Positions 1-64,000 of a stretch of 64,000 bases of DNA are shown in pieces. How positions within the stretch are numbered: position 1 is the stretch's first letter; the number at the start of each line of letters is the position of its first letter. The translations under genes were made by a program, and so were the position numbers. The DNA comes from Tritonibacter multivorans. Lineage in GTDB: Bacteria > Pseudomonadota > Alphaproteobacteria > Rhodobacterales > Rhodobacteraceae. The stretch spans positions 1 to 64,000 of the forward strand of contig NZ_CYSD01000031.1 in assembly GCF_001458415.1 (NCBI RefSeq), in the 5' to 3' direction. The notes beneath the pieces were generated by a model. That model was not told the DNA's origin, searched no databases, and saw only the letters and a list, made by a program, of their open reading frames with translations.

Positions 1-629
1 ATCTTATTGTCATGGGCGTCGGATTTCGCCCAGATCACAAACACATCGGCAATCGGGCTGTTGGTGATCCAGTTCTTGGCCCCGGAAACCAAATACCCCC
101 CGTCCACTTTCTTGGCGCGGGTGATCATCGACCCGGGGTCTGATCCGTGATCGGGTTCGGTCAGGCCAAAGCAGCCCACCCATGCGCCGCTTGCCAGTTT
201 GGGTAGGTATTTTTGCCGTTGGTCTTCGGAGCCATAGGCAAAGATCGGGTGCATCACCAGCGAGCTTTGCACCGACATGGCAGACCGGTAGCCGCTGTCG
301 ACACGTTCGACCTCGCGGGCAACAAGCCCGTAAGACACATAGTTGGCGCCGACGCAGCCATACGCTTCGGGGAGGGTCGGCCCCAGAAGGCCCAGCTCGC
401 CCATTTCGCTCATGATGTCGCGGTGAAACACCTCGTGGCGGTTGGCCTCGATCGCGCGGGGTTTCAGCTTGTCCTGGCAGTAGGCATGCGCGGTGTCGCG
501 GATCATGCGCTCTTCCTCAGAGAGAAGGTCTTCAATCAGAAAGGGATCTTCCCAAACAAGCGCCGCAGGTTTCGCGCGCGCGTCTTCGGGGGTGGCAGGG
601 CTGAAGCTGAGGTGTTCACTTGCGTGCAT
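1..629 (-). CDS. gcdH: Glutaryl-CoA dehydrogenase, 5' part (gene runs off the window start)
   Basis: The minus strand reads an open frame from an ATG at 629-627 to the window edge, giving the N-terminal 209 residues of an acyl-CoA dehydrogenase-fold flavoenzyme. The frame contains [46 protein letters not shown] and [10 protein letters not shown], which together resemble glutaryl-CoA dehydrogenase more than other acyl-CoA dehydrogenases. The family oxidises and decarboxylates glutaryl-CoA to crotonyl-CoA in lysine and tryptophan breakdown, passing electrons to ETF. The start has a GGAG ribosome site about 9 nt upstream. The C-terminal half, including the catalytic Glu, lies outside the window. 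Another short-chain acyl-CoA dehydrogenase is possible but less likely. Confidence 0.85.
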
Positions 630-969
630 TTTCCGGGTCTCCCTATTTTGGAACCAGCGCTTCGAAACGGTCCGGTTCCTGAAGTCATGGTTCAATGTGA
701 GTGCATCAATCCATTTCACCAGTTCTAGGGGGCACAGTTCACCAGTTGGCGCGATACGGCAAGATGCCTTTGCGTTGGCAGGAAAAATGAGCGGCGGGCG
801 AATTTTCTGCGACGGAACCTTAAGAAAGCTGCGTTTAACTTTAAGCGCCCAATTCTTGCCGTGAAAAACAAGTAGCACGGCAGGTGCGGGCTGAGCGGCC
901 ATTGCGCCGTCTTCTGCAGAACGGATCAAACCTCGGGTCGCCCGACGGCAAACTCAAAAGGGTGCTTGC
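630..969. promoter_or_regulatory. Divergent intergenic region between gcdH and the T6SS locus
   Basis: This 340-nt stretch holds no convincing gene. It must carry the gcdH promoter (minus) and a promoter for the first T6SS unit (plus). Two structures stand out: a 16-nt motif at 802-817 that recurs upstream of tssA, and a 7-bp inverted repeat TGCCGTG/CACGGCA at 857-863 and 876-882 with a 12-nt spacer. No confident -35/-10 pair was found. Confidence 0.5.
802..817 (+). promoter_or_regulatory. T6SS-associated promoter motif, copy 1
   Basis: ATTTTCTGCGACGGAA at 802-817 matches 15 of 16 bases of ATTTTCCGCGACGGAA at 8785-8800. The second copy forms the dyad TTTCCG-CGA-CGGAAA. The copies lie 152 and 169 nt before the first start codons of the two T6SS transcription units (970 and 8970). 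A shared regulator-binding site is inferred; the protein is unknown. Confidence 0.4.
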
Positions 970-1059
970 ATGTTGAAATCGAAACTTGCCCCAAAGGACA
1001 AGGTTTTGCGCAACGCGTATGGCATGGTTAAGTCACTCTCTGTCTGGGGTGTTAAATGA
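970..1059 (+). CDS. 29-codon ORF translationally coupled to the kinase-like gene
   Basis: ATG at 970 opens a 29-residue frame ending at TGA 1057-1059. The stop overlaps the ATG of the next gene (ATGA at 1056-1059). An AAAGGG ribosome site lies about 8 nt upstream. The peptide is very basic (7 Lys and 1 Arg in 29 residues), starts MLKSKLAPKDK and ends SLSVWGVK, with no membrane segment. It could be a genuine small protein or a leader peptide that couples translation to the downstream gene. I recognise no family. The overlap and ribosome site are seen directly; function is not assignable. Confidence 0.4.
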   Translation: MLKSKLAPKDKVLRNAYGMVKSLSVWGVK

Positions 1060-1646
1060 ACACGCAGTGTATCGGACTGTCGGAAGACCCCGGTATTTCA
1101 CCCACCCTGCCGTCAAGGTTCCGGCGTCTTTCGGACGGCGTTCTGGAGCAACGTCCGCGCTCTGACATTGGGGCGGCGGGGCGGCATCTGCTGCGCAATG
1201 AAGCAATGACTTTGGCGCGTTTGGCGGGGTGGCTTGCGCCAAAGCTTGTTGAATTTGTGGACGGCCAGAACATGGTGTTGCGGCGCCAGTTTGTTGCGGG
1301 CCCGACGCTGAGCGATGTTGACCGGTCCCTCTGGTCGCCTTTGCTGGCAGATTTCGCAGGAAACCTGGCGGGGGTGCATGAACGTGGGCTGGTCCATGGC
1401 GACCTGCGGCCAGAGAACCTCATTGTGACAGGGGATGGCCTGATTGCGATCGATTGGGAACATGCTTTGACCATCGGGGCTGACATTGCATCGCGTTCCG
1501 CGCGGGCGGCGACGCCGGGCTATTCGCATCCTCGGCTGATCTGGGGGCGCGGGCAGGTGGATGAGGATTTGGATAGGTTTTCGATTTATCAAATGCTGGG
1601 TGGGGAAAATCCGCTCTTGGAGGATGCAGAGCCCGTTATGTTCTGA
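1056..1646 (+). CDS. Small protein-kinase-fold protein, T6SS-associated
   Basis: A 196-residue protein with kinase-fold motifs: NEAMTLARL (48-56) fits helix C with its conserved Glu49, HGDLRPENLI (114-123) is a catalytic-loop motif with Asp116, and AIDWE (131-135) holds the metal-binding Asp133 in place of DFG. It is shorter than a full Ser/Thr kinase and resembles compact RIO/Bud32 or lipopolysaccharide-kinase-like proteins. There is no membrane segment. The place where the ATP-anchoring Lys is expected reads VLEQRPRS (29-36), so the Lys may be missing. In other T6SSs a kinase (PpkA), a phosphatase (PppA) and an FHA protein control firing. Here an FHA gene is present at 20860 but no phosphatase was found. 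Role in post-translational T6SS control is inferred. Confidence 0.65.
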   Translation: MNTQCIGLSEDPGISPTLPSRFRRLSDGVLEQRPRSDIGAAGRHLLRNEAMTLARLAGWLAPKLVEFVDGQNMVLRRQFVAGPTLSDVDRSLWSPLLADFAGNLAGVHERGLVHGDLRPENLIVTGDGLIAIDWEHALTIGADIASRSARAATPGYSHPRLIWGRGQVDEDLDRFSIYQMLGGENPLLEDAEPVMF

Positions 1647-1754
1647 GCATGTAAAAGAAATTGAAATAAGCTGTCTTTTACGTTCAACGGAAACCAGTCA
1701 TATTTGGCGCAAAATAAGAATCGATGGCACGATTCACGAGAGGCAAAGCAGAAG

Positions 1755-3701
1755 ATGAGTGACGCAGCGGCAGATCTGATCAAACTTAGCGTAGACGGTT
1801 CGCTGGAGCTGGAAGTGATCGACTTCTCGCTGCGCGAGGGGCTGTCCGAAGTGCCCGTCTATAACCTGACCGTTCTGGATCAGACGCAGACGTTGGATGC
1901 TTTGGTCGGGCAGCCTTGCACCTTGGCGTTTCCCGAAGACCTTTTCGAGGTCGCGCCGCGTGATTTTGCAGGTCTTGTAATGGCGGCAGAGCGCGTGCTG
2001 GACGCGACCGGGTCGCCTATGCTGCGCCTCAAGGTGCAACCGGTTCTCGCGGTGCTGGGGCTGAGCGTGCATAGCGCAATGTATCAAAACAAAGATGCTG
2101 TCGATATCGTCAAAGAGGTTCTGGCGCGCAACGGCCTTTCCCGGCTCAAGATTTCTGGGTCCAAAGGCAAAGCCAAACGCGAGACAGTGATCCAATATAA
2201 TGAAAACGACCTCGAATTCTGTCGCAGAATTCTGGCCGAAGAGGGGCTGGCGTTTTACTTCCATGACGGCAGCGCTGCTGACACGCTGGTCATTCATGAT
2301 GTGCAAAACCCTTTTCCCAAAGGGGCGGGGGGTATTGAGCTGACGGACGCGGAAATGTCGGACGTCGAACGCATGGAGGCCTCGCAGCTTAGCCTGCGCC
2401 GCGCGCTGCGCCCCGATAAGGTCGAGCTGACGCATTATGATGCGGAAAAGGCCGATATGGCCACGGCCGGACCTGCCGTATCAAGCGCTGCCAAGACAAC
2501 AGAAACCCCAAGCGTGGTAGAGTATCGCCATGTCACCATTGGCGATCTGAAAACCAATGAGCTGAAGGTATTGGCTGCCGCAGAACAGGCGCCGGAACTG
2601 GGGCTTAGCGGCACGTGCGAGCATCCCGGTATGTTCATTGGCCAAGAACTTGACATTGCCAGCGCCAATCAACCGGATCTGGCCGGGCGTTATGTGGTGA
2701 TCGGGCTGACCTATACCCCCAAGCGCGGCAATGCCGTGTCCTGCCAGTTCGAAGCGGTCTCTGCTGACAATCTTCCCGCCCCCGAGCGTCTACCAAAGCC
2801 GCTGATCGCAGGCGTCCACAATGCCATTGTTGTGGGGGGCAGCAGCGCGAAAGCTGGTGAGGTGGCCTGTGACGCGGAAGGGCGCGTTCAGGTGCGGTTT
2901 TTCTGGGACAAAACCAGCAGCGCCAGTGGCTACTTACGGGTTGCAGAACCCTATGCCGGCAATGGCTATGGCAGCCAGTTCCTGCCGCGTGTGGGACACG
3001 AGGTTCTGGTGTCTTTCCTGCACGGCGATCCAGATGCGCCCGTAATCACTGGCCAGATTTACACTGACAAACACAAACCGCCCTTTGCCGAGAAGAATTC
3101 TACCAAGTCGGGCATTCGCACCAAGCTGGAGGGCGATCCCAATGAGCTGGAGTTCGACGATAAAAAAGGCGCAGAGCTGATTGGCCTGCGCGCTGCAAAG
3201 GACTTTGAACTGCTGGTGACCGAAAACGTCACCCGGGACGTCAAAAAGCTCGACACCACCAAGATTGGCGAAACAAGCAAGCTGGACATTGGTAAGAACT
3301 GGGAAATCGCTGTCACTGAAGCGCAGACCAACAGTGCCAAAAGCCGAACCTCGACCATCACCGAAGGCGAAACGGTTGAGGCCAAGGAAATCACCTTGGA
3401 AGGGTCGTCCAAGATCACGCTCAAGGTTGGGTCCTCGAAAATCGAGCTGAGCTCGAGCGGGATCAAAATTGACGCGCCAAAAGTGGAAATCTCCGGCTCC
3501 AGCAAGGTGGATGTAAAAAGCGATGCGACACTGTCGCTGTCTGGCCTCTCCAGCAAGCTGGAAGCAAAGACAACGCTTGATCTGAAAGGTTTGAATATCG
3601 CGGCCAAAGGCAGCGCCATGGTCAAGGTCGAAGGACCAATGGCCGAAGTCTCGGCCTCGGGCGTGCTGACGCTCAAAGGCTCAATGGCAATGATCAACTA
3701 A
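1755..3701 (+). CDS. vgrG: T6SS spike protein VgrG
   Basis: A 648-residue VgrG (TssI), the trimeric spike that sits on the Hcp tube and is tipped by PAAR. The N-terminal part (about 1-350) is gp27-like, including QYNENDLEFCRRILAEEGL. The middle is the gp5 OB-fold with VRFFWDK and SQFLPRVGHEVLVSF. From about 450 a repetitive Ser/Lys/Ile-rich segment forms the triple-stranded beta-helix needle, ending at GSMAMIN. There is no C-terminal extension, so this is not an evolved VgrG carrying a toxin. I chose ATG 1755 (MSDAAADLIKL) because family similarity begins there; an in-frame start at 1704 would add 17 residues. The PAAR gene downstream fits a spike operon. Confidence 0.95.
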   Translation: MSDAAADLIKLSVDGSLELEVIDFSLREGLSEVPVYNLTVLDQTQTLDALVGQPCTLAFPEDLFEVAPRDFAGLVMAAERVLDATGSPMLRLKVQPVLAVLGLSVHSAMYQNKDAVDIVKEVLARNGLSRLKISGSKGKAKRETVIQYNENDLEFCRRILAEEGLAFYFHDGSAADTLVIHDVQNPFPKGAGGIELTDAEMSDVERMEASQLSLRRALRPDKVELTHYDAEKADMATAGPAVSSAAKTTETPSVVEYRHVTIGDLKTNELKVLAAAEQAPELGLSGTCEHPGMFIGQELDIASANQPDLAGRYVVIGLTYTPKRGNAVSCQFEAVSADNLPAPERLPKPLIAGVHNAIVVGGSSAKAGEVACDAEGRVQVRFFWDKTSSASGYLRVAEPYAGNGYGSQFLPRVGHEVLVSFLHGDPDAPVITGQIYTDKHKPPFAEKNSTKSGIRTKLEGDPNELEFDDKKGAELIGLRAAKDFELLVTENVTRDVKKLDTTKIGETSKLDIGKNWEIAVTEAQTNSAKSRTSTITEGETVEAKEITLEGSSKITLKVGSSKIELSSSGIKIDAPKVEISGSSKVDVKSDATLSLSGLSSKLEAKTTLDLKGLNIAAKGSAMVKVEGPMAEVSASGVLTLKGSMAMIN

Positions 3702-3715
3702 GGGGCAGCAGCACA

Positions 3716-4312
3716 GTGCGGAAAATGCCGTTTGAAACCAGCGCTCCGATCCTAGAGCGTTTCGCCCCAACCGAAGAGGCACAGGAGGTCATTTCAGCTG
3801 AAATGACCCCGGCAGAGACGGTGGCGGCTTTGTTGAAAGAAGAATTGTTGTCAGATCTGGCGAACTTTTTTGCGCATGGCATGCCACCGCGTGAAGGGGT
3901 CTGCTGGGCCGTGGCGGTGCACCGTGATGTGGCCAAAGCGCTGGGGCGCAAGATTGTGCCCGATGTGGCCGCCATTTTGGCGTTGGCTGAAAACTGGGTG
4001 CGTGATCCCCAAGAGGGGCGCCGTGTCCAATTGATGCAGGCCGGTGAAACCCGCAACAGCTCTGATCCTGTCAGTTGGCTGTGTAATGCAGTGGCCTGGA
4101 ACGGGTCGGGCAGTATGGGGCCGGTGGATGGCCCTGTGGTGCTTCCGCCCAAAGGGCTGCATGCCTCGGCTTTGCTGGGGGCTGTGGCGCTTTTGGTGGG
4201 CGATACAAAAGACGGTTTTCAGGTGGTTCTGAACAGTGCCTATCAACGCGGGTTGGAGGTGGCCGAAGGCGGCTGGCCGCTTGCCGACCTTGCACAGAGC
4301 GACGGGGTGTAA
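3716..4312 (+). CDS. Conserved hypothetical protein between vgrG and PAAR
   Basis: A 198-residue, probably cytosolic protein lacking signal peptide and membrane segments. Recognisable stretches are FFAHGMPPREGVCWAVAVHR (about residues 57-76) and DPVSWLCNAVAWNGSGSMGP (about 117-136). The position between vgrG and PAAR suggests an adaptor or chaperone loading something onto the spike, or a spike-assembly factor. It may correspond to the DUF6931 family, but I could not check this. The GTG at 3716 is preferred over ATG 3725 because AAGGGG at 3700-3705 is well spaced for it. No catalytic motif is visible, so a toxin role cannot be shown or excluded. Confidence 0.7.
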   Translation: MRKMPFETSAPILERFAPTEEAQEVISAEMTPAETVAALLKEELLSDLANFFAHGMPPREGVCWAVAVHRDVAKALGRKIVPDVAAILALAENWVRDPQEGRRVQLMQAGETRNSSDPVSWLCNAVAWNGSGSMGPVDGPVVLPPKGLHASALLGAVALLVGDTKDGFQVVLNSAYQRGLEVAEGGWPLADLAQSDGV

Positions 4313-4316
4313 GGCC

Positions 4317-4613
4317 ATGCCAGGGATGCCAGCAGCCCGCGTGGGCGACACCCATGTCTGCCCGATGGTCACGGGCGTTGTTCCCCATGTCGGCGGACCG
4401 ATTTCAACCCCGTCAGCCCCCACTGTTCTGATCGGCAAAATGCCTGCTGCAGGCCTTGGCAGCGTGGCGGTCTGCGTGGGGCCACCGGACACTGTGGTCA
4501 AAGGAAGCAGTACCGTTCTGGTTGGAAAGAAGCCACAGGCAAGGCTGGGCGATACCTGTGCCCATGGGGGCACAATTGTGATGGGCTGCGTAACCGTTTT
4601 GGTCGGCGGGTAG
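4317..4613 (+). CDS. PAAR-domain spike tip protein
   Basis: A 98-residue protein made only of the PAAR domain. It starts MPGMPAARVGDTHVCPM and holds the repeated PAAR-type turns GPISTPSAPTVLIGKMPAAG, TVVKGSSTVLVGKKPQARLG and DTCAHGGTIVMGCVTVLVGG. The PAAR fold is a Zn-binding cone that sharpens the VgrG tip and can dock cargo. His and Cys residues in the HVCP and CAHGG segments fit the Zn site. There is no extra domain, so it is a plain tip and not a PAAR-toxin fusion. The ATG at 4317 lies 4 nt after the upstream stop. Confidence 0.93.
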   Translation: MPGMPAARVGDTHVCPMVTGVVPHVGGPISTPSAPTVLIGKMPAAGLGSVAVCVGPPDTVVKGSSTVLVGKKPQARLGDTCAHGGTIVMGCVTVLVGG

Positions 4614-4777
4614 TCTTTTTAATCTGCTGTTAGTCAGTGTCTTTTTAAAAAATGAATATTGTTTGCGTCTTTCGCATCGCGGCGGTGAAACTCTCACAAT
4701 TTCGCCGCAATGGGGTTTTACGCAGCAAGTCAAAGTTGTTCTGACAGGTCGGGCAAGGGCCCTGTTTGGAGCATTGG
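4614..4777. other. Short intergenic region after PAAR
   Basis: The 164 nt are more A/T-rich than their surroundings and hold a 10-bp direct repeat GTCTTTTTAA (4613-4622 and 4639-4648). A GCGGCG...CGCCGC inverted repeat follows just downstream, around 4680-4710. This may terminate the vgrG-PAAR unit or hold a promoter for the next three genes. No canonical terminator with a 3' T-run is visible. Confidence 0.3.
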
Positions 4778-5677
4778 ATGCGGCCCAGTAGGGCCTTAGG
4801 TTGGGAAAAGGTTGTCTTTGAAATGACACCGGGCGGATGGCGCGTATTTCGCGAAATTTATCTGAGGATCATTCTGTCGGTCCTCACTGTGACTGCGGCG
4901 ATGTTGATGCTGCAAAACTCGTTGAACCAGCTCAAGCTCCGCTCTCTGGCGGCAGAAGCGACGTCATCGCGTTTGCAGATATCCGCAGCGACCATCGAAT
5001 CCGCCATTGTGCGGGCTGAGGCGCTTGGCCTTGCGATGGACGAAATGGCTGGCCTGCAGGATCTGTTGGACCGAGAACGCGCAAGAGATGCCAGCCTGGC
5101 GCAAATCGCAATTGTGTCCCCTATTGGCGTGCCAATTCTGGCGTCTGGCGATGCGCTTGCCGATATGGAGCCGATTTTGCGGCGTGTCCTCTCTGGCCGC
5201 GAGAAAACCGCATTGGTTGATGCAGGTGAGGCGCTGTTTACCGGTCGCGTGGTGTTTGATTCCAGCAATGCGGTGATGGGCGCTGTGATCCTGACCACCC
5301 CAACAGAGCTTTACCTCGGCCGCGCTTACAGCGCTTTTGGTGAAATGAACCGCAGCTATCTGATCATTTTTGGATTGGTCGCAGCCGTTCTCATTCCCTT
5401 TATCCTGTTCCAGTTCAGGGGCGTCAGTACTGCCTTTCGGGCGCTGGATCCGGCTTGCATTGGCGCTGCCCCCCCTGCGGGGGCCGGTGCGGCTGATGCA
5501 GATGTCAGCGCAGCAATTGCCGAAGGCGATAGGCAGGTTGCCGCAGCCGTAGCTGAACTGGCGCAGATGCTGCGCGACAGCAGCCCAGAAAATCCTGCGA
5601 CGGAACCACAGGTCAACGGCGTGAAAACAAATAACGATCCGCAGACAAGCGGGCATGTGGGGAGAGACATCGCATGA
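4778..5677 (+). CDS. Two-helix membrane protein with periplasmic sensor-like domain and no output domain
   Basis: A 299-residue protein. A first membrane helix (around residues 26-45, IILSVLTVTAAMLMLQ) is followed by a periplasmic region of about 140 residues that looks like a CACHE-type sensor (IAIVSPIGVPILASG, AVMGAVILTTPTELYL). A second helix (YLIIFGLVAAVLIPFILFQF) leads into an Ala-rich cytoplasmic tail of about 85 residues. There is no kinase, cyclase or methyl-accepting domain. ATG 4778 has GGAG six nt upstream; TTG 4766 and ATG 4823 are alternatives. The gene overlaps the next one by ATGA, so the products are probably made together. The next protein begins with a similar sensor module, so pairing is plausible. 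Confidence 0.7.
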   Translation: MRPSRALGWEKVVFEMTPGGWRVFREIYLRIILSVLTVTAAMLMLQNSLNQLKLRSLAAEATSSRLQISAATIESAIVRAEALGLAMDEMAGLQDLLDRERARDASLAQIAIVSPIGVPILASGDALADMEPILRRVLSGREKTALVDAGEALFTGRVVFDSSNAVMGAVILTTPTELYLGRAYSAFGEMNRSYLIIFGLVAAVLIPFILFQFRGVSTAFRALDPACIGAAPPAGAGAADADVSAAIAEGDRQVAAAVAELAQMLRDSSPENPATEPQVNGVKTNNDPQTSGHVGRDIA

Positions 5678-7761
5678 GTGATGCGAGCACGTCGACAGCA
5701 GACAAACCGGAAACCAAAGGCGGGATCTCTTTGATCTCGGGCTTTTCGCGCCGCCTGTTCCTAAGCACCACGCTGGCCATGATCGTGGCCGCGGTGCTGA
5801 GCCTGATGGCAACCGTGGTGCTGTTCAACACATCGCTGCGCCCCTATCTTCTGGAGAAGGCGCGTGCGGTTGCGGAATCGGTGCAGCATGACATTGCCTA
5901 TGCGATGGAAATTGGCATTCCGTTCGACAAAATTCGCGGCTTGGATGCGCATATTGCAACCCTTGTTGCAGAACATCCCGAGGTCGCAGATCTGCGTGTG
6001 GTGATCGGCAATGGCACAGACGATCCAGCATCCCAGCCCGCTGCAGAGCAGGCTGCGCAGGGATTGGGCATCGTTGGTGCCATTCACGATGTGGCCACCA
6101 TTCTGTTGCAGGTGGAAAGCGACGCAGAAGTTGTCGCGGTTGACGTCCTGCACGAGGGGCAGGTGCTCGCCAAAGTCGAAGCGCGCCTGGATGAAAGCTA
6201 CCTGAATGGCAAAATGACTTCGGTGTTCTTCGACACGCTGGTCATCTTGATCGCAGTATCTCTGGTGGCCCTCGAAGTGGTTGTGGTACTGTCGACCTCG
6301 CAATTGACCGAGCCGTTCCGCCGTGTTGAGCGCGCCGTGAATGGCCGCGCGGCGGGGGATCTGCGCCAATACACCGTGGGTGCAGAAAAGGGTCGCCTGA
6401 ACGCGTTTATTACCCGGATTAACGCCCAGAACGCGGCTCTACGTGACCGTCTTGCGGCGGCAATGCAGGGTCTGCGCGAGGGGGACTTGCTGTCCAGTCT
6501 TAGGCATTTTGGCGATCGCACCGGCCTGTTTGCGCAGGATAAGGGCCAGAAAGCCTCCATCATCGATGCGCGGATCCCGCTCTTTGTGTTCTGCTTTGCC
6601 GAAGAACTGCAGAAATCCTTCTTGCCCCTGTTCGTCGCAGAGTTTCACCGCGAAAGTGACCTTTTTTCGCGCGATATTATGATGGGGCTGCCGATTTCGG
6701 CCTTTATGTTCGTGATTGCCGCCTTCACGCCTTTTGCGGGCAAGTTGGTCGACAAATTCGGGAATAAAACCCTGTTTCTGGCGGGGCTTGTGCCGGCTGT
6801 TGGCGGCTATCTCGTTTGCTATCTGGCGCAAAGCGGCAATGAAATCTTGGCAGGCCGCGCGCTGACCGCGGTGGGGTATGCGATCATCACAATCAGCTGC
6901 CAAAGCTATATCGCGACAGTGGTTCCGGCAGAAAAGCGCGCCCGTGGCATGGCGATCTTTGTGGGCGTGCTGATGGCCGCAACCATGTGTGGCACGGCAA
7001 TTGGCGCAATTCTGGCTGATTGGCTGGGCTATAAGCCTGTGTTCCTGGTCGCAACGATCTTTGCATTGATTGCGGGCCTTCTGGGCTGGCAAATGCTGAG
7101 CACCGATCTGCCGAAACCGGAAAAGAAAAAGGCCGCACCCGGTGCAAGTCGTAGTCCGGTGGCCACGTTGATGCGCAACAGCCAGTTCGTTCTGATCGTC
7201 CTGTTCTGCGCCATTCCGGCCAAGGTTATTCTGACCGGGTTCCTGTATCTCTTTGTGCCGATCTATCTGGCGAGCCTGGATGCAACCCAGACCGAAATTG
7301 GCCGCGTCATGATGCTCTATTCGCTGATTATCATCCCGACGAGCCCGCTGGCTTCTGGTTTTGCGGACCGTCTGGGCAAGAACCTGTGGATGGTGATCTT
7401 TGCGACCATTGCGTCCGGCATCGTATTGGTGGGTCTGTACCAAAGCACAAGTGCTGCGATGGTTCTGGCGGTGGTCGCGGCACTGGGGGTTGTGCATGGC
7501 TTCCTGAAAGCCCCGCTGATTGTGGCGGCGATGGAGGCGGCGGAACGCAGCGCGGATATCACGCGCACCGGCGCGCTGAGCTTGCTACGCACTTCTGAAC
7601 GGATCGGTTCCGTGATCGGGCCGGTGATTGTCGCGACCATGTTGGTCTACCTCGACTATGGCGAGGTGGCAGCGATCCTTGGGGCGTCCGTTGCGGTCTT
7701 GGGTGTGATCATGGCGCTTCTTTCGATCAAGGGAGGCGCGTCTGCTCATGTCACGTCTTAA
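5674..7761 (+). CDS. Sensor-HAMP-MFS transporter fusion
   Basis: A 695-residue fusion. A helix at about 28-50, a periplasmic domain of about 135 residues (QHDIAYAMEIGIPFDKIRGL onward) and a second helix (about 188-210) lead into a HAMP-like linker with LTEPFRRVERAVNGRAAGDL and a coiled segment near 245-265. From about residue 300 there is a full 12-helix major facilitator domain with GKLVDKFGNKTLFLAGL (the MFS loop 2-3 motif) and the second-half motif SGFADRLGKNL. Sensing in the periplasm is thus physically joined to a transporter, as in histidine kinases but with MFS as output. It overlaps its neighbours by 4 and 14 nt. The transported compound cannot be read from the sequence. Confidence 0.8.
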   Translation: MSDASTSTADKPETKGGISLISGFSRRLFLSTTLAMIVAAVLSLMATVVLFNTSLRPYLLEKARAVAESVQHDIAYAMEIGIPFDKIRGLDAHIATLVAEHPEVADLRVVIGNGTDDPASQPAAEQAAQGLGIVGAIHDVATILLQVESDAEVVAVDVLHEGQVLAKVEARLDESYLNGKMTSVFFDTLVILIAVSLVALEVVVVLSTSQLTEPFRRVERAVNGRAAGDLRQYTVGAEKGRLNAFITRINAQNAALRDRLAAAMQGLREGDLLSSLRHFGDRTGLFAQDKGQKASIIDARIPLFVFCFAEELQKSFLPLFVAEFHRESDLFSRDIMMGLPISAFMFVIAAFTPFAGKLVDKFGNKTLFLAGLVPAVGGYLVCYLAQSGNEILAGRALTAVGYAIITISCQSYIATVVPAEKRARGMAIFVGVLMAATMCGTAIGAILADWLGYKPVFLVATIFALIAGLLGWQMLSTDLPKPEKKKAAPGASRSPVATLMRNSQFVLIVLFCAIPAKVILTGFLYLFVPIYLASLDATQTEIGRVMMLYSLIIIPTSPLASGFADRLGKNLWMVIFATIASGIVLVGLYQSTSAAMVLAVVAALGVVHGFLKAPLIVAAMEAAERSADITRTGALSLLRTSERIGSVIGPVIVATMLVYLDYGEVAAILGASVAVLGVIMALLSIKGGASAHVTS

Positions 7762-8743
7762 TCTGAAAACAGCACTTGTCGCGGCGCTAACCGCGCTGAG
7801 CCCGGCGGCCCATGCAGCAGATCACAAAGTGCACATGGTTGTCTGGCGTGGCTGCGAAGAGGCCTGCCGGGCATTCACCCGCTATTTTGAGGATCGGGAT
7901 CTGCCGGTGGAGGTTCAGGTCACCGATGTGGCCCGGAACAAAGAGCTGCTGGCCGATCTGCAAACGCAGCTGAAATCAGAGCGCCCGGATCTGGTGGTCA
8001 CCTGGGGAACCAGCGTGTCGCGCGGCATCCTTGGAACACAGGCGAATTACGGCACGGGATCTGCGTTGGGTGATATTCCGGCAATCTTCATGATTGTTGC
8101 GGATCCCGTCGGCTCTGATCTGGTTGCAAGCTATGCTTCGACAGAGCGGCCAATGATCTCCGGCGTGCGAAACCGGGTGCCAGAAGATGTCCAACTGCGC
8201 CTGTTGTTTGAATATCACCACCCCGCGCGTTTGGGGGTCTTGAATGACCCCGGAGAGCTCAACTCGTCCCTGAATACCCAGAAACTGCGCGCCATTGCCG
8301 ATGATCTGGAATTTGAGCTGATCGAGGAACTGTACGAGGCTGATGCCGAAGGCGCGGTCGATCCTGCGCAGATCCCCGCCGCCATGGTCCGGCTGAAAGA
8401 TCGTGGGGCTGAAGCCATTTATGTTGGCTCAAGTTCATTCAATCTCGAACATCAGGATGCCTTTGTGGCAGCGGCGACAGAACTGGGTCTGCCAGTGTTC
8501 TCGGCCTACACAAAAATGGTCCGCAAGGGGGGTGCTTTGATGGCCGTCGGTACCAGCTACGCCAATGTGGGGCGCCTGGCCGCGACGCAGGCCGAAGAGG
8601 TTCTGCTGAAGGGACAAAAACCTGGCGATCTGCCGGTTAAGTCGCTCAACCGCTATTCCGTGATTGTGAATATGACCCAAGCCCAGCAGCTGGAGTTGTA
8701 TCCGCCGCTGTCGCTTCTGTCTGTCGCCGAGGTTGTCAAATGA
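7748..8743 (+). CDS. Orphan periplasmic binding protein, ABC_sub_bind (TrpX/YtrF-like) family
   Basis: A 331-residue exported protein with a signal peptide ending near AHAADHK. The fold is the PF04392-type periplasmic binding protein: repeated alpha/beta lobes including RPDLVVTWGTSVSRGILG, IPAIFMIVADPVGSDLV and GAEAIYVGSSSF. Members usually serve an ABC permease and ATPase, sometimes for aromatic amino acids. None is encoded nearby. Instead the gene overlaps the sensor-MFS gene by 14 nt, so the protein may feed ligand to the sensor domains or transporter of that module. The family assignment is fairly secure; the partnership is inferred from gene order. Confidence 0.8.
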   Translation: MSRLNLKTALVAALTALSPAAHAADHKVHMVVWRGCEEACRAFTRYFEDRDLPVEVQVTDVARNKELLADLQTQLKSERPDLVVTWGTSVSRGILGTQANYGTGSALGDIPAIFMIVADPVGSDLVASYASTERPMISGVRNRVPEDVQLRLLFEYHHPARLGVLNDPGELNSSLNTQKLRAIADDLEFELIEELYEADAEGAVDPAQIPAAMVRLKDRGAEAIYVGSSSFNLEHQDAFVAAATELGLPVFSAYTKMVRKGGALMAVGTSYANVGRLAATQAEEVLLKGQKPGDLPVKSLNRYSVIVNMTQAQQLELYPPLSLLSVAEVVK

Positions 8744-8969
8744 GGGGGGAAATGCAGGCGGAAACTTTTTTTGTTTTTTTCTGTATTTTCCGCGACGGAA
8801 AGATCCCAGCCGTTCGTGGTACTCACATTGAACACGACGACGTGATCCAAGGGTTAAGGCATTCTTAAGTAATGAAAAAACAATCTTTTTCGCGCTTGAT
8901 AACGCAACGTCACATCGTAGTGTCCATCCCAATGGCTGGCTTCAATGCTCCGGCAAAAAAGGAAACTGA
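8744..8969. promoter_or_regulatory. Promoter region of the main T6SS operon
   Basis: The 226 nt before tssA are A/T-rich, with long T-runs at 8766-8781. They hold motif copy 2 (8785-8800) and an extra outer half-site CGGAAA at 8759-8764. No secure -35/-10 or sigma-54 (GG-N10-GC) element was identified. A 38-codon frame at 8752-8868 looks non-coding. Confidence 0.45.
8785..8800 (+). promoter_or_regulatory. T6SS-associated promoter motif, copy 2
   Basis: ATTTTCCGCGACGGAA contains the dyad TTTCCG-CGA-CGGAAA (8788-8802 with a last-base mismatch) and matches 802-817 at 15 of 16 bases. It lies 169 nt upstream of tssA. Its presence before both T6SS units suggests common control by an unidentified regulator. 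Confidence 0.4.
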
Positions 8970-10415
8970 ATGACCAGCTTGACCGCTCCAATCTCCGGTG
9001 ATCAGCCATTTGGTGTTTTCCTCAAAGGGGAGCGTCAGATCTATCGCGGGTTGCGCAATGCGTTCAATGCGGCGCAGACCTCGTGGCGGAAAATGACGGA
9101 AACGCCCGACGCGATTGAGGATTCTGAAAACATCGCGGCAAATACCGCGGCTTGGGCCGCGCTGTCTGAGCAATGCGCCACCTGCCTGACCGAGACGTCA
9201 AAGGATCTTGAAATCCTGTCTTGGTATCTGGCCGCACAGCTGCATGGTGCGAAGCCGGTCGAAAACTTTCGCGACGCAATGGCCGCCATGGTTGAATTGG
9301 TCGAGCAGAGCCTTGACCAGATGCAGCCGATTTTGCCAGAGGCAAAATTGCGCGGTGACACTGAAAAGGCCCGCGCGGCGGAGATTGCGGAACTGCGCTT
9401 GCGTCCCTTTGTGCAGCTGTTTGGCGAGGTTGAAGGCTCTGGTCTGATCCACGGTCCGCTGACGCATATGGCGCTGATTGGTGAAGTCACGCTCGGCAAA
9501 TATGTTCTGGCGGACAAGGATGGCTCGCTGGACAGTCTGCAAGCGGAAGCTGCGGCACGGATCGGTTCAGAAGGCCCTGCGCTGACGGCCAAAATTGAGG
9601 CTTTTCAGGAGCTTTCCGATCTGACTTCGCGTCTGGACAAGGCCGTGAAATCCTATGCCAGAACGCACGGCCAAACCCCGCCGTCGATTGGCTATGGCAG
9701 CCGTCTGGTCACTGATCTGCTGCACGCGATCGAAAAACTTGTCGACGGGCTTGGTTTTCCGTGGCCGGGTCGTGAGGCGGATGCTGAAACCGTTGAAGCA
9801 GCCTCTGCGGATGACAGTGGCACTCCTGTGACCCCATCCGTTGCGCATTCTGCCGCAACTGCGCCGGTCTCAGGTGGCTTTAATCTCGGCACCAATGTCA
9901 CCAACCGTCAGGATGCGCTGCGCGCGATTGCCCAGCTGGCCACATATTTCCGGACAACGGAACCACATTCACCGATCTGCCTGTTGCTGGACCGCGCCGT
10001 GCGCTGGGGCAACCTGAGTGCCGGCGAACTCTACCGAGAAATTCTGAGCGAAGGCAGCACTGGCATGGCGCAGATGGCGTTGATGACGGGGCTCGAAAGC
10101 CAAGGGTTTGCCGATAAATATGGCCGACCCGGTGCAGGCGCAGCCGGTGGTGTGGAGCATCCCGCTTTGGACAACTATGCCGCAGCTGTTCCGGTGCCCG
10201 CCGCCGCGCAATCTGTTCCCGCTCAGACCCCGAATGCAGTGCCAGCGTCGTCCCCGGCGCCCGCACCCGCCCCGAGTGCAGCACCCGCAAGCGCCCCTGT
10301 TGCGCCTGCACCTGCGCCCTCCAAACCAGCAAGCCCTGTGCCTGCTGTGGAAACCACTGAATCCCCTTCGCAAACCCCCGGTGAAGAGCCGGCCGTGGAG
10401 AGTTTCCAGTGGTAA
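8970..10415 (+). CDS. tssA: T6SS baseplate/cap protein TssA
   Basis: A 481-residue TssA with an N-terminal ImpA_N domain (about 1-130, with SWYLAAQLHGAKPVENFRDA). A family-typical segment NRQDALRAIAQLATYFRTTE then EPHSPICLLLDRAVRWGNLS (about 310-355) follows. TssA primes baseplate and sheath polymerisation. The last 75 residues are a Pro/Ala-rich low-complexity tail (about 406-470) ending at VESFQW, which is unusual and may be a flexible tether. It is the first gene of the long operon, 226 nt after the module's binding-protein gene. Confidence 0.92.
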   Translation: MTSLTAPISGDQPFGVFLKGERQIYRGLRNAFNAAQTSWRKMTETPDAIEDSENIAANTAAWAALSEQCATCLTETSKDLEILSWYLAAQLHGAKPVENFRDAMAAMVELVEQSLDQMQPILPEAKLRGDTEKARAAEIAELRLRPFVQLFGEVEGSGLIHGPLTHMALIGEVTLGKYVLADKDGSLDSLQAEAAARIGSEGPALTAKIEAFQELSDLTSRLDKAVKSYARTHGQTPPSIGYGSRLVTDLLHAIEKLVDGLGFPWPGREADAETVEAASADDSGTPVTPSVAHSAATAPVSGGFNLGTNVTNRQDALRAIAQLATYFRTTEPHSPICLLLDRAVRWGNLSAGELYREILSEGSTGMAQMALMTGLESQGFADKYGRPGAGAAGGVEHPALDNYAAAVPVPAAAQSVPAQTPNAVPASSPAPAPAPSAAPASAPVAPAPAPSKPASPVPAVETTESPSQTPGEEPAVESFQW

Positions 10416-10454
10416 TGACCCTATCGAACACAACCCAACCAAAGAGGTATTAAC

Positions 10455-10976
10455 ATGGCCGGCGTATTTATGCGTATCGATGGAATCGACAGCTTCAACG
10501 GCATGGCGAGCATCCAGGAAATTGCAGGCAAAAAGGGCTTTTTCCCGGTTGCCGATTACAAGCTGGGTTACTCCCGCTCGATCTATATCGCGGTCGGTTC
10601 GTCCGGCGATGCGGAAACCGGTGTTCCCACACTGAGCGACGTCGATGTGACCCGCGAACCCGATGCGGCCTCTGCAATTCTGGAAACCCTGTTCTTTGCT
10701 CCGGGCGACAAAGGTAAAACCTTTGAAATCCTGGAAACCAAAACCAAGAACGACGGCGCAGGCATGATCCCGACCCGCGTGATCACCCTGGAAGAAGCGC
10801 GTCTGTCTTCCTACAACTGTGAGCCGGGCAAATCCAAAATGTCGCTCTCTTACACCACCATTTCTGTCACCCACTACTACGAGACCACCGCTGGTGCCGT
10901 CGAAAAAGGTGACGTGGTGAAATTCGACCTGCGCACCGGCCAGCTGGTTTCCGGTAACCAGGCCGCCAAAAAATAA
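10455..10976 (+). CDS. hcp: T6SS tube protein Hcp
   Basis: A 173-residue Hcp (TssD), which forms hexameric rings that stack into the inner tube. It starts MAGVFMRIDGIDSFNG and holds the family features FKLGYS-like DYKLGYSRSIYI, DVTREPDAAS and the C-terminal strand SYTTISVTHYYE. Its length is normal for the family and there is no C-terminal toxin extension. The ribosome site AGAGG precedes ATG 10455. The gene lies between tssA and tssB, whereas many systems place it elsewhere. Confidence 0.95.
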   Translation: MAGVFMRIDGIDSFNGMASIQEIAGKKGFFPVADYKLGYSRSIYIAVGSSGDAETGVPTLSDVDVTREPDAASAILETLFFAPGDKGKTFEILETKTKNDGAGMIPTRVITLEEARLSSYNCEPGKSKMSLSYTTISVTHYYETTAGAVEKGDVVKFDLRTGQLVSGNQAAKK

Positions 10977-10997
10977 GCCTGATCAGGAGGTACCCTC

Positions 10998-11504
10998 ATG
11001 GCATTGAACGCACAGCAGAAGCGCGTCAGCAAGAACCGGGTCAGCATTACGTTTGACGTCGAGGACGGCGGCGCAGTTCAGAAGAAAGAACTGCCGTTTG
11101 TGACGGCAATGATTGGCGGTTACTCCGGTGACCGCCAAGATAAAGAGCCGATCGAGGATCGGACTTTTTATCAAGTCGACAAAGACAACTTCAATGATGT
11201 GATGACCCGCGTCGGGCCGTCGCTGACCTATACGGTGGAGAACAAGGTTCAAAACGACGGGTCCGAGTTCGAGGTCAATCTCGATTTCAAGACCATGAAA
11301 GATTTTGAACCTGATGCCATCGTCGACAAGGTGGAACCCCTGCGCAAGCTGGCCGAGACCCGCGAAAAGCTAATGACCCTGGTGGCAAAGGCAGACCGTT
11401 CACGTGATCTCGAAAAAGTTCTGAAGGAAATCCTTCAAGACGCAGACATGATCAAAGCGCTTGGCGAAGAGCTGGGTGTCGAAGCAGATAAAGGGGACGC
11501 ATAA
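10998..11504 (+). CDS. tssB: T6SS sheath small subunit TssB
   Basis: A 168-residue VipA/TssB protein. It forms the contractile sheath with TssC and is disassembled by ClpV. Typical sequence includes LPFVTAMIGGYSGD, NFNDVMTRVGPSL and DFEPDAIVDKVEPLRKLAE. The C-terminal helix after about residue 110 is where ClpV and TssC contacts are expected. AGGAGG at 10985-10990 is a strong ribosome site. Its stop codon overlaps the tssC start by one base. Confidence 0.95.
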   Translation: MALNAQQKRVSKNRVSITFDVEDGGAVQKKELPFVTAMIGGYSGDRQDKEPIEDRTFYQVDKDNFNDVMTRVGPSLTYTVENKVQNDGSEFEVNLDFKTMKDFEPDAIVDKVEPLRKLAETREKLMTLVAKADRSRDLEKVLKEILQDADMIKALGEELGVEADKGDA

Positions 11505-12985
11505 TGTCGGAAGCAGAAGCACAAGGCGCAGGCGCCGCCGCTGGTGAGGCCACAGAAGTCAGCCTTCTGGACCGCGCGCTGCAGGCAACGGTTCAAACGC
11601 CCGAAGACACCACCAAGGAACTGCTGTCGGTTCTGACCTCTCAGGCGATGGAAGGCTCCATCACTTGGGACCAGAATGTCGGCGCGACCATCCGCAATGC
11701 GGTGGCCGAGATCGACAAGCTGATGTCCAAGCAGATGTCCGAAATCATGCAGAACGAAAAGTTCCGCACGCTGGAAGGGTCGTGGCGCGGTGTTCAGAAG
11801 CTGGTGCGCGAAACCGAAGTGGGCACCCAGCAGAAGATCCGCCTGGTGGACTACAGCAAAGAAGAGCTGCTGGAACAGTTCGAAGATGCGCCCGCCGTGG
11901 ACCGTTCGCCGCTGTTTGACGCGCTTTATCAGGACGAATTTGGCACCGCAGGCGGTGAACCCTATGGCGTGCTGCTGGGCGATTACTACTTTGGCTATGG
12001 CGACGAAGATGTTGCCCTGCTGACCTATATGGCGGAAACTGCAGCCGCCTGTCACGCCCCCTTCATCGCCGCCGCTGGCGCGGAGATGTTTGAATACAAT
12101 ACCTATGAATCCTTTGCCGAAGGGCGCCCGGTTGCTGCTGGCTTTGACAGCCCGGCCTATGCGTCCTGGAACGGGTTCCGTGACAGCGACGAAAGCCGCT
12201 ATGTCACCCTGACCCTGCCGTCCACTCTGGCGCGTCTGCCTTATGGCGCAAACGGTGGCAAGGCAAAGACCTTTGACTACCACGAGCTGGCCACGGATGC
12301 CGAAGGCAACCAGCGTCCCGCCGACAACAGCGAACTGGTCTGGTCCAATGCGGCCTATCAGCTGGTTCAGAAGATGAACGACGCCTTCACTGCCTTTGGC
12401 TGGTGTACTGCGATCCGTGGCATTGAGAACGGCGGCAAGGTCGAGCAGCTGCCGAACCTGACCTTCAAAACCGACGCGGGCGATATCAAGCAGGCCTGCC
12501 CGGTTGAGGTCAACCTGACGGATGAGCGCGAAAAAGAACTGTCTGACTTGGGCTTCCTGCCGCTGGTGCACTACAAGAACACCAGCCATGCGGTGTTCAT
12601 CGGCGGCCAGACCGCGCAGCGCCCGAAGGTCTATGTGGATCCGGATGCGACCGAAAACGCGGCTATCTCTGCCCGTCTGCCCTATATCATGGCCGCGAGC
12701 CGGATCGCGCATTACCTCAAGGTTATGGGCCGCGATATGCTGGGCTCCAACCTCGAAGCAGGCGACATCAAAGCGCAGCTTCAGGCCTGGATCGACCTTT
12801 ACACCAACGGCGGCGCAATGGGCAACGCAGAGCGGTCCAAGACCCCGCTGGCGGAAAGCACCATTGACGTGATCGAGCAACCGGGCCGCCCGGGCGCTTA
12901 CTCCGCTGTGGCGCATCTGCGTCCGTGGCTGCAGCTCGAAGAGCTGACAACCTCGGTGCGTATGGTCACCAAGATCCCGGGCTAA
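11504..12985 (+). CDS. tssC: T6SS sheath large subunit TssC
   Basis: A 493-residue canonical VipB/TssC. Family hallmarks are FRTLEGSWRGVQKLVRETE, SPLFDALYQDEFGTAGGEPY and the C-terminal part with SRIAHYLKVMGRDMLGS and EKELSDLGFLPLVHYKNT. With TssB it builds the contractile sheath. The start overlaps the tssB stop (TAATG). It is followed after 10 nt by a second, more divergent TssC gene, so this copy is taken as the principal sheath subunit. Confidence 0.95.
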   Translation: MSEAEAQGAGAAAGEATEVSLLDRALQATVQTPEDTTKELLSVLTSQAMEGSITWDQNVGATIRNAVAEIDKLMSKQMSEIMQNEKFRTLEGSWRGVQKLVRETEVGTQQKIRLVDYSKEELLEQFEDAPAVDRSPLFDALYQDEFGTAGGEPYGVLLGDYYFGYGDEDVALLTYMAETAAACHAPFIAAAGAEMFEYNTYESFAEGRPVAAGFDSPAYASWNGFRDSDESRYVTLTLPSTLARLPYGANGGKAKTFDYHELATDAEGNQRPADNSELVWSNAAYQLVQKMNDAFTAFGWCTAIRGIENGGKVEQLPNLTFKTDAGDIKQACPVEVNLTDEREKELSDLGFLPLVHYKNTSHAVFIGGQTAQRPKVYVDPDATENAAISARLPYIMAASRIAHYLKVMGRDMLGSNLEAGDIKAQLQAWIDLYTNGGAMGNAERSKTPLAESTIDVIEQPGRPGAYSAVAHLRPWLQLEELTTSVRMVTKIPG

Positions 12986-12995
12986 GGAACGTCTC

Positions 12996-14447
12996 TTGAC
13001 GTCTTTGGACCCTGGCTTGAACCCAGAAGAAGACCTGTCTCCCGCGGTGCCCGGCGCACCGGGGGAGGCCCCGTTGAAGGGCACATCGGCTGAGGCCCTT
13101 CTCCTCGCGCGTCTGCGCGAGCGTTTTGGCACGTGTGAAGACCTGACCACGCATCTACGCCGCTTGGTTCTGGACATCGACGACGTGTTGAATGATCAGC
13201 TGAACGACGTGATAGAAGCGCCCAGCTTTCGTGAGCTGGAAGCGCGGTGGCGCGGCTTGGCCTCTGTGGTCTGGACCAAAGGTGTCGCCGCCGGCGCGGG
13301 CCCCAGCGCGGGACAGATCAAGATCAAGCTCTTGGACCTGAGCTGGGAAGAGCTGTCGCGCGATCTGCATTACACGGCTGATATCCGTCGCTCGGTTCTG
13401 TTTACCAAACTTGGCCGTCAAGAACTCGATACGCTGGGGGGCGAACCCTTTGGTGTGGCGATGATCGACCATGATCTGTCGATGAGCCTGGATACGGAAT
13501 TTGACGATCTTTATACCGCGCAGCTGATCTGTTCTCTGGGCGAGGCTTGCATGTGCCCCATCCTCATGGGGGCAGGGCAAGACTTTTTCGGCGAAGGCGA
13601 TGCCGCCTGGTTCACTGATGTGCGCCGTATTGGCAATATTCTGAACGGCGAAGACTACCGCGGCTGGCAGGCGCTGCGGGCTTTGCCAAACGCGCGGTTT
13701 CTGGGGCTGGTGGTCAATCGCACCCAGCTGCGTGGACCCTATCAGGATCTTGACCTTGGGTTTCGGTTCCACCAATGGCCCAGCCAGAGCGATGGGGTCT
13801 GGGGCTGTGCGGCCTATGATCTGTTGCGCAGCATCCTTGCAGAATACCGCCGCTGTGCGTGGTTTGGCTTTCTGAAACTGGTGAGCAATGAGCCCGGCGT
13901 CGGAGCTGTGTTGGAACCCACACAAAACCCGCTGCCCAAGGGATGCGCGCGCAAGTCACGGACAACGGTGCGCATGACCCGCCCGCTGGCCTTGGCCTAT
14001 TCCGAACTGGGTTTTATCGCTTTGGCGGAAAGCACCAAAAACAATCTGCTGTATTTCGTCGGCAACCGCACAGTGGTGGACTGCAAAGGTTCTGCCAATC
14101 AGGCGGTTGTTACGCAGCTGCAGTCGGTGATGAACGCCTGCCGGATCGTCCACTTTGTGAAAGTGCAGATCCGATCGCTGATCGGCCAAGTGAAATCTGC
14201 CTCTGAATGCGAGGCGATCCTGAATAACTGGTTTGACCCCTATGTTTCGCCCTCGTCCTCTTCGACGGAATTGCAGGCGCGCTATCCACTGCAGGGGGCG
14301 CGCATTCGCGTGACAGAAAGCCCCAATGACGCGGCGCGCTTCCTCTGCGAGGTCGTGGTGCGGCCGCAATATCAAATTGATGAGGTCATGGGCGATATTC
14401 AGCTGCAGACCGACTTTGGGGCGCGCAGCCTCGGCGAGGTGGCCTAG
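12996..14447 (+). CDS. Second TssC-family protein (TssC40/ImpD-like)
   Basis: A 483-residue EvpB/VipB-family protein, related to but distinct from the preceding TssC. Shared elements include FRELEARWRGLASVVW, SVLFTKLGRQELDTLGGEPF and NACRIVHFVKVQIRSLIGQV. Differences include GEACMCPILMGAGQDFFGEG and a Cys-containing C-terminal half. The start is TTG 12996 with AAGGA about 7 nt upstream. Tandem TssC genes occur in rhizobial and agrobacterial imp clusters (TssC41/TssC40), so this is an alphaproteobacterial trait. It may be a minor sheath or baseplate-proximal subunit; its exact role cannot be read here. Confidence 0.88.
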   Translation: MTSLDPGLNPEEDLSPAVPGAPGEAPLKGTSAEALLLARLRERFGTCEDLTTHLRRLVLDIDDVLNDQLNDVIEAPSFRELEARWRGLASVVWTKGVAAGAGPSAGQIKIKLLDLSWEELSRDLHYTADIRRSVLFTKLGRQELDTLGGEPFGVAMIDHDLSMSLDTEFDDLYTAQLICSLGEACMCPILMGAGQDFFGEGDAAWFTDVRRIGNILNGEDYRGWQALRALPNARFLGLVVNRTQLRGPYQDLDLGFRFHQWPSQSDGVWGCAAYDLLRSILAEYRRCAWFGFLKLVSNEPGVGAVLEPTQNPLPKGCARKSRTTVRMTRPLALAYSELGFIALAESTKNNLLYFVGNRTVVDCKGSANQAVVTQLQSVMNACRIVHFVKVQIRSLIGQVKSASECEAILNNWFDPYVSPSSSSTELQARYPLQGARIRVTESPNDAARFLCEVVVRPQYQIDEVMGDIQLQTDFGARSLGEVA

Positions 14448-14840
14448 ATGAGTTTTGCTTCAGCCTTTCTGTCGCCCTTGGATGATGATCTGGAAACACG
14501 TGTCGAAGACAATGTACAGGCGCTGTTGCAGGCGGTTGTCCCTGAACCCGCCACGAGCCCGGCGCTGCCCAATGTGCGCCAGTCCAATCTTTGCTTTGGT
14601 GTGCCAATGACTTGGGCTCTGGCCGAAGGGCGCGAAAGTCGTCAAACGCGCACCGCATTGAAAACACGCCTGTCTGCCTTCGAGCCGCGCCTGACCGCGA
14701 TCTCGGACATTGAGCTGAGCGAAGATGAAGACCAAAACACCGTGACCTTTCAGGTTGCCGGCCGCATTGAAGGCGGTGAACCGGTCGAAATAGAAACGCG
14801 CATGTCCCGTCTGGACCAGCACGTGGAGGAGGGGCGCTAA
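14448..14840 (+). CDS. tssE: T6SS baseplate protein TssE
   Basis: A 130-residue gp25-like TssE, a baseplate wedge protein connecting the sheath to TssF/TssG. The gp25 core is visible as CFGVPMTWALAEG then FEPRLTAISDIELSEDEDQN, matching the conserved EPR segment of gp25. The start lies directly after the upstream TAG. Its stop overlaps the tssF start (TAATG). The N-terminal part is more Ala/Pro-rich than in enterobacterial homologues. Confidence 0.88.
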   Translation: MSFASAFLSPLDDDLETRVEDNVQALLQAVVPEPATSPALPNVRQSNLCFGVPMTWALAEGRESRQTRTALKTRLSAFEPRLTAISDIELSEDEDQNTVTFQVAGRIEGGEPVEIETRMSRLDQHVEEGR

Positions 14841-16621
14841 TGGACCGCATTGTTCAGTATTTCGAGACCGAGCTCGACTATATGCGCCGCGCGTTCGAAG
14901 GGTTCGAGCAAAGCCACCCCCAGAAGGCCAAGGCGCTGGGAATTTCGGCCGGTCGCAGCAGTGATCCGGATGTGCAGCGTTTGTCGGATTCTCTGGCGCT
15001 TCATGCGGCGCGTCTGTCCAAGCGTATGGACGACACCCTGCCGGAAACCGCGCTGGATCTGATGCGCATTCTGGCCCCGACATTCCTTCTTGGTGCCCCA
15101 AGTTACGCTGCAGTGAAGCTTGCAGGTGATGCCGGTCAGTTTGCCGATGCGATGACTTTGAAGGCAGGCACCGACCTGCCGATCTACATGGGCGATGACA
15201 GCCCACATTGCCGCTTTTCTGCCGCGCGCGATGTCAGATTGAACCCCATCTCGGTCACCAATGTTCGGTTGGAACGCGCGCCTTTGGCGTTTGATGTGCC
15301 GTCTGCGGTGCGCGGCTGCGAGGCGGCGTTGTGCGTGACCTTAGCGCCCTTGGATGCGGGACAGAGCTTTGCGGATCTTGGCCTCGAGGCGCTGGAACTT
15401 TATGTTGCGGCCCAAGGGGGGCGCAAACAGCGCCTCATCGAGGTTCTGAGCAGCGAAGTCCTTGGATTTGCCTATGCCGCGACCGAGGGGCGCGCGGCTT
15501 TTGACAGCTGGCCACTGGAGCAGAGCCGCTTTGACCTTGTTATGCATGGCGATGCGCGCACGTTCTTGCCGCGTCCCGGCACCCAAGCGCCAGCCCTGTC
15601 GCGGCTGCGCGATTTTCTGGCCTATCCCGACAAAGCGGCGTTCTTCCGGCTGGACGGGACAGACGCTGGTTTCGCGAAGGTCACGGGCCCGGTTGAACTG
15701 CGGTTCTTCCTGACGGGGGAGGGCGGCAAGCTTCTGGGCGAAGTGGCAAACGGCGATATTGAGACCAATGTGGTGCCGGTGGTGAACCTTTTTGTCGATC
15801 AGTCGCGGCCGGTGCGATACGACTATGCCCGAGCGCAAGTTCCGGTGCTGCCGATGTCCAGCGCGCATATGACCGTAGAAACCCTGCAGATCCGCGACCT
15901 GCGGCATCTATCGCCCGAAGGCGAACATGTTCTGCCAGAAATCACCTCACCGCAGCGCCGCCGTGGCGATGGCCTGCCCGCCTGGCAGGAACGGTTCGAG
16001 GTCGGCAGTTTTGAACCTGCCCGCCGCGAGGTGAGCTTTGCCACCACAGCCGACACGCCGCAAACGCTGGATTTTGTTGCCAGCCTTTACTGTTCCAATG
16101 GCTCAGCCGCCTGTGCGCCCCGTCCAGGATCAACGGTGTTCTTTGACGAAGATGCATTGGCGGAATGTCCTTTTGGCCTGCTTGGCGAACCAACTGTGCC
16201 TGTGTCGCCTGATATGTCGCCTGCGCGGCTTTGGGATGTGATGTCGATGATCAACGGCAATTTTGCCACCGTGTTTGATGCTGAAAACCCGGCGGAAGCC
16301 CTGAAAGAAATGCTGCATCTCTGTGCGCCGACAGGCTATGCGGACGCCGCCAATGCGATCTGGGACGTGAAAGTGACCCAATCGATCGCACCGGTCCATG
16401 TTGGCCGGAATGTCCTGCTGGCCGCTGGCAGCCAGATCGAAGTGGTCTTGGACAGCGAAGCGCTGCCGTTTGCCCGCAATGTCTTTGCCACCGCCTTGCA
16501 TTTCGTATTCGCCGCCATGATCAGCTATGACCGTTTTTTCCAACTGAAACTGCGCGAACGCGGGCGGGCTGAACCGTTCAAGGTCTTCGACCGGCAGCAC
16601 GGGAGCCAGACATGCGGCTGA
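14840..16621 (+). CDS. tssF: T6SS baseplate protein TssF
   Basis: A 593-residue TssF, the largest baseplate wedge subunit. It begins MDRIVQYFETELDYMRRAFE and continues GRSSDPDVQRLSDSLALHAA and FLLGAPSYAAVKL, the usual N-terminal signature. The C-terminal FARNVFATALHFVFAAM and SYDRFFQLKLRERG are also typical. The start overlaps the tssE stop by one base and its 3' end overlaps tssG by 10 nt, which supports coupled translation. Confidence 0.93.
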   Translation: MDRIVQYFETELDYMRRAFEGFEQSHPQKAKALGISAGRSSDPDVQRLSDSLALHAARLSKRMDDTLPETALDLMRILAPTFLLGAPSYAAVKLAGDAGQFADAMTLKAGTDLPIYMGDDSPHCRFSAARDVRLNPISVTNVRLERAPLAFDVPSAVRGCEAALCVTLAPLDAGQSFADLGLEALELYVAAQGGRKQRLIEVLSSEVLGFAYAATEGRAAFDSWPLEQSRFDLVMHGDARTFLPRPGTQAPALSRLRDFLAYPDKAAFFRLDGTDAGFAKVTGPVELRFFLTGEGGKLLGEVANGDIETNVVPVVNLFVDQSRPVRYDYARAQVPVLPMSSAHMTVETLQIRDLRHLSPEGEHVLPEITSPQRRRGDGLPAWQERFEVGSFEPARREVSFATTADTPQTLDFVASLYCSNGSAACAPRPGSTVFFDEDALAECPFGLLGEPTVPVSPDMSPARLWDVMSMINGNFATVFDAENPAEALKEMLHLCAPTGYADAANAIWDVKVTQSIAPVHVGRNVLLAAGSQIEVVLDSEALPFARNVFATALHFVFAAMISYDRFFQLKLRERGRAEPFKVFDRQHGSQTCG

Positions 16622-17553
16622 GTGCGAAGAAAGACCCCCAACTGGTCGATCTGCCGCTGGTGCAGGCGATGCGCTTGCGCAATCCCGAGATCCTGCGCGC
16701 CCTGAACGAGGGGGCATTTGACCCCTTTCCCGATGGCACCACAGCGCCAGAGGACAGCAGTCTGGCCAAGAACAGTGGCCTGTCGGATGTGGCACTGGTG
16801 GGGGGCGCATTAAACAGTTTTGACAGTGCTCTGCCGGATCATATCCAAGATGCTTTGCAGCAAGGATTGCACGCTGATGACGACGGGATGCAGGCATTTT
16901 TTGCCTTATTTGATCGACGGCTGATGCAGCTGCGTGTCCGCGCAGAACAGGCTGCTGTGCTGGTTGCCACGCAGGACCATGCCGGACAGCAAGCGGCCAG
17001 CGTGCTGGATCGTCTGGCCCGTCTGGTGAAACAGGACGGAAGTGATCCACGTTTCATTCAGGTGCTTGCTCCGCTGTTGTCGCGGGCGCGCACGTTGGAA
17101 GGTCTGCGAGAAATGGTGTCTTGGTGGTGCGGGCGTCCCGTCGAAGTCACCGCCGACTTTAGCCACAAGCTGCCAATTGATCCCGACTGCCGCACCCGTC
17201 TGTCCGCGCAGCCGCACCCAAGCGCGGCGCTGGGACGCGGCGCACTTTTAGGCGCGTCGGGGCATACGCCAATGGGGCGGGTGTCGGTTGAAATCACCTG
17301 TATGGACCGCGCGGACCTGGATGCGCTGACGCAGGACAGCGCGCTTTTGCTGGAATTGCAGGCGGTGATTGCGCAATACATGCGCGATCCCGTTCCTGTC
17401 ACCTTGTTTGCCGATGTGGCCCGCGCCCATCTGGACGCGCCGCGCCTGTCGGCCAGCGCCGGGGCTGCGCGCCTTGGCACCTATTCGATTTTGCAACCCG
17501 AGCGCCGCACTGACGCGCGCTCGGCCATCAAACTTGCCGGAATTCTTTCATAA
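16612..17553 (+). CDS. tssG: T6SS baseplate protein TssG
   Basis: A 313-residue TssG, the partner of TssF in the wedge complex. Recognisable are FFALFDRRLMQLRVRAEQAA (near residues 98-117), GLREMVSWWCGRPVEVTADF (near 163-182) and the C-terminal ARLGTYSILQPER. The ATG at 16612 lies inside the last codons of tssF. It is followed after 12 nt by tssH. Size and position are normal for the family. Confidence 0.92.
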   Translation: MRLSAKKDPQLVDLPLVQAMRLRNPEILRALNEGAFDPFPDGTTAPEDSSLAKNSGLSDVALVGGALNSFDSALPDHIQDALQQGLHADDDGMQAFFALFDRRLMQLRVRAEQAAVLVATQDHAGQQAASVLDRLARLVKQDGSDPRFIQVLAPLLSRARTLEGLREMVSWWCGRPVEVTADFSHKLPIDPDCRTRLSAQPHPSAALGRGALLGASGHTPMGRVSVEITCMDRADLDALTQDSALLLELQAVIAQYMRDPVPVTLFADVARAHLDAPRLSASAGAARLGTYSILQPERRTDARSAIKLAGILS

Positions 17554-17565
17554 GGGATCACCACA

Positions 17566-20115
17566 TTGGCCAGCCTGACCAAACTTGTCGCACGACTGTC
17601 GCCTGAACTTCGCAACGCGCTGGAAAGCGGCGTGGGCGAGGCGATCAAACGCAAAGCCGCCGCGGTTGAGACCGCCCATTGGCTGTTCCACATCATCTTT
17701 GGGTCGGACAGTGATCTTCAGGCCTTTCTTGAAGGGCAGGGCGTACAGATGAGCGATCTGCAGGCCGAGCTGGAGCGCGCCATGCCCATGGGCGCGGGCG
17801 AGGGCGGCAAGCAGCCAACTATTTCTGGGTCGGTGACCAAACTGATCGAGCAGGCCTGGCTTTTGGCCTCTGTTGAACTGAACCTTGGCCAGATTACGCC
17901 CGAAGTGTTCCTGCTGGCCACGCAACAACCCAATGCGCTTGGTGTTCGCGCCGAAGCACTGGCAGCGCTGAAACCTATGTCCACCGATGCGCTGCAGGCC
18001 TTCTGCACCGAGCGTGGCAAATCTGTCCCCGCGGCGGCCAGCGGTGGCGCGGCAGCGGCCGCGCCTGTGGATGGCACAGCGCTTGAGAAATATACTGTGA
18101 ACCTGACCGAACTGGCCCGCAAAGGCGAGCTGGACACGGTTCTGGGCCGCACCAACGAGGTCGCCAAGGCCATCGATGTGCTGCTGCGCAAGCGCCAGAA
18201 CAACCCGATCCTGCTGGGCGCGCCGGGCGTGGGTAAAACCGCTGTGGTCGAAGGGCTGGCGCAGAAGATCGCCGCTGGCGAAGTGCCGGATCAGCTGAAA
18301 GGCGCGGATCTGGTCAGCCTCGATATGGGTCTGCTGCAGGCGGGCGCGAGCGTGAAGGGCGAATTCGAAGAGCGCCTGAAAAACGTGATCAAAGAGGTTC
18401 AGGCCTCCGACACGCCGATCATTGTTTTCATCGATGAGGCTCACACCATGATTGGCGCAGGCGGCACCGAAGGGCAGAACGATGCGGCCAATCTGCTGAA
18501 GCCCGCGCTCGCACGCGGCGAGTTCCGCACCGTGGCGGCGACCACCTTTGCCGAATACAAAAAATATTTTGAAAAAGACCCGGCACTGTCGCGTCGCTTC
18601 CAGCCGATCACCATTGATGAGCCGGGCCGCGATGCCGCTGTCAACATCCTGCGCGCGGTGTCCGAAGGGTTGAGCAAGCACCATGATGTGTTTGTCCGCG
18701 AAGAGGCGATCAAGGCGGCCGTTGATCTGTCGATCCGCTTCATGCCCTCGCGCCGCCTGCCGGACAAGGCGATCAGCCTGATGGACACCGCCTGCGCCCG
18801 CGTGGCCCTGTCGCAGCACGCCCGCCCCGCCCAGATCGAAGGGCTGGAGGAAGAGCTGCGGTTTGTGGAGGCCGAGCTGGAGAAATCCACCTCGGACGCG
18901 CGTATGTTTGGCGATCCGGAATTCGATGCCTCGACCCTGAATGAGGACATCGACAATCTGAAAACCACGCTCGCGGACCGGATTTCCATGTGGGAAGACC
19001 AGAAGGAAAAGGTTTCACTGCGCCTTGAGGCCGCGCGCACCGCGCTAGAAGCGGGCGAACAGGCCGAAGTTGCCGCGGAGGAAGACGAAGACATCATCGT
19101 GCACCCCTGGGTGACCGGCGCGACCGTGGCCGAGGTTGTGGCCGACTGGACCGGCGTGCCGATCGCCAATCTGGGCGCCAGCGAGGCAGAGCGTCTGCTC
19201 GCGCTGGAAGACACCTTGAAGCAGCGGGTCATTGGTCAGGATGCGGCGATTGAATCCATCGCCAAATCACTGAAAATCTCGCGCGCCGGTCTGACCGATA
19301 CGCGCAAGCCCATTGGCGTGTTCATGATGTGTGGCCCCTCTGGTGTGGGCAAGACAGAAACCGCGCTGGCCATTGCCGATCAGTTCTTTGGCGGCGAAGA
19401 TGCGGTGACCACGATCAATATGACCGAGTTCAAAGAGGCGCATAAAGTGTCCATGCTGCTGGGGGCGGCTGCGGGTTATGTGGGCTATGGCAAAGGCGGG
19501 GTTCTGACCGAAGCCGTGCGCCGCCGCCCCTATAGCGTGCTGCTTCTTGATGAGATGGAGAAGGCGCACCGCGAAATTCAGGACGTGTTTTTCCAGATTT
19601 TCGACAAGGGCCACATCAGTGACAGCGAAGGCAACGACGTAGATTTCCGAAATACAATCATCATCATGACTTCGAACGCCGGGGGCGAAGAGATCCGTGA
19701 TTTTGTTGATGCCGCTGGCCGTGACCCAAGTCCGGAAGAGCTGAATGACCACCTGCGTCCGCTGCTGCTGGATCATTTCAGCCCGGCTTTCATCGGCCGT
19801 ACCGAGCTGATCGCCTATCGACCGCTGACGCCTGAAGTGGGGGCAAAACTGACCGAGATCCACCTCAACCGCATTAAAAAGCGCATCAAAGCCCAATATG
19901 GCGCAAGCTTTAACTGGGAAGCGAGCTTTGTCGACTATGTTGTAAGTGCGAATTCCGACCCGTTGTCGGGCGGGCGTGCTCTGGAAGCAATCATAAATAA
20001 AAACTTCCTGCCGCGGCTCGCCGAAGAGTGTATCAACAGGGTAATTGAGGATAAACCGCTTGAAGCTATTACCGTGTCACACGATGGCGCGGACGTGGTT
20101 TTGAAAATGGAATAA
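17566..20115 (+). CDS. clpV: T6SS AAA+ ATPase ClpV (TssH)
   Basis: An 849-residue ClpV. The N-domain (1-150) is followed by AAA1 with Walker [11 protein letters not shown], Walker [10 protein letters not shown] and [19 protein letters not shown] middle coiled-coil region (about 420-500) precedes AAA2 with [14 protein letters not shown] and [10 protein letters not shown]. ClpV dismantles contracted TssBC sheath using ATP. The start is TTG 17566 with AAGGGA upstream; no closer ATG gives the full N-domain. VWKTGVPI-type linker sequence reads [20 protein letters not shown]. The ATPase motifs look intact. Confidence 0.95.
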
Positions 20116-20146
20116 GACGTCAGAAAAAAGACGCTGGAGACGAGCA

Positions 20147-20863
20147 ATGCGCATCAGAAGATGCCTAGGATATATCGCTGCATTTGCGATTGGATGGACA
20201 GGAACAGCCCAGGCGCAAAGCGCGCCTGTGTTGCGTCTGGCGACACAATCTTTGCCGCCCTACCAAATGCTGGACGGTGGCGATATGACCGGCGTCGCGG
20301 TCGAGCGCGTGAAATGTGCGCTCGACAAGATGAACATTCCTTACGAATTCCATATGACCAGCTGGTCACGGGCGCAATTGGGCACGGAAACGGGCCGGTT
20401 TGATGGGTTCTTCGTGGGCTCGTCCAACAAAAACCGGGCGCGATATGCGGTGCCGTCTTCGCCGGTGGTGTCAGAAGATCTGGCATGGTACCTGCCGCTG
20501 AATTCCGACATCGACCCCAATGAACCAGCAGATGCGCTCAGCGCGCGCTACAGTGCAAAATTTGCCACCTCCAAATGGCGGTACCTGCACCGCAATGGCT
20601 ACAATGTGGTCATGCGCCCACGCGATGCGGCGTCGCTGTTGAACATGTTGGTCACTGGCGACATTGATGCGGCGCTGGAGTATGAGTTGATCTTTGCTCA
20701 CTTCATGGAGGAACGCGGCCTGACCGAGGCGCAGTTCCGGAAAATTCCCTTTCGCAGACAGGACATGCGGGTGCATTTTTCAAAAACTTACGTGAACGCA
20801 AACCCGCTCTTTCTGGGGCGGTTTGATGATATGATGAAGCTGTGCCGGACGTTGGTGAAATGA
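20147..20863 (+). CDS. Orphan SBP_bac_3-type periplasmic binding protein inside the T6SS operon
   Basis: A 238-residue exported protein with a signal peptide ending at AQAQS. It has the fold of polar amino-acid binding proteins (SBP_bac_3): LRLATQSLPPYQML near the N-terminus, FDGFFVGSSNKNRARY, and a hinge-crossing second lobe with GDIDAALEYELIFAHFM. It is encoded between clpV and the FHA gene and overlaps the latter by ATGA. No ABC permease or ATPase is nearby. It is therefore probably a periplasmic ligand sensor or an accessory of the secretion system, not a transport component. That role is inferred from position only. Confidence 0.75.
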   Translation: MRIRRCLGYIAAFAIGWTGTAQAQSAPVLRLATQSLPPYQMLDGGDMTGVAVERVKCALDKMNIPYEFHMTSWSRAQLGTETGRFDGFFVGSSNKNRARYAVPSSPVVSEDLAWYLPLNSDIDPNEPADALSARYSAKFATSKWRYLHRNGYNVVMRPRDAASLLNMLVTGDIDAALEYELIFAHFMEERGLTEAQFRKIPFRRQDMRVHFSKTYVNANPLFLGRFDDMMKLCRTLVK

Positions 20864-21801
20864 GCCTGAGCCTGCAACTGATCCAGATCCCCGACACCGA
20901 AACGGTCACCAAGCGGGAATATTACCCCGAGGGCGATCTGTTTGAGATTGGCCGCGATTTCGATGCGGATATTTGCCTGCCAGACATGAGCGGGAAAATG
21001 TCGCGTCGTCACCTTCGCCTGACCCGTCAGGGTGTGGTTTACAGCGTGATCGATATCTCCTCCAATGGCGCAGAGCTGAACAATACGTCCATGCCGCGCA
21101 ACGAGCCGCAGGTTCTGCGCGATGGCGATGTGCTGAGCTTCGCGGGCTACAAGATCCTTCTTGGGATTTTCAAAGACCTCGCCCCAGAACCGCAGCCCGC
21201 CATGAACAGTGAACGCCCGAAACCACAAGCGGTTTTCTCGGCCATTCGACGCGCCAATGGCGAAGCGGAGATGGAGCCGATGTTGGCCAATGAAGACGTC
21301 GAAGAAATGTCTGCCGAACCCGAACGTGGGTTTTCAGAAACCGTGGTGGATTTGGACGAAGACCTGATGTTCGACCCCTTTGCCGATGGCCCAGAGCTGC
21401 GTGAAAACAACGAAGCCCAACGCCAGTTCAAAAAAACCACAAGCGGGTATTTTGAGGACTACGAAGAACACGAAGCCGAAACAATCGAAGCCACCCCGAC
21501 CAGCGGGCGCACGGCATTGCCGCGTCCCTATCGGGGCACAAGCGAGCTCGATGCCCGCCTGCGGGGGTTCACCTATCAAGAGCATGCATTGAAAGCGGTT
21601 GAAAAAGCGCTGGATCGCTTCCTGGATGAGGTGGACCCGAACCTTCTTGAAGACGACTACAAAGAATTCATCCCGCGCCTCTTGCAGCGTAAGAAGCGCT
21701 ATTGGGGCATTCACCGTCGTCAGTTCTCGAAGAAGAAAACAAGCGGCGAATACCGGCGCATGTTCCTGGCGCTCTTTGCAGAGGAAATGCGCAAACAATG
21801 A
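20860..21801 (+). CDS. tagH: T6SS-associated FHA-domain protein (TagH/Fha-like)
   Basis: A 313-residue cytosolic protein. An N-terminal FHA domain (about 20-105) shows FEIGRDFDADICLPD, MSRRHLRL and SSNGAELN, the Gly-Arg, Ser-x-x-His and Asn motifs that bind phosphothreonine. A charged linker rich in Glu (about 110-235) follows. The C-terminal 75 residues (LDRFLDEVDPNLLEDDYKEF, KKRYWGIHRRQFSKKK) match the T6SS FHA C-terminal domain. Fha proteins sense phosphorylation by T6SS kinases and license assembly. The start ATG 20860 overlaps the preceding stop. The kinase-like gene at 1056 is the only candidate partner in view. Confidence 0.9.
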   Translation: MSLSLQLIQIPDTETVTKREYYPEGDLFEIGRDFDADICLPDMSGKMSRRHLRLTRQGVVYSVIDISSNGAELNNTSMPRNEPQVLRDGDVLSFAGYKILLGIFKDLAPEPQPAMNSERPKPQAVFSAIRRANGEAEMEPMLANEDVEEMSAEPERGFSETVVDLDEDLMFDPFADGPELRENNEAQRQFKKTTSGYFEDYEEHEAETIEATPTSGRTALPRPYRGTSELDARLRGFTYQEHALKAVEKALDRFLDEVDPNLLEDDYKEFIPRLLQRKKRYWGIHRRQFSKKKTSGEYRRMFLALFAEEMRKQ

Positions 21802-22358
21802 CCGTTTTGTCCCGATCCCTGATCCCGGCCGTAGCTGTTTTGGCGGCCTGCGCGGCGGAACCCGAAGCCCCCATGCCCGTCAACAAGACGCTGAGCGTGC
21901 AGGCAGGCCCCAATGTGAACCAATACAACAATGCGGCAAACCCCGTGGTGCTGCGGCTTTATCAACTCAGCAGCCGCACTGAATTTGAGGACGCGGATTT
22001 CTGGCAGATCTTCAACAATTCCTCACCGGATCTGGCGGGTGTGGTGTTGGACCAACGCAGCCTTTCGCCGCTCTATCCCGGTGAAACGCGACTGGTGGCG
22101 TTCGATCTGGAACCGGATGTGTTCTACCTCGGTGCATTTGCCGAATTCGCAGATTATGAAACCCAGCGCTATGCTCATGCGGTGCCCATCGATGCCGAAA
22201 CCCTGGACGAAGGCGTGACCGTTTCTGTCACCTCATCAGGTGTGGCCGTGCAATACCGCGCGTCAAACCAACCCGAAGACGAGGCACGCGCAACCGGCGC
22301 GCCTGATGTTGGTGTTGTCAAATCTCTTTGGGGCAAGCTTTTCGGAGGTGGCGAATGA
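21798..22358 (+). CDS. tssJ: T6SS outer-membrane lipoprotein TssJ
   Basis: A 186-residue lipoprotein. The signal peptide ends in a lipobox VLAAC with Cys18 the expected lipidated residue. The TssJ core is visible as NVNQYNNAANPVVLRLYQLS then FEDADFWQIFNN and YPGETRLVAFDLEPDVFYLG. TssJ caps the membrane complex by binding periplasmic TssM. The ATG at 21798 overlaps the FHA stop and its own stop overlaps tssK, both by ATGA. Confidence 0.92.
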   Translation: MTVLSRSLIPAVAVLAACAAEPEAPMPVNKTLSVQAGPNVNQYNNAANPVVLRLYQLSSRTEFEDADFWQIFNNSSPDLAGVVLDQRSLSPLYPGETRLVAFDLEPDVFYLGAFAEFADYETQRYAHAVPIDAETLDEGVTVSVTSSGVAVQYRASNQPEDEARATGAPDVGVVKSLWGKLFGGGE

Positions 22359-23677
22359 CCACAGGTTCTGTCGTCTGGAGCGAAGGCATGTTCATCGCGC
22401 CGCAGCATTTCCAGCATGCGGATACAGCCGCGCGTCGCTATGTGGACGAGATTGCGCAGCTTGACCTGACGGCCGGTGACTTTGGCGTCAGCGAGCTCGA
22501 GCTCAATGCAGACGCACTCAAAATCGGCAAAGTGGCCGTGCGCGCCGCGGCGGGTGTTTTTCCCGACAGGTTGTTCTTCCGCCTGGCGCAGGAACTGGTG
22601 TTGGACATTCCGGATGGGCTGGTTGACGAAACAGTGCATCTTGCCGTGCCATTGGCCGTCGCGGGCACAGCCTTGTTTGGCCAGGAAGGGGGCGTTTCGC
22701 GGATGTTGAAACGCCAGTCAGAGCTGCGTGATGTGAACGATCCGGACAATACCCCCGTCGCGGCAGAGCTCGCGGATGTCGGGGCCTGCCTGCTGCTGGG
22801 CAAGATGGATTTTTCCGGTTATGCCACCATTCCGATCGCGCGGATTTTGGAAAAAACCTCGGAAGGACAAGTGGTTCTGGACCGTTCCTTTGTGCCGCAT
22901 GCGCTGCGGATTGCGGCCGCGCCGGTGATGATGGAACGTCTCGCCGAAGTTGTGTCGCTGGCGCGCGTGCGGGCGGCAAATGCTGCGGGACGCGTGGCCA
23001 GTCAGGCGGGCACCCGCAGTGACGCCAGCCTGATGACCGAACGGATGGAATTGCAGATCCTGAACAAATGGCTGTTGGTGCTGCAAAATGACCAACGCAG
23101 CGGTGCCATCAACCCGCGCCGTCTGTTTCTGAACCTGGCGTCCTTGTCGGTGGAATTGGATGTCATTCTTGGCAAAGCCACCTCCGAGACGCTGGTCTAT
23201 GACGCCAACCGCATGGGCGCGTGTTTTGAGGCGCTCTGGTCCGATTTGCGCCGCAAGCTGACGCTTGAAAAACCGGCCAGCGTGGAAGCGCTCAGCTGGA
23301 ACACGGAGCTGTTTGAAAAACGCCGTGTTCTGCGCCTCGTGATCCCGCAGCGTCTGCTGCAAGAAGGTCGACGCCCGGTTCTGGCGCTCAGCGCGCCGGA
23401 TGCAGGCACCCCGCTGTCCGAGCTTGCGCCGCTGGCCTGTAAGCTCGCGGGGTTGTCGGCAATGCCCGATCTTGTGTCGCGCGGCTTGCCGGGGGTGGAA
23501 CTGACCCCGTTGCAGGTGGCGCCTGCAGAATTGCGCGCGCGTGCCGATGCCGCGTTTTTTGCAATCAACACCAATAGCGAACACTGGCAGAGCTATATTG
23601 GCAAACGCGAGGCACTGGCCCTGCATGTGGACGACCGCATCCGGCGGGTTGAGGCCACGCTCTATATGATCGACTGA
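22355..23677 (+). CDS. tssK: T6SS baseplate-membrane adaptor TssK
   Basis: A 440-residue TssK, the trimeric receptor-binding-like adaptor joining the TssFGE wedges to TssL/TssM. The start VVWSEGMFIAPQHFQHAD is the classic TssK N-terminus. INPRRLFLNLASLSVELDVI and the C-terminal segment ending HVDDRIRRVEATLYMID are also characteristic. ATG 22355 overlaps the tssJ stop. Length is normal. No unusual feature is seen. Confidence 0.94.
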   Translation: MTTGSVVWSEGMFIAPQHFQHADTAARRYVDEIAQLDLTAGDFGVSELELNADALKIGKVAVRAAAGVFPDRLFFRLAQELVLDIPDGLVDETVHLAVPLAVAGTALFGQEGGVSRMLKRQSELRDVNDPDNTPVAAELADVGACLLLGKMDFSGYATIPIARILEKTSEGQVVLDRSFVPHALRIAAAPVMMERLAEVVSLARVRAANAAGRVASQAGTRSDASLMTERMELQILNKWLLVLQNDQRSGAINPRRLFLNLASLSVELDVILGKATSETLVYDANRMGACFEALWSDLRRKLTLEKPASVEALSWNTELFEKRRVLRLVIPQRLLQEGRRPVLALSAPDAGTPLSELAPLACKLAGLSAMPDLVSRGLPGVELTPLQVAPAELRARADAAFFAINTNSEHWQSYIGKREALALHVDDRIRRVEATLYMID

Positions 23678-23690
23678 GGCCCTTGGCGAG

Positions 23691-24578
23691 ATGACGCAGC
23701 ACGCATCAAAAATCACGCAGCTTCCGACGCTGACGCTGACACCACAAGGTGTGGCGGGCGAGGCGCATACGCTGCGGCGATTGGCGACTGTTTCCAGCAG
23801 TGATCTGCAGGTTCTTGACCGGGCGCTGGCGAACTACAAGGGCTCGCGCAATCAGCTGGTCAATGCCTCGGCGGATCTGCTGGCGGTCTGCGGCACACTG
23901 GCACGGGTCGAACCAACAGGGGACATGAACCCCACCCGGATGGAGCTGTCCCGCGCCATTATCGACCTGAAATATAAGGTCGCGCAGCTGGACTACCCCC
24001 CGGCGGTGGCAGAAAACCTGTGCCTGCTGTTTGCCATTGCCTTGGATGAATTCATCCTTGTCAGCGATTGGGGCGAAGACTGTGGTTGGGAAAATCGCAC
24101 CCTTGTCGCGGACCTGTTTGGATTTCGCGATGGCGGCGACCGGTTTTATCAGATCGCGGACCGCGCTTTGATGCAGCCCCGCGCGTTGCGGGAATTTCTG
24201 GAGATTGTCTATATCTTCCTGAAGCTTGGCTATCGCGGGAAATACACCAGAGGCAGTGAACACGAACGTGACCGACTTGTGGCACGGCTCGAGACAGCGA
24301 TGAAGCTGCTGCCGGTCGACCAAGAGGTCAAGCCGATGGGGCGGGCCATCAAACAGACGCGGGCGCCTGCCCGACAGATCAGCCTGCGCCGCAAACTGGG
24401 TGCTGCGGGCCTTTGCCTTGTGATGATCACGGTCGTGGTCTGGGGGTTGCGCTGGCAGCAGGAAGCCGCGTTTTATTCCGAATTCCAAAAACAACGCGCA
24501 ACGGCGCAAAATGAGGCCGCGACCGATTTCGTCTTCTCCAGCGAAACCGGCTCCGTCGCAGAAATACCCCGCGAATGA
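23691..24578 (+). CDS. tssL: T6SS membrane-complex protein TssL (DotU), without OmpA-like domain
   Basis: A 295-residue DotU/IcmH protein. The cytoplasmic helical domain (about 70-210) contains AENLCLLFAIALDEFILVSDWG and FLEIVYIFLKLGYRGKY. A single tail-anchor helix lies near 236-254 (GAAGLCLVMITVVVWGLRW). About 40 periplasmic residues follow and then the protein ends. Many TssL proteins carry a C-terminal OmpA-type peptidoglycan-binding domain; this one does not. The neighbouring TssM carries a wall-binding domain instead. The stop overlaps the tssM start by ATGA. Confidence 0.93.
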   Translation: MTQHASKITQLPTLTLTPQGVAGEAHTLRRLATVSSSDLQVLDRALANYKGSRNQLVNASADLLAVCGTLARVEPTGDMNPTRMELSRAIIDLKYKVAQLDYPPAVAENLCLLFAIALDEFILVSDWGEDCGWENRTLVADLFGFRDGGDRFYQIADRALMQPRALREFLEIVYIFLKLGYRGKYTRGSEHERDRLVARLETAMKLLPVDQEVKPMGRAIKQTRAPARQISLRRKLGAAGLCLVMITVVVWGLRWQQEAAFYSEFQKQRATAQNEAATDFVFSSETGSVAEIPRE

Positions 24579-27500
24579 CCAAAACTGCTTACATCAAACT
24601 CGGCCTTGCACTTCTGGCTGTGGCTCTGCTCGCGCAGCTGGGCTGGCTTTTCTATGTCTGGCTGGCAGGGGGCGCTTTTGGGCTAGGGAAGCTCATTTGG
24701 CTGGGGCTGGTTCTGCTGGTTTCCATCGCGGCAACTGTGCTGACAGTGCTGTATCGCAAGGCGATCTGGCAGCGTGATCCGCAGGCGGACCGACTGCGCG
24801 CGCTTAACTTGGCGGCGCGGCAACAGTTCAAACAGATCCGTGCGCGCGCGCGCAGTATTGACCGCAACCTGAATAACACGCCCTGGCATCTCTTCCTAGC
24901 CATGCAAAAGCAGGACAGCGCCACTGTAATGGCCGAATTGGGCTATGTGGCTTTTGGCGATCCTGTGGTGGACAAGGGCTTGGTGTTCACAACTTGGACC
25001 TCGCCCACCGCGGTTGCTTACCGGGTCGAGATCGAGGGCGGGACCGATCTGTCTTTTGATCTCCTGGACGCGGTTCTCCGCCAGTTGTTCCGCCTGCGCC
25101 CCAATCTGGCACTGAATGCCGCCTTCGTCGAGTACGAGCTGGCCAGCCTGATGCAGACCACCGCCACAGAAACCGCAAACCTCGCCACGATGAACCGCAT
25201 CCTCAATGTGGCTGCGGAGCGGTTTGGCTTGGATCTGCCAGTGCATGTCGCCCTGAGCGGTCTGAACCAATTGCCTGATCTGGCGCGCGCCGCGCTGTTG
25301 ACGGGGCACTTGGGCGATGGGGTGATTTTTGGCGGCTTTCTGTCCGACGACGAACCCGACATTGCGGTTCGGGTCGATAAGCTGTTTGACGAACTGGTCC
25401 AAAGCCTGAGCGCAGCACAGTTCAATGCGCTTCAGAAGCAGATGCTGCCGGAGTTCTCAACGGCTTTGGTCAATGCGCCATTCCAGTTGTCGATGCTGCA
25501 AACCCAACTCAAGACCCGAATGGCAGCCTTGGCCCGTGCCCTGCCACCGCGGCAGAAGGTCCTGAACCTGCAGAGCATTGTTTTCATTGGCGCGCGGGAC
25601 ACTATGGATGCCGTTGATCCATTGACCCAGGTGACCGGTCCGCGGTTCTTCACGGCGACGCCGCAGTCTGCAAGCGCGCCCTCTACCGGCGACAGTGTCA
25701 CCACAGAAAACGCAGGGCTTTTGGCCGCGGCCTATCACCGCGAAGGGTTTTTGGTGCCGCCAAACAAGCGTCAAACCCTGCGACAGTCCATGAATGCTGG
25801 GGTGTGGACCTTGGGGCTCTGCGCGCTTGTAGGGGGCTTCGGATTTGCGGTCTGGCAGAACTACCGGGCCTATTCGGCAGTGAATGCGCAGATGGAGGCC
25901 GTCTTTGATGGGTATTTCGCGTCGCTCAGCGGTGTGACAACGGATTCCGATTTCCTTGTCGAACGCGTTCTGAAGCTGCAACCGGTTCGCGATGGTCTGA
26001 TGGCCTATGCGCCCCTTGATGCGCAGCGGTTCCGCCGGTTCTTGCCCAACCCCTCGCATGAGGATCTTTATCGCGGCCTTTATGAAGAAGAGCTGACGCA
26101 AGGCCTGCAGGAAGCGCTGATCAGTTTCCTAGAAAAAGATATCTTTGCCTATAATTCCGTGGCGGACGGGGTGGAGCTGGTCCAGCTTGCCTCGGTCGAG
26201 GCGCAGCTGTTTACGGACCAACGCCGTTTTTCGGAAGAGCTGACAGATTATTTTGCCGATGGGCTTGCTGAAGAAGGCGAAGTGTCCGGTGCGTTCCAAA
26301 CGCAGTTTCGGTCCACATTGGGGGATCTTTTTGCCTTGAACCGACCGCCGGCTGCGCGCAATGAAGATCTGCGCGCGGTTGTGGGCAAGACGCTGGCGGG
26401 GCTCGATACGGCGGATCTGCTGTATCAGGCTTTGATGCGCCGCAGCGATTACGCAGAGCGTCAGGATCTTCGGCAATTGATCGGGCCGCGCTTTTTCGAA
26501 GTGTTTGACCCGATGCGCGATGCCGAAGTGTATCTGGTACCGCGCGGGTTTACCCGCGCAGGGTTTGACCAGCTGTTTGAAGACGGTGAAATGCCGGATC
26601 TTGCGCAGATGGTGAACCGCTATGAAACGGTGATCGGGGAATTGGACTCTGCCAAGGAAAACGCGATCCTGCGCAGTGTGGCCCAACGGTATACGGCCGA
26701 TTACATCGCCAAATGGAGCGCCTTCATCGATCAGCTGGAGTTGCGCACGGCCAAGGATTGGGGGGATGCCCAGATCCTTATGCAGGCCCTGACCAATCCA
26801 TCTGAGAACCCGATTGATCGCCTTGTTGCCGCGGTGGGCGAAAACACCGACATAGCTGTTTTTCTGCCGACCGTTCCAACCGGCGAAGAGGGCGAAGAAA
26901 CCGTGCCGCAGCTTGCGCCGGCCTCCACCAGTGCAGAGGCCGCAACCGCCTATAATATCCGCTCTGCGTTCCGCACCTATCTGGAGGCACTGCGCAAAGA
27001 GCCCGGCGCTCAGAACCAATTTGACCTGTTCCTTGGCTATGCCCGCGATGTGACCCTTTGGCTGGACGAGGCGGCAACCGCATCCAATGGCGCGGGCAGT
27101 TTCCTGTTTGAACAGTTTAAGGCCGCAGAGGCGGCAAACCCGCTGGCGGTGCTCAATGGGTTTGTGCTGCGATCCGAACTCGACATTATTCGGAACTTTG
27201 GTCGCGAGATCGTCGCAACCCTTGATGCGCGCGCGATGCAATATGTCTATGATCACATCGACAGCCAATGGCAGCGCGAGATCCTGACGCCGCATGGCGC
27301 GAACCTGACACAGGCCTATCCGTTCAATCCCGAAAGCAGCCGTGACTTCCCGCTGTCTGAGTTTGTCGAACTCTTTGGGGCCGAAGGCAAACTGGCGGTT
27401 TTTGAAGCAACCTATCTGTCCCCTTTCCAAAGCCAGTCTGGCAGTTACCAACCGCGGGCAAGCTTTGTCCTGACCGGAAATGCGGATCTGGCGCAGCGGG

Positions 27501-28234
27501 CAAAACGCACGTTTGAACGGTTCCGTCAAATGTCCGAAACCCTGTTTGTGGACGGCAATTCGCATTTGGAGTTCGAGCTGCGCACCGGGTATATGTCCAG
27601 TGATTTCAGCCGTATGGAAGTGACCTCGGGCATTACGCTCTATCAATTCCGGCATGGACCGGTGGTCTGGAGCGAACAGGCCTGGCCGGTCACAGGGCTG
27701 CAGGACAGCGACCTGACCTTGCGGATTTTCAACCGTTCGCGTGCGGTTATGAACCGGACGTTTACCGGTCCGTGGTCGTGGTTCAGATTGGTGCAATCCG
27801 GGTCTGTTGGCCTGAACCCGTCGCTGGGGCTGGCCGAGACGGTCTTTGACCTCGACAGTGGCACCGCGGGGCTGCAGCTGAATGTTGCAGAACGATATAA
27901 CCCCTTCGCGCAAGGGTTCTTTTCCGACATTGCGCTGCCGACATCCCTGTTTGATGTGGATGCGGCGGATTTCTGGACCGAACCCGTTGCCGCAGCGCCT
28001 GTACCAGAAGCGCCGTCCGAGGCGCTTTTGAAGGCTTGGTTGCGGGGCGATCGGGAGGCCGAGACTATCCTTACGATTGAGTCTGGGCGGTCCCTGACAG
28101 CCGAAACCCGGCGTGCCATTCAGCTTCGGCTTCAGGCCACTGGATACTATCAAGGCCCCATAGATGGGATCATTGGCTATGCCACCCAACAGGCGCTTTT
28201 TGACTGGAGAGAGGCCCAGCCGGATCGTATCTGA
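24575..28234 (+). CDS. tssM: T6SS membrane-complex protein TssM (IcmF) with C-terminal peptidoglycan-binding domain
   Basis: A 1219-residue TssM spanning the inner membrane and periplasm. Two N-terminal helices (about 7-30 and 38-60), a cytoplasmic loop of about 345 residues and a third helix (about 409-427) precede a long periplasmic domain of the IcmF type. The C-terminus adds TAETRRAIQLRLQATGYYQG and PIDGIIGYATQQALFDW (about 1175-1211), a PG_binding_1 repeat. At the usual P-loop position the sequence reads TPWHLFLAMQKQDSATVM (about residues 101-118), with no GxxxxGK[ST], so nucleotide binding is unlikely. Wall anchoring seems to have moved from TssL to TssM. Confidence 0.92.
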   Translation: MTKTAYIKLGLALLAVALLAQLGWLFYVWLAGGAFGLGKLIWLGLVLLVSIAATVLTVLYRKAIWQRDPQADRLRALNLAARQQFKQIRARARSIDRNLNNTPWHLFLAMQKQDSATVMAELGYVAFGDPVVDKGLVFTTWTSPTAVAYRVEIEGGTDLSFDLLDAVLRQLFRLRPNLALNAAFVEYELASLMQTTATETANLATMNRILNVAAERFGLDLPVHVALSGLNQLPDLARAALLTGHLGDGVIFGGFLSDDEPDIAVRVDKLFDELVQSLSAAQFNALQKQMLPEFSTALVNAPFQLSMLQTQLKTRMAALARALPPRQKVLNLQSIVFIGARDTMDAVDPLTQVTGPRFFTATPQSASAPSTGDSVTTENAGLLAAAYHREGFLVPPNKRQTLRQSMNAGVWTLGLCALVGGFGFAVWQNYRAYSAVNAQMEAVFDGYFASLSGVTTDSDFLVERVLKLQPVRDGLMAYAPLDAQRFRRFLPNPSHEDLYRGLYEEELTQGLQEALISFLEKDIFAYNSVADGVELVQLASVEAQLFTDQRRFSEELTDYFADGLAEEGEVSGAFQTQFRSTLGDLFALNRPPAARNEDLRAVVGKTLAGLDTADLLYQALMRRSDYAERQDLRQLIGPRFFEVFDPMRDAEVYLVPRGFTRAGFDQLFEDGEMPDLAQMVNRYETVIGELDSAKENAILRSVAQRYTADYIAKWSAFIDQLELRTAKDWGDAQILMQALTNPSENPIDRLVAAVGENTDIAVFLPTVPTGEEGEETVPQLAPASTSAEAATAYNIRSAFRTYLEALRKEPGAQNQFDLFLGYARDVTLWLDEAATASNGAGSFLFEQFKAAEAANPLAVLNGFVLRSELDIIRNFGREIVATLDARAMQYVYDHIDSQWQREILTPHGANLTQAYPFNPESSRDFPLSEFVELFGAEGKLAVFEATYLSPFQSQSGSYQPRASFVLTGNADLAQRAKRTFERFRQMSETLFVDGNSHLEFELRTGYMSSDFSRMEVTSGITLYQFRHGPVVWSEQAWPVTGLQDSDLTLRIFNRSRAVMNRTFTGPWSWFRLVQSGSVGLNPSLGLAETVFDLDSGTAGLQLNVAERYNPFAQGFFSDIALPTSLFDVDAADFWTEPVAAAPVPEAPSEALLKAWLRGDREAETILTIESGRSLTAETRRAIQLRLQATGYYQGPIDGIIGYATQQALFDWREAQPDRI

Positions 28235-28491
28235 GGTCCTGACCAACGCGCCTCAGCGGTCTATGTCCGCTGCATTGCCGGTGCTTTTGGGAGGGCTTTT
28301 TTTGATTTATCCGTCCGAATTGCCACGTCGGGCGGGTTTTTTCGCGCCCTAAGCTGCGGAAAAAGAACGCGTTTCCGAAGTTGAATTCAAATAAACTACA
28401 GACATGAAAATTTTACAATTGAAGTAATTTGGACGTGATGTACCCTTTTCCTGTGGCGACCTGTCGTCACCCAAGGGATCGAGGGTCAGGA
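28235..28491. promoter_or_regulatory. Region between the T6SS operon and marR, with operator-like palindromes
   Basis: The 257 nt hold a 6-bp hairpin CAGCGG/CCGCTG (28254-28259, 28267-28272) and a GGGCG/CGCCC repeat with the T-run in the loop (28330-28349); neither is a standard terminator. An inverted repeat CGGAAA-N9-TTTCCG lies at 28357-28377. TTGAATTCAA (28381-28390) is a perfect 10-bp palindrome of the kind MarR proteins bind, about 100 nt before marR. Confidence 0.35.
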
Positions 28492-28986
28492 ATGAACGCC
28501 GCACATGCTGCCAAAGGTCTGCAAGATCGCCGGGACAGTGAGACGTCCAAAACCCGGCTGCGTGTTTGGCTGCGCCTGCTGAAGGCAAGCCGCTACATCG
28601 AAGACGAGCTGCGCCGCAAACTGCGCGAGGACTGCAATTGGACCTTAAGCCGATTTGATGTGATGGCGGCCCTTGCGCGCACCCCCGACGGACTGAAAAT
28701 GACCGAGATTTCGCAGCGCTTGCGGGTCTCCAACGGCAATGTGACCAGCATTGTCGACAAACTCACCGAAGACGCGCTTGCCCGGCGGGTGCCCGCACCC
28801 GGTGACCGACGCGCGCATTTGGTGCAGCTGACGGCGGAAGGCGAAACCCGCTTTGCCGAGGTCGCCGCCCGCCACGAGGCTTGGGTGAACACGCTTCTCA
28901 GCGGCTTGTCGGCGGAGGACGCGCAGGCGCTTGCGCTTCATCTTGGCCAGTTGCCAACACGGCCGGAAGCGGAGCAGGGATCCTGA
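28492..28986 (+). CDS. MarR-family transcriptional regulator
   Basis: A 164-residue winged-helix regulator. The DNA-binding core runs from FDVMAALARTPDGLKMTEIS through LRVSNGNVTSIVDKLTED (recognition helix) to the wing RRVPAPGDRRAHLVQLTAEG, the conserved D-R-R-A segment of MarR. Flanking helices give the dimer interface. ATG 28492 has GAGG about 7 nt upstream. It lies just before an ABC uptake operon on the same strand, which it probably controls in response to an aromatic or other carboxylate ligand. The palindrome at 28381-28390 is a candidate autoregulatory operator. Confidence 0.9.
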   Translation: MNAAHAAKGLQDRRDSETSKTRLRVWLRLLKASRYIEDELRRKLREDCNWTLSRFDVMAALARTPDGLKMTEISQRLRVSNGNVTSIVDKLTEDALARRVPAPGDRRAHLVQLTAEGETRFAEVAARHEAWVNTLLSGLSAEDAQALALHLGQLPTRPEAEQGS

Positions 28987-29091
28987 CTCCCCCTTTCGGC
29001 GGAAACGACGTGCTGTGGCCATTTAGGCCGCCGCCAAAAAACGCCAAAAACGCCGAAAAGGCGCAGAATGAAAGCGAACAAGGAGGACAAA

Positions 29092-30231
29092 ATGAAGACA
29101 AGTTTCAAAGTGATTTCTACCGTTCTGGCAACGGCGCTATCTGCGTCTGTTGCCATGGCTGAAACCAAGGTTGGCATGATCACCACACTGTCCGGGGGCG
29201 GCGCTGGCCTTGGGATTGATGTGCGCGACGGCTTTATGCTGGCAATCAGCCAGTCCGGCCGCGATGACATCGAAGTTGTGATCGAAGACGACCAGCGCAA
29301 ACCAGACGTTGCCGTGCAATTGGCGGACAAAATGGTGCAATCTGAAAAAGTCGACGTGCTGACCGGGATTATCTGGTCAAACCTCGCGATGGCTGTGGTG
29401 CCTTCGGTGACCGCACAGGGCAAGTTCTATCTGTCCCCAAACGCAGGGCCGTCGCAGCTGGCCGGTCGGGGCTGCAATCAGAACTACTTCAACGTGGCGT
29501 GGCAGAACGATAATCTGCACGAAGGCGCGGGCGCTTATGCGAACGGAGCAGGGTACCAGAAGACATTTATCCTCGCCCCGAATTACCCGGCCGGCAAGGA
29601 TGCGCTCACCGGTTACAAACGGTTTTTCAAAGGTGATCTGGCGGGCGAGCTTTACACCAAACTTGGCCAGACCGACTACGCGGCTGAAATTGCGCAGATC
29701 CGGGCCTCCGGCGCTGACAGCGTGTTCTTCTTCCTACCCGGCGGCATGGGAATTGCCTTCCTGAAGCAATATGCCGACAGCGGTGTGGATCTGCCGGTTG
29801 TCGGGCCTGCGTTCTCCTTTGATCAGGGCATTCTTCAGGCGGTTGGCGATGCGGCACTCGGTGTTGTGAACACCTCTCAGTGGAACAAAGACATTGAGAA
29901 CCCGACCAATGCGGCCTTTGTTGAAAGCTTCGCTGCGGAATATGGCCGTCTGCCGTCGCTCTATGCGAGCCAGGGGTTCGATACAGCCAACCTGTTGATC
30001 TCCGCCTTGGAAAAAGCCGACGTATCTGACGCGGATGCCTTCCGGGCAGCGCTCAAAGCGGCAGAGTTCGACAGCACCCGTGGGGACTTTGCCTTTGGCA
30101 ACAACCACCACCCGGTGCAGACGATCTACGCGCGCGAAGTGATCAAAGAAGGTGATGTCTTCACCAACAAGGTGATCGGTGTCGCGCTTGAAAACCACGC
30201 CGATGCTTACGCTGCTGAGTGCAAAATGTAA
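29092..30231 (+). CDS. ABC transporter periplasmic substrate-binding protein, branched-chain amino acid type
   Basis: A 379-residue exported Peripla_BP_6 protein with a signal peptide ending at AMAETK. Features include VGMITTLSGGGAGLGIDVRD, IEDDQRKPDVAVQLADKMVQ, AQIRASGADSVFFFLPGGMG and LPSLYASQGFDTANLLI. AGGAGG lies just upstream of ATG 29092. It heads a set of two permeases and two ATPases (LivH, M, G, F type). Such transporters carry branched-chain amino acids, amides, urea or aromatic acids; MarR linkage hints at a carboxylate or aromatic compound, but the substrate is not determinable here. Confidence 0.9.
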   Translation: MKTSFKVISTVLATALSASVAMAETKVGMITTLSGGGAGLGIDVRDGFMLAISQSGRDDIEVVIEDDQRKPDVAVQLADKMVQSEKVDVLTGIIWSNLAMAVVPSVTAQGKFYLSPNAGPSQLAGRGCNQNYFNVAWQNDNLHEGAGAYANGAGYQKTFILAPNYPAGKDALTGYKRFFKGDLAGELYTKLGQTDYAAEIAQIRASGADSVFFFLPGGMGIAFLKQYADSGVDLPVVGPAFSFDQGILQAVGDAALGVVNTSQWNKDIENPTNAAFVESFAAEYGRLPSLYASQGFDTANLLISALEKADVSDADAFRAALKAAEFDSTRGDFAFGNNHHPVQTIYAREVIKEGDVFTNKVIGVALENHADAYAAECKM

Positions 30232-30239
30232 CTGACTCT

Positions 30240-30261
30240 CCGGGGGCCTCTAGGCCCCCGG
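30240..30261 (+). terminator. Intercistronic hairpin after the binding-protein gene
   Basis: CCGGGGGCC (30240-30248), loop TCTA, GGCCCCCGG (30253-30261): a perfect 9-bp G/C stem 9 nt after the stop codon. There is no T-run, so it is more likely a partial attenuator or mRNA 3'-end stabiliser that keeps binding-protein transcripts in excess over the permease transcripts. Confidence 0.6.
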
Positions 30262-30281
30262 TCTGCGGCGGATAGACCCTC

Positions 30282-31202
30282 ATGACATTTATTCTCTTTG
30301 CGGAGCAGGTCCTGAACGGCCTGCAGTTCGGGATCATGTTGTTCCTGATGGCGGCCGGTCTCACGCTGATCTTTGGCGTGATGGGGCTGATCAACCTCGC
30401 ACATGGCTCCCTTTATATGATCGGCGCCTTTGCGGCGGCGGCGGTGGCTGGGCTCACCGGTTCGTTTGTGCTCGCTTTGATTGCTGCCCTCATGGCCGCA
30501 GCCATTGCGGGGGCCTTGGTGGAAATCCTTGTGATCCGCAGGCTCTATGACAAGGATCACCTCGATCAGGTGCTGGCGACCTTTGCCTTGATCCTGATCT
30601 TCTCGGAAGGCACGCGCTGGATTTTTGGATCCTTCCCGCTGTTCTTGAATATTCCCGACTATCTGTCTGGGCCTGTCACCCTTCCGGGCGGCATCCAATA
30701 TCCGCTTTATCGTATTTCCCTGATTGTGGTCGGGCTGTTGGTGGCAGCCGGTCTGGGGCTGATGATCAGCCGCACCCGCATTGGTATCCAAATCCGAGCC
30801 GGTGAAAACGATCGTGAAATGATCGCAGCCCTCGGCGTTGATATCTCCCGCCTCTACACGCTTGTCTTTGCACTTGGTGCCGCACTTGCGGGCCTTGCCG
30901 GGGCGTTGGTGGGGGCCATTCAATCCGTTCAGGTTGGGATGGGCGAACCTGTTCTGATCCTTGCGTTTGTGGTGATCGTGATCGGGGGTATCGGCTCGAT
31001 CAAAGGGGCGCTTATTGGCAGTCTGCTGGTCGGGCTGACGGATACCTTGGGAGGAATTTTCCTGCCGCAGCTTTTCAAACTGGTGATGGAGCCTTCGGCG
31101 GCAACCAATCTGGGGTCGGCGCTGGCGTCGATGGCGATTTACATTCTGATGGGCGCGGTGCTGATCTGGCGTCCCACTGGCCTGTTCGGAGCGCGCGCAT
31201 GA
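30282..31202 (+). CDS. ABC transporter permease, LivH type
   Basis: A 306-residue inner-membrane permease with about eight hydrophobic helices. LivH signatures are LTLIFGVMGLINLAHGSLYM near the N-terminus and the EAA-like loop AGLAGALVGAIQSVQVGMGE, with FVVIVIGGIGSIKGALIGSL. It forms the membrane channel with the LivM-type partner, whose start overlaps this stop by ATGA. It follows the binding-protein gene after a 50-nt gap holding a strong hairpin. Confidence 0.93.
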   Translation: MTFILFAEQVLNGLQFGIMLFLMAAGLTLIFGVMGLINLAHGSLYMIGAFAAAAVAGLTGSFVLALIAALMAAAIAGALVEILVIRRLYDKDHLDQVLATFALILIFSEGTRWIFGSFPLFLNIPDYLSGPVTLPGGIQYPLYRISLIVVGLLVAAGLGLMISRTRIGIQIRAGENDREMIAALGVDISRLYTLVFALGAALAGLAGALVGAIQSVQVGMGEPVLILAFVVIVIGGIGSIKGALIGSLLVGLTDTLGGIFLPQLFKLVMEPSAATNLGSALASMAIYILMGAVLIWRPTGLFGARA

Positions 31203-32194
31203 TCCGGGAACGCTACTTCAACATGGGTATCCTCGCGCTGTTGCTGGCCGTCCCGGCCTGGGCGCTGCTGGCGGATGAACCCTTTACCATTACGCTGATG
31301 ACACGCGCGGTGGTGTTTGCACTTGCCGCCGTGGGGTTGAATATCGCGCTTGGGCTTGGCGGTTTGGTGAGCTTGGGCCATGCGGTGTTTTTCGGGCTTG
31401 GGGGCTATGCGATGGGCATTCTTGCCCATCACGCCCAAAGCTATACGCCCCTGATGGAGGCCCCTTTTCTGATCGAGGGCACAAAATCCATGCCTGTGAT
31501 CTGGCTTGTCGCCGTGGTCATTTCGGCGCTGGCGGCTTTGGGAATTGGGCTTCTGAGCCTGCGCACGGCTGGCGCTTATTTTATTATGATCACTTTGGCC
31601 TTTGGGCAGATGTTCTATTTCTTTGCAATCAGTTGGCCGACCTATGGCGGCGAGGACGGCCTGGCGATCTATGTGCGCAATGGCTTTCCCGGGATCAATA
31701 CGCTGGTCCCGGTGCAGTACTACGGCTTGTGTTTGGCGGTGCTGATCCTGGCCTTGATCCTCAGCGCGAAACTGGCGGCATCGCCCTTTGGCCTTGCGTT
31801 GAACGCCGCCCGCCAGGTGCCCCAGCGTCTGGAGACTGTGGGTCTTGACCCGCAACGGCTGAAGCTGATCGCCTTTGTCATTTCCGGCACTTTGACCGGC
31901 CTTGCCGGAGCTCTGTTTGCGGACCTCAACCGCTTTGTCAGCCCAACCATGTTCAGTTGGCAGCTGAGCGGCGAGATCATGATTTTTGTCATTATCGGCG
32001 GGGTTGGGCGGTTGTTTGGACCAGTGGTCGGGGCCCTTGTCTTTGTCGCTCTGGAACATGTCCTTGGCGGGCTCAGCGATTATTGGCACGTCTATTTGGG
32101 CTTTTTGTTGTTGGGAATTGTCCTGTTCAGTCGGGGTGGGTTGATCGGGTTGATCTGTGGGCCGGAAAAATTCGAGGAGCAGCGCAATGGGTGA
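31199..32194 (+). CDS. ABC transporter permease, LivM type
   Basis: A 331-residue inner-membrane permease. LivM signatures are LNIALGLGGLVSLGHAVFFG, RTAGAYFIMITLAFGQMFYF and FVISGTLTGLAGALFADLNR. Ten or so hydrophobic segments are visible. The gene overlaps livH by 4 nt and the livG-type gene by 8 nt. The C-terminus (FSRGGLIGLICGPEKFEEQR) is normal. Confidence 0.92.
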   Translation: MIRERYFNMGILALLLAVPAWALLADEPFTITLMTRAVVFALAAVGLNIALGLGGLVSLGHAVFFGLGGYAMGILAHHAQSYTPLMEAPFLIEGTKSMPVIWLVAVVISALAALGIGLLSLRTAGAYFIMITLAFGQMFYFFAISWPTYGGEDGLAIYVRNGFPGINTLVPVQYYGLCLAVLILALILSAKLAASPFGLALNAARQVPQRLETVGLDPQRLKLIAFVISGTLTGLAGALFADLNRFVSPTMFSWQLSGEIMIFVIIGGVGRLFGPVVGALVFVALEHVLGGLSDYWHVYLGFLLLGIVLFSRGGLIGLICGPEKFEEQRNG

Positions 32195-32936
32195 AGCCAT
32201 CCTCAAAACTCACAATCTGACCAAGGATTTCGGCGCGCTTCGGGCCAGCGACGCGGTTTCGATCGACCTGCGACCGGGCGAAATTCACGCTATTATCGGT
32301 CCAAATGGCGCTGGGAAATCAACGTTGATTGCTCAGATCTGTGGCAGCCTGACGCCGAGCGCGGGCAGTGTGGAATTCCTTGGCCAAGATGTGACACGCA
32401 AAACCACACGCGCCCGCGCCGGCATGGGGCTGGCGCGGACCTTTCAGATCTCGGCCTTGGCGATGGAAGACAGTGTCCTGCAAAACGCGCTGCTGGGTGC
32501 GCTTGGGGCGCATGGATCCCCTTGGCGGTTCTGGCGTGCCGCGATGGGCGACCGGGATCTGCGGGACCGTGCAGAGGCCGCATTGGCGCGCGTGGGTTTG
32601 CAGGATGCAATGTATCAACGCACTGGCGCGCTCAGCCATGGGCAAAGGCGCCAGCTTGAGGTGGCGGTTGCCCTGACGCTGGAGCCGCGCGCCTTTGTCA
32701 TGGATGAACCCATGGCCGGGCTGGGCGCGCAGGGGTCCAAAACCCTGACCGGTTTCCTGGATAGCCTGCGCGAGCAAGCGCCGATCTTATTGGTAGAACA
32801 TGACATGGATGCGGTCTTTGCCCTGGCCGATCGCATCAGTGTTCTGGTCTATGGCAAGATCATTGCGACGGGAACTGTTGACGAAATCCGCCGCGACCCG
32901 GCGGTGCAGGAAGCCTATTTGGGAGCGGAGGCATGA
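32187..32936 (+). CDS. ABC transporter ATPase, LivG type
   Basis: A 249-residue ATPase. Walker A is GPNGAGKSTL, the signature motif is LSHGQRRQLEVAVAL and Walker B is AFVMDEPMAGLG, followed by the switch His in LLVEHDMDAVF. GMGLARTFQISALAMEDSVL is typical of LivG. GAGGAG lies about 8 nt before ATG 32187. The signature has Ser-His in place of Ser-Gly-Gly, as in many LivG proteins. Confidence 0.93.
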   Translation: MGEAILKTHNLTKDFGALRASDAVSIDLRPGEIHAIIGPNGAGKSTLIAQICGSLTPSAGSVEFLGQDVTRKTTRARAGMGLARTFQISALAMEDSVLQNALLGALGAHGSPWRFWRAAMGDRDLRDRAEAALARVGLQDAMYQRTGALSHGQRRQLEVAVALTLEPRAFVMDEPMAGLGAQGSKTLTGFLDSLREQAPILLVEHDMDAVFALADRISVLVYGKIIATGTVDEIRRDPAVQEAYLGAEA

Positions 32937-33619
32937 GCTTATTGTCAATTAGCAACCTCGAGGCCTCTTATGGCACAAGCCAAGCCCTGTTTGGGGTCAA
33001 TCTGCACATCGACGAAGGCGAAGTTCTGGCCCTTATGGGCCGCAACGGCATGGGGAAATCGACAACCGTTAAGGCCATTTGCCGCATGATCGCGGCGACG
33101 GGAGGGCTGGCGTTTGCAGGTCAGGACCTCTCGCGTTTGCCAAGCCATCGTGCCGCGCAGCTTGGGATTGGTTTGGTGCCCGAAGGGCGGCGGTGCTTTG
33201 CTGACCTTACGGTCTATGAAAACCTAATCGCCGCTGCACGACCCGGCGCATGGGATTTTGCCAAAGTGACAGAGCTGTTCCCCCGGCTCGACGAACGGCG
33301 CGATCAGCGCGCCAAAACCCTGTCGGGAGGGGAACAGCAGATGCTGGCCATTGGGCGGGCCCTGATGACGAACCCCAAATTGTTGATCCTGGACGAAGCA
33401 ACCGAGGGTCTGGCCCCAATCATTCGTCAGGAAATCTGGGCGGCGATTGCGCGCCTGAAGACCGAAACGGGGCTGTCCATCCTCGTCATCGACAAATCCC
33501 TGCGCGAATTGGGGACGGTCAGTGACCGGGCCGTGATCTTGGAGCGGGGCCGCGATGTTTGGTCGGGGGCTTTCCCGGACCTCAGCGCCGATATTGCAGG
33601 GCAGTATCTTGGTGTCTAA
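32933..33619 (+). CDS. ABC transporter ATPase, LivF type
   Basis: A 228-residue ATPase, the second nucleotide-binding subunit. Walker A is GRNGMGKSTTVKAI, signature LSGGEQQMLAIGRAL and Walker B LLILDEATEGLAP. GIGLVPEGRRCFADLTVYEN is characteristic of LivF. The start overlaps the upstream stop by ATGA. It is the last gene of the operon; a strong hairpin lies 8 nt downstream. Confidence 0.93.
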   Translation: MSLLSISNLEASYGTSQALFGVNLHIDEGEVLALMGRNGMGKSTTVKAICRMIAATGGLAFAGQDLSRLPSHRAAQLGIGLVPEGRRCFADLTVYENLIAAARPGAWDFAKVTELFPRLDERRDQRAKTLSGGEQQMLAIGRALMTNPKLLILDEATEGLAPIIRQEIWAAIARLKTETGLSILVIDKSLRELGTVSDRAVILERGRDVWSGAFPDLSADIAGQYLGV

Positions 33620-33627
33620 CGGCCCTC

Positions 33628-33652
33628 AAAGGCCGCCAAGGCGGCGGCCTTT
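33628..33652. terminator. Bidirectional terminator between the ABC and cox operons
   Basis: AAAGGCCGCC (33628-33637), loop AAGGC, GGCGGCCTTT (33643-33652): a perfect 10-bp stem with A-tract and T-tract ends, usable on both strands. It lies between two convergent operons. Confidence 0.8.
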
Positions 33653-33686
33653 GTCGTGACCTGACATCGGTTTAGGCGGAAACGGC

Positions 33687-34139
33687 TTAGGCGGCAACGT
33701 CTTCGCTGAAGGTCGCCGCAAAGGATTTGAAAAACTTAGCGGCCAGTTTTTTGGCAGTGCTTTGGATCAGCCGGCTCCCCAGTTGCGCCAGCTTGCCGCC
33801 GATTTCGGCTTTGGCCGCGTAGCGCAAAATGGTGGTGTCCCCCTCTGGTGTCAGGGTCACCTCTGCGCCGCCTTTGGCGTGACCTGCCGTGCCCCCATTG
33901 CCCTGTCCGGTCAGCGAAAACGCCTCGGGTGCGCCGCTGGTGTCCAGCACAACATCACCGCCAAAGCGGGCTTTGACCGGTCCGACTTTCAAAACAACTT
34001 TGGCCTCCAGCTCTGTATCGCTGTGCTTGATCAACTCTTCACAGCCGGGGATACATTTCTGAAGCACCTCCGGGTCATTCAACGCGGCATAGACGCGGTC
34101 GAGCGGGGCTTCGATGACAATTTCGTCCGAGAGTTCCAT
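33687..34139 (-). CDS. coxG: CoxG, SRPBCC-fold CO dehydrogenase accessory protein
   Basis: A 150-residue CoxG-family protein with the START/SRPBCC-like fold: IVIEAPLDRVYAALNDPEVL and QKCIPGCEEL near the N-terminus and VGPVKARFGGDVVLD in the middle. CoxG has been linked to membrane association of CO dehydrogenase and delivery of quinone. It is the last gene of the cox operon. ATG 34139 has AGAGGA about 7 nt upstream; the in-frame start at 34157 lacks support. Confidence 0.9.
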   Translation of the reverse strand: MELSDEIVIEAPLDRVYAALNDPEVLQKCIPGCEELIKHSDTELEAKVVLKVGPVKARFGGDVVLDTSGAPEAFSLTGQGNGGTAGHAKGGAEVTLTPEGDTTILRYAAKAEIGGKLAQLGSRLIQSTAKKLAAKFFKSFAATFSEDVAA

Positions 34140-34150
34140 GCTTAATCCTC

Positions 34151-34252
34151 TTAGCAACAGGGAAATTTGATTGTGGCGAGCAGCTCAGCCTGATCAGGTT
34201 TCAGCGCAATCTTGTCCCGCAGACGACGGAGCAGTGTATGAAGATGTGGCAT
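34151..34252 (-). CDS. 33-residue ORF ending in Cys-Cys between coxF and coxG
   Basis: On the minus strand ATG 34252-34250 opens a 33-codon frame stopping at TAA 34153-34151. AAGGA lies 7 nt upstream. It begins 20 nt after the coxF stop and ends 11 nt before the coxG start, so it fills the gap like an ordinary operon gene. The peptide starts MPHLHTLLRRLRDK, is amphipathic and basic, and ends TIKFPCC. It has two His residues near the N-terminus and two terminal Cys residues, and no signal peptide. Its codon use resembles that of the neighbours. Cys/His placement would permit metal or thiol chemistry, and CO dehydrogenase needs Cu and sulfur inserted, but this is inference. Confidence 0.6.
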   Translation of the reverse strand: MPHLHTLLRRLRDKIALKPDQAELLATIKFPCC

Positions 34253-34272
34253 GTGGCGTCCTTCCGATACGG

Positions 34273-35064
34273 CTATGTCTGTTCTGCGGGTGTCTGCTGG
34301 TCCGGGCGGCGGCGATGGCGCACAAGCTCGGCCAGTATGGACAGCGCGATTTCTTCCGGGGTGATTGCGCCAAGATCAAGCCCAGCCGGGGCTTTCACGC
34401 GTGCGATCACCTGTGCGGGCACACCATCCGCTGCAAGCTTGTCCGCAAGGGCCGCGAATTTTCGCGCGCTGCCGACAAAGGCGACATAGCTTGGGTCACC
34501 TGCAAGCACGGCCTTCAGCGCATCCAGATCACCTTGGCCCTGTGTTGCGATGACACAGGCCGGTTGCGCCTGAACTGTTGGGGTGCCCTGTGCCTTGGCC
34601 GTGACTTTCCAGTGAAAGGACGGGGCCAGGGCCGCCAAAGCCTGCGCAACCGGAGAGGCCCCCAGAATGACCAATTCCGGCATCGGCAGGCAGGGTTCTA
34701 TAAAGATGTCGACCGTCCCACGTGAAGGGCATCCATTGCGCACAAACTTTTTACCTTCGACTTCTTCGCCGGGGCTGACACCCAATTGGGTCAGCAATTC
34801 TTCCGGCGCTACAGAAATCAACTGAGGCACGCCGGATTGGATTGCGTCCAATGCTGCGCGTTTGACCGCACCCCGTGTACAGCCACCACCCAGCCACCCA
34901 TGCAGAATTGCGCCATCCGCCCCAAGCAGTGCTTTGGCGCCGGGTTTGGCTGACGTGGCCCCGGCCGTGCGCACAATGGTTGCAAATGCAAAGGGTTCCT
35001 GGCGGTTGCGCAGTTCTTGCGCCGCATCGGCGAGGTCAACATCAAGGACTTCGGCAGGGGTCAT
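34273..35064 (-). CDS. coxF: CoxF, XdhC-family CO dehydrogenase maturation factor
   Basis: A 263-residue XdhC/CoxF-type protein. The XdhC_CoxI N-terminal domain shows PFAFATIVRTAGATSAKPGA and GWLGGGCTRGAVKRAALDA. A second domain with ELVILGASPVAQALAALAPS resembles the Rossmann part of XdhC. In Oligotropha, CoxF is needed to finish the CuSMoO2 active site. It overlaps coxE by ATGA. Confidence 0.9.
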   Translation of the reverse strand: MTPAEVLDVDLADAAQELRNRQEPFAFATIVRTAGATSAKPGAKALLGADGAILHGWLGGGCTRGAVKRAALDAIQSGVPQLISVAPEELLTQLGVSPGEEVEGKKFVRNGCPSRGTVDIFIEPCLPMPELVILGASPVAQALAALAPSFHWKVTAKAQGTPTVQAQPACVIATQGQGDLDALKAVLAGDPSYVAFVGSARKFAALADKLAADGVPAQVIARVKAPAGLDLGAITPEEIALSILAELVRHRRRPDQQTPAEQT

Positions 35065-36242
35065 AGGGCAACAAGCTCCGGTTCCAGATCGGCAAGATCG
35101 GCCAATGTGTTTGCGGGCCGAAACAGATCGAGGTGCGGCAGTGCAGCCGCCATGCCACCGGCGATCGGGGCGTAATCGCGCCAGCCTTTCAACGGGTTGA
35201 GCCAGATGATTTTGCAGCCCCGTTTCTTCAGCGTGGCAAGGGCGGCGTCCATCTCTGCGGGTGGGCAGCTGTCATAGCCATCCGACAGGATCAGCACCAC
35301 GCTGCGCCCATCGACAAAGCGTTTGGCATAGGTATCGGCAAACCGCTGCAGTGAAACTGCGATTTTGGAGCCTCCACCAAACCCGTCGGCCATCAATGAC
35401 ATGCGGCCTATGGCGCGCAGTGTGTCCTTGTCGCGCAGGGCTTCGGTGATGCGGACAAGACGGGTGTGAAACAGATACGCATCGGCGTCTTTGTCGGCCC
35501 GCATGAGCCCCGCGAGAAACGCCAGAAACACCCGTGAATAAAGACTCATGGAGCCGGACACATCACAAAGCGCCACAATCTTGCGGCTGCGTTCAGGACG
35601 CTTTTTGCGCAACAGCCGCAGGGGTTCGCCCCCGGTTGCAAGGCTGCGTCGGATCGTCTTACGAAAGTGCAGGCGATCCCCTTTGCGGGCAGCAATGCGA
35701 CGGCGGGAGCGGCGATCACGCAGCGCTGCGCCGATTTGACGGGCGACTTTTTCAGCCTCTGCAACCTCTTCGGGGCGGACCAGATCGCGCAGGTCCTTGC
35801 GCGACAGGTTGCGCTGCTGGGTGGCGATCAGTTTGCCGGTGCCGTCGCTGTCTGCGTCATTGTCTCCGTCCTCCGGGGCGGTGGCCTGACCTGCGGCGGT
35901 GGTGTCAGCCCCTTTTCCATCCCGGCTTGACTGCACACTGTCATGCAGCGCGCTTTGGTTGTTGGCGATCACTTTCTGTTTGACCCGCCCTGCATCCAGC
36001 CAAAAGCTGTCAAACAGATCGTCAAACCGCTTGGCTTCGTCCCTGCAGCCGGTGCACACGGCTTTCAAGGCGCGTCGGCAGTCTTCGGCCTGCACGGCTT
36101 TGATCTCGGCAATTGCGGAGAGCGCCAGCTCAGCCTCAGAAACCCCAAGTCGCAAGCCGTTTTGCCGCAAATGCGCAAGGAAACCGGCGATCCGCGCAGC
36201 AGGGCCCGGGTCGCGGGCGGCAAAGCGGGTCACGCGGCTCAT
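35061..36242 (-). CDS. coxE: CoxE, VWA-domain CO dehydrogenase maturation protein
   Basis: A 393-residue protein. The C-terminal von Willebrand A domain (about 210-380) has an intact MIDAS motif CDVSGSMSLYSRVF (DxSxS) and SDGYDSCPPAEMD. The N-terminal half is helical, with an acidic linker near 110-135. CoxE works with the AAA+ ATPase CoxD in inserting copper into the CO dehydrogenase cluster. It overlaps coxD and coxF by 4 nt each, a tightly coupled set. Confidence 0.92.
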   Translation of the reverse strand: MSRVTRFAARDPGPAARIAGFLAHLRQNGLRLGVSEAELALSAIAEIKAVQAEDCRRALKAVCTGCRDEAKRFDDLFDSFWLDAGRVKQKVIANNQSALHDSVQSSRDGKGADTTAAGQATAPEDGDNDADSDGTGKLIATQQRNLSRKDLRDLVRPEEVAEAEKVARQIGAALRDRRSRRRIAARKGDRLHFRKTIRRSLATGGEPLRLLRKKRPERSRKIVALCDVSGSMSLYSRVFLAFLAGLMRADKDADAYLFHTRLVRITEALRDKDTLRAIGRMSLMADGFGGGSKIAVSLQRFADTYAKRFVDGRSVVLILSDGYDSCPPAEMDAALATLKKRGCKIIWLNPLKGWRDYAPIAGGMAAALPHLDLFRPANTLADLADLEPELVAL

Positions 36243-37144
36243 GCGACTTTCCCTGCAAGACGCGCTGTGACTTCTGGGGTGATCTGGGCCTGATCGCTCT
36301 GGGTTTTCAACAGGGTTGTCAGGGTCGACTGCAACACCGCTGGCGAAGTTGTCAGATCCGCAATACCAAGCCCCATAAGGGCCGCAGCGAAATCCAGCAT
36401 TTCAGCAATGCCGGGGGTCTTTTCCAGATCTTCGCGGCGCAGGGTTTGCACAAAGCCGATGATTTGTTCCGCCAATCGGGCTTCGACCTCGGGGCATCGC
36501 GCCTTCAGAATTGCGAGCTCTGTTCCGTGATCCGGGTATTCCACATAGGTATAAAGGCAGCGCCGCCGCAGCGCATCGGAGAGATCGCGGGTGCCGTTGG
36601 ACGTCAGGATCACAATCGGTCGGCTGGTGGCGGTGATGGTCCCCAGTTCCGGGATCGAGACCTGAAATTCCGAGAGAACCTCCAGCAGGTAGGCCTCGAA
36701 TTCTTCGTCGGCGCGGTCGATTTCGTCGATCAGCAGAACTGGCGCCTGATCCTGCGTGATTGCAGCGAGCAGGGGGCGTTCCAGAAGGAAATCGCGTGAG
36801 AATAACCGGTCTTCAATCTCTTTGCCGGTTACGCCATCCTCTGCCGCAGCGCGAATGGTCAAAAGTTGACGTTGATAGTTCCACTCATAGATCGCTTGCG
36901 CGGCATCCAAACCCTCGTAGCACTGAAGCCGGATGAGTTGTGTGTCTAGCGCACCGGACAAGGCCCGCGCCACTTCGGTTTTGCCAACACCAGCCGCCCC
37001 TTCCAGCAACAGGGGACGCCCCAGCGACAACGCAAGTTGAAGGGCCACAGACAGATCGTCGGATGCAACATATCCATCGCGCCGCAGCACGGTTTGAAGA
37101 TCATTCCAGTTCATCAGCAGATGCGCAGGGCGGCCAATGGACAC
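36239..37144 (-). CDS. coxD: CoxD, MoxR-type AAA+ ATPase for CO dehydrogenase maturation
   Basis: A 301-residue MoxR-family ATPase with Walker A LLLEGAAGVGKTEVA, Walker B VLLIDEIDRADEEFE, sensor 1 PIVILTSNGTRDLSDALRRR and the MoxR sensor 2 region. CoxD is required for sulfuration of the Mo site in Oligotropha, acting with the VWA protein CoxE. The start is GTG 37144 with AAGGA upstream; ATG 37114 has no ribosome site. Confidence 0.93.
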   Translation of the reverse strand: MSIGRPAHLLMNWNDLQTVLRRDGYVASDDLSVALQLALSLGRPLLLEGAAGVGKTEVARALSGALDTQLIRLQCYEGLDAAQAIYEWNYQRQLLTIRAAAEDGVTGKEIEDRLFSRDFLLERPLLAAITQDQAPVLLIDEIDRADEEFEAYLLEVLSEFQVSIPELGTITATSRPIVILTSNGTRDLSDALRRRCLYTYVEYPDHGTELAILKARCPEVEARLAEQIIGFVQTLRREDLEKTPGIAEMLDFAAALMGLGIADLTTSPAVLQSTLTTLLKTQSDQAQITPEVTARLAGKVA

Positions 37145-37159
37145 GCCCCGCGTCCTTTC

Positions 37160-39583
37160 TTAGTCGTGCAAGCCAAGCGCGTTTGCGGTTCTCCAAATGC
37201 GCCAGTGATCATGCGGCATATTGGTATGCCGGTTGCCAAAGGCGCGGAACGCGTCCTGTACCGCGTTGGAAAAACAGGGCACACCGCCGACATGCGGGCT
37301 TTCGCCGACCCCTTTGGCCCCGATCGGGTGATGCGGCGAGGGGGTCACGGTATAGTCGGTTTCGTAATTCGGGACCTCCCAAGCGGTGGGCAGGAAGAAA
37401 TCCATCAGCGTGCCCGTCTTCACATTGCCCATGTCGTCATAGGCGATCTCCTGTCCCAGTGCGACAGCGAGCGCTTCGGTCAAACCGCCATGCACCTGGC
37501 CTTCAATGATCATCGGGTTGATCCGCGTGCCGCAGTCATCCAGCGCGTAGAAGCGGCGGATGTCCGGCACGCCGGTATCCACATCAATATCCATCACGCA
37601 GACATAGGCGCCAAACGGGTAGGTCATATTGGGCGGGTCATAGTAGCTGACCGCCTCAAGCCCCGGTTCGATCCCCGGAATGGCCTGATTATAGGCAGCA
37701 AAGGCGATGTCCTTCATCGTTTTGAACTTTTCAGGCGCGCCTTTGACCACGAAACGATCCACGTCGAATTCGACGTCATCATCGTGCACCTCGAGCAGAT
37801 AGGCCGCGATCATCTGCGCCTTGGCGCGGATCTTGCGACCGGCCATGGCCGTTGCCGCGCCCGCCACAGGCGTTGACCGCGACCCGTAGGTACCAAGCCC
37901 ATAAGGCGCGGTGTCGGTGTCGCCTTCCTCTATCGTGATGCTGTCGGCGGGCAAGCCAATTTCCGATGCGAGGATCTGCGCGAAGGTCGTGGCGTGGCCC
38001 TGACCTTGGGAAATCGTCCCCAGCCGCGCAATCGCAGACCCTGTGGGGTGAATGCGGATTTCACAGCTGTCAAACATGCCCAGCCCCAGAATATCGCAGT
38101 TCTTCACCGGGCCAGCGCCCACAATTTCGGTAAAGAAGCTAAGGCCGATGCCCATCAGCTTGCGGGTTTTGCCGGCCTTGAAATCCTCGACCCGCCGGGC
38201 CTGTTCGGCGCGCAAGCCCTCATAGTCCACGGTTTTCAGCGCCTTATCCCAAGCGGTGTGATAGTCGCCACTGTCATATTCCCAGCCCAAGGCGGCGGTG
38301 TAGGGGAACTGTTCCTTCTTGATAAAGTTGATCCGCCGCAGCTCTGCCGCGTCCATGTTCAGCTCAATCGCCAGGACTTCGATCATCCGTTCGATGAAAT
38401 AGACCGCTTCGGTCACACGGAAGGAACAGCGATAGCTGACCCCACCAGGCGCCTTGTTGGTATAGACCCCATCGACCTCAAGAAACGCGGTCGGGATGTC
38501 ATAAGAGCCGGTGCAGATGTTCATGAAACCAGCGGGAAACTTTGTTGGGTCCGCGCAGGCGTCAAAACCGCCGTGGTCTGCGGTTACGTGACAGTGCAGA
38601 CCGGTGATCTTGCCCTCTTTCGTGGCGCTGATCCGTCCCTTCATCCAGTAGTCGCGGGCAAAGGCGGTGGTCATCAGATTGTCCATCCGGTCTTCGATCC
38701 ATTTGACCGGCTTGGCCGTCACGATGGAAGCTACGACCGAACACACATAGCCCGGATAAGCGCCAACCTTATTGCCAAAGCCGCCTCCAATGTCCGGCGA
38801 GATCACGCGGATATTGTGTTCCTCAATTCCTGAAATCAGGCTGACGACGGTGCGGATCGCATGGGGCGCTTGGAACGTCCCCCAAAGCGTCAGCTTGCCA
38901 TTGACCTTATCCATCGACGCCACGCAGCCGCAGGTTTCAAGCGGGCAGGGGTGGGTGCGGTGGTAGTACATGGTCTCTTCCGCGACCACATCGGCATTGG
39001 CGATCACCTCTTCGGTGGGATCTTTGTCGCCCGCTTCCCAGGTGAAGATGTGGTTGTGGTGTTTGCGCGGGCCATGGGCACCATCGACAGGTTTGCCGTC
39101 CTGAACCGTGTCTTCGCGCAGAACCACATCGGTTTTCAGCGCCTCGAACGGGTCAACGATAACTGGCAGCTCTTCGTATTCGACCACAACGGCCTCAATC
39201 CCGTCGGCGGCGGCATAGCGGTCTTCGGCCACCACAAAGGCCACTTCTTGCCCCTGAAACAGCACCTTGCCATCGGCCAGAACCATCTGTTTGTCGCCCG
39301 CAAGGGTCGGCATCCAATGCAAGCCAAGGGGCTCCAGATCCGCCGCCGTCAGCACCGCCAGAACACCGGGGACTTCCATCGCGGCAGAGGCGTCGATGTT
39401 CTTGATCCGGGCGTGCGCATAGGGCGAGCGTACAAAGTCGCCAAACAGCATCCCGTCCAGTTTGATGTCATCGACATAGTTGCCCTTGCCTTGAGTGAAA
39501 CGGGCGTCCTCGACCCGCTTGCGCGAGCAGCCCATGCCTTTGAGGTTGGCGACCCGTTCGTCGCGTGTGACGTCATCCTTCAT
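37160..39583 (-). CDS. coxL: CO dehydrogenase large subunit, form I
   Basis: An 807-residue molybdopterin subunit that oxidises CO to CO2. The form I active-site loop reads [14 protein letters not shown] with Cys386, the residue that binds Cu in the CuSMoO2 cluster; form II enzymes have AYRGAGR there. [13 protein letters not shown] (near 755-768) holds the conserved active-site Glu. Cofactor-binding stretches [14 protein letters not shown] and [20 protein letters not shown] are present. Length matches known CoxL. It overlaps coxS by ATGA. All maturation genes D, E, F and G follow on the same strand. Confidence 0.97.
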
Positions 39584-40074
39584 TCTGCCGCCTCCTTGGC
39601 TGCATTCATCTCAGCGGCTGCTGCCTGAATGGATTTCACAATGTTCTGATACCCGGTGCAGCGGCAGATATTGCCGGCCATGCCAAAGCGGATCTCTTCT
39701 TCGGTTGGGTTTGGGTTCTCTTCGAGCAGTTTGGTCGCCCGCGTAATCATCCCCGGCGTGCAGTATCCACACTGAAGCCCGTGGTGTTCCTTGAACGCCT
39801 CTTGCAATGGATGCAGCGCATCCGGCGTACCGATCCCTTCGATTGTGGTGATCTCTGCGCCATCCGCCTGGGCCGCAAACATGGTGCAGGATTTGACCGA
39901 TTTGCCATTGATCGTCACCGTGCAGGCGCCGCAATGGGATGTTTCGCAGCCGATGTGGGGACCGGTGATATTCAGCCGCTCGCGCAGGGTGTAGATCAGC
40001 AGCTCACGCGGTTCGGCCAGGAACTCTTCGTCTTTGCCGTTCACGTTAAGTTTGATGTGCATCTTTTTCGACAT
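39580..40074 (-). CDS. coxS: CO dehydrogenase iron-sulfur subunit
   Basis: A 164-residue subunit with two [2Fe-2S] clusters. The plant-type ferredoxin cluster uses [13 protein letters not shown] plus the Cys in VKSCTMFA. The second, helical cluster uses [10 protein letters not shown] and NICRCTGY. It carries electrons from the Mo site in CoxL to the FAD in CoxM. The extra Cys-free C-terminal tail ([13 protein letters not shown]) is unremarkable. Confidence 0.97.
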
Positions 40075-40089
40075 ATCTCGCGGCCTCCC

Positions 40090-40944
40090 TTAAGCGCGTG
40101 ACCAGGCGCGTTCGATTGCGCGGCGCAGGATCACACCTGCCACATGTTTCTTGAACGCGACGGGGCCGCGGTTGTCCTCGGACGGGTCAATGTCGCCAAG
40201 CATGGCTGTGACGGCGGCTTTCACGGCGGCATCGTCCAGTGCGGTTCCCAACAGCGCCGCACAGGCATCTTCCGAGAACACTGGCGTATCGCTGAGATTG
40301 GTCATCGCAATAGACGCCGCCTTGCAAACGCCGTCCTCTTTGACGATCTGCACCGCTGCGGCCGCTGTGGCATAGTCACCGATTTTCCGCTTTTGTTTTT
40401 CATAAGCATAGCCACCGTCGGGGACCGGAAGCGTGACTGCTGTCAGAACCTCTTCGTCTTCGCGGGCTGTCATATAGGCCGCCTCGTAAAACGCGCGGGC
40501 CGGCACGCTGCGTTCGCCTTCGGGGCCGATCAGGTGAAAGGTCGCGTTCACGCACTGCATCAATCCCGGCATGTCATTGCCCGGATCGCCATTGGCGACA
40601 TTGCCGCCGATGGTGCCCATATAGCGCACCTGCGGGTCGGCGATCTGAAGCGCTGCTTCGCGTAGGATCGGGGCGACGGCTGCCAGCCCTTCGTGGTCGA
40701 TGATCTCGGCTTGGGTGACCATAGCGCCAAGGCGAATTTGGCCGTTGCTGATGTCGATGCCGTGCAGGCCGTCGACGTCTTGCAGGTCAATCAGATGGGG
40801 CACTTCTGCCATGCGCAGTTTCATCATGGGGATCAGGCTGTGACCCCCTGCCATGACGCGCGCATCGTCTCCATGTTCTTCCAAAATGGACAGGACCCCG
40901 GCAAGATCCTTGGGTCGATAATACTCAAATGCCGCTGGAATCAT
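40090..40944 (-). CDS. coxM: CO dehydrogenase FAD subunit
   Basis: A 284-residue FAD-binding subunit. The two FAD pyrophosphate motifs are AGGHSLIPMMKLR (about 32-44) and TIGGNVANGDPGNDMPGLM (about 111-129). It hands electrons to the quinone pool. GGGAGGAG lies just before ATG 40944, so this gene should be translated strongly. A 112-nt gap separates it from coxC, so the structural genes may have their own promoter. Confidence 0.96.
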   Translation of the reverse strand: MIPAAFEYYRPKDLAGVLSILEEHGDDARVMAGGHSLIPMMKLRMAEVPHLIDLQDVDGLHGIDISNGQIRLGAMVTQAEIIDHEGLAAVAPILREAALQIADPQVRYMGTIGGNVANGDPGNDMPGLMQCVNATFHLIGPEGERSVPARAFYEAAYMTAREDEEVLTAVTLPVPDGGYAYEKQKRKIGDYATAAAAVQIVKEDGVCKAASIAMTNLSDTPVFSEDACAALLGTALDDAAVKAAVTAMLGDIDPSEDNRGPVAFKKHVAGVILRRAIERAWSRA

Positions 40945-41056
40945 TGGCTCTCCTCCCTTGAAGCGAATGTTCTGGCTTGTGGAAAAGAGTGCACAGGCAC
41001 CGGGGCTGCGGCTTTATCCAATCAATGAAAAACAGGGGTTTTGCACGAAATGCGCC

Positions 41057-42193
41057 TCATCCCGCACGAGTTGCGCCCTCCTGCGCAACCAGCGCCCCTT
41101 GGACGATCTTGAGCTTGGATCGACTCACAGGGGCAGGCGGCACCGCGTCCTGTCCAAAGACACACCGGCCCTTGTCCTTGGCCCGTTCAAACCGCACCAC
41201 ATGAGATGGGTTGACCAGATAACTGCGGTGCGTTTGCAGGAACCCTTCGGGCATCAGCCGTTTGAAAGCTTCGGTCACAGGCCAGGCGCAGAACAGTCTT
41301 TCCTGTTCTGTGTAGACCTGCGTGTAATGGCCATCGGCGCGGACAAACATCACATCAGACGGCGAAACAAAGACCTTCCCGCCGTCCCGTTCGCAAGGAA
41401 TTTGGCACAGCGGGCGATGGGCGGCGGGGTCTTCTGGCGCGGCGGGCGTTAGGGGCGGGGTATCATTGGCCTGGGCACTGTCGCCCACCAGATAGGTGAC
41501 GCTGACCCAGAGGCAGGTGCCGAAGATAATGAAACTGAAAAAGATCACACCAAGCGCAAGCGTTTCGTTGTTCATTCTTGGGCCGAATTCAGAGGCGCCT
41601 TCCAAGGTGACAAACCGTGTGCCCGCCATGGCAAGGAAATGAACAGAACACACCGCCGCCGCGAAACACAGCGTGCCCAGAAAAATATTCCGGTTTGTCC
41701 GCCGCCCATAGGCCACCCAGATCGCCAAGATACACAAGCCAATGGCCAGTACCGACGACACCAGCACGCCAAGCGGTGTGTAGACCGCGCGGCAAAGCTC
41801 CAGCCCGGCCATGCCGATATAGTGCATGACCAGAATGCCCACGCCCAGAATACTGCCAGCCAGTGTCAGCACGGCAGGTGTTCTGTGACGAAAATGCAGA
41901 AGGATCAGTGCGGCGCCGACAATCAAAATCGCCGTCAGTGCCGAAATGAGCGTAATGGCCGCATCATAGTAGAACAGGATTGGCAGCTGCACGCCAAGCA
42001 TGCCGATAAAATGCATCGCCCAAATGCCGCCGCCAAGCGCCACCGAAGACAGGGCAATGGACAGTTTTTTGTCAAAGACCGATTTTGCCGACAAGTCGCG
42101 GGTCAGCGACAAGCCGGTAAAACCGGACACAACAGCGACAAGACACGCCATCGCGACCACGGTCGCGTCGTGTGAAAACGTTAGCTCCTCCAT
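41057..42193 (-). CDS. coxC: CoxC, MHYT-LytTR membrane sensor-regulator
   Basis: A 378-residue protein. Six or seven membrane helices contain three MHYT-type repeats: WAMHFIGMLGVQLP, LVMHYIGMAGLELC and CSVHFLAMAGTRFV, thought to bind a metal or gas. The C-terminal LytTR DNA-binding domain (about 270-365) shows FVSPSDVMFVRADGHYTQVY and FLQTHRSYLVNPSHVVRFER. This architecture and the position upstream of coxM match CoxC/CoxH of Oligotropha. It probably senses CO or O2 and activates cox genes. ATG 42193 fits the family N-terminus; a TTG at 42268 would add 25 residues. Confidence 0.9.
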   Translation of the reverse strand: MEELTFSHDATVVAMACLVAVVSGFTGLSLTRDLSAKSVFDKKLSIALSSVALGGGIWAMHFIGMLGVQLPILFYYDAAITLISALTAILIVGAALILLHFRHRTPAVLTLAGSILGVGILVMHYIGMAGLELCRAVYTPLGVLVSSVLAIGLCILAIWVAYGRRTNRNIFLGTLCFAAAVCSVHFLAMAGTRFVTLEGASEFGPRMNNETLALGVIFFSFIIFGTCLWVSVTYLVGDSAQANDTPPLTPAAPEDPAAHRPLCQIPCERDGGKVFVSPSDVMFVRADGHYTQVYTEQERLFCAWPVTEAFKRLMPEGFLQTHRSYLVNPSHVVRFERAKDKGRCVFGQDAVPPAPVSRSKLKIVQGALVAQEGATRAG

Positions 42194-42493
42194 GCCGCTA
42201 CGATGGCGAAGCTTTGGTTTTATTGCAAACCACAGTTGCAGGAAATCGTTAGAAATTGTGGTCGACAAATACCCCTTTGGGATAACGGGCCCAAGGTCCG
42301 GATGGCTTCCGCAAGGGCAATGATGGTGGATCTATAGGCAAGCGGCAGGGGAATTTTCGGAATTTAGTCATTTATTCTTGACAAAAAGACTAAGATTCGC
42401 GATTTCAACTTTCGAAAACGCCGCGCCCGCCGATTGCTAGCCGTCACAGTCAAGCTTGTTTGATTGTGTCTATGGCATGTGATCAGGGACGAC
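42194..42493. promoter_or_regulatory. Divergent promoter region between coxC and the haem receptor gene
   Basis: The 300 nt hold no gene. The part near 42355-42425 is A/T-rich. TTAGTC (42364-42369) and GACTAA (42388-42393) form a 6-bp inverted repeat with an 18-nt spacer containing TTGACA, a plausible -35 box of the receptor gene. An iron-responsive operator is expected, but I could not match a known alphaproteobacterial consensus with confidence. Confidence 0.4.
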
Positions 42494-44518
42494 ATGACAA
42501 ACCAAACATCACTCCTCGCGATCTGCGCGAGCCTCTGTGCCTCGGGTCTTTGGGCGCAAGACGTTTTGGACACATCAGACATTGATGTGATTGGCACGGT
42601 TATCATCGGCGAAAGTCGACGCGGTGTGCAAACCGGCACAGCGGCCTCGCGCACTGAAATTGATCAGGACGAAATCGAAGCGCGTCAGGCCACAACCCTG
42701 GGCCAGTTGATGGACTCGATCCCTAATGTATCGCTGATCAACGGGATTCTGCCGCAGGGGGCGGGCATCACGATCCGCGGGGTGGGCGCGCAGGCTGGGG
42801 TCTATGGCACCGACGGCAAGATCAATGTGGTGATCGACGGCGTACAAAGTGGCGCAGAAGAGATCTATCGCAACGGATCCTTCCTGTCCTTGGAACCAGA
42901 GCTGTTCAAAGAGCTGGATGTCACCCGCGGCCCGGCAGATGGCTTTCGATATTCCGGCGGCGCCGTTGGCGGGACCGTCGAAGCCACGACCAAGGATGCG
43001 CGTGATTTCCTAGAACAAGGCGACACCTTCTCGTTCCGTCAAAAACTGGGCTACGAGAGCAATGGCGATGGTCTTCTCAGCACCTCTATTCTGTCGTTTG
43101 CGCCGAACGACCGGTTCGATCTGCTGGCCTTCTATGGCTATCGCACCGCCAATGACCGCGACGACGGGGCTGGCAATACTCTGCCCGGAACAGAGTTCCG
43201 CCAGACCAGCGCGATGCTGAAGGGCAACTATGCCCTGACGCCAGCCAGTAAACTGAGCTTTGCGTTGATCCGGAACGAAATCCCGGAGCGGGATGTGTTC
43301 TATAGCGCATTTGATCCCGACTTCTCGAGCGAGAAGGTCGACCGCGACACCGAAGACACCACCGCCTATGTGGAATACAATTTCGACTCCGTCGACAGTG
43401 ACCTGATCAACGTAACTGCGCGCCTGCAGTACAAAAAGGAAGAGATTGATATTCTTTCGCTTTCTGGGGCGACCGGAATTTATGATGCGGATCACCAGAC
43501 CACGACAACCTCGCTGCGCGTGACAAACCAGGCGCGTTTCAACACCGGCGCGCTGTCACATGACCTGTTGGCAGGGATCGAGTTCGGCCAGCGCGTGCGT
43601 ACCTCTTTCGCGGCAGGGACAACCGTCAATGATGTCTCTGCGCCCGGCGGCACCGATGACTATGTGGCCCTGTTCCTGAGCGATGAGATCGAGATCGGCG
43701 ATCGCCTGACGATGACACCGCAGGCGCGATATGAACAGCAAACGCTCACCTCGCAGGACAATGACGCCGGTTTCTCCTTTGGTCGCCCAGTGCCAGCCAT
43801 TGCGGATGGGACCGCGTTCAAATCCGAAGCTTTGACCGGGGCGTTGTCGGCCCATTATGAGCTCACAGACGCCGTGGCCGTCTTTGGAACCGTGGCCTAC
43901 AACGAAAACCTGCCCATTCTCGACGACATTCGCGGCAGCTTTGCGACCCAGTCTGAAAAAGCGCGCAGCTACGAGATCGGCATGTCCTACGACGGTTTTG
44001 ATGTCTTCGCCGATGGCGACGTGCTCAAAACAAAACTGACGGGCTTCCATACTCATATCTGGGACGTGACGACCTATTCAGGGGTCAGCGATGTTGATCT
44101 TTGGGGGGGCGAGCTCGAGGTGTCCTATGCGCACCCGCTGTTCTATGTCGATGCAAATGCTGCGATTTCGCGTGGCAGCCAAAACGAAGGATCTGATTTC
44201 TTCAGCCGGGCGACCGGCGAAGCAGCACAGCTTACCCTCGGCAAGCGCTTCATGGACGATCAACTGGACGTCAATATCGAAGCGAAACATGCCTGGGGCA
44301 ATGATCGCACCACTTCGACCTCGGGTGCGCTGGCGCCAACTGATGCTTACACTGTGTACACCGTGTCCAGCACCTACAAACCAAACAGCGGCCCACTGGA
44401 CGGTGTCGAACTCAGCGCCAGTGTCGAGAACCTCTTCGATAGAGAGTATCGCGCTTATGGCAATACGCGTAACGGCATTGGCCGGACCTTCAAACTCAGC
44501 GTCGCCAAAACCTTCTGA
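42494..44518 (+). CDS. hmuR: TonB-dependent haem receptor
   Basis: A 674-residue outer-membrane receptor with a signal peptide ending near LWAQD. The plug domain shows GTVIIGESRRGVQTG, TLGQLMDSIPNVSLINGI and VYGTDGKINVVIDGVQ. The 22-strand barrel ends in Phe (KLSVAKTF), with SVENLFDREYRAYGNTRNGI near the C-terminus. It belongs to the haem/haemoglobin receptor group and heads an operon of haem uptake genes, so haem is the likely ligand. ATG 42494 has AGGGA about 5 nt upstream. Confidence 0.92.
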   Translation: MTNQTSLLAICASLCASGLWAQDVLDTSDIDVIGTVIIGESRRGVQTGTAASRTEIDQDEIEARQATTLGQLMDSIPNVSLINGILPQGAGITIRGVGAQAGVYGTDGKINVVIDGVQSGAEEIYRNGSFLSLEPELFKELDVTRGPADGFRYSGGAVGGTVEATTKDARDFLEQGDTFSFRQKLGYESNGDGLLSTSILSFAPNDRFDLLAFYGYRTANDRDDGAGNTLPGTEFRQTSAMLKGNYALTPASKLSFALIRNEIPERDVFYSAFDPDFSSEKVDRDTEDTTAYVEYNFDSVDSDLINVTARLQYKKEEIDILSLSGATGIYDADHQTTTTSLRVTNQARFNTGALSHDLLAGIEFGQRVRTSFAAGTTVNDVSAPGGTDDYVALFLSDEIEIGDRLTMTPQARYEQQTLTSQDNDAGFSFGRPVPAIADGTAFKSEALTGALSAHYELTDAVAVFGTVAYNENLPILDDIRGSFATQSEKARSYEIGMSYDGFDVFADGDVLKTKLTGFHTHIWDVTTYSGVSDVDLWGGELEVSYAHPLFYVDANAAISRGSQNEGSDFFSRATGEAAQLTLGKRFMDDQLDVNIEAKHAWGNDRTTSTSGALAPTDAYTVYTVSSTYKPNSGPLDGVELSASVENLFDREYRAYGNTRNGIGRTFKLSVAKTF

Positions 44519-44532
44519 GCCTTATGGACCAT

Positions 44533-44550
44533 GCCCCCGCAGCGGGGGGC
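44533..44550 (+). other. Intercistronic hairpin before hmuS
   Basis: CCCCCG (44534-44539), loop CAG, CGGGGG (44543-44548): a strong G/C hairpin 15 nt after the receptor stop and 14 nt before hmuS. There is no T-run. It may lower hmuS expression relative to the receptor or protect the receptor mRNA. Confidence 0.45.
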
Positions 44551-44563
44551 GGACCGACAGAGA

Positions 44564-45637
44564 ATGGATCTGAAAATGACAGTATTGTCCTCCCTCCGAC
44601 CCGAAGACATCCGTGCCGCCAAGCGGGACATGCCCAAAAAACGCAACCGCGATCTGGCTCAGTCTTTGGGGATTTCCGAAGCACAGCTGCTTGCTGCTCA
44701 TCTGGGCGAGGGGGTCACGGCCATTGCCCCCAATCCCGATGGGCTGATGCCAGCGGTTTCTGAACTGGGCGAGGTCATGGCCCTGACCCGCAACGAAAGC
44801 GCGGTACACGAACGGGTTGGCACCTATGGCGAATACCGGTCTGGCCCGCATGCGTCGATGGTTTTGGGCAAAGACATCGACCTGCGGATCTTTGCCAAAC
44901 ATTGGGTTCACGGTTATGCCGTCGAAGTGGAAACGGACCAAGGCGTGCAAAGGTCCCTGCAGGTGTTTGACGCCGCAGGCGACGCCGTACACAAAATCTT
45001 TCTTCGCGACACCTCTGAGATCGACAAATGGGATGCGGTCCGACGGCGCCTCGAGATCACCGACAGCCCCGTATCGTTGGAGGTTTCGCCCCGAAACCCG
45101 ATCGAGGGGGCCAAGGTAAACCCCGAAAAACGGGATCTGCTGCTGCAGGAATGGGGTCGGATGACCGACACCCATCAGTTTATGCGGCTGACGGCAAAAC
45201 TTGGGATCAACCGCCTAGGTGCGTATCGGATGGTGGATGGTACACCCTGGGTGCGCAGGCTGGATCCGCTTGCTGTGGATGGCTTGCTTCAGGCGACCAG
45301 TGCTGCCGAACAGGATGTCATTCTGTTTGTCGGAAACCCGGGAAATATTCAGATCCACTGGGGCGGGCTACACACTGTCAAGCCCATGGGGCCATGGCTC
45401 AATGTACTGGATGAGCGGTTCAATCTACACCTGCGTGGCGATCACATCGCCGAGGTCTATGCCGTTGAAAAACCGACCAAACGCGGCGCGGCGCTGTCGT
45501 TGGAAGCCTTTGACAAAGACGGGATGCTGATCGCGCAGGTGTTTGGCCAGCGCCACCCAAAAACCAACGACCTGAGCAATTGGATAGATATAATCGGCGA
45601 TCTGCCAAACCCTGCACAGACCGAGGCGGCGTCATGA
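44564..45637 (+). CDS. hmuS: Haemin-degrading/haem-trafficking factor HmuS
   Basis: A 357-residue cytosolic HemS/ChuS family protein built from two repeated halves, seen in MALTRNESAVHERVGTYGEY (first half) and EQDVILFVGNPGNIQIHWGG (second). HemS-type proteins bind imported haem and store, pass on or degrade it. The assigned start ATG 44564 (MDLKMTVLSSL) has a weak ribosome site; ATG 44576 is also possible. The stop overlaps hmuT by ATGA. Confidence 0.92.
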   Translation: MDLKMTVLSSLRPEDIRAAKRDMPKKRNRDLAQSLGISEAQLLAAHLGEGVTAIAPNPDGLMPAVSELGEVMALTRNESAVHERVGTYGEYRSGPHASMVLGKDIDLRIFAKHWVHGYAVEVETDQGVQRSLQVFDAAGDAVHKIFLRDTSEIDKWDAVRRRLEITDSPVSLEVSPRNPIEGAKVNPEKRDLLLQEWGRMTDTHQFMRLTAKLGINRLGAYRMVDGTPWVRRLDPLAVDGLLQATSAAEQDVILFVGNPGNIQIHWGGLHTVKPMGPWLNVLDERFNLHLRGDHIAEVYAVEKPTKRGAALSLEAFDKDGMLIAQVFGQRHPKTNDLSNWIDIIGDLPNPAQTEAAS

Positions 45638-46491
45638 TCCGCGCATCTCTGTTTGGCGTTTGGGGTCTTTTGGTGGCGACGGGCACAATGGCGGACAGCT
45701 ATCCGGACGCGCGCGCCATTGTGTCGGTCGGTGGACCGGTGACGGAAACCATCTATGCATTGGGGGAACAGGGGCGTCTTGTAGGGCGGGATACCACATC
45801 AATCTATCCGCCAGAGGCAGTTGATCTTCCGGATGTCGGCTACATGCGAGCGCTTTCTGCGGAAGGTGTCTTGTCATTGGCCCCGGATTTGATCCTCGCG
45901 CGTTCCACGTCGGGACCGCCCGAAGCGCTGGAGCAGCTGGCCGCGTCCAGCGTCCCGGTTGTGCTGGTCGAAGACAGGTTTTCAGCCGCGGCGGTGGTGG
46001 ACTCCGTTGCCACAATCGGTGCGGCCTTGGGGGTGCCGGCAAAGGCCGAAACTTTGGCGGCACAGATTGCGGATGAGTTCGCAGCACTCGCGGGTGATCT
46101 GGGGCAACATAACCGGCAAAAGCGTGTTTTGTTCGTCCTTTCCCTGGATGGCGGGCGCATGAATGCAGCCGGGGCAAACACGGGCGCGAACGGGATTATT
46201 GAGTTGGCAGGCGGCGTGAATGTCTTTGCCGATGCCTTTGACAGCTACAAGCCAGTCAATGCCGAAGCGGTGATCGAAGCGGCCCCGGACGTCATTGTGA
46301 TGATGGAAGCCCGCGGCGACCACAGAACGCGCAAGGCCGAGGTTATGGGCCTGCCAGCCGTGGCGCTGACACCGGCCGGGCGGGCAGAGGCCTTTGTGAC
46401 CATCCCCGGCGCGGCGCTTGGTTTTGGCCCCCGAACCGCGACCTTTGCGCGTCAGCTTCATCAGGCGCTTTACCCGGCCAAGGAAGGATAA
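45634..46491 (+). CDS. hmuT: Haem ABC transporter periplasmic binding protein HmuT
   Basis: A 285-residue class III binding protein. The signal peptide ends near TMADSYPD. The two lobes joined by a rigid helix are seen as RAIVSVGGPVTETIYALGEQ, LVGRDTTSIYPPEAVDLPDV and VIEAAPDVIVMMEARGDH. The Tyr in TSIYPPEA is a good candidate for a haem ligand. It delivers haem from the receptor to HmuUV. The ATG overlaps the hmuS stop. Confidence 0.92.
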   Translation: MIRASLFGVWGLLVATGTMADSYPDARAIVSVGGPVTETIYALGEQGRLVGRDTTSIYPPEAVDLPDVGYMRALSAEGVLSLAPDLILARSTSGPPEALEQLAASSVPVVLVEDRFSAAAVVDSVATIGAALGVPAKAETLAAQIADEFAALAGDLGQHNRQKRVLFVLSLDGGRMNAAGANTGANGIIELAGGVNVFADAFDSYKPVNAEAVIEAAPDVIVMMEARGDHRTRKAEVMGLPAVALTPAGRAEAFVTIPGAALGFGPRTATFARQLHQALYPAKEG

Positions 46492-46497
46492 AGCGCG

Positions 46498-47589
46498 ATG
46501 GGTGCGATGCTTCAGGCACAGATGCAAGGGCGGCACAAACGCGACGTGGCCGGCGACCGTCGGCACCGGGCCCGGGTGGTGACGATATGTTTGAGCCTTG
46601 GCCTGATGAGTGTTTTCCTCCTTAGTCTGGGCTGGGGGGCGGCAGGGCAGACACACGTCATTGAGGCCCTTTTGGCAAGCATCGGCATCGGGCAGGCCGA
46701 ATTGCGAGATACTGTGATCCTGTTTGACATTCGCATGCCGCGCACGCTGCTTGCGGCGGCGGTTGGCGCGGCGCTGGCCGTGTCAGGGGCAATCCTGCAG
46801 GGGCTTTTCCGCAACCCTCTGGCGGACCCCGGCCTGATTGGCGTCAGCGCCGGAGCGGGCTTTGGCGCGGTCGCGGCAATTGTTCTGGGTGGGCTGCTTC
46901 CCCTTTGGCTACAAGGCCTTGTCGGGTTCTACCTTGTCCCGCTTGCCGCCTTTGCGGGGGGCTGGGTCAGCACCATTCTTCTGTATCTCGTGGCAACGCG
47001 AAACGGGCGTACATCGGTTGCGACCATGTTGCTTGCAGGCATCGCGCTTGGCGCGCTGAGCGGTGCGGTGACGGGGGTGATCGTTTTCTCTGCCGATGAT
47101 GACCAGCTGCGCGACCTGACGTTCTGGGGCATGGGATCCGTGGCGGGGGCAACCTGGCCCAAGGTCTGGACTGCTGGTCCGCTGATCATTCTGAGCCTTG
47201 TTGCAGCCCCGTTTCTTGCCCGGTCTCTGAACGCACTTGCGCTTGGCGAAGCTTCGGCGCGCCATCTTGGCATTCCCGTTCAGCGCATGAAAAATGTGGC
47301 GATCCTGACCGTAGCCTGCAGCGTTGGCGCATCGGTCGCGGTGACCGGGGGCATTGGTTTTGTCGGGATCGTGGTGCCGCATCTTCTGCGGTTGGTTCAA
47401 GGGCCTGACCATCGCGGTCTGCTGATAAACGCAGGGCTTCTGGGGGCTGTGATGCTGCTGCTTGCAGATGGTGTTTCGCGCATCGTCATCGCGCCGGCTG
47501 AACTGCCTATTGGGATTGTAACGGCCTTGATTGGTGGACCGTTTTTCCTGTGGATCCTTCTGAAAAACCGCAAGCTGGTGGATGTATAA
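46498..47589 (+). CDS. hmuU: Haem ABC transporter permease HmuU
   Basis: A 363-residue FecCD-family permease of about ten helices. Family motifs include RMPRTLLAAAVGAALAVSG, LFRNPLADPGLIGVSAGAGF, GGIGFVGIVVPHLLRLVQGP and ADGVSRIVIAPAELPIGIVT. An N-terminal basic stretch of about 30 residues (LQAQMQGRHKRDVAGDRRHR) precedes the first helix. The stop overlaps hmuV (TAATG). Confidence 0.93.
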   Translation: MGAMLQAQMQGRHKRDVAGDRRHRARVVTICLSLGLMSVFLLSLGWGAAGQTHVIEALLASIGIGQAELRDTVILFDIRMPRTLLAAAVGAALAVSGAILQGLFRNPLADPGLIGVSAGAGFGAVAAIVLGGLLPLWLQGLVGFYLVPLAAFAGGWVSTILLYLVATRNGRTSVATMLLAGIALGALSGAVTGVIVFSADDDQLRDLTFWGMGSVAGATWPKVWTAGPLIILSLVAAPFLARSLNALALGEASARHLGIPVQRMKNVAILTVACSVGASVAVTGGIGFVGIVVPHLLRLVQGPDHRGLLINAGLLGAVMLLLADGVSRIVIAPAELPIGIVTALIGGPFFLWILLKNRKLVDV

Positions 47590-48404
47590 TGGCCCTTACG
47601 GCAGAAAACCTCTCTGTGCGATTGGGGCGAACCCGCATTTTGCGGGATATTGAGCTGTCGGCGAAAGCGGGTGAAATCACGGTTGTGGTCGGCCCGAATG
47701 GATCCGGCAAGACCACCCTGTTGCGCGCGTTGACCGGGGATGTGCCCTATGAAGGCAGGGTCGCCTTAAACGGTGTGAACACGCGGGGTCTATCTGCGGC
47801 GGATCTGGCGCAGCTGCGGGCGGTGTTGCCGCAGGCCTCGGCACTGTCTTTTCCGTTCACCGTGCTGGAAGTTGTCCGCCTTGGGCTGACCACCGGGCAG
47901 GCGGTGGCGGGCTTTGACACGTCAGATCGGCTGCCGCTTGCGGCCCTGCGGCGGGTCGGCCTTGGCGGGTTCGAGGGGCGCATGTTCGAAAACCTCTCGG
48001 GCGGCGAACAACAGCGGGTGCAGCTGGCGCGGGTTCTGGTGCAGATCTGGGATCCTGTTTTGAAGGGCACCCCGCGCTGGTTGTTTCTGGATGAGCCGGT
48101 TTCGGCCCTGGATATTGGCCATCAGCTACTGGTGATGGAAATTGCAAAGGATTTTGCCCGTGCAGGCGGGGGCGTTTTGGCGGTTCTGCATGATTTGAAC
48201 CTGACTTCGATGATCGCGGATCAGGTCATTCTGATGCACCACGGGCAGGTGCTTGGGCGCGGTGCGGCCGAAGACGTGCTGCGCAATGACACGCTCAGCA
48301 CCGCCTATGGGTGTGACCTCAAAATCAACACAGCGCCGTCTTCAACAAAGCCATGGTTGCTGCCGCAAAGTGCCGCTTTGCCAGTGCTGGCTGTGGCCGA
48401 ATAA
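47589..48404 (+). CDS. hmuV: Haem ABC transporter ATPase HmuV
   Basis: A 271-residue ATPase with Walker A VVVGPNGSGKTTLLRAL, signature LSGGEQQRVQLARVLVQ and Walker B WLFLDEPVSALDIGHQ. The switch is LAVLHDLNLTSMIADQVILM, as in HmuV and related haem or siderophore ATPases. It energises import through HmuU. It begins at the last base of the hmuU stop. Confidence 0.94.
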   Translation: MALTAENLSVRLGRTRILRDIELSAKAGEITVVVGPNGSGKTTLLRALTGDVPYEGRVALNGVNTRGLSAADLAQLRAVLPQASALSFPFTVLEVVRLGLTTGQAVAGFDTSDRLPLAALRRVGLGGFEGRMFENLSGGEQQRVQLARVLVQIWDPVLKGTPRWLFLDEPVSALDIGHQLLVMEIAKDFARAGGGVLAVLHDLNLTSMIADQVILMHHGQVLGRGAAEDVLRNDTLSTAYGCDLKINTAPSSTKPWLLPQSAALPVLAVAE

Positions 48405-48433
48405 CCGTTTTATTTCTGAAAGGACCTCGTTCG

Positions 48434-48838
48434 ATGATCTCCTTCAAACCTGTCGCAGCGGCGCTGCTTTGTGCGGTGTTTTCTGCGACCACCGCCGCCA
48501 CCGAGGAGCAGTTTGCGCATATCTCCCTGAACTCAACAGAGCCGCAAGCCGAAGCCTGCCGTCTGGTTCTGACGGCCAAAGCGCCAGAGGACATCAAGAG
48601 CCTCGTGGTCGAGACGGTTCTGTTTGACCGGTCCGACCGGGTGATGCTGCTGACCTTGTTTGATTTTGCGGCCTTACCTGCAGGTAAGCTGCGCGTGCGC
48701 CAGTTTGACATTCCCAACACCCGATGCGGCGATGTTTCGCGGGTTTTGTTCAACGGCATAGACAGCTGTGAGGGGCCGGGGTGCGACGCCCCCTTGCGCG
48801 CCACCAGCGCGGTTGCGGATCTCGAGGTTCTGGGATGA
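48434..48838 (+). CDS. Exported protein of unknown function in the haem operon
   Basis: A 134-residue protein with a signal peptide ending near TTAATEEQ and no other membrane segment. The mature part holds four Cys (EACRL, NTRCG, DSCEG, PGCDA), which could form two disulfides. Recognisable stretches are DIKSLVVETVLFDRSDRVML and FDIPNTRCGDVSRVLFN. I know no family for it. It sits between hmuV and exbB, overlapping exbB by 4 nt, so it is probably made with the TonB system and may act in the periplasm on haem or TonB. Confidence 0.75.
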   Translation: MISFKPVAAALLCAVFSATTAATEEQFAHISLNSTEPQAEACRLVLTAKAPEDIKSLVVETVLFDRSDRVMLLTLFDFAALPAGKLRVRQFDIPNTRCGDVSRVLFNGIDSCEGPGCDAPLRATSAVADLEVLG

Positions 48839-49437
48839 TGGAACAGGGGTTTACCGCATTGACAGACCTGGTCGATTTGGGCGGTCCAGTGATTGCCGTC
48901 CTGATGGCCATGTCGGTTCTTGGGCTTGCCGTCGCAGTGTGGAAACTGCTGATTTTTGAACTGGAATCCGTTGGCCGCACTGCAGCCCGCGGTGCGGTCG
49001 GTGCGACCTTGGACCATGTTCGTGGCGCCGCGCAGCCGCCCGAGGTCCTTCGGGCCCGGCTGAGTGCACAGCTGGAAGCGGACTTTGGCAAATTGGGCTA
49101 TGGCCTCCGAGTGCTGGAGCTGATCGCGCAGATCGCTCCGTTGCTTGGGCTGTTCGGCACGGTATTGGGCATGATCGACGCGTTTCGGACGCTGCAGGAG
49201 GCCGACAGTTCAGCTGACCCTTCGCTTTTGGCCGGAGGCATCTGGGTGGCGCTGATGACAACCGCTGCGGGGCTTGTGGTGGCAATCCCGGCCTCGGTTC
49301 TGGTGGGCTGGTTTGACAGCCGGCTTGACGCCCATGAACGGCTCGCCCGCAATGCGCTGGAGGCGGCATTGGCACCAGACGTCATAACCGCAAAGCCGTG
49401 CGACCAGCGGAACCTTCGGGTGGCTCATGCGACGTAG
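48835..49437 (+). CDS. exbB: ExbB/TolQ-type proton channel subunit
   Basis: A 200-residue MotA/TolQ/ExbB-family protein with three helices: one near the N-terminus (IAVLMAMSVLGLAVAVWKLL) and two in the conserved channel segment IAQIAPLLGLFGTVLGMIDA and WVALMTTAAGLVVAIPASVL. It powers TonB with the two ExbD proteins. The start ATG 48835 overlaps the upstream stop. Confidence 0.93.
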   Translation: MMEQGFTALTDLVDLGGPVIAVLMAMSVLGLAVAVWKLLIFELESVGRTAARGAVGATLDHVRGAAQPPEVLRARLSAQLEADFGKLGYGLRVLELIAQIAPLLGLFGTVLGMIDAFRTLQEADSSADPSLLAGGIWVALMTTAAGLVVAIPASVLVGWFDSRLDAHERLARNALEAALAPDVITAKPCDQRNLRVAHAT

Positions 49438-49813
49438 AAAACAGCGCGCGCCATTGTCGATGACGTCCCTGATTGACGTGATCTTTTTGCTTTTGCTGTT
49501 CTTCATGCTGTCGTCGACGTTTTCAAAATTTGGCGAAATGCCTCTGGTGACACGCGGGCAGGGTCAGGCTGTGCCGCAGAACAAATCTGCGCAGCCGATC
49601 TTTGTGCGTTTGGCCGGCGCGGGTATGACCATCAACGGGCGTGAAACGGTTCTGGAAGACCTGCCGGACAAGGCGCGCCTTCTGATTTCACCCTCCGCAG
49701 CGCAAAGCCCATTTGTTGTGAGCGTTGCTGGCGATGTGTCTTCCGAGCTGCTGGTGCAGGCGATGTTCCAATTGCGGCAACTGCCCAAGGCTCAGATCAT
49801 GGTGGTCCAGTGA
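49427..49813 (+). CDS. exbD: ExbD/TolR-type protein, first copy
   Basis: A 128-residue ExbD with a cytoplasmic N-terminus, a single helix with the conserved Asp in MTSLIDVIFLLLLFFMLSST and a periplasmic domain of about 85 residues. The Asp lies in the expected proton-path position. It overlaps exbB by 11 nt and touches the second exbD gene. Confidence 0.92.
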   Translation: MRRRKQRAPLSMTSLIDVIFLLLLFFMLSSTFSKFGEMPLVTRGQGQAVPQNKSAQPIFVRLAGAGMTINGRETVLEDLPDKARLLISPSAAQSPFVVSVAGDVSSELLVQAMFQLRQLPKAQIMVVQ

Positions 49814-50211
49814 TGGCCGCGCGGCGTTTCGGTACGGGGCGGCCCAAGGGCGAACCAACCCTGCCTCTCATCAATATCGTGTTCTTGATGCTCATCTTCT
49901 TTCTGGCGGCGGCGCAATTGGCGCGCCCCTTGGATCCGGATCTGAAGCTTGTGGACACTTCGGACCAATCGGTCATTCCACCGCCAGATGCAGTGGTGCT
50001 GCGCGCGGATGGAGAGGTTCTGTTTCGGGGCAGGCCCGCAACGCCCACAGAGATTTTGTCCGTGTTGCACGAAGAGACCGACGGTCCCGAGCCGAACGTA
50101 AAAATCCTGCCGGATCACCGCAGCAGCGCCACGGATCTTCTGACCTTGGCGGGGGCTTTGAAGGAAGCCGGTGCTGGGGCCATTCATGTTGTGACGGAGC
50201 AAGCCCTGTGA
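49813..50211 (+). CDS. ExbD/TolR-type protein, second copy
   Basis: A 132-residue ExbD-like protein. Its helix reads LPLINIVFLMLIFFLAAAQL, where Asn stands at the place of the conserved proton-carrying Asp seen in the first copy (SLIDVIF versus PLINIVF). It may therefore be a structural partner in a mixed ExbD dimer. The start is ATG 49813 at the previous stop; GTG 49810 is an alternative. Confidence 0.9.
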   Translation: MAARRFGTGRPKGEPTLPLINIVFLMLIFFLAAAQLARPLDPDLKLVDTSDQSVIPPPDAVVLRADGEVLFRGRPATPTEILSVLHEETDGPEPNVKILPDHRSSATDLLTLAGALKEAGAGAIHVVTEQAL

Positions 50212-51005
50212 TGAAGCTGTCTCAGGTTCTTTTTGTCGTGGGCCTTTGCGCGTCGACCTGTGTGCATCTCGGGGTATTGCGTTTTGCTGAGCCCGCACCG
50301 GTCGAAACCGCAGGTGGCGCGATTTCTGGGTCAGTTGCCATTGGCAGCAGTTTTGCAAATTTGGTTGCCGGTCAGATTGAGGCCACAACCGGGGACCAGT
50401 CATTTGCGACGCGGCTAAAACCACTTGTCACGCATTCGCCAATGTCTGCCCCTGCTGTTGTGCCCGATATTTCCAAGCTTGTGGAGCCGGCAAAGATCGA
50501 TGCGGTCAAGTCCGCCCCGCTGGTGAAGACGGTCGCCACTGTGGCGGCGTCGAAGGTCCTGAAACCGGTTCCGGAGCAGCCTCAAAAACAGGTTCAACCC
50601 GCAGAAACGGTTCGCAAGGCAGCACGCGGAAATGCACAACAAAGCGCGGCAGCCGGGCAGACCTCGGGCGTGGCAAAAGGCACAAAAGCCAGCACAAATG
50701 CGGCGCAAAAGACCACCGCGCAGGATGTGGGCCAAAAAGCCATTTCCTCGTATCAGGGCAAAGTGCTGAAGAAAATTCGGCGCGCGGCGCAACGCACGCG
50801 CTCTGATGGCGTCGAGGGCACAGCCGTCGTCGGGCTGCATATTGCGGCGAACGGATCCATTGCCGGCCTGCGTCTGGTAAGGCCGTCTGGTGACCCGGGC
50901 CTGGATAAAACGGCGCAAAAAGCCGTCCGCAAGGCCGCGCCCTTTGATCCAACGCCAAACCGCGCGCCCATGAAGGTCAATGTTTTGGTGAAGATTTCAG
51001 GCTAG
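50211..51005 (+). CDS. tonB: TonB-family energy transducer
   Basis: A 264-residue protein. An N-terminal membrane helix (LSQVLFVVGLCASTCVHLGV) is followed by a long Ala/Lys/Gln-rich periplasmic spacer (about 60-180). The C-terminal TonB domain shows GTAVVGLHIAANGSIAGLRL and GLDKTAQKAVRKAAPFDPTP. It transmits the ExbBD proton force to the haem receptor. It is the last gene of the operon and a terminator follows 9 nt later. Confidence 0.93.
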   Translation: MKLSQVLFVVGLCASTCVHLGVLRFAEPAPVETAGGAISGSVAIGSSFANLVAGQIEATTGDQSFATRLKPLVTHSPMSAPAVVPDISKLVEPAKIDAVKSAPLVKTVATVAASKVLKPVPEQPQKQVQPAETVRKAARGNAQQSAAAGQTSGVAKGTKASTNAAQKTTAQDVGQKAISSYQGKVLKKIRRAAQRTRSDGVEGTAVVGLHIAANGSIAGLRLVRPSGDPGLDKTAQKAVRKAAPFDPTPNRAPMKVNVLVKISG

Positions 51006-51013
51006 CGGCGCAG

Positions 51014-51047
51014 AAAGCGCCCCTTCGATAAGAAAAGGCGCTTTTTT
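51014..51047 (+). terminator. Terminator of the haem operon
   Basis: AAAGCGCC (51014-51021) pairs with GGCGCTTT (51037-51044), followed by a T-run to 51047. It lies between convergent tonB and the lactate dehydrogenase gene and could partly serve both. Confidence 0.8.
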
Positions 51048-51052
51048 GTTGT

Positions 51053-52198
51053 TTACCTGAACCGCAAGTTCTGCGCGGTCAGCTGGTCAATGGAGGTCAC
51101 CCCCATAAGCTTCATGGCGCGTTCCACTTCGGCCTGCATAAGCCCTAGGGCCCGCTCGACACCTGGTTGACCCGCTGCGGCCAGCGGGAACAGGTAATAC
51201 CGCCCCAGCCCCACTGCCTTGGCGCCCAGTGACAGGGCTTTTACCACATGGGTTCCGCGCTGTACGCCGCTGTCCATAATGACGTCGATCTCTTCGCCGA
51301 CGGCATCGACGATTTCCTTCAACTGGTCAAAAGGCGTGCGCGACCCATCGAGTTGCCGCCCGCCGTGGTTCGACAGAATGATCCCGGTGCAGCCAATATC
51401 GACAGCGCGGCGGGCATCTTCAGCGGTCATAATGCCCTTGAGACAGAACTGCCCATCCCATTCCTGCACCATTTCGGCGATGTCATCCCAGTTCATCGAC
51501 GGATCGAGCATATTGGTGAAATAGCCGCCGATCGAGCTGGCGCCGCCGCCCATATCCACATGGGCATCAAGCTGCGGCAGGCTGAACTTTTCATGGGTGA
51601 CATAGTTGATCCCCCATTGCGGCTTCAGCGCAAACTGCATCATGCCGCCAAGGGTGAGACGGAAGGGGATAGAGAACCCGGTGCGCAGGTCACGTTCGCG
51701 GTTGCCGCCGGTGATGCTGTCGACCGTCAGCATCATCACCTCGACGCCTGCCTCCTTTGCGCGCTGCATCATCGCACGGTTCAGGCCCCGGTCCTTGTGG
51801 AAATAGAACTGATAGACCTGCGGGGTTTTGTGTTTCTGGCGCAGCTCTTCGAGGCTGACGGTGCCCAGCGACGACACGCCAAACATGGTGCCGTATTTCT
51901 CGGCCGCCGCCGCCACGGCGCGTTCGCCCTGATGGTGGAACAACCGCTGCAACGCCGTGGGCGAGCAGTAGAACGGCGTCGCCAGTTTCTGCCCCATGAC
52001 CGTGACCGACATGTCGACATCCTGCACGCCGGTCAGCACCGACGGCAGCAGATCGCAGCGATCAAAGGCATTGGTGTTTTCGCGATACGTCACCTCATCA
52101 TCGGCAGCACCGTCGATGTAGTTGAAGATCGGACCCGGCAGCCGGCGTTGCGCCAGCGCGCGGAAATCGTGGAAGTTATGACAAGATTTCAGTCCCAT
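51053..52198 (-). CDS. lldD: FMN-dependent alpha-hydroxy-acid dehydrogenase, L-lactate dehydrogenase type
   Basis: A 381-residue enzyme of the glycolate oxidase/lactate dehydrogenase family. It shows FNYIDGAADDEVTYRENTNA, the FMN-binding TVDSITGGNRERDLRTGF, the catalytic His in ILSNHGGRQLDGSRTPFDQL and IMDSGVQRGTHVVKALSLGA. It oxidises L-lactate or a related 2-hydroxy acid and passes electrons to the respiratory chain. It is encoded 3 nt after a TRAP transporter on the same strand, so the imported compound is probably the substrate. L-Lactate is the best guess; glycolate or mandelate cannot be excluded. Confidence 0.9.
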   Translation of the reverse strand: MGLKSCHNFHDFRALAQRRLPGPIFNYIDGAADDEVTYRENTNAFDRCDLLPSVLTGVQDVDMSVTVMGQKLATPFYCSPTALQRLFHHQGERAVAAAAEKYGTMFGVSSLGTVSLEELRQKHKTPQVYQFYFHKDRGLNRAMMQRAKEAGVEVMMLTVDSITGGNRERDLRTGFSIPFRLTLGGMMQFALKPQWGINYVTHEKFSLPQLDAHVDMGGGASSIGGYFTNMLDPSMNWDDIAEMVQEWDGQFCLKGIMTAEDARRAVDIGCTGIILSNHGGRQLDGSRTPFDQLKEIVDAVGEEIDVIMDSGVQRGTHVVKALSLGAKAVGLGRYYLFPLAAAGQPGVERALGLMQAEVERAMKLMGVTSIDQLTAQNLRFR

Positions 52199-52201
52199 AG
52201 G

Positions 52202-53650
52202 TCATTTCCCATATGCAAGGGCGGGCAGCCAGGTGGTGAGTTCAGGCCAGGCAAAAACCACAGCCAGTGCAAGAAGTTGCAGCAGAACAAAGGGGATCAC
52301 GCCGCGGTAGATATGGCCAAGTGTTACGCCGTCGGGGCACACGCCTTTCAGGTAGAACAGCGCAAATCCCACCGGTGGCGTCAGGAAGGACGTCTGTAGC
52401 GTGATTGCCGCAAGGATGGCGAACCAGACAACGGCGGGCTCATCAACGACGCCAAAGTCATTCACCGGCAAGCCCAGCGACACCACAACCGGCAGGATCA
52501 GCGGCATGACGATCAGCGTGATCTCGATCCAATCGAGCAGAAAGCCCAGAAGGAAGATGATGAACAGGATAAACGCGATCACCAGATAGGGGTTCTCAAA
52601 CGTGCCAAGAACCATGTTCTCAATGATCTCATCGCCGCCAAAGCGGCGCAGCACAAAGGCAAAGAAATTGGCGGCAATGAAGATCCCGACGATATAGCCA
52701 GAGGTATTCAGGGTCTGGCGGATCGCCTCTCGGAAGGTCGCCCAGCTGAGGGTGCGGTTTGCAAGCGCCAGCGCGGTGGCCCCCAGCGCGCCCAGGCCAG
52801 AGGCTTCGGTCGGCGTGGCCAGACCAAAGAAAATCGACCCCAGCACCAGCAGGATCAGCAGCATCGGCGGGATCACGGACAGCGCGACCTCGCCGATGAT
52901 CTTCAGGCTGATGGGTTCACGGTTTTCCGGCAGCGGCATGTCCTGCGGCCGCAGCAGCCCCCAGATGATCAGGAACAGAATATAGAAAACGCCCAGCATG
53001 ACACCGGGGATCAGCGCCCCCATGAACAGATCGCCCAGTGAAATCGCCAACTGATCAGACATGATCACCAGCATGATCGACGGCGGGATCAAGATGCCCA
53101 GGGTGCCAGAGGCCGCAATGGTGCCGGTGGCAATGGGTTTGGAATAGTTTTGCGCCATCATCGCAGGCAGGCCCATCACACCCAGCAGAACAACAGAAGC
53201 GCCGATCACCCCGGTCGATGCCGCGAGGATAATGCCGATCAGCATGACCGACAGCGCAAGCCCACCTTTGAGCGAGCCAAACAGAACCTGCATGGCCTTC
53301 ATCATCCGCTGCGCCACGCCGGATTGATCCAGCATCAGCCCCATAAAGATGAACATCGGCAGGGCAACCAGCACCGGGTTCTTGATGATGCCGCCAAAGA
53401 AACGCCCGGCATTGGCAGACAGTTTCTTGTAGGTGATCCTGGGCGCATCAAAGGCGATGACCTCGCGGATCGCGTCTTTGAACGGATCCAGCACAACCAT
53501 GGCCAGCAGGGTGAAGATCAGCGACACACCAACCAGCCCATAGGCCACAGGTACACCGCGAAACAGCATGACGATAAAGCTGATGAACATCAGCAGGACA
53601 AGCCACTGGTTCAAGTCCAGCAGCTGCCCGGCAAAGGCGAGAAGTTCCAT
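52202..53650 (-). CDS. dctM: TRAP transporter large permease subunit
   Basis: A 482-residue DctM-family ion-transporter protein with about 12-13 helices. Typical segments are FIFMGLMLDQSGVAQRMMKA, GSLKGGLALSVMLIGIILAA, STGVIGASVVLLGVMGLPAM and GTLGILIPPSIMLVIMSDQL. It drives Na+- or H+-coupled uptake together with DctQ and the binding protein. It is slightly longer than a typical DctM (about 430), as in the keto- and hydroxy-acid group. Confidence 0.94.
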   Translation of the reverse strand: MELLAFAGQLLDLNQWLVLLMFISFIVMLFRGVPVAYGLVGVSLIFTLLAMVVLDPFKDAIREVIAFDAPRITYKKLSANAGRFFGGIIKNPVLVALPMFIFMGLMLDQSGVAQRMMKAMQVLFGSLKGGLALSVMLIGIILAASTGVIGASVVLLGVMGLPAMMAQNYSKPIATGTIAASGTLGILIPPSIMLVIMSDQLAISLGDLFMGALIPGVMLGVFYILFLIIWGLLRPQDMPLPENREPISLKIIGEVALSVIPPMLLILLVLGSIFFGLATPTEASGLGALGATALALANRTLSWATFREAIRQTLNTSGYIVGIFIAANFFAFVLRRFGGDEIIENMVLGTFENPYLVIAFILFIIFLLGFLLDWIEITLIVMPLILPVVVSLGLPVNDFGVVDEPAVVWFAILAAITLQTSFLTPPVGFALFYLKGVCPDGVTLGHIYRGVIPFVLLQLLALAVVFAWPELTTWLPALAYGK

Positions 53651-53653
53651 GGG

Positions 53654-54409
53654 TCAGTGGTCCTTATTGGCGCGGGTCCGGCGGTCCCAGAACAGGGTCA
53701 ACACCAGCAAAATTACGAACAGAACGAGGCCAATCCACGCGCTGTGTTCAAACATCGGTTCTTTCAGAATGCGGCGGGGCTTCATCTCCGCATCAGAGAG
53801 ACGGACACCCCACCACATCCCGTAAACAGCCACTCGTTCACATACAAACCAGACAAAGGGCAGGGCGCCGATCAGGCAGGCCGCGAACCCTTTGAATTCA
53901 AGTGTTTTCAGATGGTTGCGCATGCCCGACCATGTGGCCACGATGGCCGCAATAAACAAAAGAGGCACAGCAGATTTCAAAAGATACAGGTGATGCAGGC
54001 CGTTGGGGCTGTCTGATCCTTCCTGCGCGGCAATCGAGGCAAAGGCATAGTGCAGGGTCAGATCCGTCATCACCGCAAGGAAGGGCAGCAGCAGCCAGCC
54101 AAGCGCAAAGACTTCGATCCTGGCTTTCTTTTCCGGGCTGTAGCCTGCGTGCAGAATGTCGACGCGCACATGGCTTTCGGTGGCAATGGCATAGGCAAAG
54201 CCGACCATCATCGCGGCGCCGTAAAGCCACCATTGCAGGTCATCGAGCCAGGCCTGGTTCATGCCTGCCTTGCGGAGAATGACCTGGGCCACAATGGCGA
54301 CCATGAGGATTGGAAACACCCAGGCAAAGGCCCCGGACAGACGCTTGATCGCGCGTTGTCCGGGCAGATCGGTCGGGGATGGAGTGAGTGGGTTGTCGGA
54401 AGCGGACAT
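53654..54409 (-). CDS. dctQ: TRAP transporter small permease subunit
   Basis: A 251-residue DctQ-family protein with four or five helices. The DctQ core is LDDLQWWLYGAAMMVGFAYA followed by HVRVDILHAGYSPEKKARIE. It is longer than usual (about 160-180 residues) because of an insertion and an extended C-terminus with a last helix AWIGLVLFVILLVLTLFW. It forms the membrane unit with DctM, whose start lies 3 nt downstream. Confidence 0.9.
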   Translation of the reverse strand: MSASDNPLTPSPTDLPGQRAIKRLSGAFAWVFPILMVAIVAQVILRKAGMNQAWLDDLQWWLYGAAMMVGFAYAIATESHVRVDILHAGYSPEKKARIEVFALGWLLLPFLAVMTDLTLHYAFASIAAQEGSDSPNGLHHLYLLKSAVPLLFIAAIVATWSGMRNHLKTLEFKGFAACLIGALPFVWFVCERVAVYGMWWGVRLSDAEMKPRRILKEPMFEHSAWIGLVLFVILLVLTLFWDRRTRANKDH

Positions 54410-54460
54410 GGCGCATCCTTCTTTGGTCGTGCGAAAGCGGGCTTTCGGGTCTCTAAAAGA

Positions 54461-54493
54461 GGGCGGCCCTGGAAGGAGAGGACCGGGCCGCCC
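54461..54493 (-). terminator. Attenuator-like hairpin between dctP and dctQ
   Basis: GGGCGGCCC (54461-54469) and GGGCCGCCC (54485-54493) form a 9-bp stem with a 15-nt loop. On the minus strand CTCTTTT follows the stem. A second hairpin, CGAAAGC-GG-GCTTTCG, lies at 54432-54447. Together they probably end many transcripts after dctP, giving excess binding protein. Confidence 0.6.
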
Positions 54494-54516
54494 AGTGTGG
54501 CGTCAGCTGTTTGGGG

Positions 54517-55560
54517 TTACTGACGCGGGAGGTAGATGTTGGTCGACCACAGGCGGTAGCCTTCGCGGTACTCCTGCAAATCCGCCCAGACGGTGGCGAA
54601 GAATTCATCTTCGCTTGCCATCTCGGTTGCGACCTCGGCCCAGGTGCTGCGGAACAGATCCAGCATTTCGGGATCCCACTGGCGCAGCTCAACACCGTTG
54701 TTTTCGACGTTGTCGACCATGGCGGCATAGTTGCTGGCTTCGCCCTCGGCGAAGTTTGTGGTCAGGTTCGCGAGGCAGGCCACTTCGATCTGGTTTTTCG
54801 CGGTGTCCGAAAGATCTTCGTAGACCTCTGCGTTGATGAGCAGTTCAAAGATGGTTGCGGGCTGGTGCCAGCCGGGGAAGTAGTTGAAAGGCGCGATTTT
54901 GTGGAAGCCAAGGCGCGCGTCGATGCGCGGCATGGAAAACTCTGTCGCGTCAATCGCGCCGCGCTCCAGAGCCGGGAAGATGTCAGACGCCCCCAGCAGC
55001 GAGGTCGACACGCCCAGACGCTGCATCACCTGCGCGCCAAGGCCAAAGAAGCGCATGTTCAGACCCTGCAGATCCTCGGCCGAGGTGATTTCCTTCTTGA
55101 ACCAACCCGAGGTTTCGGGCGCGATGATGCCGCAGGGCAGCGTTTTTACGTCATAGCCATTGTCGTCATACATCTGCTGCCACAGATCGCCGCCGTCATC
55201 ATAGAGGATCCAGCCAAGGAATTCGCCCGCTTCGGGGCCAAAGGGCACAGCGGCAAACAGTGAAGCGGCCGACATTTTACCCTGCCAGTACCCCGAAGTG
55301 GCAAAGGCCGCATCGACGGACCCGTTGGATACGGCATCCAGCGCTTCGAGGGTCGGAACCAGCTTGCCGGGGTCAAAATGTTCGAACTGCACATCGGAAG
55401 AAATGCCGTTGATTTTCTCGACAAAATCGACGGCTGCGGTGCCGAGAATGGGCAGGTTCTGACCAAAGGCAGAGGTCATCTCGAGCGTTTCTTCGGCCTG
55501 CGCAAAAGACGCGGTTGCAAGCGCTGCAGTGGCAGCGAGGGTCAGTGTTTTGGATGTCAT
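54517..55560 (-). CDS. dctP: TRAP transporter periplasmic binding protein
   Basis: A 347-residue exported protein with a signal peptide ending near SFAQAEET. The DctP-family second lobe shows LQGLNMRFFGLGAQVMQRLG with the Arg expected to bind the substrate carboxylate, and GAIDATEFSMPRIDARLGFH. It resembles the group that binds 2-oxo acids (TakP) and lactate (TTHA0766). That agrees with the lactate-type dehydrogenase downstream. It is the first gene of the operon and has a strong GGGAGGAC ribosome site. Confidence 0.92.
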   Translation of the reverse strand: MTSKTLTLAATAALATASFAQAEETLEMTSAFGQNLPILGTAAVDFVEKINGISSDVQFEHFDPGKLVPTLEALDAVSNGSVDAAFATSGYWQGKMSAASLFAAVPFGPEAGEFLGWILYDDGGDLWQQMYDDNGYDVKTLPCGIIAPETSGWFKKEITSAEDLQGLNMRFFGLGAQVMQRLGVSTSLLGASDIFPALERGAIDATEFSMPRIDARLGFHKIAPFNYFPGWHQPATIFELLINAEVYEDLSDTAKNQIEVACLANLTTNFAEGEASNYAAMVDNVENNGVELRQWDPEMLDLFRSTWAEVATEMASEDEFFATVWADLQEYREGYRLWSTNIYLPRQ

Positions 55561-55623
55561 TTTGTCCTCCCAGGGTGTTGGACGGAATGTCCGAAATAGA
55601 AGCCCGCTCCACCGGGCATAACC

Positions 55624-55667
55624 GGTAAACTAAATTTACCATTGCTATGTGGTCAAGTAACTTTACC
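55624..55667. promoter_or_regulatory. Paired operator-like palindromes in the TRAP/regulator divergent region
   Basis: Two 17-bp elements lie 27 bp apart centre to centre: GGTAAA-N5-TTTACC (55624-55640, perfect arms) and GGTCAA-N5-TTTACC (55651-55667, one mismatch). The spacing of nearly three helical turns puts them on nearly the same face. They lie 64 nt upstream of dctP. They are the natural binding sites for the divergently encoded GntR regulator. Confidence 0.65.
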
Positions 55668-55783
55668 GGATGTGTTGATCGCAAACCGCTGGGGCACAGG
55701 CGGGAAGGTTCTGAAAGGAAAGCCTTTTGTTGCGACGAAAGGCCGGTTAATATTGTGAACCAGATGTTGGGAGACGTGCTAAA

Positions 55784-56566
55784 ATGAAACGACAACCGAC
55801 CCCGAAGGCCCTGTTCGACCCGATTGCGAACGAATCATTGGCGGATGTTGCCGTGCGCCAAATCGAGGAGTTGATCCTGGGCGGTGTGCTGACCGAAGGC
55901 ATGGTTCTGCCCGGCGAGCGGGATCTGGCAGAGCAGCTGGGGATTTCGCGCCCCAAGGTCCGCGAAGCGCTGAAATATCTGGCTGACTGCAAGCTGCTGA
56001 AGATCGTTCCAAACGAAGGGATCTATGTGGACAAGCTGGGCGGCGATGCCATGTCGCCTGCCCTGATCGAATTGTATAAACGGCACCCAGAGGCCATTCA
56101 GGACAATCTGGAATACCGCCGCGAGCAGGAGGGATTTGCAGCCCGGCTTGCGGCACAGCGGGCAACGCCCGAAGATCATCTGGCGCTGAACCAGATCATT
56201 GCAGCAATGTCAGAACCGGACCCTCAGCAGGATCTGGCGCTTGCGTCCGAGCTTGATTTGAAGCTGCATCTGACCATTGCCTTTGCCAGCCACAATCGAA
56301 CGCTCATCCATATGATGTCATCGCTCTACCGGATGAACCGCAGTGCGTTGTTTTACAATCGCGGGGAGTTGATGAACCTCGATCAGGCGTCGGAAAACCT
56401 GCTTCAGCAGCACAAGGACATCGTGGATGCCATTTGTGCCGGGCAGCCCACGCAAGCAGAAGAGGCCGCCAAGGCCCATATCGACTATGTGATTGATCTG
56501 GTCGACAGTTCCCTCAAACAGCGCGACCGCCAGGCGTTGTCGCGCAAACGCAAAGGATTAAGCTGA
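55784..56566 (+). CDS. GntR-family regulator, FadR/LldR subfamily
   Basis: A 260-residue regulator. The N-terminal winged helix shows VRQIEELILGGVLTEGMVLP, GERDLAEQLGISRPKVREAL and YLADCKLLKIVPNEGIYVDK. The C-terminal FCD domain (about 100-240) is all-helical with HLTIAFASHNRTLIHMMSSL, whose His residues fit the usual metal site for carboxylate ligands. LldR and PdhR relatives respond to lactate or pyruvate. Divergent placement from the TRAP-dehydrogenase operon suggests it represses that operon until the hydroxy acid arrives. Confidence 0.92.
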   Translation: MKRQPTPKALFDPIANESLADVAVRQIEELILGGVLTEGMVLPGERDLAEQLGISRPKVREALKYLADCKLLKIVPNEGIYVDKLGGDAMSPALIELYKRHPEAIQDNLEYRREQEGFAARLAAQRATPEDHLALNQIIAAMSEPDPQQDLALASELDLKLHLTIAFASHNRTLIHMMSSLYRMNRSALFYNRGELMNLDQASENLLQQHKDIVDAICAGQPTQAEEAAKAHIDYVIDLVDSSLKQRDRQALSRKRKGLS

Positions 56567-56694
56567 AGCAGGCCGCGCGCGGTTGAACCTTTGAACGGTA
56601 CGGTTGTTTTTTGCCGATGGGTGATGATTTTCGTTTCATTCCTGCCGAGGCCCACTAACCTTAGGGACCAATCCAGACCCAGAAAGGTTTTGCC

Positions 56695-57342
56695 TTGGAT
56701 TACAGGGAGATCTACTCAACTGCACCGGATCGTCTTTTGGCCTGCCAAAAGTGCGATACCCTGTCTGTTGTGGATGACCTGCCCCCCGGCAACGCACTGC
56801 GGTGCAGATGCTGCGGACATACAATTGTAGTGCGTAAGAAACAGCCCTTCGTCCGCACAGCGGCTTTTGCGATCACCTCTTTGATCTTGGCGGGGTCGTT
56901 ACTGGCGTTTCCGTTTCTGTCGATGGCGCGGTTTGGGTTTGGGCACGAGACCTCGGTGCCGGGTCTGGTCGAGTCCGTGGCCCAAAATTGGTATGTTCTG
57001 CTGTCCTTACTGATCGCCTTGTTCGTGCTGGCCATCCCTGTGTTGCGCGCCGGGCTTATGTTGTATCTCGTGGCCTTGCTTCAGGCGGGGCGCGGGGGGG
57101 ACCGTCTTAAGCGCGTGTTTCGCTTCACCGAAAAACTGACACCCTGGGCCATGACCGAGATTTTTGTGGTCGGAACGGGTGTGGGGCTGGTCAAAGTGGT
57201 GGATCTGGCGCAGGTGACCTTTGATGTGTCCTTCTGGCTCTATTGCGGGCTGGTGATTGCCTTTGCGCTGTTCAATGCCTCGGTCTGTCGATGGTCGATC
57301 TGGCGGCATATCAATCGGGAGGGCCCGGATGCGCGCAATTGA
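56695..57342 (+). CDS. pqiA: PqiA-family membrane protein, N-terminal half
   Basis: A 215-residue protein. A zinc-ribbon with CQKCDTL and CRCCGHT (near 17-44) is followed by four helices, including LLSLLIALFVLAIPVLRAGL. It matches the first half of E. coli PqiA/LetA, which together with MCE proteins moves lipids between membranes. The start appears to be TTG 56695, with AAAGG about 8 nt upstream. It overlaps the second pqiA-like gene by 14 nt. Confidence 0.88.
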   Translation: MDYREIYSTAPDRLLACQKCDTLSVVDDLPPGNALRCRCCGHTIVVRKKQPFVRTAAFAITSLILAGSLLAFPFLSMARFGFGHETSVPGLVESVAQNWYVLLSLLIALFVLAIPVLRAGLMLYLVALLQAGRGGDRLKRVFRFTEKLTPWAMTEIFVVGTGVGLVKVVDLAQVTFDVSFWLYCGLVIAFALFNASVCRWSIWRHINREGPDARN

Positions 57343-57922
57343 TCTGGGACTGGTGGGCTGCCATGTGTGCGGCACCGTTCACGACGCATCCGAGGTGCAG
57401 TGCCGCACCTGCGGTGCCATGGTCCAGGCGCGGCGCGCAGGCAGTCTGCAGGCCGCATGGGCCTGGGTGGTTGCAAGCATTTTGTGCCTGATCCCCGGCA
57501 ATCTCTTTCCCCTATTGGTCAACAACATCCTTGGCACATCGTCGGCACATACGATCTTTGAGGGGGTCATCTTGTTCGTGGAGTCTGGCAATTACGCTGT
57601 GGCCTTCGTCATTTTTGCGGCCAGCATGTGCCTGCCCATTGCCAAGATCGCGATCATTCTGTTTCTTTTGCTGAGCATCCAGTTTCGATGGAAGTTCAGC
57701 CACCATATGCGCCTGACATTGCATGATTTTATTGAGTTCATTGGCCGCTGGTCCATGATCGACATTTTTGTCGTGGCCCTGTTGACCGGCCTGGTTCAGC
57801 TGTCGCCCGTGGCGTCCATTGAACCCGCAGTGGGAGCGCTTTTTTTTGCGGCTTCCGTGATCTGTTCGATGCTTGCAGCCCAAAGCATCGATCCAAAACT
57901 GATTTGGGACAGCCCAACGTGA
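57329..57922 (+). CDS. pqiA: PqiA-family membrane protein, C-terminal half
   Basis: A 197-residue partner of the preceding gene. It has its own zinc-ribbon (CHVCGTV, CRTCGAM) and four helices with IPGNLFPLLVNNILGTSSAH, KFSHHMRLTLHDFIEFIGRW and SMIDIFVVALLTGLVQL. In E. coli both halves are fused in one protein of about 420 residues; here they are two overlapping genes. Its stop overlaps pqiB by GTGA. Confidence 0.88.
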   Translation: MRAIDLGLVGCHVCGTVHDASEVQCRTCGAMVQARRAGSLQAAWAWVVASILCLIPGNLFPLLVNNILGTSSAHTIFEGVILFVESGNYAVAFVIFAASMCLPIAKIAIILFLLLSIQFRWKFSHHMRLTLHDFIEFIGRWSMIDIFVVALLTGLVQLSPVASIEPAVGALFFAASVICSMLAAQSIDPKLIWDSPT

Positions 57923-60021
57923 CCAAACCAACACCGACGTCCGCGCAGAACGCATCCGCCCCCGACGCCCCCGCGATCCAACACCGCGCGCGCCTTTCAC
58001 CGGTCTGGAGTGTGCCAGTGATTGCCCTTTTGGGCACGCTGGGTCTGGCGTGGCAGTCCTATTCGAACCGCGACGTGCCAATCACGGTGGCCTTTGAAGA
58101 TGCAACCGGCATTGAGGCCGGAAAAACCAAAGTGCGGTTTCGCGATGTTGAGGTTGGAACTGTCTCGGACATTGCGCTGAGTGACGACCTGGCGCAGGTT
58201 CTGGTCACTGTCGGCATCCACAAAGACATGGCGCATTTCCTGGATGCGGACACGCAGTTCTGGCTGACGACGGCGCAGGTGGACACCAGCGGGCTGACTG
58301 GGCTCAATACTTTATTTTCAGGGGCTTTTATCAGCGTTGACTGGGATGCTGCGCCCGGCGCGCCGCAAATGGAATTCACCGCCTTGCCAAAGGCACCGAC
58401 CATTCCTCCGGGGGCCAAGGGCATTGCGGTCACACTGGTTGCTGACACCAGCGGATCCATTGCCGTTGGCGCGCCTGTCCTGCACAAAGGGGTCAAAATG
58501 GGCAAGGTGGAAGCGGTCGAATATGATGCGCAGACCGACAAGGTCCTGATCACCGCGTTTGTCACAGACAGGTACAAGCCGCTTCTGAACACCGGCACGC
58601 GCTTCTGGAATGCCTCGGGCATCCAGTTCGACCTGGGGCAGGCGGGGTTTGCCCTGCAGGTGGACAGCTTAGCCAGTCTGCTTCAGGGCGGGGTTGCCTT
58701 TGACACCACGCTGTCCGGTGGCGACCCCCTGCAAGGCAATGCGGTGTTTGATCTTTATAGTTCGGAAACAGAGGCCCGTGGCAGTCTGTTGAACGAAGAC
58801 CTGCGAGCAACCGTTTTTGTCACCTCGCAATTCGAAGGGTCGGTCAAAGGATTGAAAGAGGGCGCCGAGGTCCTGTTTCGCGGCCTGAAAGTTGGCGAGG
58901 TCCAGACCCTGTCGGCGCTCACGGTGACCAAGGCGGATGGCGCGCCGGATATTCAACTGGTGGCGTCTTATTCGATCCAGCCAACCCGGTTGGGTCTGAA
59001 GGACGTAACCACCCCCGAAGAGACAATGGACCTCTTGGCGGCAATGGTGGAAAAATCCGGACTTCGCGCGCGGTTAGCGCCGAATTCGATCTTGTCTGGC
59101 GGGCTTCATATTGAACTGTTTGAAGACCCCACAGCCAATGCTGCGACCCTGATCCGGGACCGGCAGCCCTATGCGCAGATGCCAACGCTTCCGACACCGC
59201 CGTCAACGCTGGAAACGGGCGCGCAGGACCTGTTGACACGTGTGTCGTCGCTGCCGGTGGAGGAGGTGCTGGATCGCGCCATTCAGTTGATGTCAGCCGT
59301 CAACATAATCTTGGCGGACCCGGACACAAAACAGATGCCGGCCTCGGTGAATGCCTTGGTCAAACATGTTGACGAAGTGGCGCAGTCCGACGCGGTGCGG
59401 CAACTGCCCGCTGACATTCAGGGGGTGGTTCTGGATATCAAAACGCTCCTCGATACGATCGAGACTGCCAATACAGTCAACCAGCTGGTGTCCTCTGTTG
59501 CACAGTTTCAAAGTGTGATGGCGAATGTGTCCTCCGCCAGCGACGGCCTGCCGCAGCTGATGGCCGATATTGACCATTTTGTCCAAAGGGCAAATCAGAT
59601 GCCGATTGAACAGGCGGTCAGTTCCGCCAATGACCTGCTTGTGGCGGCGACGGCACTGGTGGGCAATCCTGATATGGGCAGGGTTCCTGCGGCCCTGTCG
59701 GGCGCTTTGGATGAGATCAATGCAACCCTGGATGACCTGCGCAAAGGCGGGGTGACTGAAACCCTGAGTGCAACCCTTCAGTCCGCGTCAACGGCGGCGG
59801 ATTCCGTGGCCGTTGCGGCGGCAGATCTGCCGGACCTGACCAAGCGGCTGGACGCGCTTGCCACCTCTGCTGATGCGGCGGTTGGCGCTTATGGTGCAGG
59901 ATCGCCGGTGAACCGCGATATTCGCAAGGTAATTGCGGATCTGCGTGACACGGTCCGGTCCATTGATGTTTTGGTCCGAGAAATCAGTCGAAAACCAAAT
60001 TCGCTTTTGTTGGGGCGTTAA
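57919..60021 (+). CDS. pqiB: PqiB, MCE-domain lipid-transport protein
   Basis: A 700-residue protein with one N-terminal helix (VWSVPVIALLGTLGLAWQSY) and three MCE domains: ITVAFEDATGIEAGKTKVRF, IAVTLVADTSGSIAVGAPVL and ATVFVTSQFEGSVKGLKEGA. The C-terminal third is a long helical region, rich in Ala/Asp/Leu repeats, that would form the periplasm-spanning tube. PqiB rings connect inner and outer membranes. GTG 57919 overlaps the pqiA stop; TTG 57904 is an alternative. Confidence 0.92.
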   Translation: MTKPTPTSAQNASAPDAPAIQHRARLSPVWSVPVIALLGTLGLAWQSYSNRDVPITVAFEDATGIEAGKTKVRFRDVEVGTVSDIALSDDLAQVLVTVGIHKDMAHFLDADTQFWLTTAQVDTSGLTGLNTLFSGAFISVDWDAAPGAPQMEFTALPKAPTIPPGAKGIAVTLVADTSGSIAVGAPVLHKGVKMGKVEAVEYDAQTDKVLITAFVTDRYKPLLNTGTRFWNASGIQFDLGQAGFALQVDSLASLLQGGVAFDTTLSGGDPLQGNAVFDLYSSETEARGSLLNEDLRATVFVTSQFEGSVKGLKEGAEVLFRGLKVGEVQTLSALTVTKADGAPDIQLVASYSIQPTRLGLKDVTTPEETMDLLAAMVEKSGLRARLAPNSILSGGLHIELFEDPTANAATLIRDRQPYAQMPTLPTPPSTLETGAQDLLTRVSSLPVEEVLDRAIQLMSAVNIILADPDTKQMPASVNALVKHVDEVAQSDAVRQLPADIQGVVLDIKTLLDTIETANTVNQLVSSVAQFQSVMANVSSASDGLPQLMADIDHFVQRANQMPIEQAVSSANDLLVAATALVGNPDMGRVPAALSGALDEINATLDDLRKGGVTETLSATLQSASTAADSVAVAAADLPDLTKRLDALATSADAAVGAYGAGSPVNRDIRKVIADLRDTVRSIDVLVREISRKPNSLLLGR

Positions 60022-60022
60022 A

Positions 60023-60595
60023 ATGATCCAGAAAACTTTGACGGCTGTTCTGGCCACAGCGCTTCTGACCACTGTGGCGGCCTGCAGTAGCAACGACGAA
60101 CGCTACCTTTTGCCCGAGGTCACGGATGTGGCGCAGGTGCGGTCGCCTGTACGAAGCGTCGAGGTACAGGAGATTGATCTGCCGGACTATGTTGCCGACA
60201 GCTCTATCTTTCTGCCGGACGAGAACGGTATCCTGCGGCTGCAAAAGAACCAGTCCTGGGCGGACGAACCTGCCCGTGCGATGACTGAGCAACTGTCAGC
60301 CGGGCTGGATCTTGCCCTGAAGGCCGATGTTGCATCAGAGCCCTGGCCCTTTGTGGACCGGCCCCAAGCACAGGTAGAAGTCCGTCTTCAGGGCCTGACC
60401 GTTCTGCCCAGTCAAACCCTGCGCATGACGGGCCAGTTTTTTGTGAAATCGGATGACTTCATTGGGCTGCAAACAAGCAAGCGTTTTGCAATTGAGGTGC
60501 CAATTGACGGCGAGGGTATTCCGGCCCTCGCTGCGGCCCGACGGGATGCCATGCACAAGCTGGTGGCGCGGATCGCCACAGCCCTGGCTCGCTGA
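60023..60595 (+). CDS. pqiC: PqiC, outer-membrane lipoprotein of the Pqi system
   Basis: A 190-residue ABC_trans_aux/PqiC lipoprotein. The signal peptide ends in lipobox TVAAC. The core shows VQEIDLPDYVADSSIFLPDE, RPQAQVEVRLQGLTVLPSQT and a C-terminal helix AARRDAMHKLVARIATALAR. It anchors the PqiB tube at the outer membrane. It starts 1 nt after the pqiB stop. Confidence 0.9.
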   Translation: MIQKTLTAVLATALLTTVAACSSNDERYLLPEVTDVAQVRSPVRSVEVQEIDLPDYVADSSIFLPDENGILRLQKNQSWADEPARAMTEQLSAGLDLALKADVASEPWPFVDRPQAQVEVRLQGLTVLPSQTLRMTGQFFVKSDDFIGLQTSKRFAIEVPIDGEGIPALAAARRDAMHKLVARIATALAR

Positions 60596-60608
60596 TCACG
60601 CTGCCTCC

Positions 60609-60631
60609 CACGCCAACTCAGAGGGGGCGTG
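60609..60631. terminator. Weak hairpin between convergent pqiC and Rrf2 genes
   Basis: CACGCC (60609-60614) and GGCGTG (60626-60631) form a 6-bp stem with an 11-nt loop. No T-run follows. It is the only hairpin in the 44-nt convergent gap, so it is only a candidate terminator. Confidence 0.3.
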
Positions 60632-60639
60632 CATGCGCG

Positions 60640-61098
60640 CTAGGGCGGGATATCTTCGGTGTTCAGGGTCGCCAGCAGGGCCTTCATGCCCGGGGCGCTC
60701 TGGATCACCTTGTCGAGGGTGAGTTGATCCAGAGAGCTGTAAAACGCTTCCTGAGCAGCCCCCAGCGCCGATGAAAGACCGCAGGCAGGCATGAGGCGAC
60801 AGCTGCCCATGCCGTCGACGCCAAGGCATTCCACAACCGGTTTGTCCGCTTCAAGTTTGCGCAGCAAGTGGCCGAGATTGATCTCTGCCGGCGCCTGCGC
60901 CAGCCGCAGACCACCACCGCGCCCACGCAGCGATTCCGCATACCCTTCGGTCACAAGCCATGTCGTGACTTTGGCCATATGGTTGTATTTGGCGTCGTGA
61001 ATGCTGGCGATCTGACGTGTGGACAGCAGCTGATCTGGCGACGCCGCAAGATGAACCACAACCCGCAGGGCGTAATCTGAGAACTTAGAAAGCTGCAT
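60640..61098 (-). CDS. nsrR: Rrf2-family regulator, NsrR-like
   Basis: A 152-residue winged-helix protein starting MQLSKFSDYALRVVVHLAAS. STRQIASIHDAKYNHMAKVT is the recognition region. Three Cys in ECLGVDGMGSCRLMPACGL (residues 91, 100, 106) fit the Fe-S ligand set of NsrR, though the first gap is longer than in E. coli. NsrR represses NO-detoxifying genes until NO damages its cluster. The neighbouring globin and oxidase genes support that role. ATG 61098 fits the family; a start at 61128 would add 10 residues. Confidence 0.85.
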   Translation of the reverse strand: MQLSKFSDYALRVVVHLAASPDQLLSTRQIASIHDAKYNHMAKVTTWLVTEGYAESLRGRGGGLRLAQAPAEINLGHLLRKLEADKPVVECLGVDGMGSCRLMPACGLSSALGAAQEAFYSSLDQLTLDKVIQSAPGMKALLATLNTEDIPP

Positions 61099-61141
61099 CT
61101 TTGTCAGGTAGCAGCCTGTAATCCGCATCTCAAGTGCGGGT

Positions 61142-61582
61142 TCAAAGAATTTCCGCCCGTGCAGGCGCTTTTGGCAGGGATCCTGCGGCCCAGAGCAGCA
61201 GGCAAATCTTCAAGATCTCGGCGGCAATGAACAACAGATGCAGATTGCTGGGGCCAGGTGTTTGTCCGGCAATCAAGGTGTCGCTGCGGAGCTGAAGCAA
61301 GGGGTGCAAGCCCAACTGCTGCAGCGCCAAAACAGCCAATATGGCCAGCAGAAGATAATCAGGGCGGCGCTTTTGGCGGAAAAACCCGCCCAGCAGGGCC
61401 GCAGCGAGCAGCATTTCGGCTATGCCCAGCCATGCAAACTGCGCGCGGCCGATCATCAGATGCTCTGCTGTGGACAGCGCAGTGACCTGAAATTTGGCCG
61501 AAGCTGCAATCAGGTTCCCTCCTATGGCAAGCCCCGCCCACAGCGACAGCAGGATGGGAATGGTAAGTTTTTCACGTTTCAT
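61142..61582 (-). CDS. Four-helix membrane protein of unknown function
   Basis: A 146-residue inner-membrane protein with helices at about 8-28 (PILLSLWAGLAIGGNLIAAS), 47-66, 74-93 and 112-132. The stretch AKFQVTALSTAEHLMIGRAQ is the most distinctive. I do not recognise the family. It lies downstream on the same strand as a possible operon mate of the Rrf2 gene (43-nt gap) and diverges from the globin gene. The neighbourhood suggests a link to NO or low oxygen. Confidence 0.65.
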   Translation of the reverse strand: MKREKLTIPILLSLWAGLAIGGNLIAASAKFQVTALSTAEHLMIGRAQFAWLGIAEMLLAAALLGGFFRQKRRPDYLLLAILAVLALQQLGLHPLLQLRSDTLIAGQTPGPSNLHLLFIAAEILKICLLLWAAGSLPKAPARAEIL

Positions 61583-61682
61583 TTCAGCACCTTCTTGTCG
61601 GCCGCAGGGGTACTGGTTTAAATCAGTATTGTAAATACGAATTAAAGCCAGTACGAAGATCCCGACCGGAAAGGAGATCGAA
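61583..61682. promoter_or_regulatory. Divergent control region with nested palindromes
   Basis: Between the membrane-protein gene and the globin unit lie three overlapping dyads: TACTG-N8-CAGTA (61611-61628), GTATT-GTA-AATAC (61626-61638) and TACTGG...CCAGTA (61611-61616 and 61648-61653). An Rrf2/NsrR protein is the natural binder. No FNR box (TTGAT-N4-ATCAA) was seen. Confidence 0.5.
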
Positions 61683-61814
61683 ATGGATGCTCTGACGTTT
61701 GACACAGCCCTGACCGCAGTTAGGGCGCTGGGTGGTTTGGGAAAAAGGCCTGTGGCAGGCGTGCCGAAAACAGGGTTCCCGCGCCAAGGGGCGACCCCGG
61801 CGGAGGGATCGTAA
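61683..61814 (+). CDS. 43-codon ORF upstream of the truncated haemoglobin gene
   Basis: ATG 61683 opens a 43-residue frame ending at TAA 61812-61814, with AAGGAGAT five nt upstream, one of the best ribosome sites in the window. The globin ATG follows 2 nt after the stop. The peptide starts MDALTFDTALTAVRALGG and then has a basic, Pro/Gly-rich tail (KRPVAGVPKTG...). It has no Cys or His, membrane segment or signal peptide. It may be a small protein or a leader ORF coupling translation to the globin. I recognise no family. Confidence 0.5.
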   Translation: MDALTFDTALTAVRALGGLGKRPVAGVPKTGFPRQGATPAEGS

Positions 61815-61816
61815 CC

Positions 61817-62227
61817 ATGGCTGCAGCGCGTTTTCCAATAACCGAACTTCAAATCGATCAACTGGTGCGGGCATTCTATACCCGTGTTCGCAAAGATGTC
61901 GTTCTGGGGCCTGTGTTCCGGCGCGCAGTCGGCACCTCGGACGCGGCCTGGCGCGAACATGAGGCACGCATTGCGTCCTTCTGGCGCAATGCACTGGGGC
62001 TGGATCGCAGTTTTTCCGGCAATCCGATGATGACCCACCTAAACAACAGCGATGTGGTGCCAGAGCAGTTTCCTGTCTGGCTGTCATTGTTTCGTGAAAC
62101 TGCTGATGACATACTGCCCCCACAAGCAGCCCAGGGCATCTCGGAACTGGCGGAACGTATCGGCAAAAGCCTGGCCATGGGTCTCATGCAGTTCCGCGCT
62201 CCTGAAGACCCGCCGCCGCTCCTTTGA
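61817..62227 (+). CDS. Group III truncated haemoglobin
   Basis: A 136-residue globin of the Ctb/TrHbIII group. FYTRVRKDVVLGPVFRRAVG carries Tyr21 (B10), WREHEARI His48 (E7), NPMMTHLNNS the proximal His74 (F8) and FPVWLSLF Trp88 (G8), all matching Campylobacter Ctb. These globins handle NO or O2 at low oxygen. It is encoded between an NsrR-like regulator and a cbb3 oxidase gene. Its own ribosome site is weak (GGAGGG lies within the end of the small ORF), so coupling to that ORF is likely. Confidence 0.92.
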   Translation: MAAARFPITELQIDQLVRAFYTRVRKDVVLGPVFRRAVGTSDAAWREHEARIASFWRNALGLDRSFSGNPMMTHLNNSDVVPEQFPVWLSLFRETADDILPPQAAQGISELAERIGKSLAMGLMQFRAPEDPPPLL

Positions 62228-62248
62228 GGTGCGGCGCAGATTGTCCCA

Positions 62249-63013
62249 ATGGGTGATGCTATGGATGCAACAGCAGATCTTCGAAAACCTGCACGCGTGC
62301 TGCGCGGCGATGCGGTGCCAACCATTGGCCAGTGGCTGCAGCGCGGTTGGGGTGATTTAAAATCCAACCTTGGTGTGTCGCTTGCCTATGGCGGGTTTCT
62401 GGCCGTGATCGGGTGGGCCGTTCTTTATGTGCTGACCGCAACCGGGCAGGGGTGGATGATCCTGCCAGCCCTTGCGGGGGCTATGTTGTTGGGGCCGGTT
62501 GCAACGGTTGGCCTGTACCGCATTTCCCGACGCAGAATGGGGCTGGGCGGGGGCGGCGTGGCGGCACCGGGGCAGATTTTTCTGGTGTCTGTTGTGCTGA
62601 TGGTTCTGGCCCTGACCTGGATCCGGGCGGCGACGCTCCTTTTTGCGGTTTTCTTTGGCCTGCGCCCTTTTGCAGGCTTTGCTGAGACCTTGCAGACCTT
62701 GTTTGCCACGCCGGAAGGCATCGCCCTCTTTGTGGTTGGATCATGTGTGGGGGGGCTGTTTGCCGCATTGGGCTTTGCGATCGCAGCGTTTTCGCTGCCT
62801 ATGCTGGTGCACCGCGACATTGATGGGTTTTCAGCCATGGGGCTGAGTTTCAGCGCCACGACCCGAAATTTCCGGCTTGCCCTTTTGTGGGGGGCAACTG
62901 TGACGGTGATGATTGGTCTGTCTGTCCTGTCTGGTTTGATCCTGCTGATCCCACTTTTCCCGCTTCTTGGCTATGCCACATGGCACGCCTATGCCGATCT
63001 GTTCGAAGGATAA
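62249..63013 (+). CDS. DUF2189 multi-helix membrane protein
   Basis: A 254-residue inner-membrane protein with six helices. Family stretches are AYGGFLAVIGWAVLYVLTAT, LLGPVATVGLYRISRRRMG, AALGFAIAAFSLPMLVHRDI and PLFPLLGYATWHAYADLFEG, which I assign to DUF2189. The family often occurs next to cytochrome oxidase or NO-response genes, with no known biochemical role. ATG 62249 is used; ATG 62261 is also possible. Confidence 0.82.
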   Translation: MGDAMDATADLRKPARVLRGDAVPTIGQWLQRGWGDLKSNLGVSLAYGGFLAVIGWAVLYVLTATGQGWMILPALAGAMLLGPVATVGLYRISRRRMGLGGGGVAAPGQIFLVSVVLMVLALTWIRAATLLFAVFFGLRPFAGFAETLQTLFATPEGIALFVVGSCVGGLFAALGFAIAAFSLPMLVHRDIDGFSAMGLSFSATTRNFRLALLWGATVTVMIGLSVLSGLILLIPLFPLLGYATWHAYADLFEG

Positions 63014-63018
63014 CCCTT

Positions 63019-63315
63019 ATGCGTCCAGCCGTCCCAAGCACGCTGCAGAAATACTCTGAATCCCCGCTGTTCGACCAGGATACGGTCCCAGACGCGCTGT
63101 TGCGCGACCACAATACCAAAGCGGGCGTCTGGGGGCTGATTGTGGTCAGCGAAGGCGCGCTGACCTATCTGCGCGACGCGCATCCGGCACAGATTGTGAC
63201 CGCAGACGCACCGGCGGTGATCTACCCGGAAGAACCGCACAGCGTTCACCCCAAAGGCAAGGTGAGGTTCAAAGTGGAATTTTACCGGCTTCCAAAAGAA
63301 GGAGAGGCAGAATGA
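63019..63315 (+). CDS. DUF1971 small cupin-like protein
   Basis: A 98-residue protein starting MRPAVPSTLQKYSESPLFDQ. It shows LLRDHNTKAGVWGLIVVSEG and VIYPEEPHSVHPKGKVRFKV, typical of the DUF1971/TehB-N-like cupin family. His residues in DHNTK, EEPHSVH may bind metal. Homologues neighbour nitrite/NO stress genes and tellurite resistance genes. The stop overlaps the oxidase ATG by 4 nt. Confidence 0.85.
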   Translation: MRPAVPSTLQKYSESPLFDQDTVPDALLRDHNTKAGVWGLIVVSEGALTYLRDAHPAQIVTADAPAVIYPEEPHSVHPKGKVRFKVEFYRLPKEGEAE

Positions 63316-64000
63316 CCCGCGAGGTTGAATACACGAGCCTGATCCTCAGCACGGGTGCATTATTTGTCTTGGGGGCGGCGATTTTGGGCTGGGGCAGCGG
63401 CGCCTATGCGCTGCATGGCTGGTTGATTGCGCTTGTCACGGGCTGGGGCCTGTTCTGGCTGATCAATCGGGCAACCGATCCTGAACCGGAAATCCCGTTG
63501 GAGTACAAAGACGACGTGATCAAATGGGGTGTTCTGGCCTGTTTCTTTTGGGGCGTGGTTGGTTTCACCGTCGGAGACATCCTGGCCTGGCAATTGGCGA
63601 TCCCCAGCCTGAATGGCGATATGTTCTGGTCGAATTTTGGCCGGATCCGTCCCATTCACACGACTGCGGTCATTTTTGGCTTTGGCGGCAATGCGCTGAT
63701 TGCGACCTCGTTCTACGTGGTGCAGCGCACGTCGCGGGCGCGACTGGCGTCTGAGACACTGCCCTGGCTGGTGTTGGGCGGCTACAATCTGTTCGTCGTG
63801 CTGGCGGTGACCGGCTATCCGTTCGGGATCACCCAGTCCAAAGAATATGCCGAGCCCGAATGGTATGCGGATCTTGTGCTGTTGGTCACTTGGGTTGGCT
63901 ACCTGTTCCTTTATTTGAAAACCCTCGCCCGGCGGGCAGAGCCGCATATCTATGTCGCGAACTGGTATTACCTCGCCTTTATCGTGGTGATTGCGATGCT
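63312..64000 (+). CDS. ccoN: cbb3-type cytochrome c oxidase subunit I, 5' part (runs off the window end)
   Basis: The first 229 residues of CcoN, the catalytic haem-copper subunit. Sequence includes IKWGVLACFFWGVVGFTVGD, NFGRIRPIHTTAVIFGFGGN (with a haem-ligand His) and IATSFYVVQRTSRARL, followed by VANWYYLAFIVVIAM at the edge. At least six helices are seen. The enzyme reduces O2 at low oxygen and can reduce NO. The link to an NsrR-like gene and a TrHbIII suggests a second, stress-related copy and not the housekeeping ccoNOQP. The active-site His-Cu residues lie beyond the window. Confidence 0.9.
   Translation, partial: MTREVEYTSLILSTGALFVLGAAILGWGSGAYALHGWLIALVTGWGLFWLINRATDPEPEIPLEYKDDVIKWGVLACFFWGVVGFTVGDILAWQLAIPSLNGDMFWSNFGRIRPIHTTAVIFGFGGNALIATSFYVVQRTSRARLASETLPWLVLGGYNLFVVLAVTGYPFGITQSKEYAEPEWYADLVLLVTWVGYLFLYLKTLARRAEPHIYVANWYYLAFIVVIAM

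Follow-up and report, generated by a model that had tools for sequence, protein, structure and literature searches.

A conserved Cys-Cys peptide gene following coxF, and its possible part in copper delivery to form I CO dehydrogenase

COX17 binds one Cu(I) between its adjacent residues Cys22 and Cys23, as described in the available text of PMC7582641, and the C-terminal cysteine pair of MerA delivers Hg(II) to the active site, according to the accessible part of PMC4500099. For CO dehydrogenase, the available sections of PMC4240915 report that Oligotropha coxE and coxF mutants make an enzyme that holds Mo and sulfur and lacks copper, that the suspected Cu site of CoxF is the motif M107CPSHGTM, and that thiols can reach the active site through the channel of the enzyme. 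A YHS domain is the probable copper sensor of a mycobacterial cyclase in the accessible part of PMC4626032. The peptide considered here is not named in the available portions of PMC4240915 or PMC13240472. A literature text search for KFPCC returned no related paper by title, and searches on a coxF/coxG small protein, a coxL small ORF and a coxF metallochaperone found no such peptide in titles or abstracts, with most subscription journals lying outside the scope of these searches.

The window, a stretch of 64,000 nucleotides from Tritonibacter multivorans, carries on its minus strand a cox operon in the order coxM-S-L-D-E-F, a 33-codon frame and coxG. Pfam models identify coxM (40090..40944), coxS (39580..40074), the AAA ATPase gene coxD (36239..37144, also matched by NCBIfam), the VWA protein gene coxE (35061..36242), the XdhC family gene coxF (34273..35064; 263 amino acids, no YHS match) and coxG (33687..34139; 150 amino acids, lacking the long C-terminal tail of Afipia CoxG). 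The large subunit gene coxL (37160..39583) is of form I, scoring 1397 bits with TIGR02416 against a cut-off of 991. Upstream of coxM on the same strand, a frame at 41057-42268 has repeated membrane segments and an end that we take to be LytTR-like; its position makes it a candidate regulator for CO, comparable to the MHYT genes ahead of other cox clusters.

Direct reading of the DNA bears out the layout given in the preliminary description. The peptide gene (34151..34252, minus strand, 33 codons plus stop) encodes MPHLHTLLRRLRDKIALKPDQAELLATIKFPCC, with the stop codon at 34153-34151. An AAGGA ribosome-binding site (34259..34263) stands 6 nt 5′ of the ATG, the frame is separated by 20 nt from the coxF stop, which ends at 34273, and 11 nt lie between its own stop and the coxG ATG at 34139. 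The product ends in KFPCC (codons at 34154..34168) and has His at residues 3 and 5. These two His had been pointed out together with the FPCC end, but only the Cys-Cys is kept among homologues; of the 54 peptides whose start could be assigned, just 20 contain any His at all, and we rejected the His pair as a conserved feature.

The frame is a real protein-coding gene under selection and not a chance frame. Translating the coxF-coxG gap in relatives gave the conserved Cys-Cys ORF with a synonymous bias that had been anticipated: over the last five codons, 41 ungapped homologue rows give pS 0.913 and pN 0.023, a pN/pS of 0.025. The eight codons before these have a pN/pS of 0.41 in the same rows and the N-terminal part 0.65 (20 rows). 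A 13-codon stretch has a pN/pS of 0.231 in frame, versus 1.31 and 1.56 when the same 41 rows are read in the two shifted frames. Among the 59 distinct frames in the selection set, from which L179, L182 and one L138 frame had been removed as chance CC ends, all three stop codons are used (TAA 21, TAG 10, TGA 28), and TGT/TGC and TTT/TTC interchange while the amino acids are kept. A Shine-Dalgarno-like run four or more bases long precedes 43 of the 54 frames with an assigned start, a figure biased upward because starts were chosen partly by that run.

The encoded peptides begin with a basic part that varies, continue with a better conserved middle (TPEQA..LA) and end in a (K/R)FPCC tail that hardly changes; 52 of the 54 with an assigned start carry a net positive charge (mean +4.4). 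Adjacent cysteines, which are conserved soft-metal ligands, are present in all 30 rows of the homologue alignment, although the gathering search favors Cys-Cys. No Pfam or NCBIfam model, PF04945 (YHS) included, matched the peptide at E up to 1. An AlphaFold model places helices at residues 2-15 and 19-29, followed by a free tail, and is weak (pLDDT 69, pTM 0.27).

We surveyed 295 genomes of the window's family, calling coxL by TIGR02416 at E up to 1e-280. A form I coxL match is present in 72 of them, 70 over the curated cut-off, and 66 of the 72 are readable past coxF (the others are G405, G414, G490, G494, G630 and G645, the last five with coxL at or near a contig end). After coxF, a short frame whose last two codons before the stop are Cys-Cys, preceded by Pro or Ser, is present in 47 of the 66 readable clusters. 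The end is [KR]FPCC in 38; the other nine are QFPCC, TFSCC, KLPCC (two), KPPCC and P[KR]CC (four). The frame keeps its position where a nucleotidyltransferase gene is inserted after coxF, and it ends 11 to 24 nt before coxG in the 44 family clusters in which both could be placed. Frameshifts, lost starts or a lost Cys-Cys in relatives had been named as grounds for doubt: the frame is kept in these 47, but the peptide is missing in the other 19, among them G439 with a frame ending FPRSC, and two of the 47 (G083 and G431) have no in-frame ATG, GTG or TTG, so that these genes may be broken. In one cluster with no free peptide (L070, G333), NPFPCCEEGTH stands in frame directly before the CoxG start, as if fused to CoxG.

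Searching with the peptide itself gave matches in 66 of the 295 genomes at E up to 1. The best 30 of these all end at the last residue and all adjoin coxF, and 28 of the 30 also adjoin coxG. None of the 223 family genomes without a coxL match has a peptide match at E up to 0.02; all matches at that level fall in the 72 coxL genomes, and the one in G475 is partial, sits inside a long frame away from the cluster and is probably a chance hit. The frame was also found in five plasmid records (Marivivens, Aestuarium, Pseudosulfitobacter and two Roseivivax), of which Marivivens alone has a protein entered at that place, a hypothetical one of 40 amino acids, in a gene table self-described as incomplete. 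That the gene is conserved yet can be missed by annotation, as had been proposed, is strongly supported.

Beyond the family the distribution is patchy. A second alphaproteobacterial family has form I coxL in 4 of 36 genomes searched, and in all four clusters coxF is directly followed by a basic peptide of 31-32 residues ending TTPVCC, TTPICC or VPVCC, an analogue (P[VI]CC) with no coxG nearby. In a third family coxL occurs in 16 of 101 genomes, with the peptide in one of the 15 clusters that have a readable coxF end (G1042, where it ends 8 nt before coxG). Another member of that family, G307 (L068), has a CoxF that runs on for some 80 further residues and ends RRFCCM; this is at most a hint of a peptide-CoxF fusion, because none of its family relatives read ends so. 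Another 16 alphaproteobacterial clusters in which coxF could be read, drawn from other families and from plasmids, all lack the peptide; among them is that of Afipia carboxidovorans, in which coxF and coxG overlap. Ten clusters (L062, L090, L093, L094, L098, L100, L101, L103, L104 and L118), which had no coxF by tblastn, were not read for the peptide. A DNA-pattern scan of genome contigs, run with a spacing of 21 free bases instead of 18, gave seven stretches: three (L111, L113, L116) are Rhodobacterales cox peptides, and four (L110, L112, L114, L115) look like chance, with no cox gene match and in one case no stop codon.

A CoxF tree of 113 rows, which left out L095, L102, L158 and L178, places 50 peptide rows among the 60 of one starred clade, none among the 25 of a clade that contains Afipia and is less certain (support 85) and 8 among the 21 of a third. 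The peptide label changes 16 times on this tree versus 38 times when shuffled.

The first Met of the suspected Cu motif of CoxF, MCPSHGTM, is missing from every one of the 59 CoxF that go with a peptide. Of the 48 CoxF that have neither the peptide nor a YHS domain, 23 possess it, a complementarity that stands at the level of clades and finds no support on independent branches (sign test p 1). Six of seven non-alphaproteobacterial clusters with an identified CoxF have a YHS domain (PF04945) at the CoxF C-terminus, five over Pfam's cut-off and Deinococcus at 29.1 bits versus 30.3; no YHS was found on Nonomuraea CoxF. Hosts of these six loci (L066, L088, L177, L179, L180, L183) include Burkholderiales, Thermomicrobium, Deinococcus and a haloarchaeon. 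The peptide is absent from all six clusters, and no YHS pattern occurs among the alphaproteobacterial CoxF rows. A further CoxF tail motif, RRxGQR (in 18 of the 59 rows scored as lacking the peptide and in 0 of the 58 scored as having it), is a pattern chosen post hoc and was not relied on, because G1042 was scored as peptide-less despite its peptide and a similar tail in L105 was missed.

We propose, at a probability of roughly 0.48, that the product is a handoff peptide, separate from the other cox proteins, which serves the maturation of the [CuSMoO2] site and carries Cu(I) on its tail, with persulfide on the same tail as the nearest variant. The two predicted helices would dock the peptide on CoxF, CoxE or apo-CO dehydrogenase, while the flexible tail would hold one Cu(I) between vicinal thiols and deliver it to the Mo-SH group and the active-site cysteine in CoxL. 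The peptide would supply in trans a function that, in distant lineages, may belong to the YHS domain fused to CoxF. We favor copper handoff because the coxE and coxF mutants, the YHS domain, the Met pattern, COX17, MerA and the helix model together point that way, and we infer that the cargo is Cu(I) for CoxF, sulfur being less likely. Much of this support is at the level of clades, and copper binding by the peptide is itself something we infer. Against the proposal, some form I clusters, that of Afipia (Oligotropha) among them, lack both the peptide and the YHS domain, and the function must therefore be dispensable or met otherwise there. The earlier suggestion of a carrier of Cu(I), sulfur or a thiol in maturation is compatible with the evidence and may be right. 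A bolder version, which we consider possible but less likely than not, takes the peptides of about 30 residues as one family of last-step Cu carriers whose Cys-Cys enters the channel of apo-CoxL and sets Cu(I) between Mo-S and the active-site cysteine, which stand in trans for the CoxF YHS domain, and which arose or was remodeled more than once (KFPCC, P[KR]CC, P[VI]CC).

The conserved tail would also fit a sulfur or redox carrier, in which the Cys-Cys takes a persulfide or forms a vicinal disulfide and aids Mo sulfuration or reduction of the site with CoxD, not copper insertion. In the available sections of PMC4240915 Mo sulfuration has no established sulfur source, and the Mo-S site reacts with thiols in vitro. 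The gene, however, adjoins coxF and not coxD, and both the YHS pattern and the Met pattern speak for metal; some cox clusters also contain a second XdhC-family gene, which could serve sulfuration. On balance we consider this carrier unlikely. About as unlikely, in our judgment, is that the peptide works with CoxG at the membrane, its basic amphipathic chain replacing the tail that the short CoxG lacks and bringing CO dehydrogenase to the quinone pool. CoxG of the window's type (about 150 amino acids) is tailless, whereas the CoxG proteins of Afipia and Bradyrhizobium carry a hydrophobic tail with WCC; the peptide is positively charged and its gene abuts coxG; and in the Oligotropha coxG mutant the enzyme is mostly off the membrane (PMC4240915, available sections). 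An adjacent coxG is present in 51 of 59 clusters with the peptide versus 28 of 47 readable clusters with neither peptide nor YHS (G307 counted), an association not significant by a sign test on independent branches; coxG is thus commoner beside the peptide, which leaves room for a CoxG role. Yet tailless CoxG is also found without the peptide, amphipathicity is modest (mean z 0.71), G631 and G496 keep the peptide intact with sole coxG relatives only 50% and 46% identical, and 8 of the 59 peptide clusters, including all four of the second family, are without an intact adjacent coxG. These eight weaken the proposed link between CoxG and the enzyme. The available parts of PMC4240915 give a mixed account of the coxG mutant, with enzyme complete in S and Cu in the abstract and discussion and copper-deficient enzyme of half the specific activity in another passage, and a CoxG partnership alone would therefore not exclude a copper role.

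Three individual CoxG arrangements may be recorded here. CoxG of L084, L086, L095 and L182 has a hydrophobic tail, then Cys-Cys and later an ICS or ICT motif. On the Roseivivax THAF197b plasmid (L082) the peptide is intact and coxG has an early stop, with the match confined to its first part; its upstream flank holds a Tn3 transposase, and coxM is missing from the gene list. Elsewhere in the window's genome stands another coxG on its own, also tailless (L184, G000:C21:17605-18045; 76% identical), ahead of which no such peptide frame was found.

Two Cys codons right before the stop, 11 nt ahead of coxG, could also suggest a regulatory leader whose translation or Cys-tRNA supply sets coxG expression, the peptide itself being functionless. 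We set this reading aside as highly improbable, because codons interchange, including all three stops, while amino acids are kept, and because the frame occurs without a downstream coxG. A short product with a variable start and a nearly invariant C-terminal end would likewise suit a RiPP precursor or a structural subunit peptide of CO dehydrogenase, to which we attach very little weight: no protein resembling a modifying enzyme was found among the eight scanned with Pfam and NCBIfam (the peptide and seven cox proteins), and we know of no such chain in CO dehydrogenase structures, which counts against a subunit. Prenylation of a C-terminal CC, as in Rab proteins, is eukaryotic and was set aside.

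If copper handoff is correct, a small, mostly unannotated gene with a simple motif would offer a direct handle on Cu delivery to the unique Mo-S-Cu site, in a host group that includes marine CO oxidizers. Absence of the peptide might also explain poor activity of transferred cox operons.

Set beside known systems, the peptide shares its operon, and probably its pathway, with CoxD, CoxE and CoxF. It resembles COX17 in its adjacent cysteines, for which Cu(I) binding is known in COX17 and proposed here, and the COX17 pair stands in a KPCC context; COX17, however, is a mitochondrial coiled-coil-helix protein with six cysteines, whereas the peptide has 33 residues and its Cys-Cys at the very C-terminus. 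The YHS domain fused to CoxF is likewise Cys-rich, has an F(C/T)C motif and sits at the CoxF end in form I cox operons, but the peptide is a separate gene product and is shorter than the 47-position YHS model. With MerA it has in common a flexible C-terminal Cys pair, which in MerA passes a soft metal to a buried site (PMC4500099, accessible part); there the pair is part of the enzyme itself, whereas here it is carried by a separate peptide.
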